Assembly (NCBI GenBank): GCA_025201375.1
Contig: JAIWZP010000038.1
Span: forward strand, 240,668 to 304,667
Direction: 5' to 3'
DNA: 64,000 bases
Origin: Gongronella butleri
Lineage: Eukaryota > Mucoromycota > Mucoromycetes > Mucorales > Cunninghamellaceae
Made by a program: the position numbers and the translations under genes. Positions 1 to 64,000 of the stretch are shown piece after piece. Numbering within the stretch: the stretch's first letter is position 1; each line of letters opens with the position of its first letter. Below the pieces are notes generated by a model. It saw nothing but the letters and a program-made list of their open reading frames with translations, was not told the DNA's origin and made no database searches.

Positions 1-1453
1 CGAGGCCCAATTGCACAAAGGCGCGCTCGACGTGGCCGAAATCGAGGTCGTAAGCGAGCAAAAGGGTGCGTTGGTGAATGTTGGACAGGTTAGCCTGGTC
101 GTCGAGGCCCAATTGCATGCGCGAGTGCTCGTAGAATCGCTGGCCGAGGGCACGAAAGTCGTGCAGATGCACGAGATGCGGATGGTACACACACGCATGC
201 GGGGCAATGTGGCTGCAGATGGACGACAGCACAACGGACTTTAATTCGCCTTGCTGATAATGGCGTTCGAATCGCGAAGGACTGACGAGGATGGGAAACC
301 CGCATTGGTGATGTTGGTGGATCAGACGCGTCATGACGTCAGACGCGAGCAAATCAGGCTCGGAAGGAGAAGAAGAAGAGGAGGAGGCATGATGAGGGTG
401 ATGAGAATGATGCGAATGAGACGATGTGGAGGATGCAGAGGATGCAGACGCAGGCGATGATGCGCTGCTGGAGCTCGGGCTGGTGCTGGCGCTGAGCAAT
501 GGCGCATCATGTTGCGGTTGGATGCGACCAAGGCGCTCAAAGCTCGAAAACGAAGGAATCTCGTTGAGGGCGATTTGGGGAGTTTCTGCCAGCGTCGCGT
601 AAAGCGTCGGGCCCTGCACATGATACGTCAATTGCAGTGCTCGTCGCACGGCATCGCGCAAACCATCAAAACTCGAGATATCCGTAAAAATAGAGGTGAT
701 GCCGTCATTGAACGACACTTGATAGCCGGTGCCCATGGCCCAATCGACAATGGACGCGTCGAGTGTCGCCGCCGATCCCGAGGAAGACGTCGTGGTGCTC
801 GCATCGTGCCCATTCATCACGTCATCGTCCTCGGAAGTCGTTGTTGTCGTCATGGATAGCTGGTCTCGCTCTGTCGGCGACGACATCGGCATGAGCGTCG
901 ATTGGAGCTGCTGTTGTCGTTGTGCAAGTTGATAACACACGTGCTGTAGCCGAGCAAAGTCGTCCTTGACCGTCTTGACTTGTGCCTCCAAGTCATTCAT
1001 CTTTTGTCGCATGGATACATTGTCAAGACGCAATGCGTGATTGCTGTACCCACACTGGTATTTGCCCTTGCATTGACCACACACGGGCTTGCCTCGATCA
1101 CAACCTACTCGTCGTTCGCGGCACCTTTTTTTTTTATTTTGAGAAAAAAAAAACAATGGTAAATTTCACCTTTTTTTTTTAGCCACCCCCTGGTTCCTGG
1201 CTCGGCGCTCCTTTCCCCCTTTTTTTATTGCCTACTTGTCACACGCATAGCCGTTTTGCTGTCGCTTTCGCTTGGACGGAGGCACGTCCGTGAGCTCGTG
1301 GGACGAAGTCGTGGCCGAAACAGGAAGTGGGGTATGAGAAATAGAAACGTCGGCGGCCTCAGGCGAGGTAGAGGAGGTTAAATAGGGGCGGGACGGCGAG
1401 CTTGGGTACTGAATATACACAAATGGGCGAATTTGACTTTGTCCGGCATCCAT
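1..1453 (-). CDS. Zn2Cys6 fungal transcription factor, 3' end cut by the window
   Basis: A binuclear zinc cluster regulator that should bind DNA in the nucleus. Exon 1 (1236-1453) starts at an ATG reading MDAGQSQ and ends in a basic stretch (KRKRQQ). An intron at 1125-1235 splits the zinc cluster after its second cysteine. Joined across it, the cysteines fit CX2CX6CX6CX2CX5C exactly, starting CDKCRERR. A short coiled-coil-like linker follows (VSMRQKMNDLEAQVKTV), then Ser/Thr-rich and His-rich low complexity, then what looks like the start of the fungal-specific middle homology region (YHPHLVHLHDFRALGQ). The frame stays open to base 1, so the C-terminus is missing. The target genes cannot be read from the sequence. 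The family call is firm; the exact exon structure beyond base 1 is unknown. Confidence 0.88.
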
Positions 1454-1744
1454 GAAAAGGAAAAGGCTCGGTCGACAGAGTAAGTATGGGAAAAAAAAAA
1501 AAGAGGGGGCAGAAAAAAAAAGAGTGAAAGAAAAAAGGGAAAAGAAGATGGGGTGCGCGAGATGAGAAAGGACGACCGAGTGAAAAAGGAAAAAATCGCT
1601 ATTGCACAAAGGTCGGTCGTTTGTGTCACGTGGAATGGTTCTCTGTTTTCCTGATCCGGCACTCGTGAGCACCCACGTCCGAAAAGTACAAGCTTATATG
1701 TGTGTCTCAATGGCAATTGTTTACTTGGTTTTTCTTTTTGTTTT

Positions 1745-4249
1745 CTATGCTTGTGCCGTGGCTTGTTCTTCTTGTTTGACGGCACCCGAGTCATTGCGTG
1801 CGTACCGAAGCAGCGTCAATAGACCCGATGGTGTCATGCCCTCCACGCGTTTAGCCGCTCCCTATAAAAAAAGAAAACGCGTTGGCAAAAAGAAAAAAAA
1901 AGTTGGCATACCGCGACTTACCAATGTTTCAGGCCGGATCTTGATTAGCTTGTTGCGGATTTCATTGGAAAGTTGATCCAACCTTAAAGAAATGACACAA
2001 GAGACAAAAAAAAAAAAAAAGAGAGTTGAGGCCGATCATTCTAGTTTTTTTTCCCCTTGTTTATCCTTACTTTGTGTAATCCAGATTGATGTCCAATTTC
2101 AAGTTCTCATCGCGCTTCAATGCCTCGACCTCGGCGGCCTGGCGCTTCAAAAAGGGGCGATAGCGACCTTCGATCATGACGCGCTCGGCCAGGGAAGGGG
2201 GCATCTGCGCAACGGATGGGAGCACCTGGTGGAAATCCGCAAGTGACACACCAGCCCATGTCAGCAGGTCCATACCACTAATTGAAAATAAAAATCAACA
2301 AGGGGAGGAGGCGTCAGCACGTGTCATTGCCTTTTTGTTGTTGCCTTTTTACCTTTTAAAAGAGCCATTGTCCTGCACCCCACTCTTTGTCGCATTGCGA
2401 GGCTGCAATCCGTAGCCTGCCCATTTCTTCGCAGGCATCCTCGTGTCGTCTAGCTGCCCAATGGCATCAGCAAGCGCTCTTTCCGTCGCAACATAGTGTT
2501 GCCAGCGCTCAGGGCCTACAACGCCAATGTCATGACCTGTTTTTTTTTTTATGGGTGAGCTCATTGTCATGGCGGGTTCCCCCCATCTTTTTTTTTTCTT
2601 TTTTTCTTTTTTGTACCTTTCCGTGTGAGACGCAGATCGGCATTGTCGGCGCGGAGGGACAATCGGAACTCGGACCGCGCAGTGAAGACGCGGTAGGGTT
2701 CGTTGACGCCCTTGGTGATCAGGTCGTCGATGAGCACACCAATGTACGCGTCGGATCGGTCCAGGATAAACGGCGCGCGGCCAGCCGCGCGCAGCGCCGC
2801 ATTGATCCCCGCCATGATCCCCTGCGCCGCGGCCTCCTCGTACCCGGTCGTCCCATTGATCTGGCCCGCCAAGAAAAGCCCACCAATCCGCTTTGTTTCT
2901 AGCGATGAGCGCAGCTCGCGCGGATCCACATGGTCGTACTCTACACCATAAGCTGGTACAAGCAGCAAAAATAAAAAAATAAAATAAAAGTGAGTCTTTT
3001 TTTTTTTTTGTCACACCATGAGTTTTACCTGGCCGCACCATGTCGACATTTTCCAGGCCGCGGATCATGCGCAAAAAGTTGAGCTGGATATCTTCAGGCA
3101 TCGTGTTGGAGATGCCATTGGGGTAAACAAGATGATCGTCCAGTCCTTCGGGCTCGAGCCAGATGTTGTGGCTGGTCTTGCTGCGGAAACGACGAATCTT
3201 GCTCTCCAAGGACGGGCAATACCGCGGCCCTTGAACGGTCTCGCGAATGTGGATACTCTGGTCAAAGTGCTTCTCAAGATAGTCGTGCACCTTCGCATTG
3301 GTGCGCGTCTGATGGCACAAAATCTGGTGGTCGGCATGCGGCACCGTGGTATGAAGATACGAGAACGGCGATGGAGGCTGGTCGCCGTGCTGCTCGAGCA
3401 ATCCTTCGTAGTTGATCGTGCGCCCATCGAGACGCGCAGGCGTTCCCGTCTTGAGGCGAGCGAGCTTGAACCCGGCAGATCGGAGCGACTTTGACAGGCG
3501 CATGGACGGGTTCTCATTGATACGACCTGCGGGCCACACCTTGAGCCCCAGATGGATCTCGCCGCCCAAAAAGGTGCCCGTGGTGATGACGACATTCGGC
3601 GTGCGGATGATCTGCCCATCCTCGAGCTGAATGCCGCGAATTGTCTGTGACGATGGATTTGGGCCGTCCATGACGAGATCAGCCACACTACCCGCGCGGA
3701 TCGTGAGATTCGGGTATTGCTGCAACCATTGTTGCACATGCTGCTTGTAAAGCTTGCGGTCAATTTGTGCTCGAGGGCCCTGACCATTCAAAAAAAAAAA
3801 CCCAGCAATTAGCCTTGTTTTTTTGTTTTTGTTTTTCTTTTCTTACATAGACAGCTGGACCCTTGGACCGATTCAGGACCTTGAATTGGATACCAGCAAG
3901 ATCAGACATGCGGCCGCACACACCGTCCAGGGCATCAATCTCACGCACGAGGATGCCCTTGCCAACACCACCAAACGAGGGATTGCAAGACATTTCTCCT
4001 AGAAAATGGATAAGCTTAGGCGAACGAGGGGCATTGTCCCTGGCTTTCTGTATTTTTTTTATTTTTATTTTTACCAATGGTATCTGGAGACTGAGTGACG
4101 AGCAGTGTCCTTGCGCCCATTCTGGCAGCAGCAGCGCACGCCTCAGTACCAGCGTGGCCACCACCAATGATAACAACGTCAAAGTCATTGATAGCCACTG
4201 TCGAATACAGCCGTGAGCAGGATCGGCGGATAGATCGTAAACCGAACAT
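1745..4249 (-). CDS. MTO1: Mitochondrial tRNA uridine-34 5-carboxymethylaminomethyl (or taurinomethyl) modification enzyme MTO1/GidA
   Basis: FAD-dependent subunit of the MnmE-MnmG (MSS1-MTO1) complex that modifies wobble uridine 34 of mitochondrial tRNAs. Eight exons join in frame to 660 aa, the usual family size: 4075-4249, 3847-3998, 3029-3779, 2617-2952, 2353-2536, 2071-2277, 1922-1982, 1745-1861. The N-terminus [16 protein letters not shown] is a typical mitochondrial presequence. It is followed by the dinucleotide-binding motif [11 protein letters not shown] and the GidA signature [13 protein letters not shown]. Exon 4 carries the conserved [21 protein letters not shown], and the C-terminus has [17 protein letters not shown] as in GidA. 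Introns are 50-185 bp with T-rich 3' ends. It lies in tandem upstream of the zinc-cluster gene with 290 bp between them. No broken motif is visible. Confidence 0.95.
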
Positions 4250-4799
4250 GAAAAAAAAGTAAAAGAGGAAAAAAAAAAAGGGTCGCAGCCCCCGTTTGCC
4301 CTTTTGTTGCCCAATTTCATGTCCGAGAGCTGTCCGGCCAGCCAGCCATACACGCGGAGATTCAATCACCGGTGCATGAATCCTAGTTCCTTTGCTGCGC
4401 AACGGCCAACAATAGCAAAAAAAAAAAAAAATACCCAATGTTTTTTGAAAATACTGTTGGAATTCATACTTGTTCCTATCAAAACTACAACGTTTCAACA
4501 CCACGGGAGCTGCTTACAGCGAGGCGCACAGGCGCTGCAAAAATGGCCACGGGCCCACAGCAAACGTTATTGGTGAATAGGGGATGAACGAAAAAAATTG
4601 CAATTCTTGCAAGTTTTGCATATTTTTTATGAAAGCACTTGTACAATAAAACAACTTGCGCAACCTAATGCAAGCAGATTGAAACGTGTACGTGCATGTA
4701 CATATGGATATTGAATATGATGTTTCAAAAAATCAAACAGTCAGCGTGCTCCGAGAAATATGATAAAAAGCAAAAAGGACGCTTTTCGATCGTGGCGTT

Positions 4800-5260
4800 T
4801 TTTTACGTAGATTTTCAGACAACCATCGTGTTTGATGATGCTTTGATCCGTTCATCTTTCAATCTCAGTGGACATACAGTAAACCACCGACGCGTGCTAT
4901 CTTTGAAGACTTCCGTTGCACTACAGTTGTATGATACAGTACGCAAAAACGTACACATTTGCCTCGGAAAAAGCGACAATGCATGTTTTTCGGACTTTGC
5001 CGGCTTGTTGTGCCTCCAGAATTTTTTTTACAGCCGACCTGTCCGCTAATGAAAAACGCGCCACGACATAAAGCCATAAACTACCGTAGATCGGCTCATT
5101 GCTCAGGACGGATCCGCCCGATTTTTTTTGGACTCGAAAATGCCAAAACGCTCCTATTTTGCATTCATCTGGGCAGCAACATGGTCGATCAACTCCGCTC
5201 AAAAATTGTCGCATCGAATTCAGCGCAAAATTTGTATGTAACAAAAAAGCTTAAACCCCC
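4800..5260. repeat. Dispersed decayed repeat, family 3, copy 1
   Basis: Resembles 31330-31660 in the same order: a GATCnGTTCATCTTTCAATCTCAG-like block, then GACGCGTGCTA, then CGATCxxCTCCGCTCAAAAA followed by CGCATCGAATTCAGCGCAAA. Similarity was judged by eye and is interrupted by indels. No coding potential was recognised. It lies in the gene-free stretch 4250-8303. Confidence 0.5.
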
Positions 5261-5814
5261 AAAGCGCTACGATCACTTTTGAAAAATTCAGGGGTCACTC
5301 AGGGATCACGAATTTCAATTTCAGAAAATGCCTAATTTGGGAAATTTCGAAATCCGAGTGATCAATGCATCCCAAGTACCGTAGGTAACTCCGACTATTT
5401 GCTATTGGCAGACAAAATGCCAGTTGCCCCAGCGTAGGAAAAATGTCCAAAGAGTGACGCATGAACGGCGATCGACTGAGAAAAGTGCCTACTTTGGGCA
5501 AGATTTTTTGCAAAAATTTAAGGCTTGACACTTCCAAATTTAGGTGCGTAAATTGCATGGAATTTTTTTACAGTACTGTATTATTTTTTTGCTGGTTTTT
5601 GTGCGCTGTAGAATGGGCTGCAAGCCGGCGAAATGGCCGATGCAAAAAGTTAAAACCCAAGCTACGTATCATACTGTAGCGCCCTGCAAGTTATCCCATT
5701 TATAGGTGCTTTGCCCCCCTGTTTTTTTATTAAATCTGAACTAAAAATCAGGGGTTGGCTAGACAGTTGTCGAGCAAATCGCCATTGAATTTTTTGTTGA
5801 AATATTTCCTCGGC

Positions 5815-6165
5815 CGGTTTTGATCAGATCGCCGTGAAACTTATTTCGTTCGGTCTGGACATTCAGCAGCAGGGTGCATTTGGCACATTAAAAGCATCGT
5901 TGGTTATTTTTCCGGTTGTCGAGAAAAGCAAGTTTGAAAATTGATCCAATGTTTGATCGACTTTTGCAAGCAGGCAACGTTCATCCATCGGGCAAGCAAA
6001 CAATCAGGAAATGACACCCGAGTGCGTCTCTTTCGATTGGTGCCATTTCACCACCGCGATCCACAAAATATTTTGAGAAGACTCGTGCCGGATTTGTGGA
6101 AATGTCAGAAATTTGGATTCATCTGCACAATGATCCGGTCGACTCCTGGTTTGAACGGTTTTTCA
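5815..6165 (+). repeat. Dispersed repeat, family 2, copy 1
   Basis: Aligns by eye, in the same orientation, with 6905-7235 and 29740-30060. Shared landmarks in order are GATCGCCGTGAAAC.TATTTC, a GTTGTCGAGAAAA block, GTTTGATCG.xTTTTGCAAGC, GCGTGTCTCTTT.GA.TGG and CCACAAAATATTTTGAGAG, ending GGATTCATCTGCACAA. Stops in all frames argue against a conserved protein. A truncated further copy of the distal part may lie at 6265-6370. Confidence 0.55.
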
Positions 6166-6904
6166 AAAAGAGTAGCGTCGTAGGTAAAACATTATGTGTA
6201 GATTTTGGGCCACCCAACCATGATGATTTGTGGCATTTAGTGTAATTCTGCATTTGTAAAAATGTCAAGATTTCGAATTCATATGCAAAACGATCCAGTC
6301 AATCTTGGGGTTTCATGTTGTGTTGTTGAACAAGGCGCGGCGAAATAGTCAAAGGGCAAACGTTGGGAAGCAATCGATTCATGATTTGTGTTGGTCATCC
6401 ATGGATTTGTGCCAATTCTTGAAAACGGCGCATGCCACGGAAACGGCCCGAGTAACATCTGGTTTTTTAATTTTTCTTTCAAAGAGAGACGCTGAAAAAG
6501 CCAAGTGGCAAAGTTTGGCGATGATCGAATCTTGATTTTACCGCGAGATGAATTTTACAAAAACGCGCTACAACCAAAATTTTCAGCAATGCCGTGCTTC
6601 CCGACAAACCACATGATTGACCTTTGGATTTTTATTTTTTCTGAGAAGAGAGGAGTACTGTAACATCCACTACATGTAAAAGTTTCGTGGAGCTGCGATG
6701 AGTCCTTGGTGACGAAATCTTTTTTTTTCAAATTTAGAAAAAAAAAGGTAGGTCAGGTCAAAATGCATCTGGAGGGTCGCCCGCTTTGAGAGGCTCAGGT
6801 CTCTCAAATCCGTTTGGCAACCTACACATTGGACATCTGAGAGTCATAATCGACATTAAAGAAATCATCGTCGAAAAAAGCAGATTTCTCTGTTACGTAT
6901 CACA

Positions 6905-7235
6905 CTGTAGTTTTGATCGGTTCGCGGCGAAACGGATTTCATTCGACTCAGAGATTCAACAGCTGCGTTCAACATGTTGTTAAAAGCGTTGCGGGTTGTC
7001 CTTTCCGTTGTCGAGAAAATTGTGTTTGAACGATGATCGAGTGTTTGATCGGATTTTGCAAGCGTGCAAAAGTCGTTCATTTGGCGAGCAAGCCATTGGA
7101 AAATGACCTCTCGGCGTGTCTCTTTGAATGGGGCCAGTTTCATCCCGGTCCACGAAATATTTTGAGAGCTACAGGCCTACAGCTGAATTTGTGAAAAAAA
7201 CGAAAATTTGGATTCATCTGGGCAGCGGTCTAATA
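6905..7235 (+). repeat. Dispersed repeat, family 2, copy 2
   Basis: Second copy, about 740 bp downstream of copy 1 and in direct orientation. It carries the same ordered landmarks with many substitutions. The tail GGATTCATCTGGGCAGC is shared with 5160-5180, so families 2 and 3 may be parts of one larger element. Confidence 0.55.
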
Positions 7236-7239
7236 AACA

Positions 7240-8300
7240 TTTGAATTTCCTGTATCATACTGTCATGAGTTTGTTGAAAAGAGATGTTTGGAAGAAGGAG
7301 CAAGGTGATGCGCAGTGGGCAGACTTCTTCTGGGTAGCTGATGATGATAGAGTGCCGTGTTGATCTTAAAAATCCCGATTTTTCAGCGATTTTTTTAAGG
7401 ATTCGCTGCAGCGACTTGAAACAGTGCTCATCAGAAAGAGCATGATTTGCTGCGTCTATGGACGCTGGTGGTGATTTGTAAAAATAAATGAATCCTGACA
7501 GAGCAGAAGACGCGCGATAGGAAGAGAATGTGACTTTGGATGGACAATGGTACAGTATGCACAGCGGCCCTTTTAGCCGCTCATTGCGCGCATCAAATTC
7601 ACGCACCTGGCGCATCTCTAATTTTTGGATGCGTTAGCACGGCTCTGGGGCGCGTTTTCTTGACGGCAGTCGCCGGTAAAACAAAGTCTATAGTCGCTCA
7701 GTGCTCGGTAATCAGCGGACGGGCCACGCTTTTTTTTTTTTTTTTTTTTTTTTTTTGGCAATTTTCTGGTTTTTCCGTGCGCCATCAATTGCCTGAAAAT
7801 TTGGCGTCATTGGTTTCGTCGACGATGCCAAGCACGTTCCCAAGCTACACGTGAAATTGCATTCTTTTTTTTTTTTTTGAAAATTTTAACGCGTTGCTCC
7901 TTGATGTCGCGTTTTCATTGTCACGGAATTGAGAACAATTGGGGCTGTTTCCGCTATGTTCTCAGGCGAAGTTTACCATTGGCCATCCAAGCTCGCCAGG
8001 GACGACTTCGCACGGATGCATTGCTTAGCAAATGGGGCGTCCAAAGCAGGTCATACATCCAAGTATCCTATCGCGCGGGCGGTTCAATTTTAATCCGCCT
8101 TGCAGCCAAATACGTACACGCCATGAGCGTGCCTGACATAAGCATTTATCCCATTCTCTGCCAATTACGCGCAATTCAAGCTCACACGCGAGCGCACCCG
8201 TGAAAACAAAAAGTAAAGGGTAATTTATTGAGATGGGGGGACCGGGCTCGATGGTCCGGGTCTGTCTTTTTGGAAGACTCGGGGATGCGAGTAACCTTAG
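7240..8300. other. Rest of gene-free island, no gene recognised
   Basis: Contains a T-rich tract at 7731-7756, a block at 7395-7470 (CATCAGAAAGAGCATGATTTGCTGCG) that resembles 49600-49630, and short open frames without recognisable motifs. Nothing here supports a functional gene. Confidence 0.4.
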
Positions 8301-8303
8301 ATG

Positions 8304-9504
8304 CTAGTTGAAGAATATGTACAGAGATGAAACGATGGATACCATGGCGACTATGGGCCAATGGAGGAACGAGGACGCAGGCGAGGCTCTGGCCACAAGC
8401 GGTCTAGCCACCTCGGACGATGGAATCAGCCGTTTGTTCAAAATGTCTGTGTTCCAAAAAAAAAATTGAGTTGAGATCACAAGGGCGCGTGCATTGCATA
8501 TCGTCTCCTTGGTTGTCTCCCCCCTTTTTTTCCTTCTTACTCCTGGAACATACCTGTGACGAGGCATGGGGTCCTTGTTGATTGACAGAGCAGGTCATTG
8601 TTCTGCGAGCTGTTGTAAAAGAAGGTCAAATTGGCGATCAGCATCGTGATGTCGACATTGGCTGGCGGGTCGCCGCTGAAATTCGGATTGCCGTCGGACC
8701 AATGGTTGAGGTTGATGCGTCCGGGCGCATTTGGCACGTTGGTGTTCATGGCGCGACTGAATTCTCCATCCACATAATAGTTCACCTGGTCTGGCAGCCA
8801 GTCAAAGCGATACTCATGCAATTGCTAAAGCAGCCCCCCCACAAAGAAAACAGACGCATTGAGCAAAAGTAGCCGCGTGTGTCGCTTCTTGTTCTCTCTC
8901 TCTCTCTCTCTCTTTTTTTTTTTCACTCTTTTCTTACCTGTGCAGGATCAAAGGGGAGCATGCGTTCTCCATGAGTCAGATTTGATGCGCTGCCGTCCGG
9001 TTCGTAGATCTGGGGGTGGATAGCGAAATAGGCCTGTGGCGGGTTGAATTTGCTGAGGAGTTCGACATCGATTTCGTTATTGTTGTTTTTAAAGTAGTAA
9101 AAGGCGCTGACGGTGCCTGGCTGCGTGGGGATTTGAATAAACGAGCGGAATGTGCCGTAGAGGATGTCATTGTCCATTGTGGCGAATTGGCCAGAGAGGA
9201 TAGTACCGGAGTCGTCCTTGCGGACAAGAAGCTGGATGCCGTCGGGCGTCATGAGCACGTGGTCCTTTGCAAATTGGCGCTCGTAGATCTGGTCGCTCTG
9301 ACGACTGATCTTGTAGGACATGACTTGATAATTTTTGTCCTGCTGCAGTGGGATCTTTTGCTTTAAAAAGTTGCTGTACCACACATGGGCCCATGTGTAG
9401 CCGGCCTCGTCGCGAAAGCCACAGTCGCAGGTCGTGGGCGCGCCCACTTGGCACGCCGCCAGCTGTGCTAAAAGACCGATGACCACCAAGGAATGTATCA
9501 ACAT
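8304..9504 (-). CDS. Glycoside hydrolase family 16 enzyme, GPI-anchored beta-glucanase/transglycosylase type
   Basis: A secreted wall-active beta-glucan hydrolase or transglycosylase. Three exons (8938-9504, 8554-8824, 8304-8446) join in frame to 326 aa. Residues 1-18 form a signal peptide (MLIHSLVVIGLLAQLAACQ). The GH16 catalytic signature ExDxE is intact as EIDVE at residues 144-148, where the first and last Glu act as nucleophile and acid/base in this family. The conserved Trp-rich strand HEYRFDWLPDQVNYYVDG follows in exon 2. The last exon ends in a small-residue/Ser site followed by a hydrophobic tail (VAMVSIVSSLYIFF), which suggests GPI attachment. Intron 1 (8825-8937) carries a (CT)n run and a T run in genomic orientation. 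The substrate (beta-1,3, beta-1,3-1,4 or chitin-glucan) cannot be fixed from sequence. Confidence 0.9.
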
Positions 9505-9775
9505 GGAGCAAACAAAGACAAAAAAAAAAAACGAAAAAGGCCCAACACGTCAGGTTGTAAACAAACAAAGAGTGAAATCACCTTTTTTTCTTTCTTCTTT
9601 GTTATGGAATGGGGTGGGGGTGGGGGTGGGGCATGGGTATGGGGAAAGAGGAGAGCAATTGGCCTCGGTGCTTTTTTTTTGTTTCTCGGGCGATGCATTT
9701 ATGCGTGTTGTGTGTGTGCGTGTGTGCGTTTTTGTATGTGATGTGATCAGCAATGGTCAGACTGAGACCTGCGTG

Positions 9776-9895
9776 TCAAACCCCTCTTGAAATGGTGTTC
9801 TTTTTTTGTGCCAATTGTCGATCCATTTGCCGGAGCTGCAAATCCTGCAACATTGGCGAAGTTTTTGTGTAACCCGAGCACAAGATGGCCAATGC
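9776..9895 (-). CDS. Candidate last exon of a small unrecognised gene
   Basis: On the minus strand a T-rich tract ending in a good AG acceptor is followed by 39 codons and a stop. The translation is amphipathic (GYTKTSPMLQDLQLRQ, MDRQLAQKKN). A possible first exon begins at the ATG near 10081 (MGVRAPTPFC), but the phases do not join cleanly. The rest of the 9505-10698 interval shows only low-complexity DNA (G/T repeats at 9600-9740). The product is not recognised, and the call rests on splice-site style and composition only. Confidence 0.3.
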   Translation of the reverse strand, partial: ALAILCSGYTKTSPMLQDLQLRQMDRQLAQKKNTISRGV

Positions 9896-10698
9896 CTGTT
9901 TGAAAAAAGGACAAAAAGAAGAAAAAAACAGGGATCCGACTTTACGCACGAACCAAGGCGATACCACCAGCATCCAAAAAGACGCAAAAAAATAAAAAAT
10001 AAAAATACAAAAAAATCATGTCCACCGAGTGTGGTCAGCAAGTAAAATGCAGAATGGCGTTGGGGCGCGCACGCCCATGTTGATATCTCCCTTTGTCCTA
10101 TTTCACTCCGTGTGTCTTTGACATCATCAGGTGTTAATGGAGCATGCCCAAAATAAAACAAAAAAAATTCTGGCCACTGATTGGAAAAGGAGACAAAGGC
10201 TTCCATCAGCAGAGAAAAAAAAAAGGACAGGGCCAGAGTGTTGGAAAAAGGGAGGTCCAGACCTTGGAAAATAAGGTTCACAACTATCCCAAAGATGGTT
10301 GCTGAGAATCACCTATTATGATCAAAAAAAGGGGGGAGGAGGGGGGCCAGAGACAGGGAGGCGAGGCTTTCCAGTGCAAAAAAAGCATGTTGCCCATGGA
10401 TGGACAGCCAAGGTCTGGATTTTTCTTTGCGATTGTCTTTTCCTGTCCATGCAGCTTCCTTTTTCCTGACTCTTTCTTTTCTCTCTTTCTCTCACTTTTT
10501 TTTTTTATTCACTCGCCCATTTTTTATTTTATTTTATTTTTGCACCTCCATCTTTTTTTTTTTATTCTTCATATTCATTGCATCGATCCGACGGCCGGCC
10601 ACACCTACGAATCTTTTTGCACAGCCACACCCAAGCACTTCTTTTCATCCCGCATCCACCCCCTCCGTAGAGCCGATCTTTTTTTTTCACTTTTTATA

Positions 10699-12321
10699 AT
10701 GGGACGTCTCGGCACCGCCCGCGTATCAATGACGACGACGACGATGACGATGATGGCGCCAGCCACGACGACGACGACGACGACGAGCAGCTGCGTGTTG
10801 TCGTCGTTGCCATTGGACGTGCTCCTCAAGATGGCCAATTACCTCGATTTTTCCGATCTGTGGTACCTGGCGACGGCGTCCAAGTCGTGCCGACGAGTTG
10901 CGCATCACATCATCTGGCATAAATATGGCATTGATCTGTACCGTCCTCGGCTCAATGCATTCAATCACCTTGTGCATGGCGCTGTGGCCTATTTGCATCG
11001 CAACGCGTGGAGCGCCGACGTGAGCAACAATGGGAGAAGCGTCATTTCCACCAACCACCAAGTGCTTCAGGCCGTGGCCAACCGGTTAGCTGTTGAAATC
11101 TACGACCGGACACCCTTGCGTGATTGGGAGCATGGTGTCGATTTCCTCGTTGACAAGACGCTTGGCATTTTGATGGACCACGTTCTGACGGACCCTGGCG
11201 ACGATGCTTGTAGCAGTGACACTGACGAGGATGACGATACTTGTATGCCATTGCAACAAAATCATCACAATCCACCGGTACCATCACCATCCGTGGCCAA
11301 TGTGGCTTCTTTATCCCAGCCGCAGCAGCCATTGACACCATTACAGCCGCAGCCGCAGCAACAGCAACAACAGCAGCGACCATCTTCACCGACAACAACG
11401 CCAATGACGCGTCATTGTCAATGCCATCATCATTCAACTCATCGCCACCATCCTTATTCTCGTCAACAACAGCCACAACGACATTCCTCATCGTCTCAGC
11501 AGCAACAGCAACAACAACAGCAACAACAGCAACAACAGCAGCAGCAACAACATCAACAGCAGCCATTGCACCAAGGGCCAATGCCTCAACATTCGACGGT
11601 CCTTTTGCTTTCCGAAAAAAAAAGAATTATGGGCGCGTGGCCAGACCTCAAGCGCCATCCATTCCGGGCCTATCCCATGGGCAAGCTGGTCACCGACTTT
11701 TTGGCCACGTTCCAGCCCACCCTTGCCGCTGTTTTTGACGATCATGTGCATTCGATTCATCATCGGCTGCTTCTCAATCATCTCCAGAGGCATTTCGAGC
11801 TTCTGACCCAGCGCTATCATTATCACCACAAGCGACGCCTGCAAGTCAAGGACATGCGTGCCTGGCAGCTGATGAATGGCATGGTGCGACGCACAGTGCG
11901 CGTCCTCGTGCGCTTCATTGGCGCATTGGCCCAGACCGAGCTGCTCACGGCCAATGATCTCTATACCCTGACCCACGAAAGAATCTTTGCCCTGTTTCTT
12001 GCTCAGCAATATCATCAACGCCAAGACGACCAGATTCGAAACACAATGTCCTCCTTGCCACGCAGTGGCTGGATGGACGAAATCGAATTCCAAATGATCA
12101 TCCTCTTTGATCTGGCCCGTGCCGTCTCTGCACGCCAATGCACCCACCGCGACGCTCAAAACGAGGTCAATTCACTCGCAAACATGTTCAAAATCGCCGT
12201 CTCGGATTTCCTTTCGTGCCAGACAAATGCCTCATCCCATCCCTCGTCGCAAATCACCCTCATCTCACCCACTCCCTCGCCATCCGTCTCATCCTCGTCA
12301 TCGTCCGCCGCCTCGGCATAA
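10699..12321 (+). CDS. F-box protein with polyglutamine/histidine tracts
   Basis: A single-exon gene of 540 aa. An F-box lies at about residues 34-80 (LSSLPLDVLLKMANYLDFSD, then LWYLATASKSCRRV), which in this family binds Skp1 and presents substrates to an SCF ubiquitin ligase. The start chosen is the ATG in ATAATGG just before a Thr/Met repeat; the frame is open further upstream, but that part reads as F/S-rich non-coding sequence. The middle (residues about 190-310) is low complexity: Ser/Pro, His-rich and a long CAG/CAA-encoded glutamine tract. The C-terminal 230 residues are helical and have no named motif. An AATAAA sits about 210 bp after the stop. The substrate is unknown. Confidence 0.82.
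   Translation: MGRLGTARVSMTTTTMTMMAPATTTTTTTSSCVLSSLPLDVLLKMANYLDFSDLWYLATASKSCRRVAHHIIWHKYGIDLYRPRLNAFNHLVHGAVAYLHRNAWSADVSNNGRSVISTNHQVLQAVANRLAVEIYDRTPLRDWEHGVDFLVDKTLGILMDHVLTDPGDDACSSDTDEDDDTCMPLQQNHHNPPVPSPSVANVASLSQPQQPLTPLQPQPQQQQQQQRPSSPTTTPMTRHCQCHHHSTHRHHPYSRQQQPQRHSSSSQQQQQQQQQQQQQQQQQQHQQQPLHQGPMPQHSTVLLLSEKKRIMGAWPDLKRHPFRAYPMGKLVTDFLATFQPTLAAVFDDHVHSIHHRLLLNHLQRHFELLTQRYHYHHKRRLQVKDMRAWQLMNGMVRRTVRVLVRFIGALAQTELLTANDLYTLTHERIFALFLAQQYHQRQDDQIRNTMSSLPRSGWMDEIEFQMIILFDLARAVSARQCTHRDAQNEVNSLANMFKIAVSDFLSCQTNASSHPSSQITLISPTPSPSVSSSSSSAASA
11496..11562 (+). repeat. CAG/CAA trinucleotide repeat (polyQ)
   Basis: About 22 consecutive CAG or CAA codons, broken by one His codon at the end, in frame inside the F-box gene. 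A shorter CAG/CAA tract precedes it near 11345-11376. It is probably length-polymorphic. Confidence 0.9.
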
Positions 12322-12914
12322 AGGCACCTTTTTCTCTCTTTGGTTTTTTTTTCTCTCTGTCTTTTTCCTCTCCATTCCTTTTTTTTTTTTTTTTTCCATC
12401 GGCATTGATTCATCCATTCCATTCCAAAAAAAAGCCTCGACCCACGCACCTCCCCACCCCCCCAATTCCCTGATTTTTATCGCCTAGCCTCCTCTCCATT
12501 CACCCCCCGCTCGCTCACGGAGCACCCTGTATTTGAATAAACTTTCTGTAATATATTTTTCAGTCATTGTTGTTGCCTCTTCCTTTTTTAGTATGTGCAA
12601 ATGGCTCCAATGGCAAGGAAATAAGCCTGGAACGAGGGTGTCTAGACTCACCACAAAAATGGTGCCGGGTAAAATCCCTCTCATGGGGGCAAAAAAGATG
12701 TTTTACTTTGCCTGAACCCCCCAACCCGGGATTTTCTTTGTTAAGCTGTTTCAGTGATTATTTGCTGGGAATGGGGTGTCGTGGCGGGAAGAAGGGAAGG
12801 GAAAAGGGCGCAAGTTCCCGATGGGGACGAGTCCAGGCTTCGTTTTTTCTTTCGCTTTTTTTTTTTAAATCATTTTTATTGCTCCATTCACTCTTCTCCC
12901 CCCCATTGTTCCAG
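12322..12914. other. Intergenic: F-box 3' end and next promoter
   Basis: Holds an AATAAA at about 12535 for the F-box gene. A CT/T-rich stretch at 12840-12910 immediately precedes the next ATG. No additional gene was recognised. Confidence 0.5.
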
Positions 12915-13487
12915 ATGAACGACCAAGAAAATCTAGGCGTGCGGCATGACACGTCCCTGGCCTCGCTTGTGTCACGTCCACCGAGTTACAAGTTGGATAG
13001 CCAAGTGGATCTCGAGGCCTTTGAGGCGGAATTGCACATGGCGATCCAAGCGCTGCGGTGTGTGCCACGATGGACTCGCCAATTTCATGGGATCCCGCTG
13101 ATCTTTTGGCTGTTTGTGTTCATGTTCACAGGCGGATCGTCGGTGCTTGTTCCTGGCCTCCCCGTGCTTGCCTTGTTGCTGTGGGTGCCATTGCTGTTGT
13201 ATTTTGTGGTGCTGCTTTATGCACACGCGATGCAATGCCGCAGGGAACGCCAATTGGGCGATCTTTACCACGATTTGACACTCATCCAGCAGCATCGCCA
13301 AGCACGTCTTTTGCACGCGACCACGCTGCCATCCTCCCTCTTTTTCTTTCAATATTATACGGATGACCACGCACATCCTGTCACCACGCTCATGCCGCCA
13401 CCGCCATGTTACCACGTCGAGGATGCTCCTCCCCCGTTCCACTCCGCAGCCAACCAGCAGCCCATCAACACCTCCTCTCCTGCATGA
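12915..13487 (+). CDS. Small two-TM membrane protein, unrecognised
   Basis: A single-exon 190-aa protein. The start at 12915 follows a pyrimidine-rich leader. A hydrophilic N-terminus with a PPSYKLD motif is followed by an amphipathic helix. Two hydrophobic segments come next (PLIFWLFVFMFTGG at about 60-75 and VLALLLWVPLLLYFVVLLYA at about 85-110) with a very short loop, which suggests a hairpin in the membrane. The cytosolic C-terminus is Pro-rich with PPPPCYHVEDAPPPF, a possible PPxY-like or SH3-binding stretch. It sits 124 bp upstream of the PI4K gene on the same strand. The family is not recognised, and no function is proposed. Confidence 0.7.
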   Translation: MNDQENLGVRHDTSLASLVSRPPSYKLDSQVDLEAFEAELHMAIQALRCVPRWTRQFHGIPLIFWLFVFMFTGGSSVLVPGLPVLALLLWVPLLLYFVVLLYAHAMQCRRERQLGDLYHDLTLIQQHRQARLLHATTLPSSLFFFQYYTDDHAHPVTTLMPPPPCYHVEDAPPPFHSAANQQPINTSSPA

Positions 13488-13610
13488 CGCAGCCTAAAAA
13501 GGCAATTCGATGTTTTTTTTTGCATTTGGCAAGGTAAAAACGTCTCCTCTTTTTTTTTTTTTCATTTTTTTCATTTTCTTTCTTTTTTTATTCTTTTTTA
13601 TTCACACTAG

Positions 13611-15956
13611 ATGAGCCCGCCTCGATACCAACGTGTTCACGACGAAGACGAGCTTGTGGACGACGATGGCGACGACATGGTACAGCACCCGCCTTTTAGT
13701 ATTCTTGTGCACGCACAAGAACACGTGAGTGACGACGCTTTTGTGCTTTCTGCGCTCAAGGCGCCGCCTTTATCGTCGTCGGTGGCGTCGTCGCCCAGCA
13801 GCGGCAGCGGCGGCGGCAACAGCAGTGGCAATGGCATGACCATGCAGCGCCCCATGCAAGACTCGCTAAAGCATCTACCATGGGTCACCAAGGATTATTT
13901 CCAAAACAAATGGTTGCCCACCAAGGCGCCACGTGCAACGCTAGCCAATGTGCCGCCATTGATCGTGTCGGATCTGCAACATGGCCACCTTCCACCAAAG
14001 ACGGACCCTGCGCTCCGGGACCTCGCTTCACGTGGATGGACCATCGTTCATCGCCGCGTGTACAAGCAAAACAAGCGCCGCAGGTCATCCGATCGCCAGT
14101 TTCAACCCTCCAACCAGCTGTCCGCCTCGGTCTTTGTAAAGACGGACTATGCCTCCCTCACTTTCTACCCCAATGCCCTGGAATTCGCCTTTGACCAGGT
14201 AAAACAAACAAATTGACCCAAAAAAAATGGCTGATTTTCCTTTTTTTTTTTCTTTTTCTTTTTAAAAAAAGGTGGACGCGATCCCTGTGCCCAAGGAGCA
14301 GTACGATGTGATTGTGGATTCGGTGCGAGCGGCGATCAATGACCATATTCAGCCGAGCAGGATCAGCCAGGGGTCCAGCGGGTCGTATTTCTGTCGTAAC
14401 CAGCAAGGGCAGATTGTCGGCGTGTTCAAACCCAAGGACGAAGAGCCGTACGGCCAATTGAACCCGAAATGGACAAAGTGGATACACCGGCATCTGTTTC
14501 CCTGCTGCTTTGGCCGCACCTGCCTCATCCCTAATCTCGGCTACCTGTCCGAGGCCGCCGCATCGCTCGTTGACCAACACCTCGGCACCAATATCGTCCC
14601 CACCACCCACGTTGACACCTTTGCCTCGCCCGCGTTCCATTATCGCCGCAAAAAGGACCCGCTGCGCCAAAAAATCGGCAGCTTTCAATGTTTTCTCAAT
14701 GGTTTCCGCGACGCCAATGTGTTTTTGCGCGATCATCCATGGCCAGCCAATATCGCGACCTCGTCTGCTGCCTCTTGGGTCTCGTGCTTCCCCTACGATG
14801 ATGACCACAACGAGACAGCCGCCGTGGACTCGGACAGCACGCTCGCATCGCCCACACCCTCGTCCTTTCAATGGACACCCGCCTTGCAATTCCAATTCCG
14901 TCTCCAAATCGAGCGACTCGTGCTCCTGGACTATCTGATCCGCAATACAGGTACCGAATTAAATCAAAAAATGTAGGAAAAAGAAGGAAATGTTCATTCG
15001 TTTGCTTTTTTTTTCTTTCTTTCTTTTTTTTTTTTTTTTTTTGGTTTGTCATTTTCCCAGATCGCGGTCCGGACAATTGGATGGTGAAGTTCTGTACCGA
15101 CTGCGGCGGCAACAAGCGGTCGGCGCACATTCACGTTGCGGCCATTGACCATGGACTTGCGTTCCCTTTCAAGCATCCAGATGAATGGCGATCATATCCA
15201 TATGGCTGGCTGGGGCTTCCGCACGATTTGATTGGGCAGCCATTTGCCAAGCAGACGCGCAAGCACTTTTTGCCACTGCTTTCAGACCCATTGTGGTGGC
15301 AACGCCTAATCCGCAAATTGGAGCGTCTGTTTCGGCATGACAGCGACTTTAATCGCACCATGTTCCAGCGACAAATGGCGGTGCTGCGTGGCCAAGGGTA
15401 CAATTTGGTTCGCGTGCTAAAGGACGATGATGCAGGGCCTCTGGATCTCGTTGCCATGCAACGGTGCCTGATCCAAGATGAAGAGGTCTTTGTCGAATAC
15501 GATGATCATTTGCTTCAAACACGCTCATCCAAGGCGACAATGGGCTCAGAGGGCTCCAATGGCTCGGACGACGCCGCCACCACCGCCTCTACCGCCGCTC
15601 TGTTGTCGCCACACACACCGCGTCCCTCGGCTGCCATCATGTCGGCACGCGCGACGCGTTTGAAGCCAAAACGATCGACTTCCTTCCACATTGCCGTCGA
15701 TTTGCCGCAGCGACGCGCTGCAAATGACGACAACGAGATGCATGATGACGATGACGATGACGACGAAGAACACGATCGCGCCATATCGCCCTCCTCCAAG
15801 CCACGACTCTCTTTGGACATAGAAAGACCCGCGTCGCGCGATGATACCCATGCCATTCCCCACGACACCGACGATGACCAGCACCATCGTGTCCGCCTCG
15901 TCATGGAGCGCGTCAAGGTCGTCAAAAGCAAAGTCCCTTATTTTACCTGTTGTTAG
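13611..15956 (+). CDS. LSB6: Phosphatidylinositol 4-kinase type II (LSB6-like)
   Basis: Makes PI4P on Golgi, endosome and vacuole membranes. Three exons (13611-14198, 14272-14950, 15061-15956) join in frame to 720 aa. The acidic, Ser/Gly-rich N-terminus is followed by the kinase fold: the nucleotide-loop motif QGSSGSYFCRN near residue 230, then VFKPKDEEPYGQLNPKW. The palmitoylation cluster typical of type II enzymes appears as FPCCFGRTCL. The catalytic block is DYLIRNTDRGPDNWM (residues 414-430), and the DFG-equivalent Asp is D452 in AAIDHGLAFPFKHPDEW. The C-terminal 200 residues are acidic and Ser-rich, and the protein ends in TCC. Intron 2 falls exactly inside the catalytic block. A decayed partial copy of exon 2 and the 3' flank lies at 18.5-19.1 kb. 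Confidence 0.95.
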
Positions 15957-16340
15957 ATTCCCCCATTTTTGTTATTTTTGATAAAAAAATGGTTATGATA
16001 AACCACCATTCGTTACCGTTTCTTGACACGTTCGCGCGTCACTTTTTTCGTGATTCTTGTTTCACCATCTCGCGATTCCCGCGTTTTTATTGTCGTTCCC
16101 GCATAATTCATCAAAAGGCATGCGTTTTTCATTGAAATCTTGCAACAACAAGACTGTAATGGTAAAGCGACCAAATGGCCTCTCATAGAACCCCTACTGT
16201 AGCTGTTGCTTGGCGCAGCCTTCTTGGTATAAACCCAGGCTGGTTTGGCACGTGCATCTTCCATGTTTCTGTAAAATCAAACAAATTTAATAAAAAAAGC
16301 GTTAAAATCAAGCAAAAAGTGAAAATAAACATTTCATTGT
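15957..16340 (+). repeat. 3' flank of PI4K gene, source of a local duplication
   Basis: Aligns by eye with 18761-19060. Shared landmarks are TTTTTGATA, TTTCTCGACAC-like, GATTCTTGT, CACCATCTCGnGATTCCCG, CAATTCATCAAA, CCTCTCATAGAACC and GGCATGTGCATCTTCCAT, then GTAAAATCAAACAAA. It holds the likely 3' UTR of the kinase gene. Confidence 0.65.
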
Positions 16341-16559
16341 CCTGTTCGAGCATCTAATTGAGGGTAAATTTCCGTGTTAAAAGCGGTTTGGAACAGGGGA
16401 TAATCAGCACAATCAGGCTGCCCCTCGCGAAAAAAAAGGGACAAGAAGGCGTGCCAGCTTCTGAAAGACGATCAAACAAGGCGCACCGCAGCACCTCGGC
16501 AAAGACAAATAAGAGACAATAATGAAGGATTCAAAGAGTGAACCACATTGTAAGAATTT

Positions 16560-17050
16560 TGTGGGCTTTTGGTGAAATTGGGTTATTTTTGCTAGTTTTC
16601 GGTATTGCGCTTATGATTAAACTTGCGTTCTTGGTGCTTAACAAGCACTCTATAGGTAATGAGCGGTTATAAATCGTTTGTTGATGCTTGGATTATATTG
16701 TTCAATTGCAGGATTTCGAGCACGTTGCAAATTCGCTCGAATTTTGAGGTTTATTCTAATGCAGGTACCTCAAAAAAAAGCTCAAATCACAATCTGGTCG
16801 ATCGAAAGCATTGCAAAATTTAATCTAGAATCGACTAAGGTTATCACACGGTGTTCGTTAACTTGACGAAATCTCGAGAAAATCGCGCTCTCCGAGATTT
16901 TCATCTTGGTACATAATATTGCTAATATATATATATTTTTTCAATGCGAGCAATTCGAAAGTGGCACAACTCGAAAAAAAATCAATCTTTACAGCGGTAT
17001 CTTTGCCCTGTTCCTTTGTTGCGGCGCGTGCTATTATTGTCCAAGTGATT
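16560..17050. repeat. Local repeat, resembles 18060-18420
   Basis: Shares the ordered blocks TTGTTCA, a run of A near AAAATGGCTC/AAAAGCTCAAATC, GTCTAGAATCGACTAA-like, ATCACACnGnG, AAATCTnGAGAAAATnGCnCTn and GATTTTnnTCTT with 18130-18330. The copy at 18.1 kb precedes the PI4K fragment, so a segment of about 2.5 kb was probably duplicated and then degraded. 16341-16559 shows nothing recognisable. Confidence 0.5.
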
Positions 17051-17093
17051 TTACCGGCGTCCAGTGACGCGAACATTTAAGCTGCTCCATCAT

Positions 17094-17879
17094 ATGGATG
17101 CGGGTGAAGAGCATTGCATGAGTCACCAATTGTCGATTGAATTTGACAATCTCGTGCAGGGCTTCGGTAATTTGCATCTTGTCGTCGTTGCCGACGCTGC
17201 CGGCAGGTGTCAAGACTATGCTTCATGGTGAATGGTCGCATCTTGCCTGCTGCTTGTGCGCGCGTTTGGATGGCTTGTCGTGGCATATAATCCGGACACA
17301 GCTGGTTCGTGCGACGCGCATGCGTGTACGCAGCAGCCGATTTCTCCAATACAATCGGTGCAATTGATCTTATTCGCCCTTCCCAAGTTTCCGCCGGGGT
17401 TGCCACTCCACCGCATCGTGCCAAAGGACGCAGTCAAGCAATTTCAGAAGGAATTGTTCACAGCTCATCCTCGACCGATTACCATCGGCTGCAAGACCTG
17501 ACTAGTATGTAGCACGCGCCGCATGTACTTCATTATTTTGCGTGTTGACGCATGATTTTTATTTTTTATTTTTTTAGCTCTTTGGCACAGCAAACGCGAC
17601 AAGCGAGATGCGACTTTTGACACCATCACCCATTTGGCGTGTGTTGTTGCCAATGGAAAGTGTCTTGAAAAAAATGAAGGCACAATTGATAAAGGAGATC
17701 TGCGCGCCGCCGTCCGCCGCTAGCAGTTCGCAATGCGCCAAAAACAATATACCCGCGGCATTGCGAACGGAAAAGCTGATCACGGGCAGCTACGTCGTTT
17801 GGTCCGAGATGGAGCAGCACTGCTTTTTTTGACGACAAAGGCAAAAAAGAGGCTAAAACGAATCGCTGGACAAGCCTGA
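17094..17879 (+). pseudogene. Three-exon gene with an in-frame nonsense codon, unrecognised family
   Basis: Exons 17094-17206, 17302-17504 and 17578-17723 join in phase across two introns (95 and 73 bp), the second T-rich before AG like the genuine genes here. The product is 153 aa up to a TAG at 17721. The same frame then continues open with protein-like composition (AMRQKQYTRGIANGK, then KAKKRLKRIAGQA) to a TGA at 17877, which suggests the TAG is a nonsense mutation. Early residues read MDAGEEHCMSHQLSIEFDNL and a later block HLACVVANGKCLEKNEGTID. I do not recognise the family. It may be a member of an expanded fungal family or a transposon gene. Its position between two copies of the duplicated segment supports pseudogene status. 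Confidence 0.45.
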
Positions 17880-18059
17880 GCCGTCAGCAATCGGAATTGG
17901 CCTGACAAAAGAAGTGCTAGGAACGCAACACGGCCGCTCCCGGCAGTAAGATTTTCTTCACTAGAATAAAAAATTGGGCAAATGGGAACCCGACTTTTGC
18001 ATCTAGCCGCACTTCTCAAACAAGAGGATGTTCTAACTTGTGTTTTGGATGATAATCAA

Positions 18060-18420
18060 GGATGTAGAATCGCGTGGTAATGCGTAAATTGCATGTCCAA
18101 TGCTGTCTTTTGAGGGCCGGCAGTATATTTCGATTTTGTTCACTTTTTGCAATACAAGAACCTCAAAAATGGCTCTAATCGCACTTTTGTTCCACTGTAC
18201 CAATGTAAAATTTAAGTTATAATCGACTAAAAGTACTCACACAGCGCGCGTTGGCATGATAAAATCTTGAGAAAATTGCACTTTGCGTGATTTTTGTCTT
18301 TGACAGCAAATTTATGTTTTTTTTTGTTTTAAAATTGAGAGCGGTTCAAGAGCGTCGTCGATCATTTCCAAGTCAAATTTTTCAGATTCTGTGGTAGTGC
18401 GACTACAACGCTAAAGAACA
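18060..18420. repeat. Second copy of the 16.6-17.0 kb local repeat
   Basis: See the match described for 16560-17050. This copy lies directly upstream of the PI4K fragment, in the same order as expected for a degraded tandem duplication. Confidence 0.5.
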
Positions 18421-18464
18421 TTTCTTAAGCGCTCAACAAGAAATTAAAATGATTTTCAGCTCAA

Positions 18465-19060
18465 GGTGTGTACCAGTCTCGTCCCAACCACCCACATTGA
18501 CACCTTTGCCTCACCCACGTTCCACTCTCGCTGTAAAGCTAAAAAATCGGCATCTTTCAATGTTTTCTCAAAGGTTTCCACGGCGCCAATGTGTTTTTGC
18601 GCGATCATCCATGGCCAGCCAATGTCGCGACGTCGTCTGTCACTTCTTGCGTCTTGTGCTTCACCACGACGACGACCACACCGACACCGCTGCAATGGAC
18701 TCGGACAGCACATTCGCATCGCCCGCTTCCTCATCGTTTCAGTGGACACCCATTTTTGTATTTTTGATATAAAACGCTTAAACCAACGGTTGCCGACGTT
18801 TCTCGACACATTCACGCCTCGCTTTTGCGCGATTCTTGTGTCGCCATCTCGTGATTCCCGTCATTTCCGCACAATTCATCAAATACGCGCTTTTTCAACG
18901 AAATCCTGCAACAAAAAGACAACAACGGCAAAGTGGTCAAATTGCCTCTCATAGAACCTCAGTTGCTGCTTGATGCAAACATCTTAGTATTTGCCAAGTT
19001 CGTTTGGCATGTGCATCTTCCATATTATCGTAAAATCAAACAAAATTTATAAAAAAAAGC
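18465..19060 (+). pseudogene. Partial, decayed copy of the PI4K gene plus its 3' flank
   Basis: 18465-18760 matches kinase exon 2 at about 14585-14885, including CCCACCACCCACnTTGACAC, TTTCAATGTTTTCTCAA, GCGCGATCATCCATGGCCAG and TGGACTCGGACAGCAC. Several small deletions shift the frame. 18761-19060 then matches the genuine 3' flank at 15960-16300. The rest of exon 2, intron 2 and exon 3 are missing, so it cannot encode a kinase. Divergence looks substantial (many substitutions), so the duplication is not recent. Confidence 0.85.
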
Positions 19061-19083
19061 AATTTAATTAGGCAAAAGAGAGA

Positions 19084-19445
19084 AAGCAAGCATTGCATTG
19101 GACAACAAATGTCTGAAAATGGGCAAACAGATGCCGTTGATTGACAAAAAGCGCGTTTTGGACTACATCAAATAGATTAGAGGGTGCGTGCGTGCAACAA
19201 CGACGGCAAAGACAGATGCAAATGAGGCATTGAGGGCGGAAGCGAGATTCAAAGCGAAACACCGACAGGCAGCTAGATATAAAAAAAAGGGATTCGGTGA
19301 GAAATCGCCTTGCTTTTTGGCCTTACCAGCGAGATATCATGATGACCCGACTTTTCACCCCCCGTCAGAGGAGACACCAGTTGCAAAAAAAAAAAAAAGC
19401 AACATGCCACTTCTCGTCTTGTCTCGCGAAATGGACTATAACGCA
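19084..19445 (+). pseudogene. Open frame with one stop, basic, possible mobile-element relic
   Basis: One frame reads through with protein-like composition (KMGKQMPLIDKKRVLDYIK, a TAG at about 19172, then NEALRAEARFKAKHRQAARY) before ending near 19448. The abundance of Lys/Arg and the single stop suggest a decayed coding sequence. No family is recognised. The start and splice structure are not determined. Confidence 0.3.
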
Positions 19446-20109
19446 TAAAGTGTGCCAGGCAGTTTACATGCATGATGCTCGCGCACGAAGAAAGAAAACA
19501 GAAAAAAAAAAGCGCAAGCGACAAGAAAAATAAAAGTCTTGCGCAGCTGTGCCCCTAGTCTCGCGTGAGAAATCCTTCTTCAATTGGAGGCCTTTCGAAG
19601 TTTGATCAATCAGGATCGCCTTGGGCCAAGAGATGTGCCAGCCGCAGCAAGCAATGCATGATCGGTGTTTGCTGGATTTCCCCTGAAAACAGAAAACGCG
19701 TGCTTTGGAGCGATTTTGAGCAGCCACTTGCTGAGCCCCTTTTGAAGCTTCTATGATTAGAGTGTCCACTTTTTTTCGTTGACGTGCGTTTCGGTGCGTC
19801 GGTGTGCCTGGCGGGCAAATAAACACCGATGTGCCTGCTAAAAATGAACATTTTACGCGTTGTTCCCTTCCAAACTGAGTCCAAATCGTCCCGAGTTTGA
19901 ACACAGTGATGGCCAAGACGTGAATTCGATTGCTGCATGGGACAAAAGTGACAGAAATCGAAGCACTGATGTCAGCAAGGCATGAATGAAGCATTCTGGA
20001 TTGGGTTTTCCCTTTTTCAGCACTACCGTGCTTGAGTTAATGTGTCTCAAACTTAATGTTGATGCATGTCTTTTCTGACAAGGTGCGTTCTGCGCAAGAA
20101 AAATAATAA

Positions 20110-20745
20110 CTTAATACGTGGTTGTGAAAAGGGGTGCAGTCGCGGATTTGAAAACAGCGAAAAGTTTGGTCTCAGATCGCCACGCCATTCACACAAATGG
20201 TAAACACTCATGTTTAACCGATGGAAATGCAATAAAACGCTGGGGTGAATAGACTAGTTTTGGCGTAATATGTAATTTGCTTCTTTTTTTCGCCACAAGG
20301 CCAGGTTTACGAAAAATGGTCACATTGCCATGAAACAAACACCATCAGAAAGAATATGGATCGCTGCGTATTGGACATTGGTGATCGATGAAAAAAGTGA
20401 TTTTCGGCATTTTTGACACGGTTTCAAAATCATATATATTTTTCGACGCGTGATAAAGCGCGTCAAACGCCGATATATACGCGCCAGTTCCTTTTCAAAT
20501 CCATACATCTGGCGTCCCTCTTGCTAATAGACGCGTCGGCGCGGCTTTACAAGCGCGTTTTTCCTGCGCAATTCGCAGTTGAAATAAATCCTAAAATCGC
20601 TCATTGCTCGTCAACGACCAGGTGGATCCCGCTCATTTTGGGCATTTTCCGTGGTTTCTCCATGCGATGCCTCTTGTGTGTAAGTTTAGCACAATTCTGG
20701 AGACCTGATTTTTCAATTTTGGTTTTGGCGACTCGCCACAGCGAA
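20110..20745 (+). repeat. Dispersed repeat, family 1, copy A
   Basis: Matches, in inverted orientation, copies at 52240-53010 and 60105-60800. Shared landmarks in this orientation are GGGGTGCAGTCG.GGATTTGAAAAC, GCCATTCA, GATGAAACA..CAC-like, GCTGCGTAT, GGTGATC, ACGGTTTCAAAATCAT, GACGCGTGATAAAGCGCGTC, the AATCGCTCATTGCTCG block and GGAGACCTGATTTTTCAATTTTGG. Nothing in it codes clearly. 19450-20110 and 20750-21440 hold AT-rich sequence without a recognised gene. Confidence 0.6.
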
Positions 20746-21491
20746 TTTTTTTTTTTTGTTTTTTTTTTTTTTTTGCAAATGGTGCACCCCATGACCTTTA
20801 TCGGCCGCAACTAAGGACCAATAGGGGTTTCTTGGTCTCCATTTCATGTTGAGACGCGTTTCATCGCGTGGCAGTGTAGGATATCGTTGGTGAGCTGCAA
20901 GCAGACTTCCCTCCGAACATGACCACCATATAACATCCTTTTGTATAAACTTGTCTGCGTGATCCAAAATTTGGTCCAAAAGAATGCATTGATTACAAGG
21001 TTTTAATGGCCATCAGCCAGTGCAATTCTTTGACTAAAGTATCAAAAATATGGATTTTTTAATTGATTTGCCTCCTTTGATGCAATTTCACTGGTGAGAA
21101 GTTTGTTATTTTGGCATCAGATTCAAACCTTGCGATAGCCGAGTTTGAACTACAACAATTTCAAGCACCTGTCTTGTTCATCACGCGAAAATCTCCAAAA
21201 AAAAAGCACATTGATGAGATTTCATCGGAGTCTAACCAGAACCGGAATCATACCAAAGACAAGTATCATATTTTTTAATGCTTTGCCGCTCTCTCGTTCC
21301 TTTGGGTTCTGGGAATCATGGCATGTCATACAGCATGTGCTTTGCCCTTGAACAACGCAATTTTTTCGTTTTTCGTTTTTTTTTCTTTTTGTGTCTTTGC
21401 ATCCGTTTGAAACAAAAGCATGCCCAAAGTCAGGTGGCGAATGAGAATATGTTTTATTCATGCGTAATAGATATCAATAAAAGGGGGTGAG

Positions 21492-24046
21492 CTATTGTGT
21501 GGGTTTTCGTCGTCTTCGTCGCTCGCTCCTTGGTTTGGTGAAGGCAAGTGAGCCTGGTGTGCGATGGTATGGCTCGGCGTCGCTGGTAGAGGCGCTAATG
21601 GTGCCGTGCTTATCCAAAAAGTAGAGTGTCTCGTCAGAGCTATCTGTTTCCTCCTGGCGGCTCCAATTAAAAATGTTTTTGTCATCGAGCCAGTCCATGG
21701 CCGTCGCATTGACAAATTCAGACGCGATCTGCGAGAAGGTCTTGCGACCCTCGCCAAGCTCCGACACGCGCTGCTTGTCTTTGCTTGGATCCGTGTTGTA
21801 AACACCGCCATTCGGGTCAAAATCGCTAAAAACATGTGGTCCATACTCGTTGATCAGGTTGCTGATATCCTCGGATAGGTTTTCGCGGATGGACCGTAGA
21901 CTCCTGGTGCTGTCCGGGTCCACGAGCGCCATGTAGAGAGGTCGTAATGATCTGCAAAACAAAAAAAAAATTGAGCAAAAAATGGCAAAATGCAACAAAT
22001 GTGCCCGTGTTCCGTCTTTTTGGTCCTCGTAAAACTTACTTGTAGACATCCATGCCATTTTCGCCAAAGCGCATGCTTGCGTAGCTGATGAAGGGGAGCA
22101 TGTTCCAAGTGGCGAGCGGTAGCAACAGCTTCCATTTCCAAGCCCAATCGGTCTGCAGGCTAAATCCAAGCACGATCAGTGTGTAAAGGCCGTACAACGT
22201 GGGAATTAGCACGAGGCCCACCAAGAATTTCCACGTGGCCAAGACATCGCGCCCCGAAATCTTGACAGACGAGCCTTTTAGCGCCTCTGCCCATGCAAAA
22301 TCAAAAAAAAAAATGGGGATCAATGGCCAGCCCCACGCCCTTTCCTCCCCCAATCATTTCATTGGTGCCCAATGTCCTTACCTCGCGCCTTGCGCGTGCT
22401 GATCACCTTGGCGACAATGGCAATGGGCAAGTTCAGAATGGCACTAGAAGCCCAAAAAAAATCCACGTTTAATCCTAGAGCACACCATTGAAGCGCGACT
22501 CCAATTATGCTTTACCCAGGGAAGGCCAAGAGGCCCCAGACAACGAGGATGAGAATGCGATACAGCAGCAGGAAGAAAGTGCGCCATTCTCGCAAATTGA
22601 TCTCTGGCACTTGATGGTCCTTGAGTCCGTGGTATTTCAGCAGCTGATTGTAAGCAACGACCTTTTGCTGCAGCTCAATGACCTTGGGATCGTCCTTGTA
22701 CAGATTGTAACCGATGACAAAGCGGCGATTCAGGTCCACAACTTGCGCAATGTGCAATTTGCGGTTGGCAGCGGGTTTGTACAGTCGGCGCGCAGCTTGG
22801 ATCATCTAAATCGAGCGAATTGGAGTGACAAAAGGGCCAAGAGAAATGAGTATTCGCCATTTCGAATTTCCTTTTTTTTTTTACCATGAGGGTATGATCA
22901 TTGATACAATTGACGGTGACGCTTTTGAGCGCATATGAGATGGTTTCCAGCAAGGAGGAGCATGCCTCGCGCTTGTCGTTGCCACCCTGTTTGAATTTTT
23001 CGATGAGGTCGGCCGGGATGGTGATTGGATTGCCGAATTCGATGACAGCACGGCTGCGGAAGCGATGCGCGTGAAAGTAATTGAGGCCGCACGGCACAAT
23101 CTTGACGTCCAGCCCGGGATACTTGGCGGCGGCACCCAGAGCCATGATGGTCACGCCAGCTATAAGAGAGAAAAAATAAAATGAGAAACGCCAAATCACG
23201 CGACTAGACGCGTCTTTTTTCATTAGTTTTCTTGTTTTTTTCTTTTTTACCCTTCAATGGTAACATTTCTGCACGATCATGGCTGCCACCTTCTGGAAAG
23301 ATGGTGATGCACTCGCCATTGTTGAGTTCATCGTAGACGCGTTCATAGACGCCGTCCTGTTCGACGTGCGGGACGCATTTGTATGCTGCGCCGTCCGGTT
23401 TGGTAAGCATTGTGACCATGCGGCTATGGCGCGGGTCGGATGGGTCCCATTTCTTGACTTCGACCTCCGTGTCTGAGATGACGCGCACTACCTGCAGCTT
23501 GCCAGCACTGCGCGGCAGAATCAGGGTATCTTGCGGGCGCACTTTTTGCAAAAAGCGCGTGTCCACACCGGAAATCAGCGTCGGATTCGTCTTGGCATTA
23601 AGCAGATGAATGCGTCCATCGCCATTGTCGGCCAGGTCTTGTGGGCGTACCACAGGGACTAGAGAGAGGAAAGAGAGAGGAAAAAAAAAAAAAAAAAAAC
23701 GAGATGAGTCACGCGCTCTTTTTTTTTTTTTTTGCCCCAAAAATTGACAAAACTCAGTCGTACTAGCGTGAACAAGGCGTGCAAGTGTGCCAATGCCTCG
23801 CTGATGCATGGATTTCTCGGCAATCAAAAAGGAGACGCGACGGTGGCATTCGCGCATGACAATGAGCGGGTCGACGAACTGGTTGTTGTGTGGAGCAGCG
23901 ACAAAGATGACGGGACCGGTCAGCGGCACTTTGTGTGAGCCACGCGACCTTATTTCGCGGAAAAAGATATCGCACATGATATTAAATATCCATAGTAGTG
24001 TGTCGTACACCATATTGGCGGCACGACTGCGCGTCGACGTGGCCAT
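21492..24046 (-). CDS. SCT1: Glycerol-3-phosphate/dihydroxyacetone-phosphate acyltransferase (Sct1/Gpt2 type)
   Basis: First acylation step of phosphatidic acid synthesis at the ER. Seven exons (23764-24046, 23251-23658, 22885-23159, 22516-22805, 22382-22443, 22040-22286, 21492-21951) join in frame to 674 aa. The PlsC acyltransferase motif I is PHNNQFVDP (H53, D58 of HX4D), and the phosphate-binding block is ITIFPEGGSHDR near residue 215. After the catalytic half come hydrophobic segments in exon 4 (FFLLLYRILILVVWGLLAF) and exon 6 (FLVGLVLIPTLYGLYTLIVL), as in Sct1/Gpt2 proteins, and a Ser-rich cytosolic tail ending in a basic SERRRRRKPTQ. An AATAAA lies on the minus strand about 30 bp after the stop. 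It is divergent from PUS1. Sct1 and Gpt2 paralogs cannot be told apart here. Confidence 0.92.
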
Positions 24047-24282
24047 GGCGGGTAAAACAAGGGAAAAGTCCTGGAAAGAGAAAAGAAAGAGAGGGGAATG
24101 AACTTGCTCTCCGCTTTTTTCCTTTTTTTTTTTTTTTTTACGTGTAATGCGGGATGTGCACTGATTGGCTGAAAAAAGCCACCCACGGCCCCTCTCAGCA
24201 GAATCATTTTTCCTTTTCTCTTTTCCGCGCTTTTCCTTTTTTTTTTCTTTTGTTCTTTTTTTTTTTTTGCATAAACGACACT
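24047..24282. promoter_or_regulatory. Short divergent promoter between acyltransferase and PUS1
   Basis: Only 236 bp separate the two start codons. The interval contains T-rich runs leading to the PUS1 ATG and A/G-rich sequence leading to the acyltransferase ATG. A CCAAT-related ATTGG is present near 24165. Shared regulation is inference. Confidence 0.5.
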
Positions 24283-26286
24283 ATGGGATCCGTGTTTTCC
24301 AAGCAACCTGCGGCCGAGGTACCCGAAGAACGCAAGCGTCGCGCGTCTGAGGAGGCAGCAACCAGTGTGCAAAAGCGCGCGCGCAGCGACGACAAGACAA
24401 AAGGCAAAAACAACAAAAAGGGCGAGAAGAAGGGCGACAAGAAGCGCTACAAGACCAACAAGGAGCGTCGCGAGTACCACGATAAGCACCGAAAGTGGGG
24501 CAGCAATGAGTCAGAGCGCCCCAAAACCGACGATTCCGAAAAAGAGCCGCGTCACCCCAAGAAAAAGGTTGCGCTGCTTTTTGGCTATAGTGGCACCGGC
24601 TACAGCGGCCTCCAATTGTAAAGAACGCAACGTGTTTATCAGGACGGCCACTCTTTTTTTTTTTTTTTTTTTCTAATTCGTAATTTTTTTCCCTTTTTAA
24701 TAGCAATCCCAATGTGGCGACGATTGAGCAAACGATGTTTGACGCGATGGTCAAAGCCAATGGCGTGTCCAAGATGAATTCGGACGACCCGAGAAAGGTG
24801 GGATGGAGCCGTGCTGCGCGCACAGACAAAGGCGTGCACGCTGCGGGCAATCTTGTGTCGATGAAATTGCAATTCCCCGTGGATGGCGAGGCCATGGTGG
24901 ATGCAATCAATCGCGAGCTGCCGGACCAGATCCGTGTGTGGGGCTACGTTGAAGTTTTCCGTTCGTTCAATGCCAAGACGCTGTGCGATTCGCGTGTTTA
25001 CGAATATTTGCTGCCGTGTTACGCGTTTGCTCCGCCACACAAGCAGAAATTGTACGCTAATCGCAAGGACGAGTCCGACATCTCTGTCAGCAGCAAGGAT
25101 GGCTCTGTCGTCAAGTTCATTCGCATTGCATCCGAGGAACAGCGCTCAAAGGCCGAGCAATACAAAATCAGCGATAGTCAACTCGCTGCTTTCCGCGCCG
25201 CCATGCAAAAGTACGAGGGCACGCACAATTTCCACAATTACACCATCGGACGCCACTTTAATGAAAAGAGTGCCAATCGCTACATGATCAATATCAAGGT
25301 AAAAAAAAAAAAGTGTGCAAAACACGCGACGCGACGCGCTTGACGCAATCTTTTTTGTATTTTTTTTAGGTCAGCGACCCCTTTTTGATCGACGGTGTCG
25401 AGTGGCTGAGCATCAAGCTTCATGGTCAATCGTTCATGATTCATCAGATTCGAAAGATGATCTGTAAGATTTGACGAAAAGAAAGAAAATCAAGCGGAAC
25501 GTGCCTGCTCATTTTTTTTCTTTTTCATCGCCAGCCATGGCTGTGCTCATTGTGCGCAATGATACACCGCTCGCCTTGATCGACAACAGCTTTGAAAACA
25601 AAAAGATCAACATCCCCAAGGCGCCTGCGCTCGGTCTTCTCCTCGAACAGCCGCTCTTTGAATCTTACAATCACAAGATCGAGGAGCACAAAAAGGAGCG
25701 CCATAAGCGCCCAAAGGACGAAAAGGAGCACCAGCCCATTGATTTCGGCACGTATCAGGTATGGCCGTCCAGGAAAAAAAAAGAGCCAAAGGAGTACAAA
25801 AAGAAGCCCCCAACTCACTAAAAATGTCACGCCACTCCTCCTTTTTTTTTTTTTAAACAGGAATTGATGGACGACTTTAAGAAAAAGTACATCTACACCA
25901 GGGTGTTTGAGACGGAGCGCGCGGAAAGAGGGTAAGTAAATGGCCAAGAGGGGGAGATGAGACGCGCAAAAGCATGCAATGGGCATGTTAGATGCATGGA
26001 CTTGCTTGGAGGATTTGCCAATTGCCCATTGGCTTGCTTGGCAATGCAAGGGGGAAAGGGGGGAAAATGGCATGATGGCAACGCGACGCGTATTGACGCG
26101 CTCTTTTTTTTTTTTTTTTCTAGTTTTGAACAATTTTTGGCGTCGGTGGACAATTCCATGACCCGCGACTTTGAATACTTGCAGTCGGATGATGGTGCCA
26201 TACCCGATCAATGCATTATTGTTAGCAGCAAAGGCAAGCAAGCTGCCAAAGACGAACAAGACGAGATGGATGAAGAGGAAGATTGA
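24283..26286 (+). CDS. PUS1: tRNA pseudouridine synthase PUS1 (TruA family)
   Basis: Converts uridines to pseudouridine in tRNA (positions 27/28 and others) and some snRNA and mRNA, mainly in the nucleus. Six exons (24283-24617, 24704-25298, 25370-25463, 25535-25758, 25861-25931, 26124-26286) join in frame to 493 aa. A Lys-rich nuclear-localisation-like region fills residues 15-95. The TruA start block is KKVALLFGYSGTGYSGLQ, and the catalytic motif is GWSRAARTDKGVHAAG with D153 as the invariant aspartate. The C-terminal TruA blocks GTHNFHNYT and FMIHQIRKMI are present. The acidic tail ends DEMDEEED. Introns 3 and 5 carry clustered ACGCG motifs. An AATAAA follows about 35 bp after the stop. 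Confidence 0.94.
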
Positions 26287-26580
26287 GATTAACCTTGTAC
26301 AAATGTTTAAAAGACACAAAAAATAAACAATTATTCATCCTGTAAAGAATGAATTCTGCAACCTGTTTGTTTGACCATTGCCTTGGTCCAGGGGGTGGAG
26401 GGGAAAAGACGGGGGTGGAGGGGGAGATGAGGAGGGGCTGGAGGCACAACGATCAACACCTCCTTACATAACATGGGTCTGGGCCTTGACAACGGCCCAT
26501 TGCGTTCATTGCTGCACATCAATCTCAGATGCCAATCAATGGGCTGCAAGGAACAACCTCCATTGCCACATTGGCACACG

Positions 26581-26616
<36 letters not shown>

Positions 26617-27791
26617 CATATATGGCGTGCATTTCCACATGTCCTTGCGTTTGGCCTGAAAATCGGTCTTTAACCACAGCAATGACCGAAAAAAAAAGCC
26701 AATGCCTCGTCATGTCGTCGATCTTGGAAGAGTGCACGTGCACGGATTGACTGGTGCCCAAGCCATTTTTGTTCCAAGAAAAAAAGGGGGACCAAAGCGA
26801 TCCATCCATCCAATTGCTCTTTGTTTTTGCTACGCTAGGATTTTGTCGAAAAAAGGAAAGAAAAAAGGCCTATGGAAAAGGGGGAAGCACGCCTACTGCC
26901 ACCATGGCTGGGATGCTTGCAGCAGCAAGCAAAGAAAAATCTCCTTTTTCCAACCAAGGATGCAAAATCACCCAATGCGCACCACGTTACACGTGCTTTT
27001 TGCTCTGTATGGATCATTTTTTTCGTGCCCGCCGACCCGCGGACACCCAAAATGATCCTCTTGGAAATCATGGACGCGCAGGAAAGGACACACAACAGCA
27101 AGATCAAACGAATAACGGGCAACGCGTCGTTTTTTCTTTCGCAAAAGACGCATTTCATTCGCTCGAGATGCGTCCACCCTTGCGATTGGACCATGTCGCG
27201 GAGTTCCTTGCAATGAGAGGGGGGCCAAAGGGAGCCTTTTTTTGCTTTTTTTTTCATTCTTTCTTTTAGGTCCCCAGGGAGACGAAGCGACGCGTCGTCA
27301 AGATGAAAGCGGCACTTTATCAACATTGCAGGGCACAGAAAAAAAATCCACGGGTTATTTTTAGCAAGGTCAATAAGCAAAGAATAGCAACACGCTCGTC
27401 ACACCCTATCTTGTGGATATGTGCCTGTTTCGGCAAAGGTGGAAGATCTCCAGCAAGGCAAATTGAAAAAAGTAGCCTAATGAAGCAAGCAAGGTCTGCA
27501 TTTTAAGGTTTAAATAGAAAGGCAATGAAGGCGGGGCTTCACTCTTTTTCCCTCTGTCTGCGTAACATTGACTTTGTGCTACTGAAACCCGAGATGAAGA
27601 AAACCTAAAGGGACAGCAGCCTGCCTGTCGCTTTCATAAAGTGCCTTGCCTTGCTTTTGATTTCTTTATTCTCTCTCCCTCCTTTTTTTTTTATCCTCTC
27701 TTTCTTCCCTCTAAGCACTCACCCGGCCTTTCCTTTTTTCTTTTTCTCTTTTTTTTCCCCCACCTCTAATTCACTCGTTTCCATTCTCCTC
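26287..27791. other. Intergenic, possible small unresolved gene
   Basis: Contains a T run of about 34 at 26581-26614. On the plus strand, a frame starting MAGMLAAASKEKSPF near 26902 stays open to 27269. A T-rich acceptor at 27269/27270 is followed by a basic open frame (VPRETKRRVVKMKAALYQHC). No convincing donor joins them, so no gene is called. A TATA-less, CT-rich leader precedes the gene at 27792. Confidence 0.3.
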
Positions 27792-28943
27792 ATGCTTTTC
27801 TCCAAATTGATCGCCGTCGTGCCCTTGATTGCGGCTGCCGTCCGCGCTCAACAGATTGCCGAGGTCGTGGATGCCAACAATTTCTGTGTCTTCCTTCCTC
27901 CCCCCGACTCGGCGAATCGCAACATCGCGGACACCGAGTGGAATGCGCAAACCTACTGCTTGGGCAACGCGCCCAATGCCAAGGGTGCCAACAAACTTGC
28001 CGATGGCTTCATCCTCTCGGCCCATTATGTTGCCACCAACACGTATGTTCAAGTCACGGGCCAAATCGACCCCGTCAAGGCCAAATTGAATGCCACGGAT
28101 GAAGGTGGCCAGATGGTAAGGCGCATTTTTCCTCTTGATTTTTGATCTCTTTCTTTTTTTGCCCACGCGAATTGGATCCAATTGACATTTTTATTCCTTC
28201 TTTTAGGATGTCGCTGCTCGTAAGTCCGGTTGATCCGACAACAATGATGCATGCACCCCCTCAAACGCGGTGTCAAATGGCTCACTCTTTTTTTTTTTTT
28301 CTTTCTCTTTCATCAGCCAAGGGCTCTTCTTGCGCCGGCTGGTCGCTCTATGTCAACATGATTGAGCCTGCCACCAACACGTACTGCATGCGTTGCTGTG
28401 TAAGTTGAATGTCAGCTTCTTGTTTGTATTGTATGACTTTCCATATTCAATGTTCCCGCTTTTTTTTTTTTCTACAAAGAACGACAAGGTCACCTGCAAC
28501 CGAGGTAAATGATCGCCCGCGTGCGCGGGTTGGAGGGCCCAGGCACTAATTGGGCCCACGTCTCCCTTGATTTGCAACGGATCACTGATTTTTGTCCTTT
28601 TTTTTTCCCCAATTATCTAGGCATCTCCGAAAAGGGTTGCGCTCACGTCATCCCTGGTGATTACAGCGGTCCTTTGAACGGCGGCTCGGCCGGCGGTCTC
28701 AATCCCTCTGGTTCGACCACTCCCAACACCAACGTCAGCGTGTCCGCCAGCAGCTCGGCCTCGGCTTCAAAGGCGGCCGCTGCCTCTGGCTCTGCCTCTC
28801 CCGCTCAAAAGTCGAACCCTCCCGCCGGTGCTGACGCCAATGTGTCCGCTCAATCCGTCGATAATAAGAGCGGCGCTGCTGGCGTTGTCCCCACGCTTGC
28901 TTTCACCGTCGTCGCTCTCGCCGTTTCCTTCTTGTCTCAGTAG
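27792..28943 (+). CDS. Secreted GPI-anchored, cysteine-containing protein
   Basis: Five exons (27792-28115, 28207-28219, 28317-28399, 28480-28504, 28621-28943) join in frame to 255 aa; two of them are only 13 and 25 bp. Residues 1-18 are a signal peptide (LIAVVPLIAAAVRAQ). The mature domain has eight or so cysteines (NFCVFLPP, TYCLGNAP, SSCAGWS, TYCMRCC, VTCNRG, KGCAHVIPGDY), probably disulfide-bonded. A Ser/Ala/Asn-rich linker follows and the protein ends in a hydrophobic tail (VVPTLAFTVVALAVSFLS), as expected for GPI attachment. It resembles small wall or surface proteins common in fungi, but no named family is asserted. It is likely extracellular or wall-bound. Confidence 0.8.
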
Positions 28944-29739
28944 ATGTATTTGTGCCTGTGTGTGTCATTGTCAAATGATAAAAAAAATAGCCACTGTATT
29001 TCTACCTTTTTTTTTTCGTACTTTATACCTTTGCAAGCTCACCCTAATTATAATGATTCTTTTTGCCAATTGAATAAAAGCACAGACGCGTTTCTGGCGC
29101 ACTTTTTTTCCCTGCGCAATTCTATCCTCTCATGTTGATTTTCATTGTCGAGAAACACCTGGTGCCTTGAATTCTCCCGTGCGCGACTGGTGCCATGGCA
29201 ATCCGGTGACTATAGATAGATGTTTATATTAAACGCGGGTTACACGAGGCAGTGAGTAAATTATGTGGAGCACAGAGCGTAAGCTATGCCAAGACCAGCA
29301 AGCTTCTTTTTTATTTTGGGCTGTGTGTGAGGAAAAAGGAACTTTTGCTTGCTGGAAGGCGAGATTTGCTACTGAAAAGAGGTTAATTTCAATGCATTCT
29401 GCACGTTCGTCCCCCACCACGTTGGCTCCGCCCATCGTGGGGTGACGCTTGCCTCCTGTCTGCAAATCAGAAGGCGTTTAATTACGTCACTGGCAGGAAG
29501 AACCACAAAAGAATCTGCGTTGCACAGGCACGAACCAGCAAAACAAAAAAAAGGCCAATTCCCAATATTCCGGCCGTGCCATGGGATCTGCAAGCCAATA
29601 ATCAACCGCCTTTTCCTAATTAGGCCAGCGCGTCGCACGACAGCTTTCTTTTGTAAGTGCGATCTGCTCACTCCCTGCACCAACACCATGGATGCTCATG
29701 TTGTTGCGTGGAGGCTTTTGGCCATCCATCGATGAAATT
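28944..29739. other. Intergenic, no gene recognised
   Basis: Contains the 3' region of the GPI protein (AATAAAAG near 29073) and unremarkable sequence with short open frames only. Confidence 0.4.
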
Positions 29740-30060
29740 GGTCTCATTCGATAAAGGTTTAACAGATGCTTTCGACATGTTAAAAGCTCTGCGTGTCGTC
29801 CAATCAGTTGCCGAAAACATCGAGGTTGAATTTTTTTGAAATGGTTGAATGGCTTTCACAAGTATACAAGGTCAACACATCGGCCAAACAAACATTCCGG
29901 TAATGACGTACGAACGTGCCTCTTTTGAATGGTGCGACTTTCATCCCGATCCACAAAATATTTCGAGAGCCATTGCTGAATTTGTGAATATACCGATATT
30001 TTGAGTTCATCTGCACAACGACTCAACGGACCTCTGGTTTTCATCGCCATGTTGAAAAAA
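29740..30060 (+). repeat. Dispersed repeat, family 2, copy 3
   Basis: Third copy, in the same orientation as 5815-6165 and 6905-7235. Recognisable blocks are ATTCGATAAAGGTTTAACAG, GACATGTTAAAAGCTCTGCG, GTTGCCGAAAACATCGAGG, GCCTCTTTTGAATGGTGCGA and CCACAAAATATTTCGAGAGC, ending GAGTTCATCTGCACAACG. Confidence 0.55.
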
Positions 30061-30299
30061 GACGCGATGAAATGGCCTAATGAAACAGCTTTGGAGGCAA
30101 TCCATGTGTTAATTGCGATGGTCAATATTGGACTTGTTGAAAATTCGTTAAAATCGTGCACATCTCGACCAACAGGCTGATCATCCTTGCCCTTTTTTAT
30201 TTTTTTTATGAGAGAAGCCACGAAATATCAAAGGCGTGACCTTTGCCCGTCAACAAAGCATGCTTTTACCTCGGAAAACGAGAAACGCGTAAACTACGT

Positions 30300-31095
30300 A
30301 TTTTGGCTCTGCGATTGGCCCTGAGTTTCACTAGCAATACGAATCTCAAGATTTCTCTCGACTAAGTGATCCGATTATGAAAAAACTTGGCATCATCGAA
30401 GTTTTGGGTCGAGTATCCTCTGACCTAAATTTGGAGCCAGATGGTCAGGGTCATCGGGAGGAACGCGTGAAATATTATTTGGCGCTGGGTTTTCACTGGC
30501 AAACGTGAATCTCGAGATTTCCCAGGACTGAGTGGCTCGATTTGCGAAAAAAATCAACACCGCTGGAGACTTGGGTTTACCATCAACTGATCCAAATTTG
30601 GGATCAGATGAGCAAGATTCTGATGAAGCGCCAGTTTCATAGGCGTACAGGGGGCAAGATCAGCACTATATGGTCTCGTACGGCGACAATGGCTGAGCGC
30701 CCCGACGCATGAGTCACCTCAAATGAATCAGGGAGCAAACGCGGTAAAAGCGCTTGTGGTTTGGTGACATCGCGTCGAGTTTTAAGTGAGTTAGCCTTCA
30801 GAGGTCGCATTGATCTTGGTTTGGCCCTGATTTTATGAAAAATGAATGTTCTCAGGGCTGAGTGATCCGATCTCTGAAAAAAATTGACATCGCCGGCTTT
30901 TTGTGTTCAGCATTCTGTTGCTCAAACACAGGACTATTTGAATAAGATCCGGAGGACACGCCCGGCAAAAAGGGGGTAGGGGTTTGTCTATTTTGGTAAC
31001 GGACGCGACAGTAGCCCAACGTGTCCATGCGCAAGTCACTTGAAATGAATCTGTGATCAAAGACGGTAAAAGCGCTTGCGTTTTGAAGATATTGC
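30300..31095 (+). repeat. Degenerate tandem repeat, about three units
   Basis: Three successive units share, in order, a GATTGGCCCTGA or TTGGCCCTGAT block, GAATnTCnnGnnTTnnCnnGACT(A)AGTG, CTCGATTTGCGAAAAAAAT or CCGATCTCTGAAAAAAATTG, a GATCCAAATTTGGG/CCAGAT block and GCAAGATCnnGATGAAG. Units 2 and 3 also share TCACCTCAAATGAATC and CGGTAAAAGCGCTTG. Units begin near 30310, 30490 and 30825. Function is unknown. Confidence 0.6.
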
Positions 31096-31329
31096 ATTGA
31101 GATCTCGGGGAGTTGGTGTGAAAAATTGCAAATACTCTGTAAACTCGCATTTTTCCATGATGGTTTGACGGACATGATACTGGTCGGCTCTGCCTGACTA
31201 GAGACTGTCCATATTCACAAATATGATATGAGCTTCCGCAAGCCGGCAAGCGTGAAAAAAAAAGTCAGTCAGTATGATATCTCAACAGGTGCCCGAAAAA
31301 TGCGCAAAGCACGATTTTCATCTGTTTTG

Positions 31330-31660
31330 AATTTTTACACACAAATAATAAAGCGTTTGATCTGTCCATCTTTCGATCTCAGGCAGTAGAAGGCAGAAAG
31401 AAAAAAAAAAAAAACTGACGCGTGCTACAGTATAATTTCGAAATCCGCCCGAATGCGACCCGAATGCATCCCTTGCTCGGTCGATCCCGCTCAAAAAAAA
31501 AAAAAAAACTGCATCGCATTCAGCGCAAAGTTATCCAATTGGTTTCGCAGTATGATAAAATTTCTGAAAAAGTGCATAAAGGTGCTCAGCATCGTCCAAT
31601 ATGATATCTCGTTCAATGTACTTTTTTGCTCCTTGAAATCGTTGTCGTCTCCCAAGACAT
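31330..31660 (+). repeat. Dispersed repeat, family 3, copy 2
   Basis: Resembles 4800-5260 (see there). Contains GACGCGTGCTACAGTATAAT, an A run at 31494-31508 and CATCGCATTCAGCGCAAAG. Confidence 0.5.
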
Positions 31661-31739
31661 GAATTGCACAGCATATGTTGTCGTGAATTTTCACGCGCAG
31701 GGCCCTAGAATATTTTTTTCTTGATTTTCTTTTTTTGAA

Positions 31740-31967
31740 GGGTTGATGTTGCCCAGCACCCTCGTTTCACCATTATACGCTCAATGCAAACATAGTATTT
31801 GACTGCCTCTGTGGTCGCCTTGCCCTTGCGGTCTACAAAACGCCTTGCTCATTCTTCAGGACGCCGCACATCGTGCCATGGCACGGACATTGGAACTCGG
31901 CGACCATGATTGAGCGGCCAAGGCGCTTGCTTCGGATCATGGTCTCGTTGTCGCGGTACCAATGCAC

Positions 31968-32002
<35 letters not shown>

Positions 32003-32280
32003 GTCGTTGGCATAAAAAGTGACCAATTGCCTTGTCGCCGAGTCCATTGGCGGCTCCGTCACTGTCACATTACGGCATCGTACGTCTCCATCCTGCGACG
32101 CAAGTGAACCATGCGCTTTGCCCACTTGTCGCGGTATTTCACCGCGTCCTTCCGCTCGTGACCGTCGTAGTATACGTCTTTGCCTTGTTGACGGCACGAG
32201 TAGAGAAAATAGAATTTGACGTATGTCTTGCGCGACTTGGCAAACTGTGTGACCTGTATCTCACGACGTTTGCTAGTTAC
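31740..32280 (-). pseudogene. DDE-superfamily transposase relic
   Basis: On the minus strand a frame reads YSCRQQGKDVYYDGHERKD then AVKYRDKWAKRM. After a one-base shift it continues VTVTEPPMDSATRQLVTFYA, ending AND. An A run of about 29 (31970-32000 on the plus strand as T) interrupts it, after which WYRDNETMIRSKRLGRSIMV and AEFQCPCHG follow. The blocks DGHER, TFYAND and GRSIMVAEF, in this order, are typical of a fungal DDE transposase lineage. Frameshifts, stops and the homopolymer insertion show it is dead. The ends of the element were not found. Confidence 0.7.
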
Positions 32281-32299
32281 TTTTGCCTGACATTTTGCA

Positions 32300-33368
32300 A
32301 TTTGAAGCGGAAAATTGGCTAAATATAAGAGAGAGAGAAAGATACCGTGAGCCAACGAGCCTGAGCAACTTGTACGTGAACTACTTGTCCACGTGTACAC
32401 GTCTTACCTCGTGTGCAGCGCGATCAGCATATATGATTCCCTTGATTTGCCGCTAAAAATCACATTACCCATAAGAACAACCTGGATCAACTTGTTCAAC
32501 CTATCAAAAATTCGTGCCATGTGAAGCTGGGCATATACCTCAAAACGCTATCAAGCTCGTTCAGTCATCAGTTCAGCACAGCTCTGCAGGTTTGTTGCAA
32601 TAATAGCAGTAAAATCGTGTTTAATCAATAAGGTCACTAAGATCCTTATTCACTACGCTTGAGCTGACGCGTATTAAATGATCTGCATCTGTGTTGGGGT
32701 TTCAACAGTCGCGTGCTGTCGAAAAAAATTAGGTTGTCATCGGGAAAATCGTGTTGGAAGCGTTGGCGTTGACGATTGATCAACGAAATTGCGCCAGAAA
32801 CCAATAAAGTTTCTTTTTTTTAATGAAAAATTCCCTTGTATTTTGCTAAAACAACAAGTTTCTGACGATCTGTTGCCGAAAAATCTTCTCGAATGTCAAA
32901 TTTTCGCCTCACGCTCGTAAAATCGCACTTTTTTTATTTTGTTCTCTGCAAATGGTGTCCATCTTCTGTGTGTGGTGCCGTGTGTTTCATATTTCATCCG
33001 TTTCTCTCTAAAATGCTTTTGAAATCAAATATAAAAATCGAAAGGTGGTGGATTTTTGAAGCGCGTAAGCAAGAAAGGGCGCGACGCGGTGCTTCCACGC
33101 CATCATAATTTCATCGGCGCTTGGAATTGAAATGCTAGAATCGTCGCCTACCTTCTGGCACCGCACTAAATTTTCAGCCAATCAATTCCCCTGCTTATGC
33201 ATTTTCGACGACAGCCCTTTTCCGCTTCCGCCAGCTTCTTTTTGATTCTTTGCGCGTGTATAAAAAGAGCGCCGTTTTTCTTTTTGCCATTGCTCTTTTT
33301 TTTTTTCTTCTTGCTTTTTTTCCTGTTCATATTTTTGGCAACCCGAGCGCATATCACAGTATTCAATC
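32300..33368. other. Intergenic and DnaJ promoter region
   Basis: AT-rich, without recognised coding sequence. The 150 bp before the DnaJ start is pyrimidine-rich. Possible heat-shock-like GAA/TTC units occur near 33120-33145 (GGAATTGAAATGCTAGAATC), but they are not in a clean triple array. Confidence 0.35.
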
Positions 33369-34713
33369 ATGGGAAAAGACTATTACGCTATTCTTGGTGT
33401 GTCAAAGAGTGCGACAGATGACGAGATAAAGAAAGCCTACAGGAAACAAGGTGAGTAGGAAAAAAAAAAAAGAAAAAAACGATAAAAGCACACACCCTTG
33501 CAACCAAAAAAAACTCACCTTTTGCTCTTTTTCTTTTTCTTTTTTTAATTTAAGCGCTCAAGTGGCATCCTGACCGCAACAAGGACACCTCTGAGAAAGC
33601 CAAGGAGAAGTTCCAAGAGGTGGGCGAAGCATTTGAGGTGCTCTCTGATAAGAACAAGCGTGCCATCTTTGATCAATTCGGCGAAGAGGGCCTCAAGGCT
33701 GGCCCACCTCCCTCTGGTGGTGGCGGCGGCGGCCCTGGTGGCGGTTTCTCGGGCTTCCCAGGCGCAGGTGGCCCTGGGGGCACGACATTTACCTTCACAA
33801 GCGGTGGTCCCGGCGGCGGTTATCATCCAAGCTCTGCCGACGATATCTTCAAGCACTTCTTTTCCGCATTTGGCGGCGGCGACATGGATGACATGGGCGG
33901 CATGGGTGGTGGCATGCCAGGTGGTATGGGCGGCGGCATGGGAGGCATGCCAGGCGGCTTTTCCTTCCAATCCATGGGGGGCGGTGCTGGTCCTCGCTCC
34001 TCTCGACAGCAATTCCAATCGTCGTCGTCGCCCTTTGGCTTTGGCGGCGGCGGCCATCCCGGGGCGGACCATAAGCCGCCCGCAATCAAGCGATCCTTGC
34101 CAGTGACATTAGAAGGTGAGTAGAAAAGTGATGAATTGGGTTAAAAAAAAACATGTATGCTCATTCTTTTTTCTTTTTCTTTTTCTTTCTTTCTTTTTTT
34201 CTTTTTTTTTTTTTAGCCTTGTACACGGGTACGACAAAAAGGCTCAAGGTGACGAGGAAGCAGCCTGATGCGACGGGCCGCCTTGCATCGTCAGACAAGA
34301 TTTTGACGATTCAGATCAAACCTGGATGGAAAGCGGGGACCAAGGTGCGATTCCCGGGTGAGGGCGACGTGCTTGACAATGGGCAAGCACAAGACATTGA
34401 ATTCATCATTGAGGAAAAGCCACACCCCGTGTTCAAGCGCGAGGGCGACAATTTGCGCATGACGATACAATTGACACTGTCCGAGGCCCTGACCGGCTTC
34501 TCAAAGACAATCACCACGCTCGACGATCGCAAACTCAAGGTCAGCAACCACAATGCCGTCATTCAGCCTGGCCAAGAGTCGCGCGTCCCAAAGGAAGGCA
34601 TGCCCAATTCCAAAACGGGCAACAAGGGCGATTTGATCATCAAATACGACGTCATCTTCCCCACATCGCTGACACAAGCACAAAATGAAGGCATAAACAA
34701 GCTCTTCTCTTGA
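33369..34713 (+). CDS. SIS1: DnaJ/Hsp40 co-chaperone, class B (Sis1/DNAJB1 type)
   Basis: Stimulates the Hsp70 ATPase and delivers substrates in the cytosol and nucleus. Three exons (33369-33450, 33555-34115, 34217-34713) join in frame to 379 aa. The J domain starts [19 protein letters not shown], with HPD at residues 32-34. A long Gly/Phe region is followed by a Gly/Met region ([17 protein letters not shown]), the pairing that marks Sis1. No CXXCXGXG zinc-finger repeats are present, so it is not class A. The C-terminal beta-sandwich domains include [14 protein letters not shown], the [18 protein letters not shown] block and [12 protein letters not shown]. It converges on the GH3 gene downstream (317 bp between stops). 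Confidence 0.95.
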
Positions 34714-35030
34714 TGCAGCTCTCTAAATCCCGACACCTTGCACGTTAAAACAGCAAAACATCCACATTAGCACGCGATCCTCTCTGTTTTTTTCTATTGT
34801 TGTTGCACCTCTCTTGTACATTTTCCCCGTCCCTTTTCCTCCCACACTGTATATTTCCTTCTCGCCAGATTCCAGCGCATGTATTCAAAATAAAAAAAAT
34901 GATAAATTCGTTGTATTGCTGCTTTGTTTAAATTTAAATATTTCGATTCACTAGAACTGCGCGCTGCCGACGGCGCAATACGATTGCCGAGGACGCGACG
35001 CGACGCGCTCATAGAAATTAAATGATAGAA
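34714..35030. terminator. Convergent 3' region between DnaJ and GH3
   Basis: Contains AATAAA at about 34890 for the plus-strand gene and T/A-rich sequence with TTTAAATTTAAAT at 34928-34940. These are poly(A) regions; no gene is present. Confidence 0.5.
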
Positions 35031-38000
35031 TTACAGGGTAAAGGAGCCCGTTTGCCTAATGTCGCGGCTGCTGGCGCCAATGTAAAGAGTATACTTGCCA
35101 GGCGTCACTTGCCAGCCATTGGCAGCCCACACGCTCAATTCGCGACGGTTGAAGGCGAGTTTGACCGTGGCCGACGCGCCCTTTTTGATAAACACCTTTT
35201 CAAAGCCGCGCAGCAGCTTGGGAGGCTCTTGTGCGGCGGCAGGGAATCCAATGTACGCCTGCACGACCTCGGCACCGTCGCGATCGCCAGTGTTGCGCAC
35301 GGTCACCGATGCCTCGATGAGGATGTCGGTCGACGACGACGACGCGTGTTTTTCTTCGCCGCGCTCGGAATCCTCGTTTTCCGCGCCATTGGCATTGACC
35401 ACTTTCAAATCAGCATATGAGAAGCTGGTGTACGAGAGACCATGGCCAAAGGGGAACAATGGCTCGATATTGTGCTGGTCAAACCATCGGTAGCCGCCAT
35501 ACACCCCCTCGTCATATTGAACCTAGGCAAAAACAAAAAAATTCAATCAGCGGGCGCATTTTAACAAGAATGACGCGTGATTGGAAAGGCCAGTGGTGAC
35601 CGCGTTGGCCAATCATTGGTACTATTGGCGCTGCTATTTCTGTCAAAAATCGTTTTCTCAGCTATTTTACCTTGAGAGAGAACTCGGCCTTGGCAGGATA
35701 ATCCTTTTCGTTCTTTGCAATCGTAATGGGCAAGCGACCTGAAGGATTGACATCGCCAAACAGGACATCTGCCAGGGAATTGCCAGTTTCTTGGCCCGGG
35801 TATCCTGTCGAAATAAAATTTTAGTGTCTTTTTTTTTTTTTGGCAATTAAAGGCGCGTAGCGCAACGCCCCAAGGATCTTACCGGCCCAGATGACGGCCT
35901 TGACGTTTGGGTGGTCAATCCAAGGCATGAGAACGGCATTGGGCGAGTGAATGACGACAATTGTATTCTTGTTGGCGTCCGCCACTTTTTTGATCTAAAG
36001 GTTTCATAATCACGGAGCAACATGAGTGTCTGGATTAGATTTTTGGATTATTTGTTTTTGTTACCAGGCTGTTGCCATTGCGGTCCAGATTGATGTTGGT
36101 GCGATCAAATGCTTCCATTGTAAAGACATTGGAAAAGACCACAGCGACTTCGGATTTTTTGGCTGCCCCGCTGTCAATACCGAGGATGTTGATATCTGAG
36201 TCCACGGCATGCACCTCAGTGTCTTTGCCTACGCGGCTCTTGATCCCGTCCAACGGCTGTGTGGCAAGGAAAAAAATGGGAACAAAAAGGGTCAGTTTTT
36301 TTTTTTTTTTTTTTTGGCATTGTCGTTCGAATTGGAGCAGTTTTTACCGTGACAAGATAGGGATACGTGGCGGATGCGCTGCCACCACCCTGAGCTACAG
36401 TGCCCGTGAGACATGGGAGTGTTCCGCAAAGGTTGTCGCCCCTGAAAAACAAAGAACGTGTCGCATAAGTGGCATAAGAATGCTTAAAATGCGCCAATTC
36501 ACTTACAATATCAGACTGTTTTGTGCATCGGTACCAATGACAGCAATGCTCTTCAGTGTCTCTGCCTGGAGAGGCAGCGTTTGATTGTCATTCTTGAGCA
36601 GAACAGCCGATGCAGCGCCCATTTGACGAACATACACCTTGTGATTACCCTGGACGTCCACTTTCTGGTCCTTGGACTTGTCCACAGCATTGAAATTAGT
36701 AGCAGGGAAATTCTCATCTTGCTTCAGCTTGTACCAAGCAGCCACGACGCGTAGAGCCATGTCGCGCAACTGAAAAATAGAAAAAAACGTGTTAAAAGAC
36801 GCGGCTTGCATTTTTTGTGTGTACTTACTGTCTCCTTTTTCACTTTTCCGTCATTGACGGCCTTCAACAGCGTATTGCCATATTCGTTGGGACCGGGCAT
36901 GTTCACATCTGAGAGCCAAAAAATAAAAAAGACAGTAATTAGTCCCAGACAAGGCTGCTTTTCGTGATTGACACGTTTTACCAAGCCCATTGTTGGCGCT
37001 CTGCACGGTGTCGTGAGTAGCACCCCAGTCGGATACGATGAAGCCCTTGAAATCAAGTCGATCTTTGACAATTTTTCGTAAAATATAGTCATTTTCGCAC
37101 GCATAGGTGCCATTGAGCTTGTTGTAGCTGCACATGACGGATGCCACACCACTCTGTTACAAATTGCCGCGTAAGTCATCGGTTTGCAAGTGAGCTGAAG
37201 GATGTTCGACCCATTGGCTTACTTCAATGGCGCGTTCAAATCTTTAAAAGGAAAAATGGGGTGAATGAGCGAGATTGACGCGGGCTGCATGGCTTTTTTT
37301 ATTCTTCTTACGGCCAGAGATAGACCTCGTTAAGGGCCTTGTCACCGATCTCCGAGGATTCCTAAGAATGGCCCATTGTCTATTAATACTCGTTTCGCTT
37401 TGTCTTTTTTTTTTTTATTGTCATTTTCCTTGTTTTTTTTTCTCTTTTGCTTACGAGATTGCGGAATGTCTCTTGCTCGTTACCAATGAGATGCTTGGCA
37501 TTGGCCATCTAGAGGATCATGGGATTGACATTAATGACCTGCACGATTATGCATGTGTTTTTTAAGAGCAACTTACAACGCCCTTGCTCTGAATGCCTTC
37601 CACCGTGATCTGTGTCGCGACGCCAGAAAGATAGGGGTCCTCACCAAAGCCCTCAAAGTTTCTGCCGCTCTCAGGGGTGCGTGCCATGTTCATCATTGGA
37701 CCCAAGATGACGTTGGCGCCTTTGCCGCGGAATTCCTCGCCTAGATACTCGCCACGCTGCTGAAGCGCCTTTTTATCAAAAGATGCCGCTGCATTGACGC
37801 CACTGACACCAACAGTGATGCCTGTCGTTGAACGCATCTGATGAAAAACAAGAAAAAAAAGAAAAAACGGTCAGATCACCATGCACACCACGCGTCTTGG
37901 CGCGTGATTCATCGTATTTTTAATGGATCGTACAGCAATGCCGGCATCTTGGTAACAGATGGCTGGCAAAACGCCCTTGACTTCGTACGAGTTGCCCACA

Positions 38001-38209
38001 CAAGGGCCTTTTCCGCCATTGCCTGTGACGATATTGATCATGTCCTGCAACGACAGCTTGTCAACGACGGGCGTCGCTTTTTTATACGCGTCGTCCCAGC
38101 TGAGAGGCGTGATGTGCACTGTTGAATTGTCGTTGTCGCGTTTCAGAGGATGGGCTTGCACAGAAATGAGCGTGCAAGCCAAAAGGATGCTGATGACCTG
38201 CAATTTCAT
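35031..38209 (-). CDS. Secreted beta-glucosidase, glycoside hydrolase family 3 (copy 1)
   Basis: Releases glucose from cellobiose or other beta-glucosides outside the cell. About 13 short exons on the minus strand; exon 1 ends near 37936. Residues 1-19 are a signal peptide ([19 protein letters not shown]). The N-terminal barrel has [25 protein letters not shown], then [10 protein letters not shown], and the nucleophile aspartate in [14 protein letters not shown] (around 37010-37050). The second domain has [11 protein letters not shown] and [20 protein letters not shown]. The C-terminal fibronectin-III-like domain starts at [12 protein letters not shown] and includes [12 protein letters not shown]. 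An acidic Ser insert (about 35330-35390) is odd. Introns are 45-130 bp. It is paralogous and in tandem with the gene at 40.7-44.0 kb. No exon-level RNA evidence is available here. Confidence 0.92.
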
Positions 38210-40692
38210 TGTGGACTTTTTCAAAAGAAGGAGAAAAGATGCAATTGATGACAAAAGGGCAAAGAGAAGGCCAAGTAACCCCTTTTAAATCAACGTGCGT
38301 GGGGAAACGTTGAAAATTTTAATACAATGCTGTGTGACCACAAATGAGGTAACCTCAAGCGTTGTCAGGGATGCAGCCTTGCACAAATTAGGAAGTACAG
38401 CGTGTGTCACGGGCTGCCCCCCTCTTTTATTCCCCCTGGAACCGCTCATCGTCAGCGTCCCAGCTTCTCCCATCCTATTTGAACTTTTTTTTTTTTTTTT
38501 TTTTTTGCTTCCCTCCTTACCCAATTGTTCGTCATTTCGCCTGCCATTCGGCGACCACTGGCAAAAATCAATCAAATGAAAAGATAATACTCGCATTTTG
38601 ATTTTTTCCCCACTTTCCCCTAACCATCAGTGCGCGGCGTGTGCCGGCGGGATCTGCGAGTGCCCAAGGCTAGAGTTGGACCGTCCATCCTCCCTCAATG
38701 CGATGGACACGACGGAAATTGCATCCTTTTTTTGGTCAATAAAGAATTGATCATCATTTCTCGATTTTTTTTTTTTTTTTACCATGCACAGCACGCTTCG
38801 ATAATGAAATGCGCCATTCGAGCCTTACGCCTGTCGGAAGCAAGCCGCTGGATCACCGGAGAACCCAGCAGACTGCTACAATGACAATAAAATTCATGTA
38901 GACAAGTAAGCATAAGGCAATGCCGCTCGAAATCGCGTTTTGCCACTTTTCTCCACATGGAGGCAATGCGGCTGTGTGTCCCAAAGATCTTGGTTAAGAT
39001 CTTTTGGTAAAAATTCGATTACTTTTGCATTAAAGTTTTTGTAATAAGGTTGGTGAGCCCATTGAATCTGAATTTATTGCCCGTTGACAATTTTTCGGCA
39101 AAAATGGACGCATGGATTCCCATTGACATGCATTTTTACAGAAGCTGCCCGCGTTTAGAACTTATAAAAGTGTCCAGACGATGCACATTGTAATCCATTT
39201 TTTTTTGTGAATACGCATCATTTGCATTTCCCATGCAAATGCACATTACATTTTTACATTTCTTGGGTGCTTGGGTGCTTGCCGCGCGGTCTTGGCAAGG
39301 CATCTACTTGACTCAGGCTAATTCTCACGTGCATTGTACGCAGAGAACATACATTGAACATCAAATTGATTGACTAAACAGGCGCCAAGGTTTGTTTAAA
39401 ATTGACGCTGTTGCGAGATGAAATCATCTTTTTGTTTCCACTTTGCCGGTGTGTATTTCCGCGCTATCCCGCCAAAATTACCATTTGCCATGCCTGCAGC
39501 TTGTGTCATATATAATTTTTTTTTTTTGGTGTGGTATCACCATTTGTTGCATTTTTTTGCCATGTTCATGTAATTCCCCAAACGACTCAAGCTGATTGCC
39601 GTCAACCTTTCTTCAGACGTCCTGCCCCTCTGTTGGTTGCATAATGCACAATAAAAACCGAGATCGGTTAGATAATTACCAAAAAAAAAATCACAATTGG
39701 ACTTTTTGGATCGCATGCAGGGTACAACTCGGGAGATCCCACGGCCATTAAACCTGCGAGATAACAGGTGCCACTTGGCTCTGCACGGCGAACCAGGCTC
39801 TAGTGAAATCTACGTCGCGGACGTCAAGGAAATAGCAACTTCATACGCGAAAAGTCAACTTTTTCAAATGCTCATATTCAAAGGGAAAGTGAGCTAGAAC
39901 CAAAAACTAGTGTTTTCTCGCAGGGAAAGCTTCCACAATTTAGAGCCATGCGCTGGACGCTCATAGAGGTTTTTTAATAAGTATACTCGCGTTTTTAGAC
40001 GCGTCTGAAAGGCAACAAATTTTGACGCGCCCAGAGCCACGAGCAAATCGCGATTTCTTGCCATTATCCAACAACCACGTGTGCACACGGTCAATGTGCG
40101 CGAGATATTTTGGTTTCAGGGCGCTAGGACGCGTTGTCGTTAAATGACCACCCATTTTAAAATACGTCTTTTTTTGCGTCACATTGTCGATTTTCTTCGC
40201 CGCTTGACTAGCAACACCAGGCGCGTCACCATGGTGAGAATTCATGCGCATGATGTGAATTATCTACCACCCAAGCTGAGGCAATCTGCCAAGGCCATCG
40301 ATTTGGCAAGGGATCATTCAGGGTCAATGGGCAAGTTTATTTTGGCAACAACTCCACATCCACGTAACCTAGAGCCCTGTGGAAAGACTCAAAGGAAAGC
40401 TTGACACGATCTTAACCTATCTAGTGTAAACACCAGTCAATTGCTAAACATGACGTGCTAAACACCAAAAAATGGTGCTTTACTCTGAATGCCTGCTTAA
40501 ATTCTTTAATGCTTGTCAGAATGCGCGTCGTGCCACGCGTCAAAATACTACACAGCTATGTTTGTGCTTATGACACGGCAATGCAATGATTTCATAAAGC
40601 TGATTATCATGACAGTGTGAAATAAGTGAATTTTATTGAATTGCTTAAGTGGTTTTAGATGGGACTACAAAAGTCCATTTTAAAAATAGGAA
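38210..40692. other. 2.5-kb spacer between the two GH3 genes
   Basis: 38210-38320 is the promoter of GH3 copy 1. A T run lies at 38488-38506. 38600-39890 is AT-rich without a gene. On the minus strand 39894-40251 a decayed coding-like frame appears in two registers (LTTTRPSALKPKYLAHIDRV; LLKNLYERPAHGSKLWKLSL), which suggests a mobile-element relic. The 40,440-40,690 part is probably the 3' flank of GH3 copy 2. Confidence 0.4.
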
Positions 40693-42900
40693 TTAAAAGG
40701 AGAAGGACACGGATTGCTTCAGGTCGCGGCTGCTGGCGCCGACGTGGAGCGTGAATTGGCCGTGAGGAATGACCCATTTCTGCGAGGCAACATCCCAGAT
40801 GCTCAGCTCGGTCTTGGCAAGCTCAAAGTTGACGGTCTCCTTGTGGCCAGGCTTGATCATCACCTTTTCAAAGCCACGGAGAAGCTTGGGGGGCTCACCA
40901 GCCGACTTGGGGAACGACACGTACAATTGGACAATTTCAGCACCGGCGACCTTGCCAGTGTTCATGACCTGGACGCTGGCCTTGATTTGCGACTTTTTGG
41001 TGTTGGCATGCACCTTGAACTTGCCATACTCAAAGGAAGTGTACGACAGACCAAAGCCGAAGGGGAATTGGGGCTCAATCTTCTTGGCATCAAACCACTT
41101 GAAGCCCATCAAGAGCTTTTCAGTGTACGAGTACTAAAAAAAAAAATAGTATGGCGCGTGTCAATTTCTGCGTGAACAATGCGTGTTAGTGCACCGCCAT
41201 TGAGGTCCTTACAGAGGCAGCAGAGGAAATCTTGGCAGGGTAGTCCGAGGCCTTCTTCGCAATGGTGTAAGGAAGACGGCCAGAGGGATTCACGTCACCA
41301 TAGAGAATGTCAGCAAGGGCATTGCCGGATTGCTCACCAGGGAGACCTAAAGCGCGTCGCGTCAGCTTGGATGGATGCGTCTTTTTGATTTTTTGCCTTA
41401 CCAGGGTAAACAATGGCCTTGATGTTGGGGTGGTCGGCCCAGGGCATGAGGACAGCACCCACAGAGTGGACGACGACGATTGTGTTCTTGTTGGCATCAG
41501 CAACAGTTTGAATCTGTACGCAAAAGAATAAAAAAAATGAGCAAAAAATGAACAAAACTACAAAATTTTGGCGGGTTTTGTAGCACGTACCAAATTGTCG
41601 CCATTGTTCCAGAGGGTCAGATTGTGGCGGTCACCTGTGACACCACTGGTACCACTGCCAGTGCCAATGTCTTCGCCAGAGTCGGCATTGGCAAAGACAA
41701 TGGCAATTTTGCCCTGTTCGGCGACCTCCTTGGCACCCTTCAGGTCCCAATTGTCGCGGTAAGTGTGGAACTTGACATTTTTACCGGCGCGAGCCTTGAG
41801 GCCATCGACAGGCTATGAAATAAAGCAAAAAATAGAATGAGCACCATGAAAATTCATAAAATAACACGACTTACAGCGATAACATCCACGTAGGTCGTGC
41901 TGCCACTACCCCAGCCTTGAACAAGGCTTTGATCATGCAATAACATAAAAAATAAGGAATTTGGTGTCGAAAAAGAGCAAATTTACTTACGTGGCGGGGT
42001 CGCAACCGTAATACGGACAGTTTTTAACGTCGTTCATGCTATAAAAAAATCGCGTGCACAAGTGAGCAAGATTAAAAAAAAGAGCAATGGGAGCTTACAG
42101 AGGATCATAGAAAGCGTCGCTACCAATGATGGAGATGCTGTTGTCCTTGGAGGAAAGAGGGAGCGCTTCATCTTCGTTTTTAAGAAGAACGGTCGCACCA
42201 GCAGCCAGGGCACGCGCCATTTCGGGGTGGTTCTTGCGGACGTTGATGGAACCCGTCGCATTCATGGTTTGGCCCGTGAGCGTGGTCTTGGGGAAACCCT
42301 GTGCGTGTAAAAAAAAAAACGTTTGTCAGCGTCATCTATGCCATTGCCACATTGACGCTAAATTCATACCTTGTCTTGCTCCATCTGGCAACAAAAAAAT
42401 AGATAAAAATATGGGTAAGTCAGCTGCTGTGATCCGTCGCGACATGCATGAACCATGATTTTACCTTGAACCAAGCCGCAACAATACGCGTCGTCATATC
42501 ATCAAGGCGAGTCTCGGGCACGCTGCCGTTGTTGACAGCCTGTATCAATTGGTCACCAAAGAAGCCAGTGCCAGGCATTTCCATGTCTATAAAGTCAAAA
42601 ATCAAGCTCGTCAGTCGCATGATTTCTTTTTCATTTTTTGGTCTTACCCAAGCCATTATTAGCGGCCTTGGCGGTGGAATGAGTGCTGTGGAGACGAGAA
42701 AGCAGTGAATATCGAGTCGAAGGGGTCCAGTCTCTTATTTTTGGCTTACCCCCACCAGTCGGACATGACAAAACCTTTAAAGTCCAATTCATCCTTGAGA
42801 ATCTTATTCAGGGTGTGGTCGTCTTCGCAGGCGTGTGTGCCATTGACCAAGTTGTATGAGCACATGATGGCCCCGACACCGGCCTCAACACTGCGGGTGA

Positions 42901-42963
<63 letters not shown>

Positions 42964-44026
42964 TCGAAAAAAATTAAAAAACGACTTGACCGGAACGCGC
43001 TTTTGGGATCATACCTTCTGGCAAACGGCCAAAGATAGATCTCGTGCAAAGTGCGGTCATCCGCACTGACGCTTGACTGGTGACAGGAAGAAAAAAAAAG
43101 AACAAACATCAGAAATCGGTCAATTCTGGTTGAGAGCCGGTGTCAGAGCACCTAAAGAGCGTGTTTCTGCTTACATTCATGCGATTGGTTTCTTGATCAT
43201 TGAGAATGTAGTGCTACAAGAACCATTTGTGTGTGAGAAAAACGCGTCGTGCTGGCCAGCGTGCTTTTTTTCTTCTTCTTTTTTTTTTTTTTTTGCTTGT
43301 GCCAGTGACTTACCTTGGCAGTGGCAATAACACCCTTGGATTGAATGCCTTTGATGGTCTCCGAGGCGGCGACACCGGTCAGGAACTCGCACTCGCCAAA
43401 GGATTCCCAGCCGCGACCACCCTCGGGCGAGCGCATGAAATTCATGGCTAAAAAAGGCAAAGGTTAATCAAACTTTCCCAAATAGAGTTTCATAAAGACA
43501 AATGCGATCGTCCTTGGGGACGGCGCGGGGAGGGGGAGCGGCCTTACCAGGACCCAATTGCACATTGACGCCCTTGCCACGAAATTCTTCACCCATCATT
43601 TCACCACGCTGGCGGATGGCATCCTTGTCAAAGGATGCAGACGCAGTGACACCAGCCACACCGGCAGTGACATTGTAAGCAAGACTATGGGAGGGTAAAA
43701 AAAAAAAAAGAGGGGATCATTGAGCAATTCATCCAATTGGGTGCGAGAAACGTAGTTTTTAGCAGAATTCGCTTGCTTTACCGCACGGACAAGGGGCCAT
43801 CTTGCATGCACAAGCTGCCAAAGTGCGAGTTCTCAAAAGTGTTGCCAACACAGAGGCTGTCGCCAAAGGTCTTGCCAGTGGAAACGCCAACCTTTTGCTT
43901 GACGGTCATCTTTTTGACCAATGGCTTGGCTAAGGCATAGGCATCATCCCACGACCGCTCAGCGGCAGCAAGGGACACCATTTGCATCAGGAGCACCGAC
44001 GCAGCAGTAATGGAAGGAATATGCAT
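40693..44026 (-). CDS. Secreted beta-glucosidase, glycoside hydrolase family 3 (copy 2)
   Basis: Same family and likely role as the gene at 35.0-38.2 kb. About 15-16 short exons. Exon 1 starts [20 protein letters not shown] (signal peptide) followed by [20 protein letters not shown]3 landmarks are [26 protein letters not shown], a split [12 protein letters not shown] exon, and the nucleophile block [11 protein letters not shown], with the intron immediately after. Then come [32 protein letters not shown] and the fibronectin-like [15 protein letters not shown] and [18 protein letters not shown]. One exon is very small (MEQDK). The intron near 42.9 kb contains a 55-base A run (T in the sense strand). 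The two copies differ in exon number, so the tandem duplication is old. Confidence 0.92.
42902..42956 (-). repeat. 55-base poly(A)/poly(T) tract in a GH3 intron
   Basis: An uninterrupted A run on the plus strand, T in the transcribed sense, inside an intron of the second GH3 gene. Its length is likely variable and could be affected by sequencing or assembly. Confidence 0.9.
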
Positions 44027-44921
44027 CTTTGCAAAAAAAAAAAAGTGCGAATGAAGATCAGATCAAAGGAGAGTGCGCCGTCGCGCGCACAACCCCTTTT
44101 ATATGCCAGTCGGAGCTTGTTTTTGGTGTTCCTTCGCGACTTTTTTTTTTCTCCATTTCCGTCTACCCCACGGCGTCGGGATGTGGGGAATCTGGGATAG
44201 CGCGGGAACGAGCGATACCTGGTTTCACCTTGGAATCACAGGAAACATGGTAAGGATGGGGAGAAGGTTTGGCATTGAGTGAGTTCCGCGCGCGGATCAC
44301 AAGCAAGAGAAAGGAAACAAGGTCAAAAGATTAACCGCATTTCACACAATGGGCCAATGACAAGAGGGCGCTTACATTTTTCTTTTTTTCCTCCTTACTG
44401 TTCTTGTTAAGATTTACCATTATGACCGGAGCACGGGCTGTGTCATTGATGATTAATGGAGAAAGAAAAAAATGGATCGCGGGAATCGGCCGCGAGCGAG
44501 TTCTGACTCTGACGCATTATGATTGGATTCCAGCACTTGCCCCTGGACCCAGGGAATCAAAAAAGGGCCCCTTGTGCCTTGACTGATTTGTGAGATCATG
44601 TATGCATCAGGCAATGTGCCATGTGGCACTGATGACCATAAAAAAAAAATAGAAGCGACCCCATCCTCTTCTCACAATAAACAATAGAAATGCGGATGAA
44701 TAAGCTCAAACTTGATTGAATTGACACGTCCATGCGCATTCACTGCTTTGTCAAGCGCGTCAATCGCGCCATGCTTGTCTGCAAGACATTGGCCATTACC
44801 AGGGTTCTGTAATTTGTCATGTCATTCGCGCTTTCCGCCAAAAAAAAAAAAAAAGAAAAAACAATGTGGGGCGTCGTGTGCTGCAAGGTTTAAGATTGCA
44901 AGTGGAGCCGCTGTGTGAATA
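44027..44921. other. Promoter side of GH3 copy 2, no gene recognised
   Basis: Pyrimidine-rich sequence next to the GH3 start, then AT-rich sequence. No coding signal is convincing up to 44921. Confidence 0.4.
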
Positions 44922-45263
44922 ATGCTGGCGCTGCGACGATGGTGGAGTTTGAATCGAGTGCGCGGTACAACCCCATTCTGTGGTGAAGCATCACGAGCGC
45001 GCGACGGCCATGGCGGCGGGCACGGCTTTTTTTTTATTGTCCTAGTCTAGGCCGATGAGCTTTTCCCTAGCATCTATGATGCTCATCATCCGCTGACTCG
45101 TCGCATTAGCCATGCCTCTCTTGATTTAGCTCTGCAAAATGGGTACAGACGCGCTATTCCGAGACGTCAGCCCAGTTTTTTTTTTGTAAAAACGAGACAA
45201 ATGTCCATGGTCATGACCGTCAAGAGGCCACTCAACGAAACAATCGGCTCTCGGCGACCATGA
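44922..45263 (+). CDS. Candidate small gene, two exons, unrecognised
   Basis: A possible first exon MLALRRWWSLNR (mitochondrial-presequence-like) is followed by an intron of about 90 bp ending TTTTTTTTTATTGTCCTAGTCTAG. The next open segment is strongly protein-like: ADELFPSIYDAHHPLTRRIS, then HASLDLALQNGYRRAIPRRQ. It runs to a TGA at 45261. The stretch from GGGTACAGACGCG to ACGAG could be a second intron in the local style. An AATAAA follows at 45269-45276. The frame content supports a real gene, but the exon joins are uncertain. Confidence 0.35.
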
Positions 45264-45389
45264 ATCTTAAATAAAAAGATCACCCGACGCATCTTTTAAA
45301 TCGCATCGTCCCGCACCATTCCACGCATGAAGCACAATGCATGTCACGTCATGAGAATTTTGCCGCGGGACAATCTGACAGATTTGCGC

Positions 45390-45856
45390 GCCATTGCGCA
45401 ATGAAGCTCCTCTGGGGACATCGGCGCGTCAATTGTACCTCGGGAAGACTTGGGACGCGCGCATTGAAGCGCGTTTTGGTCTCCTTTTTCTTTTTTTGGC
45501 ATTACGGGTGCGGGTGGGCATTATGATGGCTAAATCTATTGCTTAGTCCTACGCACGACGCGCTGGCACATCAACTTCCAGTCACGCAACGGGAAATTCT
45601 GGAATTTTAAGCTGAAATGGTGCTCCAATGACCAGGAAAGCCTGGTCCACGGGTTTCATTGCACCTCGGACATCTGTACAAGCAATTGACCATCCCCCTG
45701 GTAAAAGTATTACTTGTACAAGTGCCACTGATTCACAACATTGCCATTGGTATGCCAAGGACACCCAAAAAGTCATTTGGAAGAATGAAATCCATGCGAG
45801 ATGAAGAAAATAAGAAAATGGCAGATCCCTTGCCTCATGCTTGTTTTAATGGTTTG

Positions 45857-45888
<32 letters not shown>

Positions 45889-46464
45889 TTTTTTTTTTTT
45901 TTTTTCTTTTTGCATGAAAACCATAATCTTGATGAGCACACGTTGTTGGGGAAACCGCATAAAAAAAAGGAGTCTGTGCGACGAGACTCCATGTTTTTGA
46001 ATGACATGTTCTTTTTTTTTTTTTTTTGTTGCTTTACAGTCATGCAGACGGCCAGGTGCATTGGCAAGCGGCAAGCGCAACCCAGATGATGGACCTTTTG
46101 ATCGTCAGGTGCTTTTTCTCTAGTGCCTCAGTCACAGTCGCGAAATTAAATTGACATCCCACAAAAATGGGCACGTCAAGTTGCTATTTTTACCAGCGGC
46201 GGCGCCACATTAGGCAAATCCACAATGGAGGGCAAGAGGCGCGTTTCCAGCGCAGGGTGAAACAATTGGGCGTGTTTAGCCTGACAGCAATGTTTTCAAT
46301 GTCTTTTTGTATTTTTTCACCGATTGCCACTCTCAATTGCCAGGTCGCGTGCCTCTGGGATGACTAGCCATAATCAGACACCTGCGATCACAAGCGAAAA
46401 AAAAAGGACGTCTTGGCAAGGCACAGAGCAAAAAGAAGATCTATTTTTACCGGTGTTGCCATGA
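45390..46464 (+). CDS. Candidate multi-exon gene, possibly Tubby-C-like, structure unresolved
   Basis: Several short exons with good local splice signals. One frame at 45390-45480 reads RNEAPLGTSARQLYLGKTWD. A T-rich acceptor then opens TTRWHINFQSRNGKFWNFKL, KWCSNDQESLVHGF from 45547. Downstream exons 46040-46108 (HADGQVHWQAASATQMMDLL), 46197-46256 (GGATLGKSTMEGKRRVSSAG) and 46344-46464 join in phase and end in a basic tail. The middle (45690-46039) is unclear, with an in-frame stop at 45687 in one model. The W-I-FQS-NGK-W-F pattern recalls Tubby-C-like/scramblase-type folds; that is a guess. It lies 127 bp upstream of the next gene. Confidence 0.35.
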
Positions 46465-46591
46465 TCTTGGTGACACGAGAGCTGGTAATCCCAAAAGGGA
46501 ATATCTCAGGGTCGCACTTGGTCCCTTTTCTCTCTTTTTTTTCTTTCTTTCTTTTCTTTTCTCGTTTATTCTTTATTTTTTTCTTTTCTGT

Positions 46592-48794
46592 ATGACGACT
46601 ACAGAGCATATACCTCGCCTGTGGACGGGCAGCGACGGTTTTTTTGAAGTTGAAGCGACTTTTATAGGCGTTTTTCAAAAGAGCAAGGTGAAATTGCGCA
46701 AAACGACGGGCGCAGTGATAGCTGTGCCTATGACGAAGCTCTCTCAAGGGGATCTCGACTATGTTCGGCAGCACGTCGACGGCCTTGCAGACGTCTCTGT
46801 TGCCGCAACGGCTCCCGAGCCCAAAAATATTGAGGCTGTACAAGAAACACGGCAACCGACGCTGCAACAAGCACTTCCACCCACATCGCCAATACCCAAC
46901 CGGCCAATGATGCATCATCCACCCCGTCCCGCAGCCTCGCCCGTCGTCCATCAATATGGCCATCAACAGGCCCAATGGGGACCCAATTCACATCAACATC
47001 CACCACCAATGTATCAACAGCCGTATTCTCGCCCACCACCTGGTCCACCTCACCATCAGCGCCCACCACCACCGCCGGTTGCGTCGCCCCAACCCATGAA
47101 TGGCCATCCAAATGGCGCGCCACACAATCATTATGCCGCGCGCCCTGTTTATCAGCCGCGTCCTACATCTCGGCCCGTCTACCACTCCAATTTGGACACG
47201 CGCCGCCAATCCACCATGCCTTTGCCGCCCGTGCACGCGTTCCACGATGCCCCCGGCCATTCATCACAATCAAATACGCTTCCACCGTCGTACGATGCCA
47301 TTGTTGACGCCAATCCCAAGCGCCGATCCACCATTGCCATCCTGCCCAATGCCGCTAACCCACCCATGCGACCTCACACCGCCCCATACCAACCCCCCCA
47401 CTCGCACATGTCATTCCAATCGCCAAATCAGCCCGTTCGCGCCTCGACCATCGTCATGCGCGCTCCTCAGCCTTCGTTCCAACGCAAAGCCATCCAATCC
47501 CTTACACAATTGCCCAATACCATTGTTAGCCGCATTGCCCACTGGCTAGACGTACGATCACGCCATCAATTGGCCAGGACATGCCGACGTGTAAGCAAAA
47601 AAAGAAAAAGAAAGAAACAAAAATAGAGCATTGTGCTCATTTTTTTATACTTTTTTATGCTTTTTTTTCTCTCTCTCTCCCTAGATTCGCGCACTGGTGC
47701 TCCGGCGCGACGTGTGGTTCTACGTGGATTTCAACCAGGACGATCTGGACAGAATTAAGGACGATCAATTCCATCGCTTGTGTAATCAATTGCGGCGATT
47801 TCAGCTGGGGACGTCTGTGCGACATATTGTGCTAGATGGCACGCTGGTGACGGCCGTATCGATTGCATATCTTTTCAGCTCATTTCCAAATATTCGATCC
47901 TTGTCCATACGACATTGCCCACTGATGGATCATACCAAGCTAGGCAAGCTGTTGAATGATCTTGTGGGAGGTGTGCAAATGCGCGAGCTCGTCTCTTTCC
48001 GCATGGTGAACAAAAAGTCGAACAAGCGCATCCACGGTGACGACGTCAAGCAGATCCACCGGTCGCTCGAGCAATTGGCGGCGCATCCCGTAGAAATTGA
48101 TTGTCACGTGTGCGAGCAATGCAATGTCAATGCGTGTACCAAGACGCTGCAATGTATGCATTGCGGCCCGGTCCCGATCAAGCGATGTACAGCGTGTGCA
48201 CCCGTCTGCGATCATTGTCACGGCCGTGCGTGTGGCGGCATGCAATGTCAGGCGCAGCCAGCCATCATGCTTGCCTGGTACGAGTGTGGACGCCATTGCC
48301 AGATCCAGCCGCTCGTTCTGTGCACGCGTCCGTCATGCAACACCATCATTTCGTCGCGCGCCCAGCCCGGCCAACGCCGCTATGTCGAGTGCGTCAACCA
48401 TGGGCTCGTGCACGCACGCTGCAAAATCAAAAACGACAAATACGTGTCCAATATGTGCTCCGGATGCCAGTCTGTCGTATGCCCCTTGTGCGATATTCAA
48501 AAGTGCGCCACATGCCCTCAGCAATGGTGCAAAGATTGCGTCCCGGCCGCCAATTGTCATCATTGCAAGTGTATTGTCATTTCCGGTGCCGGACCCGGCG
48601 GCGCCATCACGTCCAAAACCAAAATTACCAAGCGGACTGTGTGCGGCTCGTGCCAGGTCAGATGTGGGCATTGCGACGGCGACGACACATTTTGCAAGCG
48701 CTGCCTTGGTCTGCACCAAGAGGAGTGCAAGCCCAAAAATACCAGAAAAAAGTCTAAAAAGAAAAAAGACAAGACCAAAAACAAAAAAAAGTGA
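46592..48794 (+). CDS. SHD1 domain - proline-rich - F-box - cysteine-rich protein
   Basis: Two exons (46592-47590, 47685-48794) give 702 aa. Residues about 9-62 are a SLA1 homology domain 1 (RLWTGSDGFFEVEATFIGV, then KLRKTTGAVIAVPMTKLSQG), known from actin/endocytosis adaptor Sla1. A 230-residue Pro/His/Gln-rich linker with many PPP motifs follows. An F-box-like block then straddles the intron (SLTQLPNTIVSRIAHWLDVR, then CRRIRALVLRRDVWFYVDF). The C-terminal 250 residues are cysteine-rich with repeated CXXC pairs (CEQCNVNAC, CPLCDIQKCATC, CGSCQVRCGHC), probably binding several zincs, and end in a Lys-rich tail. An E3-ligase or adaptor role is inference. The combination is unusual. Confidence 0.8.
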
Positions 48795-48834
48795 TCGCTT
48801 TATTTGATTTATATGCAATACAGTAGTTTTACAA

Positions 48835-48960
48835 CCTTTACAAGAACATCATCATACTGTACAGTACCGTACAGTACTGTACAGTACAGTATGATATGAT
48901 AGAGATTCGAGAGCTGCTTACAGTATGACACATTACTGTAAAAGCACCGTGTAAATCGTC
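48835..48960. repeat. Palindromic TACTGTA/TACAGTA cluster
   Basis: At about 48858-48898 the heptamers TACTGTA and TACAGTA overlap several times to give a near-palindromic block of some 40 bp (ACTGTACAGTACCGTACAG, then TACTGTACAGTACAGTAT). Further single copies lie at 48922 and 48936. It begins about 60 bp after the stop of the SHD1 gene. Confidence 0.8.
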
Positions 48961-51900
48961 CTAGCGGTTGTTGTCAAGCGAGAATATCAAGGTTGAATTT
49001 TTTTGTACTGCATGATAATGTTTGAAACAAGCCGTTGCGCATCGCTCGGCTTTGCCGGGCTGAGATAGTGTAAAATTACAGTATCTCTGTGCGCGTCTCT
49101 TTTTTCCACCACTTTTTTTTTAAGTTTTCAGACTGACCGAATCTCAAGTTGACGCGCCAAGGCCGAAATTGTGAATTTATGGGAGGATACCGGTATCGTC
49201 GACTTTCTCGACAACGGCCTGCTGATTTGCATGCGGTTTTCACGTCATTTCTGCAAACCAGGAGGCAAACTATCCTTGAATGAAAAAAAGTTTCCTGACG
49301 CTGAGGTCACTCTTTGGTGTGCCGTGTCGATTATCAAAATCGCGATTTATCTGCGATATCATATTCAAAGGAAGTCAGTCATCAGCCATTTTCAAATGGT
49401 GAAATTTCGGTCCTCAGATCACCTCCCATACAATAGCATGGTGAACACACGCCATTTACTGTACTAACAAAAATTCATTCAAATACTGCGGTTCATTGTC
49501 TGATTTTTGCGGGAAATGAAGTCAAATGCGCTTTCCTTTGGTTTTCAACTTAGTAAGGCAATCTCGACGAAGACTATTGTCCACAGCGCCTTGAAATGCA
49601 ATCATCAGAAAGAGCACGATCTGCTACGCTTGTGGCTAAGGGTGATCCAAGGGAAAATTGAGTTTCCGCGGATTGGCATGATTGCAAAAAGAAGCCAAGT
49701 TTTTGCGACGCGTGATTACTCGCGTTACATTCACGATACTGTATTCGCCCCCGGCCCTTATTAAATTCACGATCACAGAGCGCGTTTCGCAAATGAACGC
49801 GTTGGAGGGCCTTGATGGCGCGATTTCGCCGAGCCATTCGCATGCAAAGAAAATGATAAAATCGGTCATTGATCCTCAACGAACAGATGGATCCCTCTCG
49901 TTTTCAACATTTTCGTAGTTATTCCACCCGGGCTCTGTCGCGTGCAAGTTTTGGCAGCATTTCGAAGACTTGCTTTTTCAATTTCAGATTTGGGCTCGAC
50001 ATGGCTCATCTTTGGTATACCTGTGTTGCGTCCCCAGAGATTTTTTAGCGGACGCTAGACAATCCTGTTCAATTTCTAGCTCGCCGATTCTAGTTGAGAC
50101 GTGTTTCGAGTGGTTACAGTGTCTGCTTGACGAGTTTAAAAATGATCACGCTTGAAAATGACAATTTATTAGTTTTCTCCTGATGATCTTGTCCATCATG
50201 TCCCAAATTTGAAAGAGATGCAGGTTGTGATACTGGGATCTCAACTTTATTGGGCCGCTCTTTCGAAATTGGGCCAGCGTGCCTGGAATTGAGTCAAGTG
50301 CTGCCAATTTGAGCCATGAGCTGCAAAAAGCGTGTGATTGATCGCCGTCGCTTTGAAGGCGAAAGGTTCGAAAATATAAATGTACCGGCTATCAGTGTTC
50401 ATCGGCGCGCCTCACAATTATTTTGAGCGCGCAAATTAAAAATGAGGCATACCTGTGCGCGAAAGCAAAGAAAATCCAGGCAATCCTACATTTGTTCTTG
50501 ACAATAAATGGCTCATTATGATGTAGAAAACCGAGCTCTTTCGAATGAGCCATTGCTCGAGCGTCTACGTTGCCAGCAGTGTCGAGAAAATAGTGATTTT
50601 TGACAAGGGTACACTCAAGATGGCCAAAATGGGAAAATCAAAGCGCTCCAAATGCTTTCCTATTTCGTTTGACCCATGACAGGGTACAAAGAAAAACGAA
50701 CGATCACGGTGTCAGCGACCGACGTCGGCACGGCCATTGGGCTGTAAAAGTCGACTGTTTTTGAAAAGGTCTCGTTTTGGTGCAAGGCAGCAAGGACGGA
50801 GTTGGCGAAAACGCGTCGCAGTGTCCGCAAAATTGATTCCGCAGCGAGAACACGACACGACGCGTGTATCCGTCATGGAGATCGTAAGGGATTTGCAATT
50901 TTATTTGTTTTAGGTAGTAAAGTTCGTTCTAAGCTCTCTCGTGCCCGCCGAGGTTACAATGCATGACAGATGGTGGGATGGCAAGATGGTGCCGCATACA
51001 CGCTGTTAATCTTGCAAAGTGTGAAAAACACGCGTGTTGCTCCGTTTTTGTCGTGCCTCACAGGCTCAGGCAAGGTGACATGAACTCTCGGGTCACCAGA
51101 GGCTGGAAAAGGGTGGCAGTGCGCGTAACTCAAGTTTTAACCCTGATGGAGCCCGGCTAACAAGGCTGCCTCCCCTGCCTTTTTTTTTTTTTTTTTTTTG
51201 GTCGTTTGGGCTGCCTTTTCTTTCACATTCTGGTGCAACACAGCTTTTTTATGCGGCTCTCAGGGAGCACTCTCAACTCAAAAAAAAAAAAAAAAAGCAA
51301 AAGAGGCAGCACGACACCAAGTCCCAATAAACCTCTTTTTCGGCGCCAAATCCTGTCCTGTCCCTTATTTTCCTTGGATCAACGGGGACCACTGCATGAA
51401 TCAAATGCACTCGCCTCACAGCAGAATTGAAAACTGCTTTTGGATTATTTCTAAGCGGCTCGTGCGAGTCGCGACTCTCTTTTTGTTTCCCGGTGGTGAT
51501 TGAAAATGTACTTTTGCAGCAGCCGTACGTTCCCCCGGCGGCAAATCAAGTCAGTAATGATCATGAATGACTGGATCTCTCTCAGCCCGCCAATGCCAGT
51601 AACACGACCAATTCGGCGTCCGACTGCGCCTGGTAAAGAGCATGATCGCACAACAGGCACGCTTCTACAGTAATTGCGATTGACGCGTGCCGCTGGTTGT
51701 TTTTTTTAAAAAAAAAAAATGATGATATCCTTCATTTGTCGCTCGTTTTTTATTTTTAATGCGCGTCGACAGCAAAGAAATGGGGAAACCTATTGTTCGG
51801 TGGACGTTGAAAAGCTTATTCCACATCTCAATGATTCAGGGGATGGATGACCTGGTGTTTTTTTTATTATCTTTGGTGTGAGTTGCCATTGATTTTACCT

Positions 51901-52230
51901 TTTTTACTTTAGCTTACAGCTTGCGACAGTGTTTATCATAAGGAAAAGCGACAATGGACGGATTCACGTGCCAGATATCGTTATTTGTTGATACATTTTA
52001 AGCAGGGCTCAAAGTTGCCATTTTACGCGGCATGGGCGAGAATTTTACTAAAAAAGTGTTTTTTTTTTCGCTTTACGATATCACACAAGCGTGATGCAAC
52101 CCCAACATTGCAATTGGAAAGGGAAAACACAAAATACTCTCATTTAAACCGAGTTTGTCTCTAAAAGACATGTGGACATTGAGAATGCTAGTTTAATGAC
52201 TTTTGGGCAAACTAATTTTTTTCCTTGCCA
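48961..52230. other. Gene-poor island with repeat remnants
   Basis: 49840-50010 resembles family 1 copy A in direct orientation (GGTCATTGATCCTCAACGAA, CAGATGGATCCCTCTCG, TTCAATTTCAGATTTGGGCT). 49590-49630 (CATCAGAAAGAGCACGATCT) resembles 7418-7455. T and A runs occur at 51180-51200 and 51279-51295. A frame at 50963-51160 is open but unconvincing. No gene is called. Confidence 0.4.
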
Positions 52231-52239
52231 AAAACACAC

Positions 52240-53010
52240 GGCAATGTACCAAAAGTGACAAGCCAGAAACATCCAATGGGTCTCAATTTGAAGCTGTTTA
52301 CAGCCAAGCGGGCGCGCCACGCATAAATCAAAAAAATCAGCCGTGATGATCTCGAAAAGCAAAATCCAAAAATGAGGTCTCCAGAATTTGACCAAACTCT
52401 CGCACAAGACACATTGCATGACAAAACGACGAAAAAATGGCAAGAAAGAGGCAATCCATTTGTGGAGTCTCGAGCAATGAACGATTTTCGATTTATTTCA
52501 AACGCGAATTGCTTGGGAAAAACACGTCCATAGATCCACGCCGACACATTCAATAGCAAGACAGATGCCAGTTGCATATATTTGATAGGTAACAGACGCG
52601 TGCAACTTGACATCTGACGCGGTTTATCACGCGCTGAAATACGTTATGATTTTGAAACCGTGTCATACACGCTAAAAAATCACTTTATTCAATGATCACC
52701 AATATTCACATACGCAGCAAGCCATTCTCTTTCTGATGATGCGTGTTTCATCAAAATACTCGCACTTTTCGTCGAGATGGTCTTGGGCCGAAAAAAGACC
52801 AAAATCGCATTTTACGCAGAAACCAGTCGGTGAGCCCATGGATTTTAGTTGATTTTCGTCCGTGAAGTATGCGCACCATATGGTTGAATGGCGCGGCGAT
52901 CCGACGTCCTAAATGTCTCAGTTTTCAAATCCTCGACTGCACCCCTTGGAAAATAGGTGATTTCAAAATGTCGTCTTTGCACGCAATCTAGTGATCTTTG
53001 ATTTCCGGTC
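52240..53010 (-). repeat. Dispersed repeat, family 1, copy B
   Basis: Same orientation as copy C (60105-60800) and inverted relative to copy A. Shared with C: GAGCAATnnnCGATTTTCGAT, GCGAATTGCnnGGGnAAA, ACAGACGCGTG, GATCACCnATATTnnCATACGC, AGCnAGCCAT, TGATGCGTGTTTCATCAA, CACCATATGGT, GGCGCGGnGATCnGACG and CCnCTTGGAAAAT. It lies 3.7 kb left of the Fanzor start. Confidence 0.65.
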
Positions 53011-53520
53011 TCCTGGCTGCTAATTGTCCTCGCACCCCTTCCAAAAAATAGGGCGACCTTCGACAATTAGCCTATAGGCGACCCATCTCCCTCATCAACA
53101 TGCACGCCAAAGACTTCTTGAGCATGCTGATCACTCGATGGGTGTGCGTTTTCACGGATTTAATCTATCCGTTGCCATTCGGCGTTGTCCGACCAGAGAA
53201 AAATAAGAGCTGATTTGCAAGGCCAACATTTGTTTTGTTATATACAGAAAAATGAAAGCCATAGAGTTGGAATGACAGGAAAAAAATGCGAGTCAAGCAG
53301 AAGATGCGCAAGGCAAAAGGTCTGAGAGGAGAAAAACGTTGCTTGATAGCCCCAAAGTGCAGAAAAACAATTGCCAAGCATTGTCGACGAGCGGGCAATG
53401 CTCTTGGCAGCGACGCCATCAATGTGATGGTCGTCTGCGACGGATGTCTTGCTTGGCAGAGTTTATTTCAAACTAACGATAGTGAGGTAGGGGAAAGCGA
53501 AACAATAAGAAACAGCAAAT
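53011..53520. other. Spacer, no confident gene
   Basis: A plus-strand frame at 53286-53564 (MRVKQKMRKAKGLRGEKRCL; VVCDGCLAW) is basic with CXXC-like cysteines, but it overlaps the modelled end of the minus-strand Q-rich gene and is not called. Confidence 0.3.
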
Positions 53521-54302
53521 CAATTGTGATCTTGCTGTGGGGCGTTGATGGGGTTCTCGCTTGAGATGAGCCATTGATTCATCTGACAGAATTGCGAATT
53601 TAGTAAAATGAGACATCGAGGGCCTATTGTATCCATTGCAACGGGCTTACCAATAATTGATGCTTCTGAAATTTGCAAATGGACAATTGTATTCCAAAAA
53701 AAAGAGATTACTATATGACACTGGCTGCTTTGCCGTCCAGAGCGGTTGCCTTTGACCCTATTTTGAATTGCTTACTTCATTTAGAGATAATCTGGCGTAC
53801 CGGGGATGTCGCTTTCGTCTTTCGTGTTCACGCTGATAGGGAAAAATTAATTTTTTTCGCCATGACGGTCGACTTTGTGTCATACCTTCATAAATTCACG
53901 GCATTGTGTCGTTGATTGCCCCATGGTCACTGGCCGGAACTCAGCAAGTTCCTCCTGCGGCGGCTGTTCAGGCTGTTGTGGCGGCTGTTGTGGCTGTTCA
54001 ATCTGTTGTTGCGGCTGTTGCGGCTGTTCGGTCTGATGTGGTGGCTGTTGTTGCAGCTGTTGCGGCTGTTCAGACTGTTGCGGCTGTTCAGGCTGTTGTG
54101 GCCGCTGTTCAGGCTGTTGTGGCTGCTGTTCAGGCTGTTGTGGTTGCTGTTCAGGCTGTTGTGGCTGCTGTCGCGGCTGTCGCGGCTGTTGTGGCGGCTG
54201 TTGCGGCTGTCGCGGCTGTTGTGGCGGCTGTTGCGGCCGCTGCGCGTGTCGTCTGCCAGTTGATAAATTAATACGCCGGCGACGCGGTTGATGAGGCTCC
54301 AT
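53521..54302 (-). CDS. Q/P-rich basic protein, paralog of the gene at 62.0 kb
   Basis: Exon 1 (about 53887-54302) encodes MEPHQPRRRRINLSTGRRHA followed by about 90 residues of Gln/Pro repeats, then EELAEFRPVTMGQSTTQ, ending at a good donor (AAG|GTATGA). Two small downstream exons are proposed: about 15 bp after TTTGCAAATTTCAG, and MNQWLISSENPINAPQQDHN after TTCTGTCAG, ending at a TGA at 53521-53523. The N-terminal RRRInLSTGRRH motif matches RRRISLSTGRRH of the gene at 62037. A 17-bp upstream element is also shared. The exon 1 call is good; the later exons are tentative. It is probably a nuclear, nucleic-acid-binding protein (inference from basic plus Q-rich composition). Confidence 0.5.
53935..54240 (-). 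repeat. Imperfect GGCTGTTGT repeat (Q/P codons)
   Basis: About 30 imperfect units of 9-12 bp on the plus strand (GGCTGTTGCGGCTGTTC and variants), read on the minus strand as CAGCAGCCG-type codons. It lies inside the Q/P-rich gene. Confidence 0.85.
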
Positions 54303-54385
54303 GAGAGAAAGGGTAGTAAACAGAGAAAACGACAGAAGAAAGAGCGAGCAACAAGGAGCAGAGCGACGCGTAACTTAATAATAAA

Positions 54386-54402
54386 TTGTGTCAGATTTCG
54401 TC
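54386..54402 (-). promoter_or_regulatory. 17-bp element shared by the two Q-rich genes
   Basis: Minus-strand GACGAAATCTGACACAA, 84 bp before the ATG. The same 17-mer with one change (A for G) lies 92 bp before the ATG at 62037. It could be a promoter element or leftover homology between duplicated upstream regions. Confidence 0.45.
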
Positions 54403-55179
54403 ATTTTCTTTTTCGGGTGCTGGTCTTTTTTTTTTTTTTTTTTTTTTGGTGCAAAGCCAGGTGTATTTGTGTGCAAAAATCGAAAACGGAAAAATCGTGC
54501 TTTTGTCCTTGTCATACACCTTTTTTTTCGTTCCTTTTTGTTTCCAATTCCTTTTATCTCCTTTGGCCACTGCGCAATTCCCTAACCACCATCTGCGCAT
54601 TGCTTGTGGCTTCCAAACAAATGTTCTCTCAAGTCTCTAGCTTGTCTGGTTGTCGAGCAATGATCGCTTTTGTCTTTTGCCGCCTTCTGCTTTGTTGCTG
54701 GGCGTTGTTGACTCAATTCAACCCCGCTTGTGGCTGTACAAATATAAGACCCCGCTAAGTTCCTTTTTCTTCCTTTTTTTTTTTTATCATACACTCTCCA
54801 CACCAGTTCGTCTCCCGTCTGTCCCCCCGCTGTGCTGTGCTTGCAATATAATCGCTGTTTGTCCAACTAAACCAGATCGTCAATATCCATGCTACCCATG
54901 CCAATGCGCAAAAATGAAAAAAAGAAAGGTAGGTGTGCTTGTCAGGCTGGACCTTGGCAATACACGTTCAGGACAATGCAGCCCTTTTTCGTGGAGATAG
55001 TGTAGCCTTGCAATGATTTTTTTTTTTTTTTTTGCATGAAAAAGGTACTATTGTAGTTTATTTCACAACAATGGTAAGGGGAGCAACTGGGGGATGGGCG
55101 ACACGACGCAAAAAAAAAAAAGGATGAAATGTGCACGCTTATGTCAGGGACGAATGGCGGATCCTGGAAATTTGCACCA
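54403..55179. other. Spacer between Q-rich gene and 287-aa gene
   Basis: Contains T runs at 54427-54447 and 55017-55033 and a possible TATA-like ACAAATATAAGA at 54736-54747. An ATG at 54889 (MLPMPMRKNEKK) leads into a donor-like GTAGGT, but no downstream exon was found. Confidence 0.35.
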
Positions 55180-56043
55180 CTATTCAGCTGTATCCATGAG
55201 CAATGCCATTTCATCGAAGATTTCGTCCCGGATTTGACCAAAAACGTGATTCCAGCAGTGTAGAGTCATCTGTTTCATCTGGAGGCGGCTCAATCGATGG
55301 CGTTTCACGGCAGCAGCGATACCAGCATATCCGCCATGAAGTTCAAGCGCGCGTCTCTTGGCCTCGGACTCCTTCATCTTGAAAATGGTCGCATCGCTGC
55401 CGGGATATTGACGGCAAGGTCTGACACGGATGCGTGCTGGATTGCTTTGATCGTGATAAATTTGCGCCATTTCTTGTTGGTTGATTTGAAAAGCCAACTT
55501 GTCAGCAATCTCGTTGCTCGACATAAAGGAGGATTTCGGCAGCCCAAGCGGCTTCAGACGCTCGTTTCGTGTCATGTTCAGGCGGCAGGCATGGCAAAGA
55601 TACTCCTCGTCACCGTTCTCGTACGCGACGTTGATGACGCCACGATGATGGGGCACATGGACACAGTGAATTTGGCGCCGCGCGCCAAAAATGTCAAAGA
55701 TGCGGTCGATGGTGCCGTCGCCTTGTTCGTTTTGTTGATTGTCGGCTGCCTGCTCAGGTAGCTCCTCATCCGTCATGTCGCAGCATCTGTTGCATACACC
55801 AAACACGCGAAGCAGAAAATTGACCTGCCAGAGGGTCGTCTTATTGAGATTCGCCTGGTCATTGGGGTTGTCAGGGTCGTGGAACGTCAGCACGTGCGCG
55901 CCCGTCAGCAAATGCGGATATCGGTCCAACACACGCTGTTGCAAGAGCACCTGGACCTCGTTTTGCAGACGATGCGCATCGTTGCTTAAAATAGCAAGCA
56001 TCGTGCTGAGAGTAGGCCCAGCTCGACGATGTTCGTAATCCAT
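55180..56043 (-). CDS. 287-aa Cys-containing protein, divergent from the Fanzor, unrecognised
   Basis: A single-exon protein starting MDYEHRRAGPTLSTM. Cysteines occur as CNRCC (about residue 84), IHCVHVPHHRG, and EEYLCHACRLN, so a treble-clef or zinc-ribbon-like site made of C/C...C..H/H...C..C is plausible. The C-terminal half is helical and basic (ESEAKRRALELHGGYAGIAA, VKRHRLSRLQMKQM), which could be a DNA-binding region, and ends in an acidic amphipathic helix. It shares a 690-bp divergent intergenic region with the Fanzor gene. I do not recognise the family. Its high-quality open frame and codon use argue it is real. A role linked to the Fanzor rests only on position. Confidence 0.7.
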   Translation of the reverse strand: MDYEHRRAGPTLSTMLAILSNDAHRLQNEVQVLLQQRVLDRYPHLLTGAHVLTFHDPDNPNDQANLNKTTLWQVNFLLRVFGVCNRCCDMTDEELPEQAADNQQNEQGDGTIDRIFDIFGARRQIHCVHVPHHRGVINVAYENGDEEYLCHACRLNMTRNERLKPLGLPKSSFMSSNEIADKLAFQINQQEMAQIYHDQSNPARIRVRPCRQYPGSDATIFKMKESEAKRRALELHGGYAGIAAAVKRHRLSRLQMKQMTLHCWNHVFGQIRDEIFDEMALLMDTAE

Positions 56044-56733
56044 TGCTGGTTTGAAAAAAAAGAGGTGGAAATAAAAGTAGACGAAAAGGCAAGGAACAAA
56101 GAGAAAAGTGGGAGATCTCTCTTTAAAGGCTCATTATTGTTGCTATTTGTACCTCCCTGATGCTGCGTCATCATCTCTGTTTCTCGTGGCACTGCCTACC
56201 CCATTGGATCATGCGAAGGGATGTGAGACACCCAAGTGGCTGATGGATGTGGTCAGAGAAAAAAAGTGCTTGGCTTTCATCGACCCATGCGTGACTCGTG
56301 CCAGTCAGGTTTTTTTTTCTTGTCGATGATGGCGCGTCATCCGGATGTAGCTCTTTTGTACGCGTCTCCATCTGTTGACACTTTTTTTTGTGGTCTGCTT
56401 CGCCCCCCTGTTTTTTTTTCGCGAGATAGCATCCATTGGCGTGTACAAGCTGTTGGACACGCGTCTTTTGTGTAACACACCACACGTTTTTTTCTTGTAC
56501 TTCCTTACGCATCATGCAAAGTCGACTGGACGCGTTTTTGTATATTTTATGCTCGGACCACACAAATCTCAGTGTCACCTTGTTGCAGGCACGCCCTTGC
56601 TGTGATACTCATTGAATCAACCTTTTTTTTTTTATCAATGTCTTCTAAGCTCATAAGTTTCAGCAATCACCATTTCTTTTATTTGCCCTTCTTTTCCTCG
56701 ATTTTTATCGTACTTTTTTGTTTCTCACTCACA
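56044..56733. promoter_or_regulatory. Divergent intergenic region of Fanzor and 287-aa gene
   Basis: 690 bp with several T runs, an ACGCGT at about 56459 and another at 56531, and a pyrimidine-rich leader (CCCTTCTTTTCCTCGATTTT) directly before the Fanzor ATG. The Fanzor frame stays open upstream to 56572, but that stretch reads as F/S-rich leader. Confidence 0.45.
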
Positions 56734-59034
56734 ATGGCCCACATCCCTATCAATCATCGTGTTATTCGAAGCATTAACTTTGACGACGACCAGCCCGCTC
56801 AGTACATGTCGGTGAAAACCTGCATCTTGTCTGCCGGCTTGCGGGATGATGTCGTTGAAATTCTGCAAATGTACGTCCTTTTCATGAACAACGTCATTTT
56901 CCACGCCCATCAAGCACTGAAGTATGTTTTCCTGCGCTTGTTCGACCTATATGGCGACGGCATGTTCATCTTTGACGAGCAGCTTCGCCATCCGGACATG
57001 GCGACGCTGCTAAGGACGAAAGCATTCATCCAGGCTGTGGTGCAATATCTTGCCAGCCAAAGCGCTCACAGTCCAGCACCCAGGATCGTGCCCAGCCTGG
57101 TGGGCTTACTTGACGAATACAAGATCAGGAGTGGTTTTGCAAGCGCTCGATTTCCCGGCACGTCGGTCACACAATCCGCCACGTACGCAGCCAACCAGAT
57201 CCACGCCGCGTACCTCAACAACATCCAAGCGAATTTTGAAGATCGGGTCTTGTACCTCTTGAATCAAATCTTCAAAGTGAAGCTTGTCCGTCGCCTCCAG
57301 CAAGCAGAAATACGCCTTGGAAACAACAACGTGCTTGACGACGATATGGAAGCCCAGATTCAAGCGACACCGTTTGCCCAGCTCATCAAGCGCTTGAAGA
57401 CGCAAATTGGGTATCGCCGTCCTCAATTTGGCTTGGACCAGACGATCCAGGACATCATCCAAGGACTTCCGCAAGCTTGTACGGAGCCGTTCCGCGTTGA
57501 ATTGTACACCAATGGCCTTACATTCGTAAATCAGCTGCGCGACAATTTGGAGACGCGAAATCCGGTTGGTGGCAACTATTTTGCAGACGTGAGGCGGCAT
57601 CCAGAGCACTATATCAACACGTTCTATTGGCTCAGTCGTTTCTTTGCCGACAACGAGGCACCGCACGCCCAAAATGACCAACATCAGCAGCAAGGGCAAG
57701 GGCAAGGACATGCAGGGCGCCGTCAGCTGCGTCGGCAGGGTCTTGGGCAGCAACAATTACAACAGCAGGATACGAGTCAGTTCTACAAGCTCTTCAATTG
57801 GTACCCGCTGAGAAGATCCTGGGTGCCGTCGGCGGTGCAAGTGGACACGATGATCCTCGCCAAGTGCATCCTTCCCAATGTCGTGTATCGTAACAATCAC
57901 AATGGCCTGACACTTGAGGAGTACAAGTTTCAATTGTGGAGCCTGGCTGCCAATTTGACAAATGCGATCTGGCAGGCGGAAGGAACACCTGATGATCATG
58001 GAGTGCCTCAGGCATGGCCGCATGCCAACGACCAATGGCGGCGCTTCTGCTTCCGGGGCACCATTTTCACCGATGGCGCGAGTCTGTCCGTGTTGAAGGT
58101 CACCAGAGACACCAATGCGTCGCAGCCACGTCGGCCTTTTGTGCCTGCGCAACGCGAAACTCGGTATATTACAGAGCTCACGGACCAAGAAAAAGCGGCC
58201 ATTTTGCAAAATATGGCGGATCACCCGGATACCGCGCCTGTGGTGTATGTCGATTGCGGTCGGCGCGACCTGATGTATGCCATGGCGCACGACAGCACGC
58301 GGAACAACCGGCGCACTTTCATCTACACACAAGCGCAGCGACGCAACGAGCTTGGGCGCACGCGTCAAAGAGACTTGTTGTTCGAGACGGACTCGGGTCT
58401 CATGGCGGGTGTCACTGCAGCGCAATTGCAAGACGTCCTGGCTGCTCAGCAGCGCCTGAGCACATTGACAGCAAAGACGCAAAATCTAGGCGACTATATT
58501 GCATACCTTGGCCAACAATCTCTCGAGGCAGACACGCTGCATGCGTGGTATGCATTGCGCAGCACGCGGGATCGCAGTCCTGGCGAGCGTCACCCATTGC
58601 CGCTATATCGAAAGCTTCGGTTCGACAGCTACATTGCCCACCAACAGTCGGACAGCCGTCTTGCAAGGTCAATCCGTGCCAAATTTGGTAACGAAGCTGT
58701 CCTCGTCATGGGCAACTGGGGTGCTCCAATGATGCGAAACCAAGAACCCATCCGAGGCCTCGGTTTGCGACGCATGCTGAAGAAAAAGGGGTTCACGGTG
58801 TTTTTGATCGACGAGTTTCGCACGAGCAAAATCTGCCCCAATTGTCTGAGCGAGCCCGAAAATGAACGACAAGGAGTGGCTCTTTTTGGACTGTTGCAAC
58901 ATGACCCGCAGCAGATCGAGAACCCGCGCCCTTGGAAGTCCAATCTTGTGACGGTGTGGGGCAAATTGATGTAAAAACTCCATCCCTTGCGGAAAAAAAA
59001 AAAAGATAAGTATGGTATTAATTTTTTTTTCTTT

Positions 59035-59086
<52 letters not shown>

Positions 59087-59228
59087 CTGCCAACGTTGTC
59101 AAGTGCCGCAGAATCGTGATACTCTGGCTTGTCGCAACATGGTGACGATCGGCAACGCCGTTTTGATGAACGAGGCCATTCCAGCCGAATTCCAACGACC
59201 AACCCCCCAATTCCCGCCCAACTTGTAG
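56734..59228 (+). CDS. Fanzor-like RNA-guided nuclease (eukaryotic TnpB/OrfB homolog)
   Basis: Two exons (56734-58970, 59087-59228) give 792 aa. The C-terminal half has the RuvC core of Fanzor/TnpB: motif I VVYVDCGRRDLMY (D507); motif II block AVLVMGNWGAPMMRNQEP, then GFTVFLIDEFRTSKICPNC (E694); motif III NRDTLACRNM (D757). The zinc ribbon is C701/C704 and C747/C750, and the single intron falls between the two Cys pairs. Splicing restores WGKLICQRCQ, which matches the family GlLrCxxC pattern. The N-terminal 500 residues are helical, with a Q/G-rich insert near residues 311-348. All three acidic residues are present, so it is probably active. Family members cut DNA guided by an omega-RNA usually encoded near the ORF's 3' end. 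The start chosen is MAHIPINHRV. Neighbouring genes encode small putative DNA-binding proteins. Confidence 0.88.
59037..59084 (+). repeat. 48-base poly(T) in the Fanzor intron
   Basis: An uninterrupted T run directly before the AG acceptor (TTTTAG|C). An A run at 58993-59004 sits in the same 116-bp intron. It is an extreme version of the local intron style. Confidence 0.9.
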
Positions 59229-59468
59229 CTCCTTTACTTTTTTTCTCTCTCTCTGTCTCTCTCCATCTATGCCTCTCCTAAATACACTATGCAAATGAAA
59301 TTTTCTTCCATTCACAAATAAATTCATACCACAAGAACGCCAAGGCAAGCAACGATCGGACGCCAGGGTGATGAAAAAGCGGAAAAAGTGCCTCGTTGCA
59401 CCCAAAAGAGAGAATTGAGCCCCTTATTCAGTCCTTCCTAATTGAGGGGTTTGTCTTCGTCACAACTG
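59229..59468 (+). other. Fanzor 3' region, candidate guide-RNA interval
   Basis: 240 bp between the Fanzor stop and the first inverted arm. It has a (CT)n stretch at 59246-59262, AATAAA at 59317, and two AATTGAG copies (59413 and 59441) bracketing GCCCC and GGGG blocks that can pair into a short hairpin. No RNA family is recognised. Confidence 0.3.
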
Positions 59469-61849
59469 CCCGCCTGCACCATGGCCAAGTGCTTTGCAAG
59501 TGACACGTGTGCTCTTTTCTCGCCATTGTAACGATGTTTGGGTGGAATAAATGCAACGAGGGGCATCTGAAGTCATAGTAAAAAAAAACCAATCCATTAT
59601 TGATAGAAAAAATGGTTTGCTTTGACTCGTTTTTGGTCAAAAAAATTAATGCACGCGGACTTTTGTCTTTCGGCCATTTCGGTCATTTGCTGGGCAAATA
59701 ACATCACCAATTGTCGCTTGGAACCTCTCAAATGAATCAGCGAGACCATGGCGGTAACAAGTCAATTTGTCCCCCAAGCCAACCTTTTTGTGATCTCTGC
59801 ACGCTTTGTCATCAAAACTGTATTTTAATCGAGTGGCACAAATTGAATCCGAGGATGCCACTAGCCTATGCCGACAAAATGTTGATGTGGATGAAATCCT
59901 GTGCCAAAGTACCCACCCTTGCAAATTTGGGTACCTTAGGGACAAGTTGAATGGGAATTGCTTAGACAATCGTAATTTTTAAGAGAAACAATAATGGCAG
60001 CTCACCAACGAGACACTGCAAGGGCCCAAAATGCATCCCATCGTGAAACGGTGCGCTGAAAACCTGATCGGGACGCGACACCCAAGCATGTCACTCATCA
60101 TTGAAGCTCTGCATCTGCAAATCAAAATTTAGTCGTGGCGAGCGTCCAAAACCAAAATCGAAAAATTGGGTTCCCGGAATTGCGCCAAACTCGCACACAA
60201 GATGAACACATGAAGAAACCACGAAAAACAACAAAAAGGAGGTCGATCCAATTGCTCGTTGGCGAGCAATCGGTGATTTTCGATTAAATTTCAACTGCGA
60301 ATTGCACGGGGGAAATCCGCTGATAGTGCCGCGCCGACGCGTCCAATGGCAAGAGGGACACCAGGTGCATTGATTTGAAAAGGAACAGACGCGTGTCACT
60401 CGACGCTTGACGCGTGTTTTCACGCGTCGAAAATTGTCTATAATTCTAAAACCGCGTCAAACATGCCCAAAAATGTCAATTTTTCAGAGATCACCGATAT
60501 TACCATACGCAGCGAGCCATGCTCTTGCTAATGATGCGTGTTTCATCAATATGCAGGTACTTTTCGTAAAGATAGCCTTGTAGCGTAAAAACGATGCAAA
60601 TTGCATATTACGCGACAACCAGTTAATAGACCTCCAGGTTTCAATGCTTTTTTACCGGTAAATAACAGATCTTTCACCATATGGTGGGATTGGCGCGGTG
60701 ATCTGACGACCAAAATTTCACCATTTTCCCGAGGTCGACTATACCTCTTGGAAAATCCGTGGTTTTTGAGAATGGACCTTGCGCGCCATCCAGTGGTAAT
60801 AGCGCGCCCATGGTAGGCTCATTTGAAGGAGAAATCGTGGAATTCGCAGATACAGTCAGCTAATTTTCTAGTAGATTGTAAAAGGATGGGCAAAAAGCCA
60901 AAATACAATAAAAATGTTTGAATTGAAAATTTCTCGACAACGGCCTGATCGATCGCCAGTTTCTCGGCACAGCATGCACCGGTAACACATGTTCTATGCA
61001 TATGGAATTAGTTTGATGCGTATTTGATCACGAGTTGCTTGGCAATGAGCCTGTCTAAACTTCAAAACGTTCCAATTCGAGATTGCTCTCGCTACAGTGG
61101 TCGGCATTCTGTCAAATTTGAATCGGTTGTCCTTTACAGACATCGAAAGCGATACCAAGCTAAAAGGTTTTAATTATTGCATTGGAAAAGAAAACGACCG
61201 ACAAAAACCCACAATTGCAGAATATATTGTATTGCAGCATGATCCGTGAATGTTGACCCGCGGATAAATGATATTGCTTGATGGACGCAAAAGATAAAAA
61301 AAAAATAGACTCGAACTCCATGTCAATAGGTAAAGGCAGAAAAAAGGCAAACAAAGTAAACAGCCGTAATGCGTGTTTTCGTTTATTTGTACAATGACAC
61401 TCGCAAGCTGGACGACCGGAAACATGATCAGCATGCACAATGTGAAAAGTCCAACGTTGCATATCGGGATCCAATGAGTACAATGCCGCCAAAGAGAGAA
61501 AAATTAGAAAACCCAAACCATTTTACTTTTTTTTTTTGCCATCTTTAGCCGGTTGAGCCGTGATCAACAGGCCGCTGAGCAAAATAAATCACACAATGAC
61601 ACATTGCCAGAGCTCCCCACTTTGGTGTACACAAGGTTCAGGGGTGAACGGCTATCAAAGTAGAATGCGGACGCATTTTTGACCAAAAACGAGTCAAAAC
61701 AATTCATTTTTCTACCAATACTGAATTGGTTGTTCTACACAATGATTTTGAATGCCCCTCGTTGCATTTATTCCTGCAAAAATCGTCGCAATCGCGAGAA
61801 AAGAGCACCTGCGTCACTTGCAAAGCATTTGGCCACGCTGTAGGCGGGT
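59469..61849. mobile_element. 2.4-kb non-coding element with 190-bp inverted ends
   Basis: 59469-59658 is an imperfect inverted copy of 61668-61849. On comparing the left arm with the reverse complement of the right arm, shared blocks in order are CCCGCCT, TGGCCAA, TGCTTTGCAAGTGAC, GTGCTCTTTTCTCGC, GGAATAAATGCAACGAGGGG, TTGATAGAAAAA-like and TTTGACTCGTTTTTGGTCAA. The interior has no convincing gene and includes a family 1 repeat (60105-60800). The structure fits a non-autonomous DNA transposon or a nested insertion. No clean target-site duplication was seen next to the arms. It begins 240 bp after the Fanzor stop and ends 187 bp before the Q-rich gene start. Confidence 0.6.
60105..60800 (-). 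repeat. Dispersed repeat, family 1, copy C
   Basis: Longest clear match is to copy B (52240-53010) in the same orientation. Copy A (20110-20745) is inverted. Blocks include CCAAAACCAAAATCGAAAAA, GGAATTGCGCCAAACTCGCA, GTTGGCGAGCAATCGGTGAT, ATTGCACGGGGGAAAT, GAACAGACGCGTG and TAATGATGCGTGTTTCATCA. Confidence 0.65.
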
Positions 61850-61927
61850 CAACGTGAAAAAAAGGAGGTGGAGCGGAGAAAAAAAGACGCGGAGAGCCTC
61901 ATGCTCACTCTGGCGCTAAAAGGGCAT

Positions 61928-61944
61928 GACGAAATCTAACACAA
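61928..61944 (+). promoter_or_regulatory. 17-bp element shared by the two Q-rich genes (copy 2)
   Basis: GACGAAATCTAACACAA, 92 bp before the ATG at 62037, one mismatch from 54386-54402. A weaker GACGAAAAAATC lies at 63355, about 70 bp before the HMG-like gene. Confidence 0.45.
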
Positions 61945-62036
61945 AATCCATGAAAAAATGATATCATACGCGTCAATGTCTTCTCGCTCGTTCTTTTTTT
62001 TTTTTTTTTACTCTTCACCATCTCATCCCGAACAAA

Positions 62037-62849
62037 ATGCAAGCTCGCCGGCGTATTTCCTTGTCAACTGGTCGCCGACACCAGCCACAGCCACAGCCAC
62101 AGCCACAACAGCCACAACAGCCACAGCCACAGCAACAGCAACAGCAACCGCAACCGCAACCGCAACAGCAACGGCAACGGCAACAGCAACAGCAACAGCA
62201 ACCACGTCCACAGCGGCGACGACAACAAGGTCCACAGCAGCAACACCAACAGCTGTACAGATCCGCATTTGAGATTTTTTGTGCTGATAATCCGCAATTG
62301 AACAATGACCAAGCTCAAAACACATGGTCGCGCTGCGACAACAACGACCTCATTGGCAATGAGACCGCCCAACAGCTCCGCGAGCGCTATCACGGGCTTG
62401 CAAACAACGAATACAACGCGTATGTGCAGCGGATTGAAGGGTCGCACGCATCCAAAATTTCTGTGCCCGATCGAAATCCATTCTAGCACCAGACCCAACC
62501 TCTCTCTCTCTCTTTTTTTTTTTTTTTTTTCTCTTTCTCACTTTCTCGCACGCCCAATAAAAGCCATGGACCGGAGCTCCAAAATTGTCACGTCTCATAT
62601 GATGCTACTTTTTATGTCTTTTCGTGTCAATCCGAAGCGCAGCACGCTGACGCTGATGGACAAGGACAAGAGGATAATGGCAAGAGCACATGGCATGATA
62701 CCACAGAACCTGTTTCCGCCCTGCCGCACGTTTATCATCCGTCGGTCGCACTGGAAACAAACACCAATGGCTATTTTTATGCTTTTGACGGCGCCCTTTC
62801 ACCACACACGCACACACACACAAAAGGATGTGCCTTTTTGCATCAATGA
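62037..62849 (+). CDS. Q-rich basic protein with HMG-box-like segment, paralog of the 53.5-kb gene
   Basis: Exon 1 (62037-62440) encodes MQARRRISLSTGRRHQPQPQ, a long Q/P/R tract, then an HMG-like stretch (YRSAFEIFCADNPQLNN, ETAQQLRERYHGLANNEYNA, YVQRIEG). A donor GG|GTCGCA and an acceptor after a long T-rich tract (AAAAG at 62563) join in phase to exon 2 (62564-62849). Exon 2 reads HGPELQNCHVSYDATFYVFS and ends near YFYAFDGALSPHTHTHTKG, for 229 aa in total. If unspliced, exon 1 ends at a TAG at 62484. The AF.IFC...W...L.ERY..L..NEYNAY spacing resembles a divergent HMG box, a DNA-bending domain. The HMG call is tentative; the paralogy with the 53.5-kb gene is firm for the N-terminus and upstream region. 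Confidence 0.5.
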
Positions 62850-62921
62850 GAACCTCACCCTTTGGCAGATGAACTAAGAGGCATGGGACGATGCTATGAA
62901 TTTTTATTGAAAAAAATTGAG

Positions 62922-63176
62922 CTAGCGCTGACCATAAAACATGTCCCACAGACGATTGAACGTTGCCGATTCGTCGGCTTTTTCGTTGTGGTCGCCAATG
63001 GCATCCACTGTGCCGTCATGGTGGGCTTTTTCAACGAAAATCAGAAATTCCTGAAGATGATGTGGGAGGTCAGGCGGCAATGGGCGAGCAGGGGCATTTG
63101 GGCGCGTCACAGGACCGCGCACGCGGCGACGCTTGATTTTTCGCTTTGGATGAACTGGATTGACAGCACGTTTCAT
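62922..63176 (-). CDS. Small basic 84-aa protein, unrecognised
   Basis: A single open frame starting MKRAVNPVHPKRKIKRRRVR, a strong nuclear-localisation-like or nucleic-acid-binding stretch. It is followed by PNAPARPLPPDLPHHLQEFL and an amphipathic C-terminus ending LWDMFYGQR. Composition (Arg/Lys/Pro, few rare residues) favours this frame over the overlapping plus-strand one. It is convergent with the Q-rich gene and divergent from the HMG-like gene. The family is not recognised. Confidence 0.45.
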   Translation of the reverse strand: MKRAVNPVHPKRKIKRRRVRGPVTRPNAPARPLPPDLPHHLQEFLIFVEKAHHDGTVDAIGDHNEKADESATFNRLWDMFYGQR

Positions 63177-63424
63177 GTTGATAGAGAGAAGAAAATGGAA
63201 GAAATGGCAGGGTGGGTGACGCTCTCGTGCAAGTTTCGATGTTTATGCGATGGGCGTGGGAAGTGGAAAGGTGGAATAGGGAGTAATTTTCATCGTGAGT
63301 AGGGCAAGACTCTGCATAAAAAAAAAAAAACGACCCTGCTGCGACCAAATTGTGACGAAAAAATCCTATTGACGCCCCTTTTTTTCTTTTCTTTCTTCTT
63401 TTCTTTGTTCTTGTCTACATCGAA

Positions 63425-63820
63425 ATGAATCAAGCAGCAAATCAAGATGGCGCTGGAAATCAAGCTCAAGGACGCGGAGGGCGGGGTCGAGGTCAAGCTC
63501 GAGGCAGAGGGCGTGGCCGTGGCCGTGGCCGGGATCAAGAACGACGTGCAGCGGCCCAGGCTGCCGTAGACGCACAAACGAACCGAGCATTGGATGCATT
63601 GCAGCAGCAAGTCCAGCATGTGGTGCGTCCGCCACCCATGCCCCCATTTGCCCTTTATTGCCAGCACCGCATGCGAGAGGACGTCTACATCACCACAGCC
63701 GACCTCCGTCAGGAATGGCGCCAGCTGGAGGCACCTCAGTTGGACGAGTATCTTCAGCAAGCAGACGCAATCAACCGTGCGTACGAGGACAGCATTATAG
63801 AATTTCGTAGGCTGCAATAA
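63425..63820 (+). CDS. HMG-box-like protein with RG-rich N-terminus
   Basis: A single-exon 131-aa protein. The N-terminus has RGG/RGRG repeats (GRGGRGRGQARGRGRGRGRG), which often bind RNA. A helical linker follows (AAAQAAVDAQTNRALDALQQ). The last 65 residues fit an HMG box: PPMPPFALYCQHRMREDVYI, then TTADLRQEWRQLEAPQLDEY, with the Pro, aromatic, W and Y positions expected in helices 1-3. HMG boxes bend DNA non-specifically or at specific sites. Its place in the Fanzor neighbourhood next to another HMG-like gene suggests a shared element or locus (inference). Confidence 0.65.
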   Translation: MNQAANQDGAGNQAQGRGGRGRGQARGRGRGRGRGRDQERRAAAQAAVDAQTNRALDALQQQVQHVVRPPPMPPFALYCQHRMREDVYITTADLRQEWRQLEAPQLDEYLQQADAINRAYEDSIIEFRRLQ

Positions 63821-64000
63821 ATGATCTCTTTTGAATAATTGATAAAGAAAGTGCCAAATGAAGGATTCATATGTCACACGCGTATTTCAGCGCGATTTCT
63901 CTTCCCCGTGCCTTTTTCTCTCAACAATGCCTTGCCTGGGCTCATGGTCATTCGATCTGGAAGTCATGGTGTCAACCTCCATGTTGTTTCCCATGCCGCT
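63821..64000. other. Window end, no gene recognised
   Basis: 180 bp downstream of the HMG-like gene, with ACGCGT at 63878. Nothing further is supported. Confidence 0.4.

Follow-up and report, generated by a model that had tools for sequence, protein, structure and literature searches.

Fanzors are eukaryotic cousins of the CRISPR DNA-cutting enzymes, that is, TnpB-derived RNA-guided DNA nucleases of a family carried by mobile DNA. A gene of this kind lies on the plus strand of the stretch of Gongronella butleri DNA analysed here (hereafter the window; 64,000 nt, G000:C43:240668-304667, at the right end of its contig), and an intron with a long run of T splits its zinc ribbon. The locus raises two questions, namely whether the gene encodes an intact nuclease, and whether splicing of this intron could serve as an on/off control of nuclease activity, both of which had been proposed in a first-pass annotation. 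Judged by its sequence, the gene belongs to Fanzor1 as a new and apparently intact member, and its inherited intron looks, on comparison with related copies, like an old and ordinary one rather than a switch.

Structure of the Gene

Joining positions 56734-58970 and 59087-59228 gives a reading frame of 2379 nt (792 aa plus stop). The start codon at 56734 is backed by the paralogs, whose own starts align with it; the frame is also open further upstream. Exon 1 (56734..58970, plus strand) covers the N-terminal half, RuvC-I, RuvC-II, and the first CXXC pair of the zinc ribbon, while exon 2 (59087..59228, plus strand) covers the second CXXC pair, the NRD motif with the last catalytic Asp, and the C-terminus. 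The two are separated by a 116-bp intron of spliceosomal type (58971..59086, plus strand; GT-AG, with GTAAAA at the 5′ end and TTTTAG at the 3′ end), which interrupts, in phase 2, the codon that immediately precedes the third zinc Cys. It contains a run of 48 T (59037..59084, plus strand) before the acceptor AG, a length that is subject to the uncertainty of homopolymers in assemblies.

In the translated frame, the catalytic positions are D507 of RuvC-I within a DCG motif (58252..58254), E694 of RuvC-II, the alternative Glu (58813..58815), and D757 of RuvC-III within NRD (59118..59120), all on the plus strand; all three are also placed by the alignment of the family profile. The four zinc Cys are found in two CXXC pairs on the same strand, residues 701-704 (58834..58845) and 747-750 (59088..59099). 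The residues, the cysteines, and the intron between the two pairs are thus as the first-pass annotation had described them. The same is true of the predicted product of unspliced RNA: retention of the intron leads to an immediate stop (ATG TAA, 58969-58974, with the stop codon 58972-58974 inside the intron) and a protein of 746 aa that lacks both the second Cys pair and D757. One protein database entry, P0001, is this truncated 746-aa form.

Identity as a Fanzor1 Protein

Searched against PDB, the window protein alone retrieved two sequences, the Fanzor1 of Parasitella (E 2.6e-44) and that of Spizellomyces (1.9e-15). A family profile was built from five proteins (those of the window, of the paralogous loci C32 and C2, and the database proteins P0002 and P0003); it matched PpFz1 (3.2e-100), SpuFz1 (4.6e-59), and GtFz1 of Guillardia (6.7e-20), with an alignment that runs through exon 2, which agrees with the family name given at first pass. 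The Pfam family PF07282, a C4 zinc ribbon between RuvC-II and RuvC-III, scores 26.7 bits in the spliced protein (cut-off 26.3) and 16.8 bits, below that cut-off, in exon 1 alone. A chance match is excluded by the PDB E-values of the single protein and of the profile, together with a PF07282 domain that is reached only after splicing.

D507, E694, and D757 align with chain residues 777, 935, and 1000 of SpuFz1, which correspond to D383, E541, and D606 at a constant offset of 394; E541, D383, N385, and D606 are the metal-binding residues of SpuFz1 in the part of PMC10432273 drawn on here. The three positions are invariant in all five aligned proteins, as is T446-D447-G448, the TDG motif of the WED domain named in an excerpt of PMC10711439. 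The AlphaFold model, made for the 746-aa exon-1 protein, has a pLDDT of 32.9 alone and 33.8 with two relatives, and D757 lies outside it; convergence of the three acidic residues is predicted from alignment to solved structures.

Another excerpt of PMC10711439 gives two fingerprints of Fanzors, a nearly exclusive DPG motif and an alternative Glu placed six residues ahead of the zinc finger. The latter is present as E694, at that distance from C701, while RuvC-I reads DCG in the window, C32, and C2 proteins in place of DPG. This is a variant rather than a ground for exclusion from Fanzor1, since DPG is said in that excerpt to occur only 'near exclusively' and SpuFz1 itself has DPN.

A tree with eight rows placed the proteins of the window, C32, and C2 in one group (bootstrap 91, SH-aLRT 99) and did not resolve the place of this group among other Fanzor1 proteins. 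The second Cys pair takes the form CX2C in the proteins of the window and C32 and CX4C in C2, P0002, P0003, and PpFz1, so that CX2C looks, in this set of sequences, like the derived state. With regard to more distant relatives, a protein search with the window protein returned the gene itself, P0002, and P0003, and a search with the family profile (E up to 1e-5) returned only P0001, each among the best 8000 candidates by shared words. When viral contigs were scanned with the family profile, 101 pattern matches came up, none of which was confirmed as a relative.

Paralogs in the Genome

A protein search of the 33-Mb assembly (110 contigs) yielded 11 matches at six loci, the window (on C43), C32, C2, C67, C82, and C50. 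Three of them are full-length, namely the window gene, C32 (743 aa), and C2 (745 aa), and the C82, C67, and C50 copies are partial or broken. The window gene is single-copy; its nearest paralogs, C32 and C2, share 47% aa identity with it, and silent sites are saturated in this comparison. C32 and C2 are 91.5% identical to each other at the aa level and are under purifying selection (dS 0.196, dN 0.041, dN/dS 0.21). Their second exons give a pN/pS of 0.16, a value that is based on only 5 and 3 changes and includes a few intron codons. The C67 relic has a DPG motif and 29-34% identity across the matched part, and a change of frame upstream leaves it broken as it stands.

A genome search with PF07282 found 20 places, two of which are C32 and C2; the window gene, in which the intron splits the domain, is missing from this list. 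The 18 further places (on C100, C15, C1, C47, C16, C75, C55, C39, and others), 16 of them with E 2.2e-8 or better, belong to another Fanzor family of this genome, larger than that of the window gene. The best eight of the 18 (L001-L008) have the same RuvC and zinc-ribbon layout with the alternative Glu as the window gene. In these eight, however, the zinc ribbon is uninterrupted in every case (within one frame) and DPG is present in seven by the pattern used, whereas the window gene has DCG and a split ribbon.

Comparison with Known Fanzors

The best solved match of the window protein is Parasitella parasitica Fanzor1 (PpFz1; PDB 9cf0-9cf3). The TDG motif, IDEFRTS-x-x-C, the NPRP motif, and NRD are common to both, whereas PpFz1 differs in its DPG motif, its CX4C second Cys pair, and an insertion before NRD. 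About 100 residues of PpFz1 (chain 991-1093) have no counterpart in the window protein. A RuvC insertion domain has been described in PMC11423790, and by our own placement this segment probably lies in the region of that domain.

Spizellomyces punctatus Fanzor1 (SpuFz1; PDB 8gkh) shares the catalytic D383/E541/D606, as aligned above, and differs at RuvC-I (DPN in place of DCG). According to excerpts of PMC10432273 and PMC3627910, one ORF encodes the whole of SpuFz1, within an element that has inverted repeats and an omega-RNA downstream; the window gene, in contrast, has an intron, and neither inverted repeats around the gene nor an omega-RNA was found. Fanzor1 genes within mobile elements are also known from Mucor, Rhizopus, and Phycomyces (Bao and Jurka 2013, PMC3627910, in the part used). 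The resemblance is that these, too, are fungal Fanzor1 genes, whereas the MuDr-type ends and the Crypton/Harbinger associations given for them in that part were not seen here in limited searches.

Repeats and Linked Genes

A high-copy DNA repeat (59469..61848) whose inverted ends measure about 175 bp begins 240 bp downstream of the Fanzor stop codon. It is not specific to Fanzor, with at least 59 matched pieces in the genome when 40 of 1091 candidates were scored. Fanzor as cargo of this element was ruled out, as the ends of the element do not span the gene and the window has no further copy of them to the left of the gene. Internal pieces of the same repeat family were observed at 52325-52993 (71%) and 20161-20750 (75%), the former 3.7 kb upstream of the gene. 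No long inverted ends enclosing the gene were found between 55000 and 62000 among the 25 longest of 129 pairs. Another repeat of 430-460 bp, located downstream of C32 and C2, was considered as a guide-RNA 'ghost' element and rejected, since it is spread widely (at least 43 matches, with 40 of 192 candidates scored); in the window only pieces of it (<100 bp) occur, at 49121-49219 and 7.5 kb away from the gene.

Two neighbours of the window gene have relatives near its paralogs. The divergent neighbour (55180..56043, minus strand) encodes a Cys-rich protein of 287 aa with no Pfam family above cut-off, whose other genome matches are confined to C32:237886-238635 and C2:478363-479112, about 10 kb from the paralogs. 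It thus has three genome matches (E <= 0.001), all at full-length Fanzor loci, with 29% identity to its relative over 256 columns; a protein search for distant relatives found only itself. On the other side, a 131-aa HMG-box-like protein (63425..63820, plus strand) has five genome matches including itself, two of them with stops (E <= 0.001), the others being found only near the C32 and C2 Fanzor copies. Its name is tentative and is taken from the C32 relative, which reaches 22.0 bits where the Pfam cut-off is 25.4; the window member has no HMG match. In addition, an 84-aa protein (62922..63176, minus strand) is weakly like a protein of C32 and C2 (41% over 51 columns), and a genome search with it at E <= 1 returned only itself. 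Two Q-rich ORFs that flank the Fanzor locus (53880-54374, minus strand, and 61962-62486, plus strand) were noted to have an N-terminal RRRI(N/S)LSTGRRH stretch in common. An SHD1 domain, a match to the fungal Zn2Cys6 family that stays below threshold, the introns of the host genes, and the best solved relative of the Fanzor all suggest a fungal genome.

The surroundings of the two paralogs, C32:228383-250705 and C2:473397-492071, are one duplicated unit of 19-22 kb that aligns in six blocks at 93-96% identity. Outside these six, two blocks on the left side (79-83%) and pieces of repeats still align, and the ends of the unit are not sharp because the alignments continue. No inverted repeats were found at the unit ends. 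A six-frame Pfam scan of the C32 unit recognised no transposase, a weak negative, as the HMG match of C32 was also missed there. The C32 unit encodes as well a 101-aa protein (L042:8920-9222, that is, C32:243419-243721, minus strand) whose matches are confined to the C32 and C2 units and which has no Pfam match; its pN/pS is low, 0.14 over 129 codons of open frame, with only 4 and 2 changes, and by eye it has the look of a histone fold. The C82 relic (L022:3139-6450) sits in a stretch of 2.9 kb by which a copy of the dispersed 430-460 bp repeat is interrupted; this speaks for past movement of the C82 Fanzor copy, at least. The ends of this insertion can nearly be read off from the interrupted repeat.

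The Intron and Alternative Explanations

An intron at the same position and in the same phase is present in all four loci of this genome that keep that part of the gene (window, C32, C2, and C67); the C82 and C50 copies do not extend this far. In both C32 and C2 the intron measures 60 bp, is GT-AG, and lies in the same codon and phase, without a long T run; in the C67 relic it has a length of about 80 bp and contains 10 T in a row. In P0002 and P0003, the reading frame is continuous at the intron site. As position and phase are shared among the paralogs, the intron is older than the paralog split, and the run of 48 T is private to the window copy among the four introns compared. T-rich introns also occur in ordinary genes of the window: that of DnaJ measures 101 bp and combines an A run with T13 ahead of AG, and that of a PI3/PI4-kinase gene measures 110 bp and has T19. 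Among the T runs of at least 15 in the window, an AG within 14 nt plus an upstream GT(A/G) accompanies 7 of 22 on the plus strand and 4 of 7 on the minus strand, and such runs are not enriched before AG against a background of 48% (AG alone). In the absence of this enrichment, we only infer that the 48-T run works as a pyrimidine tract; most simply, it is a private expansion of that tract.

Introns in Fanzor genes are reportedly described in the 2023 Science Advances survey by Jiang et al. A literature search on Fanzor, TnpB, or OrfB_Zn_ribbon together with introns gave no title about introns in Fanzor genes, and the word 'intron' is absent from the main text of PMC11423790, PMC10432273, PMC3627910, and PMC10711439.

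Taken together, the evidence makes it highly probable that the locus is a Fanzor1 nuclease gene with one old and ordinary intron, constitutively spliced to a 792-aa protein for omega-RNA-guided cutting. The reading frame, the motif residues, the homology to solved Fanzor1, the conserved intron position, and the purifying selection on two paralogs were observed directly. In the proposed mechanism, the gene would be expressed as a pre-mRNA with one old spliceosomal intron in the codon before the third zinc Cys, constitutive splicing would give the 792-aa protein, and a RuvC site made up of D507, E694, and D757 together with the TNB zinc ribbon would then cut DNA chosen by an omega-RNA. Regulated retention of the T-rich intron as a means of turning nuclease activity off, the view taken at first pass, is very improbable. 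It draws on the loss of the second CXXC and D757 from the 746-aa product and on the length of the T run, the second longest single-base run in the window. Any spliceosomal intron ahead of essential codons yields a dead product on retention, however, and that loss is therefore no evidence for control; moreover, C32 and C2 have the same intron without the long T run, the DnaJ and PI3/PI4-kinase genes carry similar T-rich introns, and the intron region folds, as RNA, with no greater stability than shuffled sequences (z 0.26). The longest single-base run in the window is one of 55 A at 42902, and the four further runs of at least 25 are all T. Still a little less credible is a natural nuclease-dead Fanzor, in which the retained form (746 aa, no RuvC-III) would bind guide RNA and DNA and the length of the T run would tune the ratio of cutter to binder; if so, one gene would provide both a cutter and an RNA-guided DNA binder.

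It is also unlikely, if less so, that the gene is a non-functional relic whose frame is intact by chance and which has had no working guide RNA since the repeat inserted downstream. The description of the gene as showing no decay holds for the coding sequence and not for its surroundings, where a single-copy gene is followed 240 bp past its stop by the high-copy inverted-repeat element; this repeat may have displaced or broken an omega-RNA. The searches for such an RNA likewise favour a relic: Rfam gave no match, the lowest z among seven folded stretches was -1.34 (0.35 and 0.12 for the window flank, no better than shuffles), and a scan of four 3′ flank stretches gave no window hit with z below -2. 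The sole hit below -2, in L021, was set aside, as it was not repeated in L020. The DCG motif counts for a relic as well, but it is common to C32 and C2, which are under selection. Also against a relic, the 792-aa frame and all catalytic and zinc residues are kept at 47% identity to the paralogs, which requires long selection in the lineage. Alongside the preferred reading of a constitutively spliced nuclease gene, it is possible, at somewhat less than even chances, that Fanzor is part of a mobile multi-gene element, traveling with the Cys-rich and HMG-box-like genes, with the C32/C2 unit as a second version. The restriction of genome-wide matches of both partner genes to the three full-length Fanzor loci suggests such a shared element, and the near-identity of the C32/C2 unit and the C82 insertion are in line with it. 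On the other hand, linkage has been seen twice independently and not three times, since C32 and C2 copy one event; segmental duplication explains this pair equally well. In addition, gene order is not the same in the window and C32, the unit ends are blurred, and terminal inverted repeats and a recognised transposase (a weak negative) are lacking.

Implications

Of the findings at this locus, the DCG motif and the linked genes most deserve further work. As an apparently intact Fanzor1 with an unusual active-site motif, the window protein could usefully be compared, in its biochemistry, with the Fanzor1 enzymes of solved structure. If the Cys-rich and HMG-box-like genes prove to form a mobile unit with it, they would be Fanzor partner genes of a kind not met in the portions of PMC11423790, PMC10432273, PMC3627910, and PMC10711439 consulted. 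Finally, since one Fanzor lineage keeps this intron and the eight members fetched from the second family lack it, the two can be compared within one genome for the way in which such genes adapt to eukaryotes.
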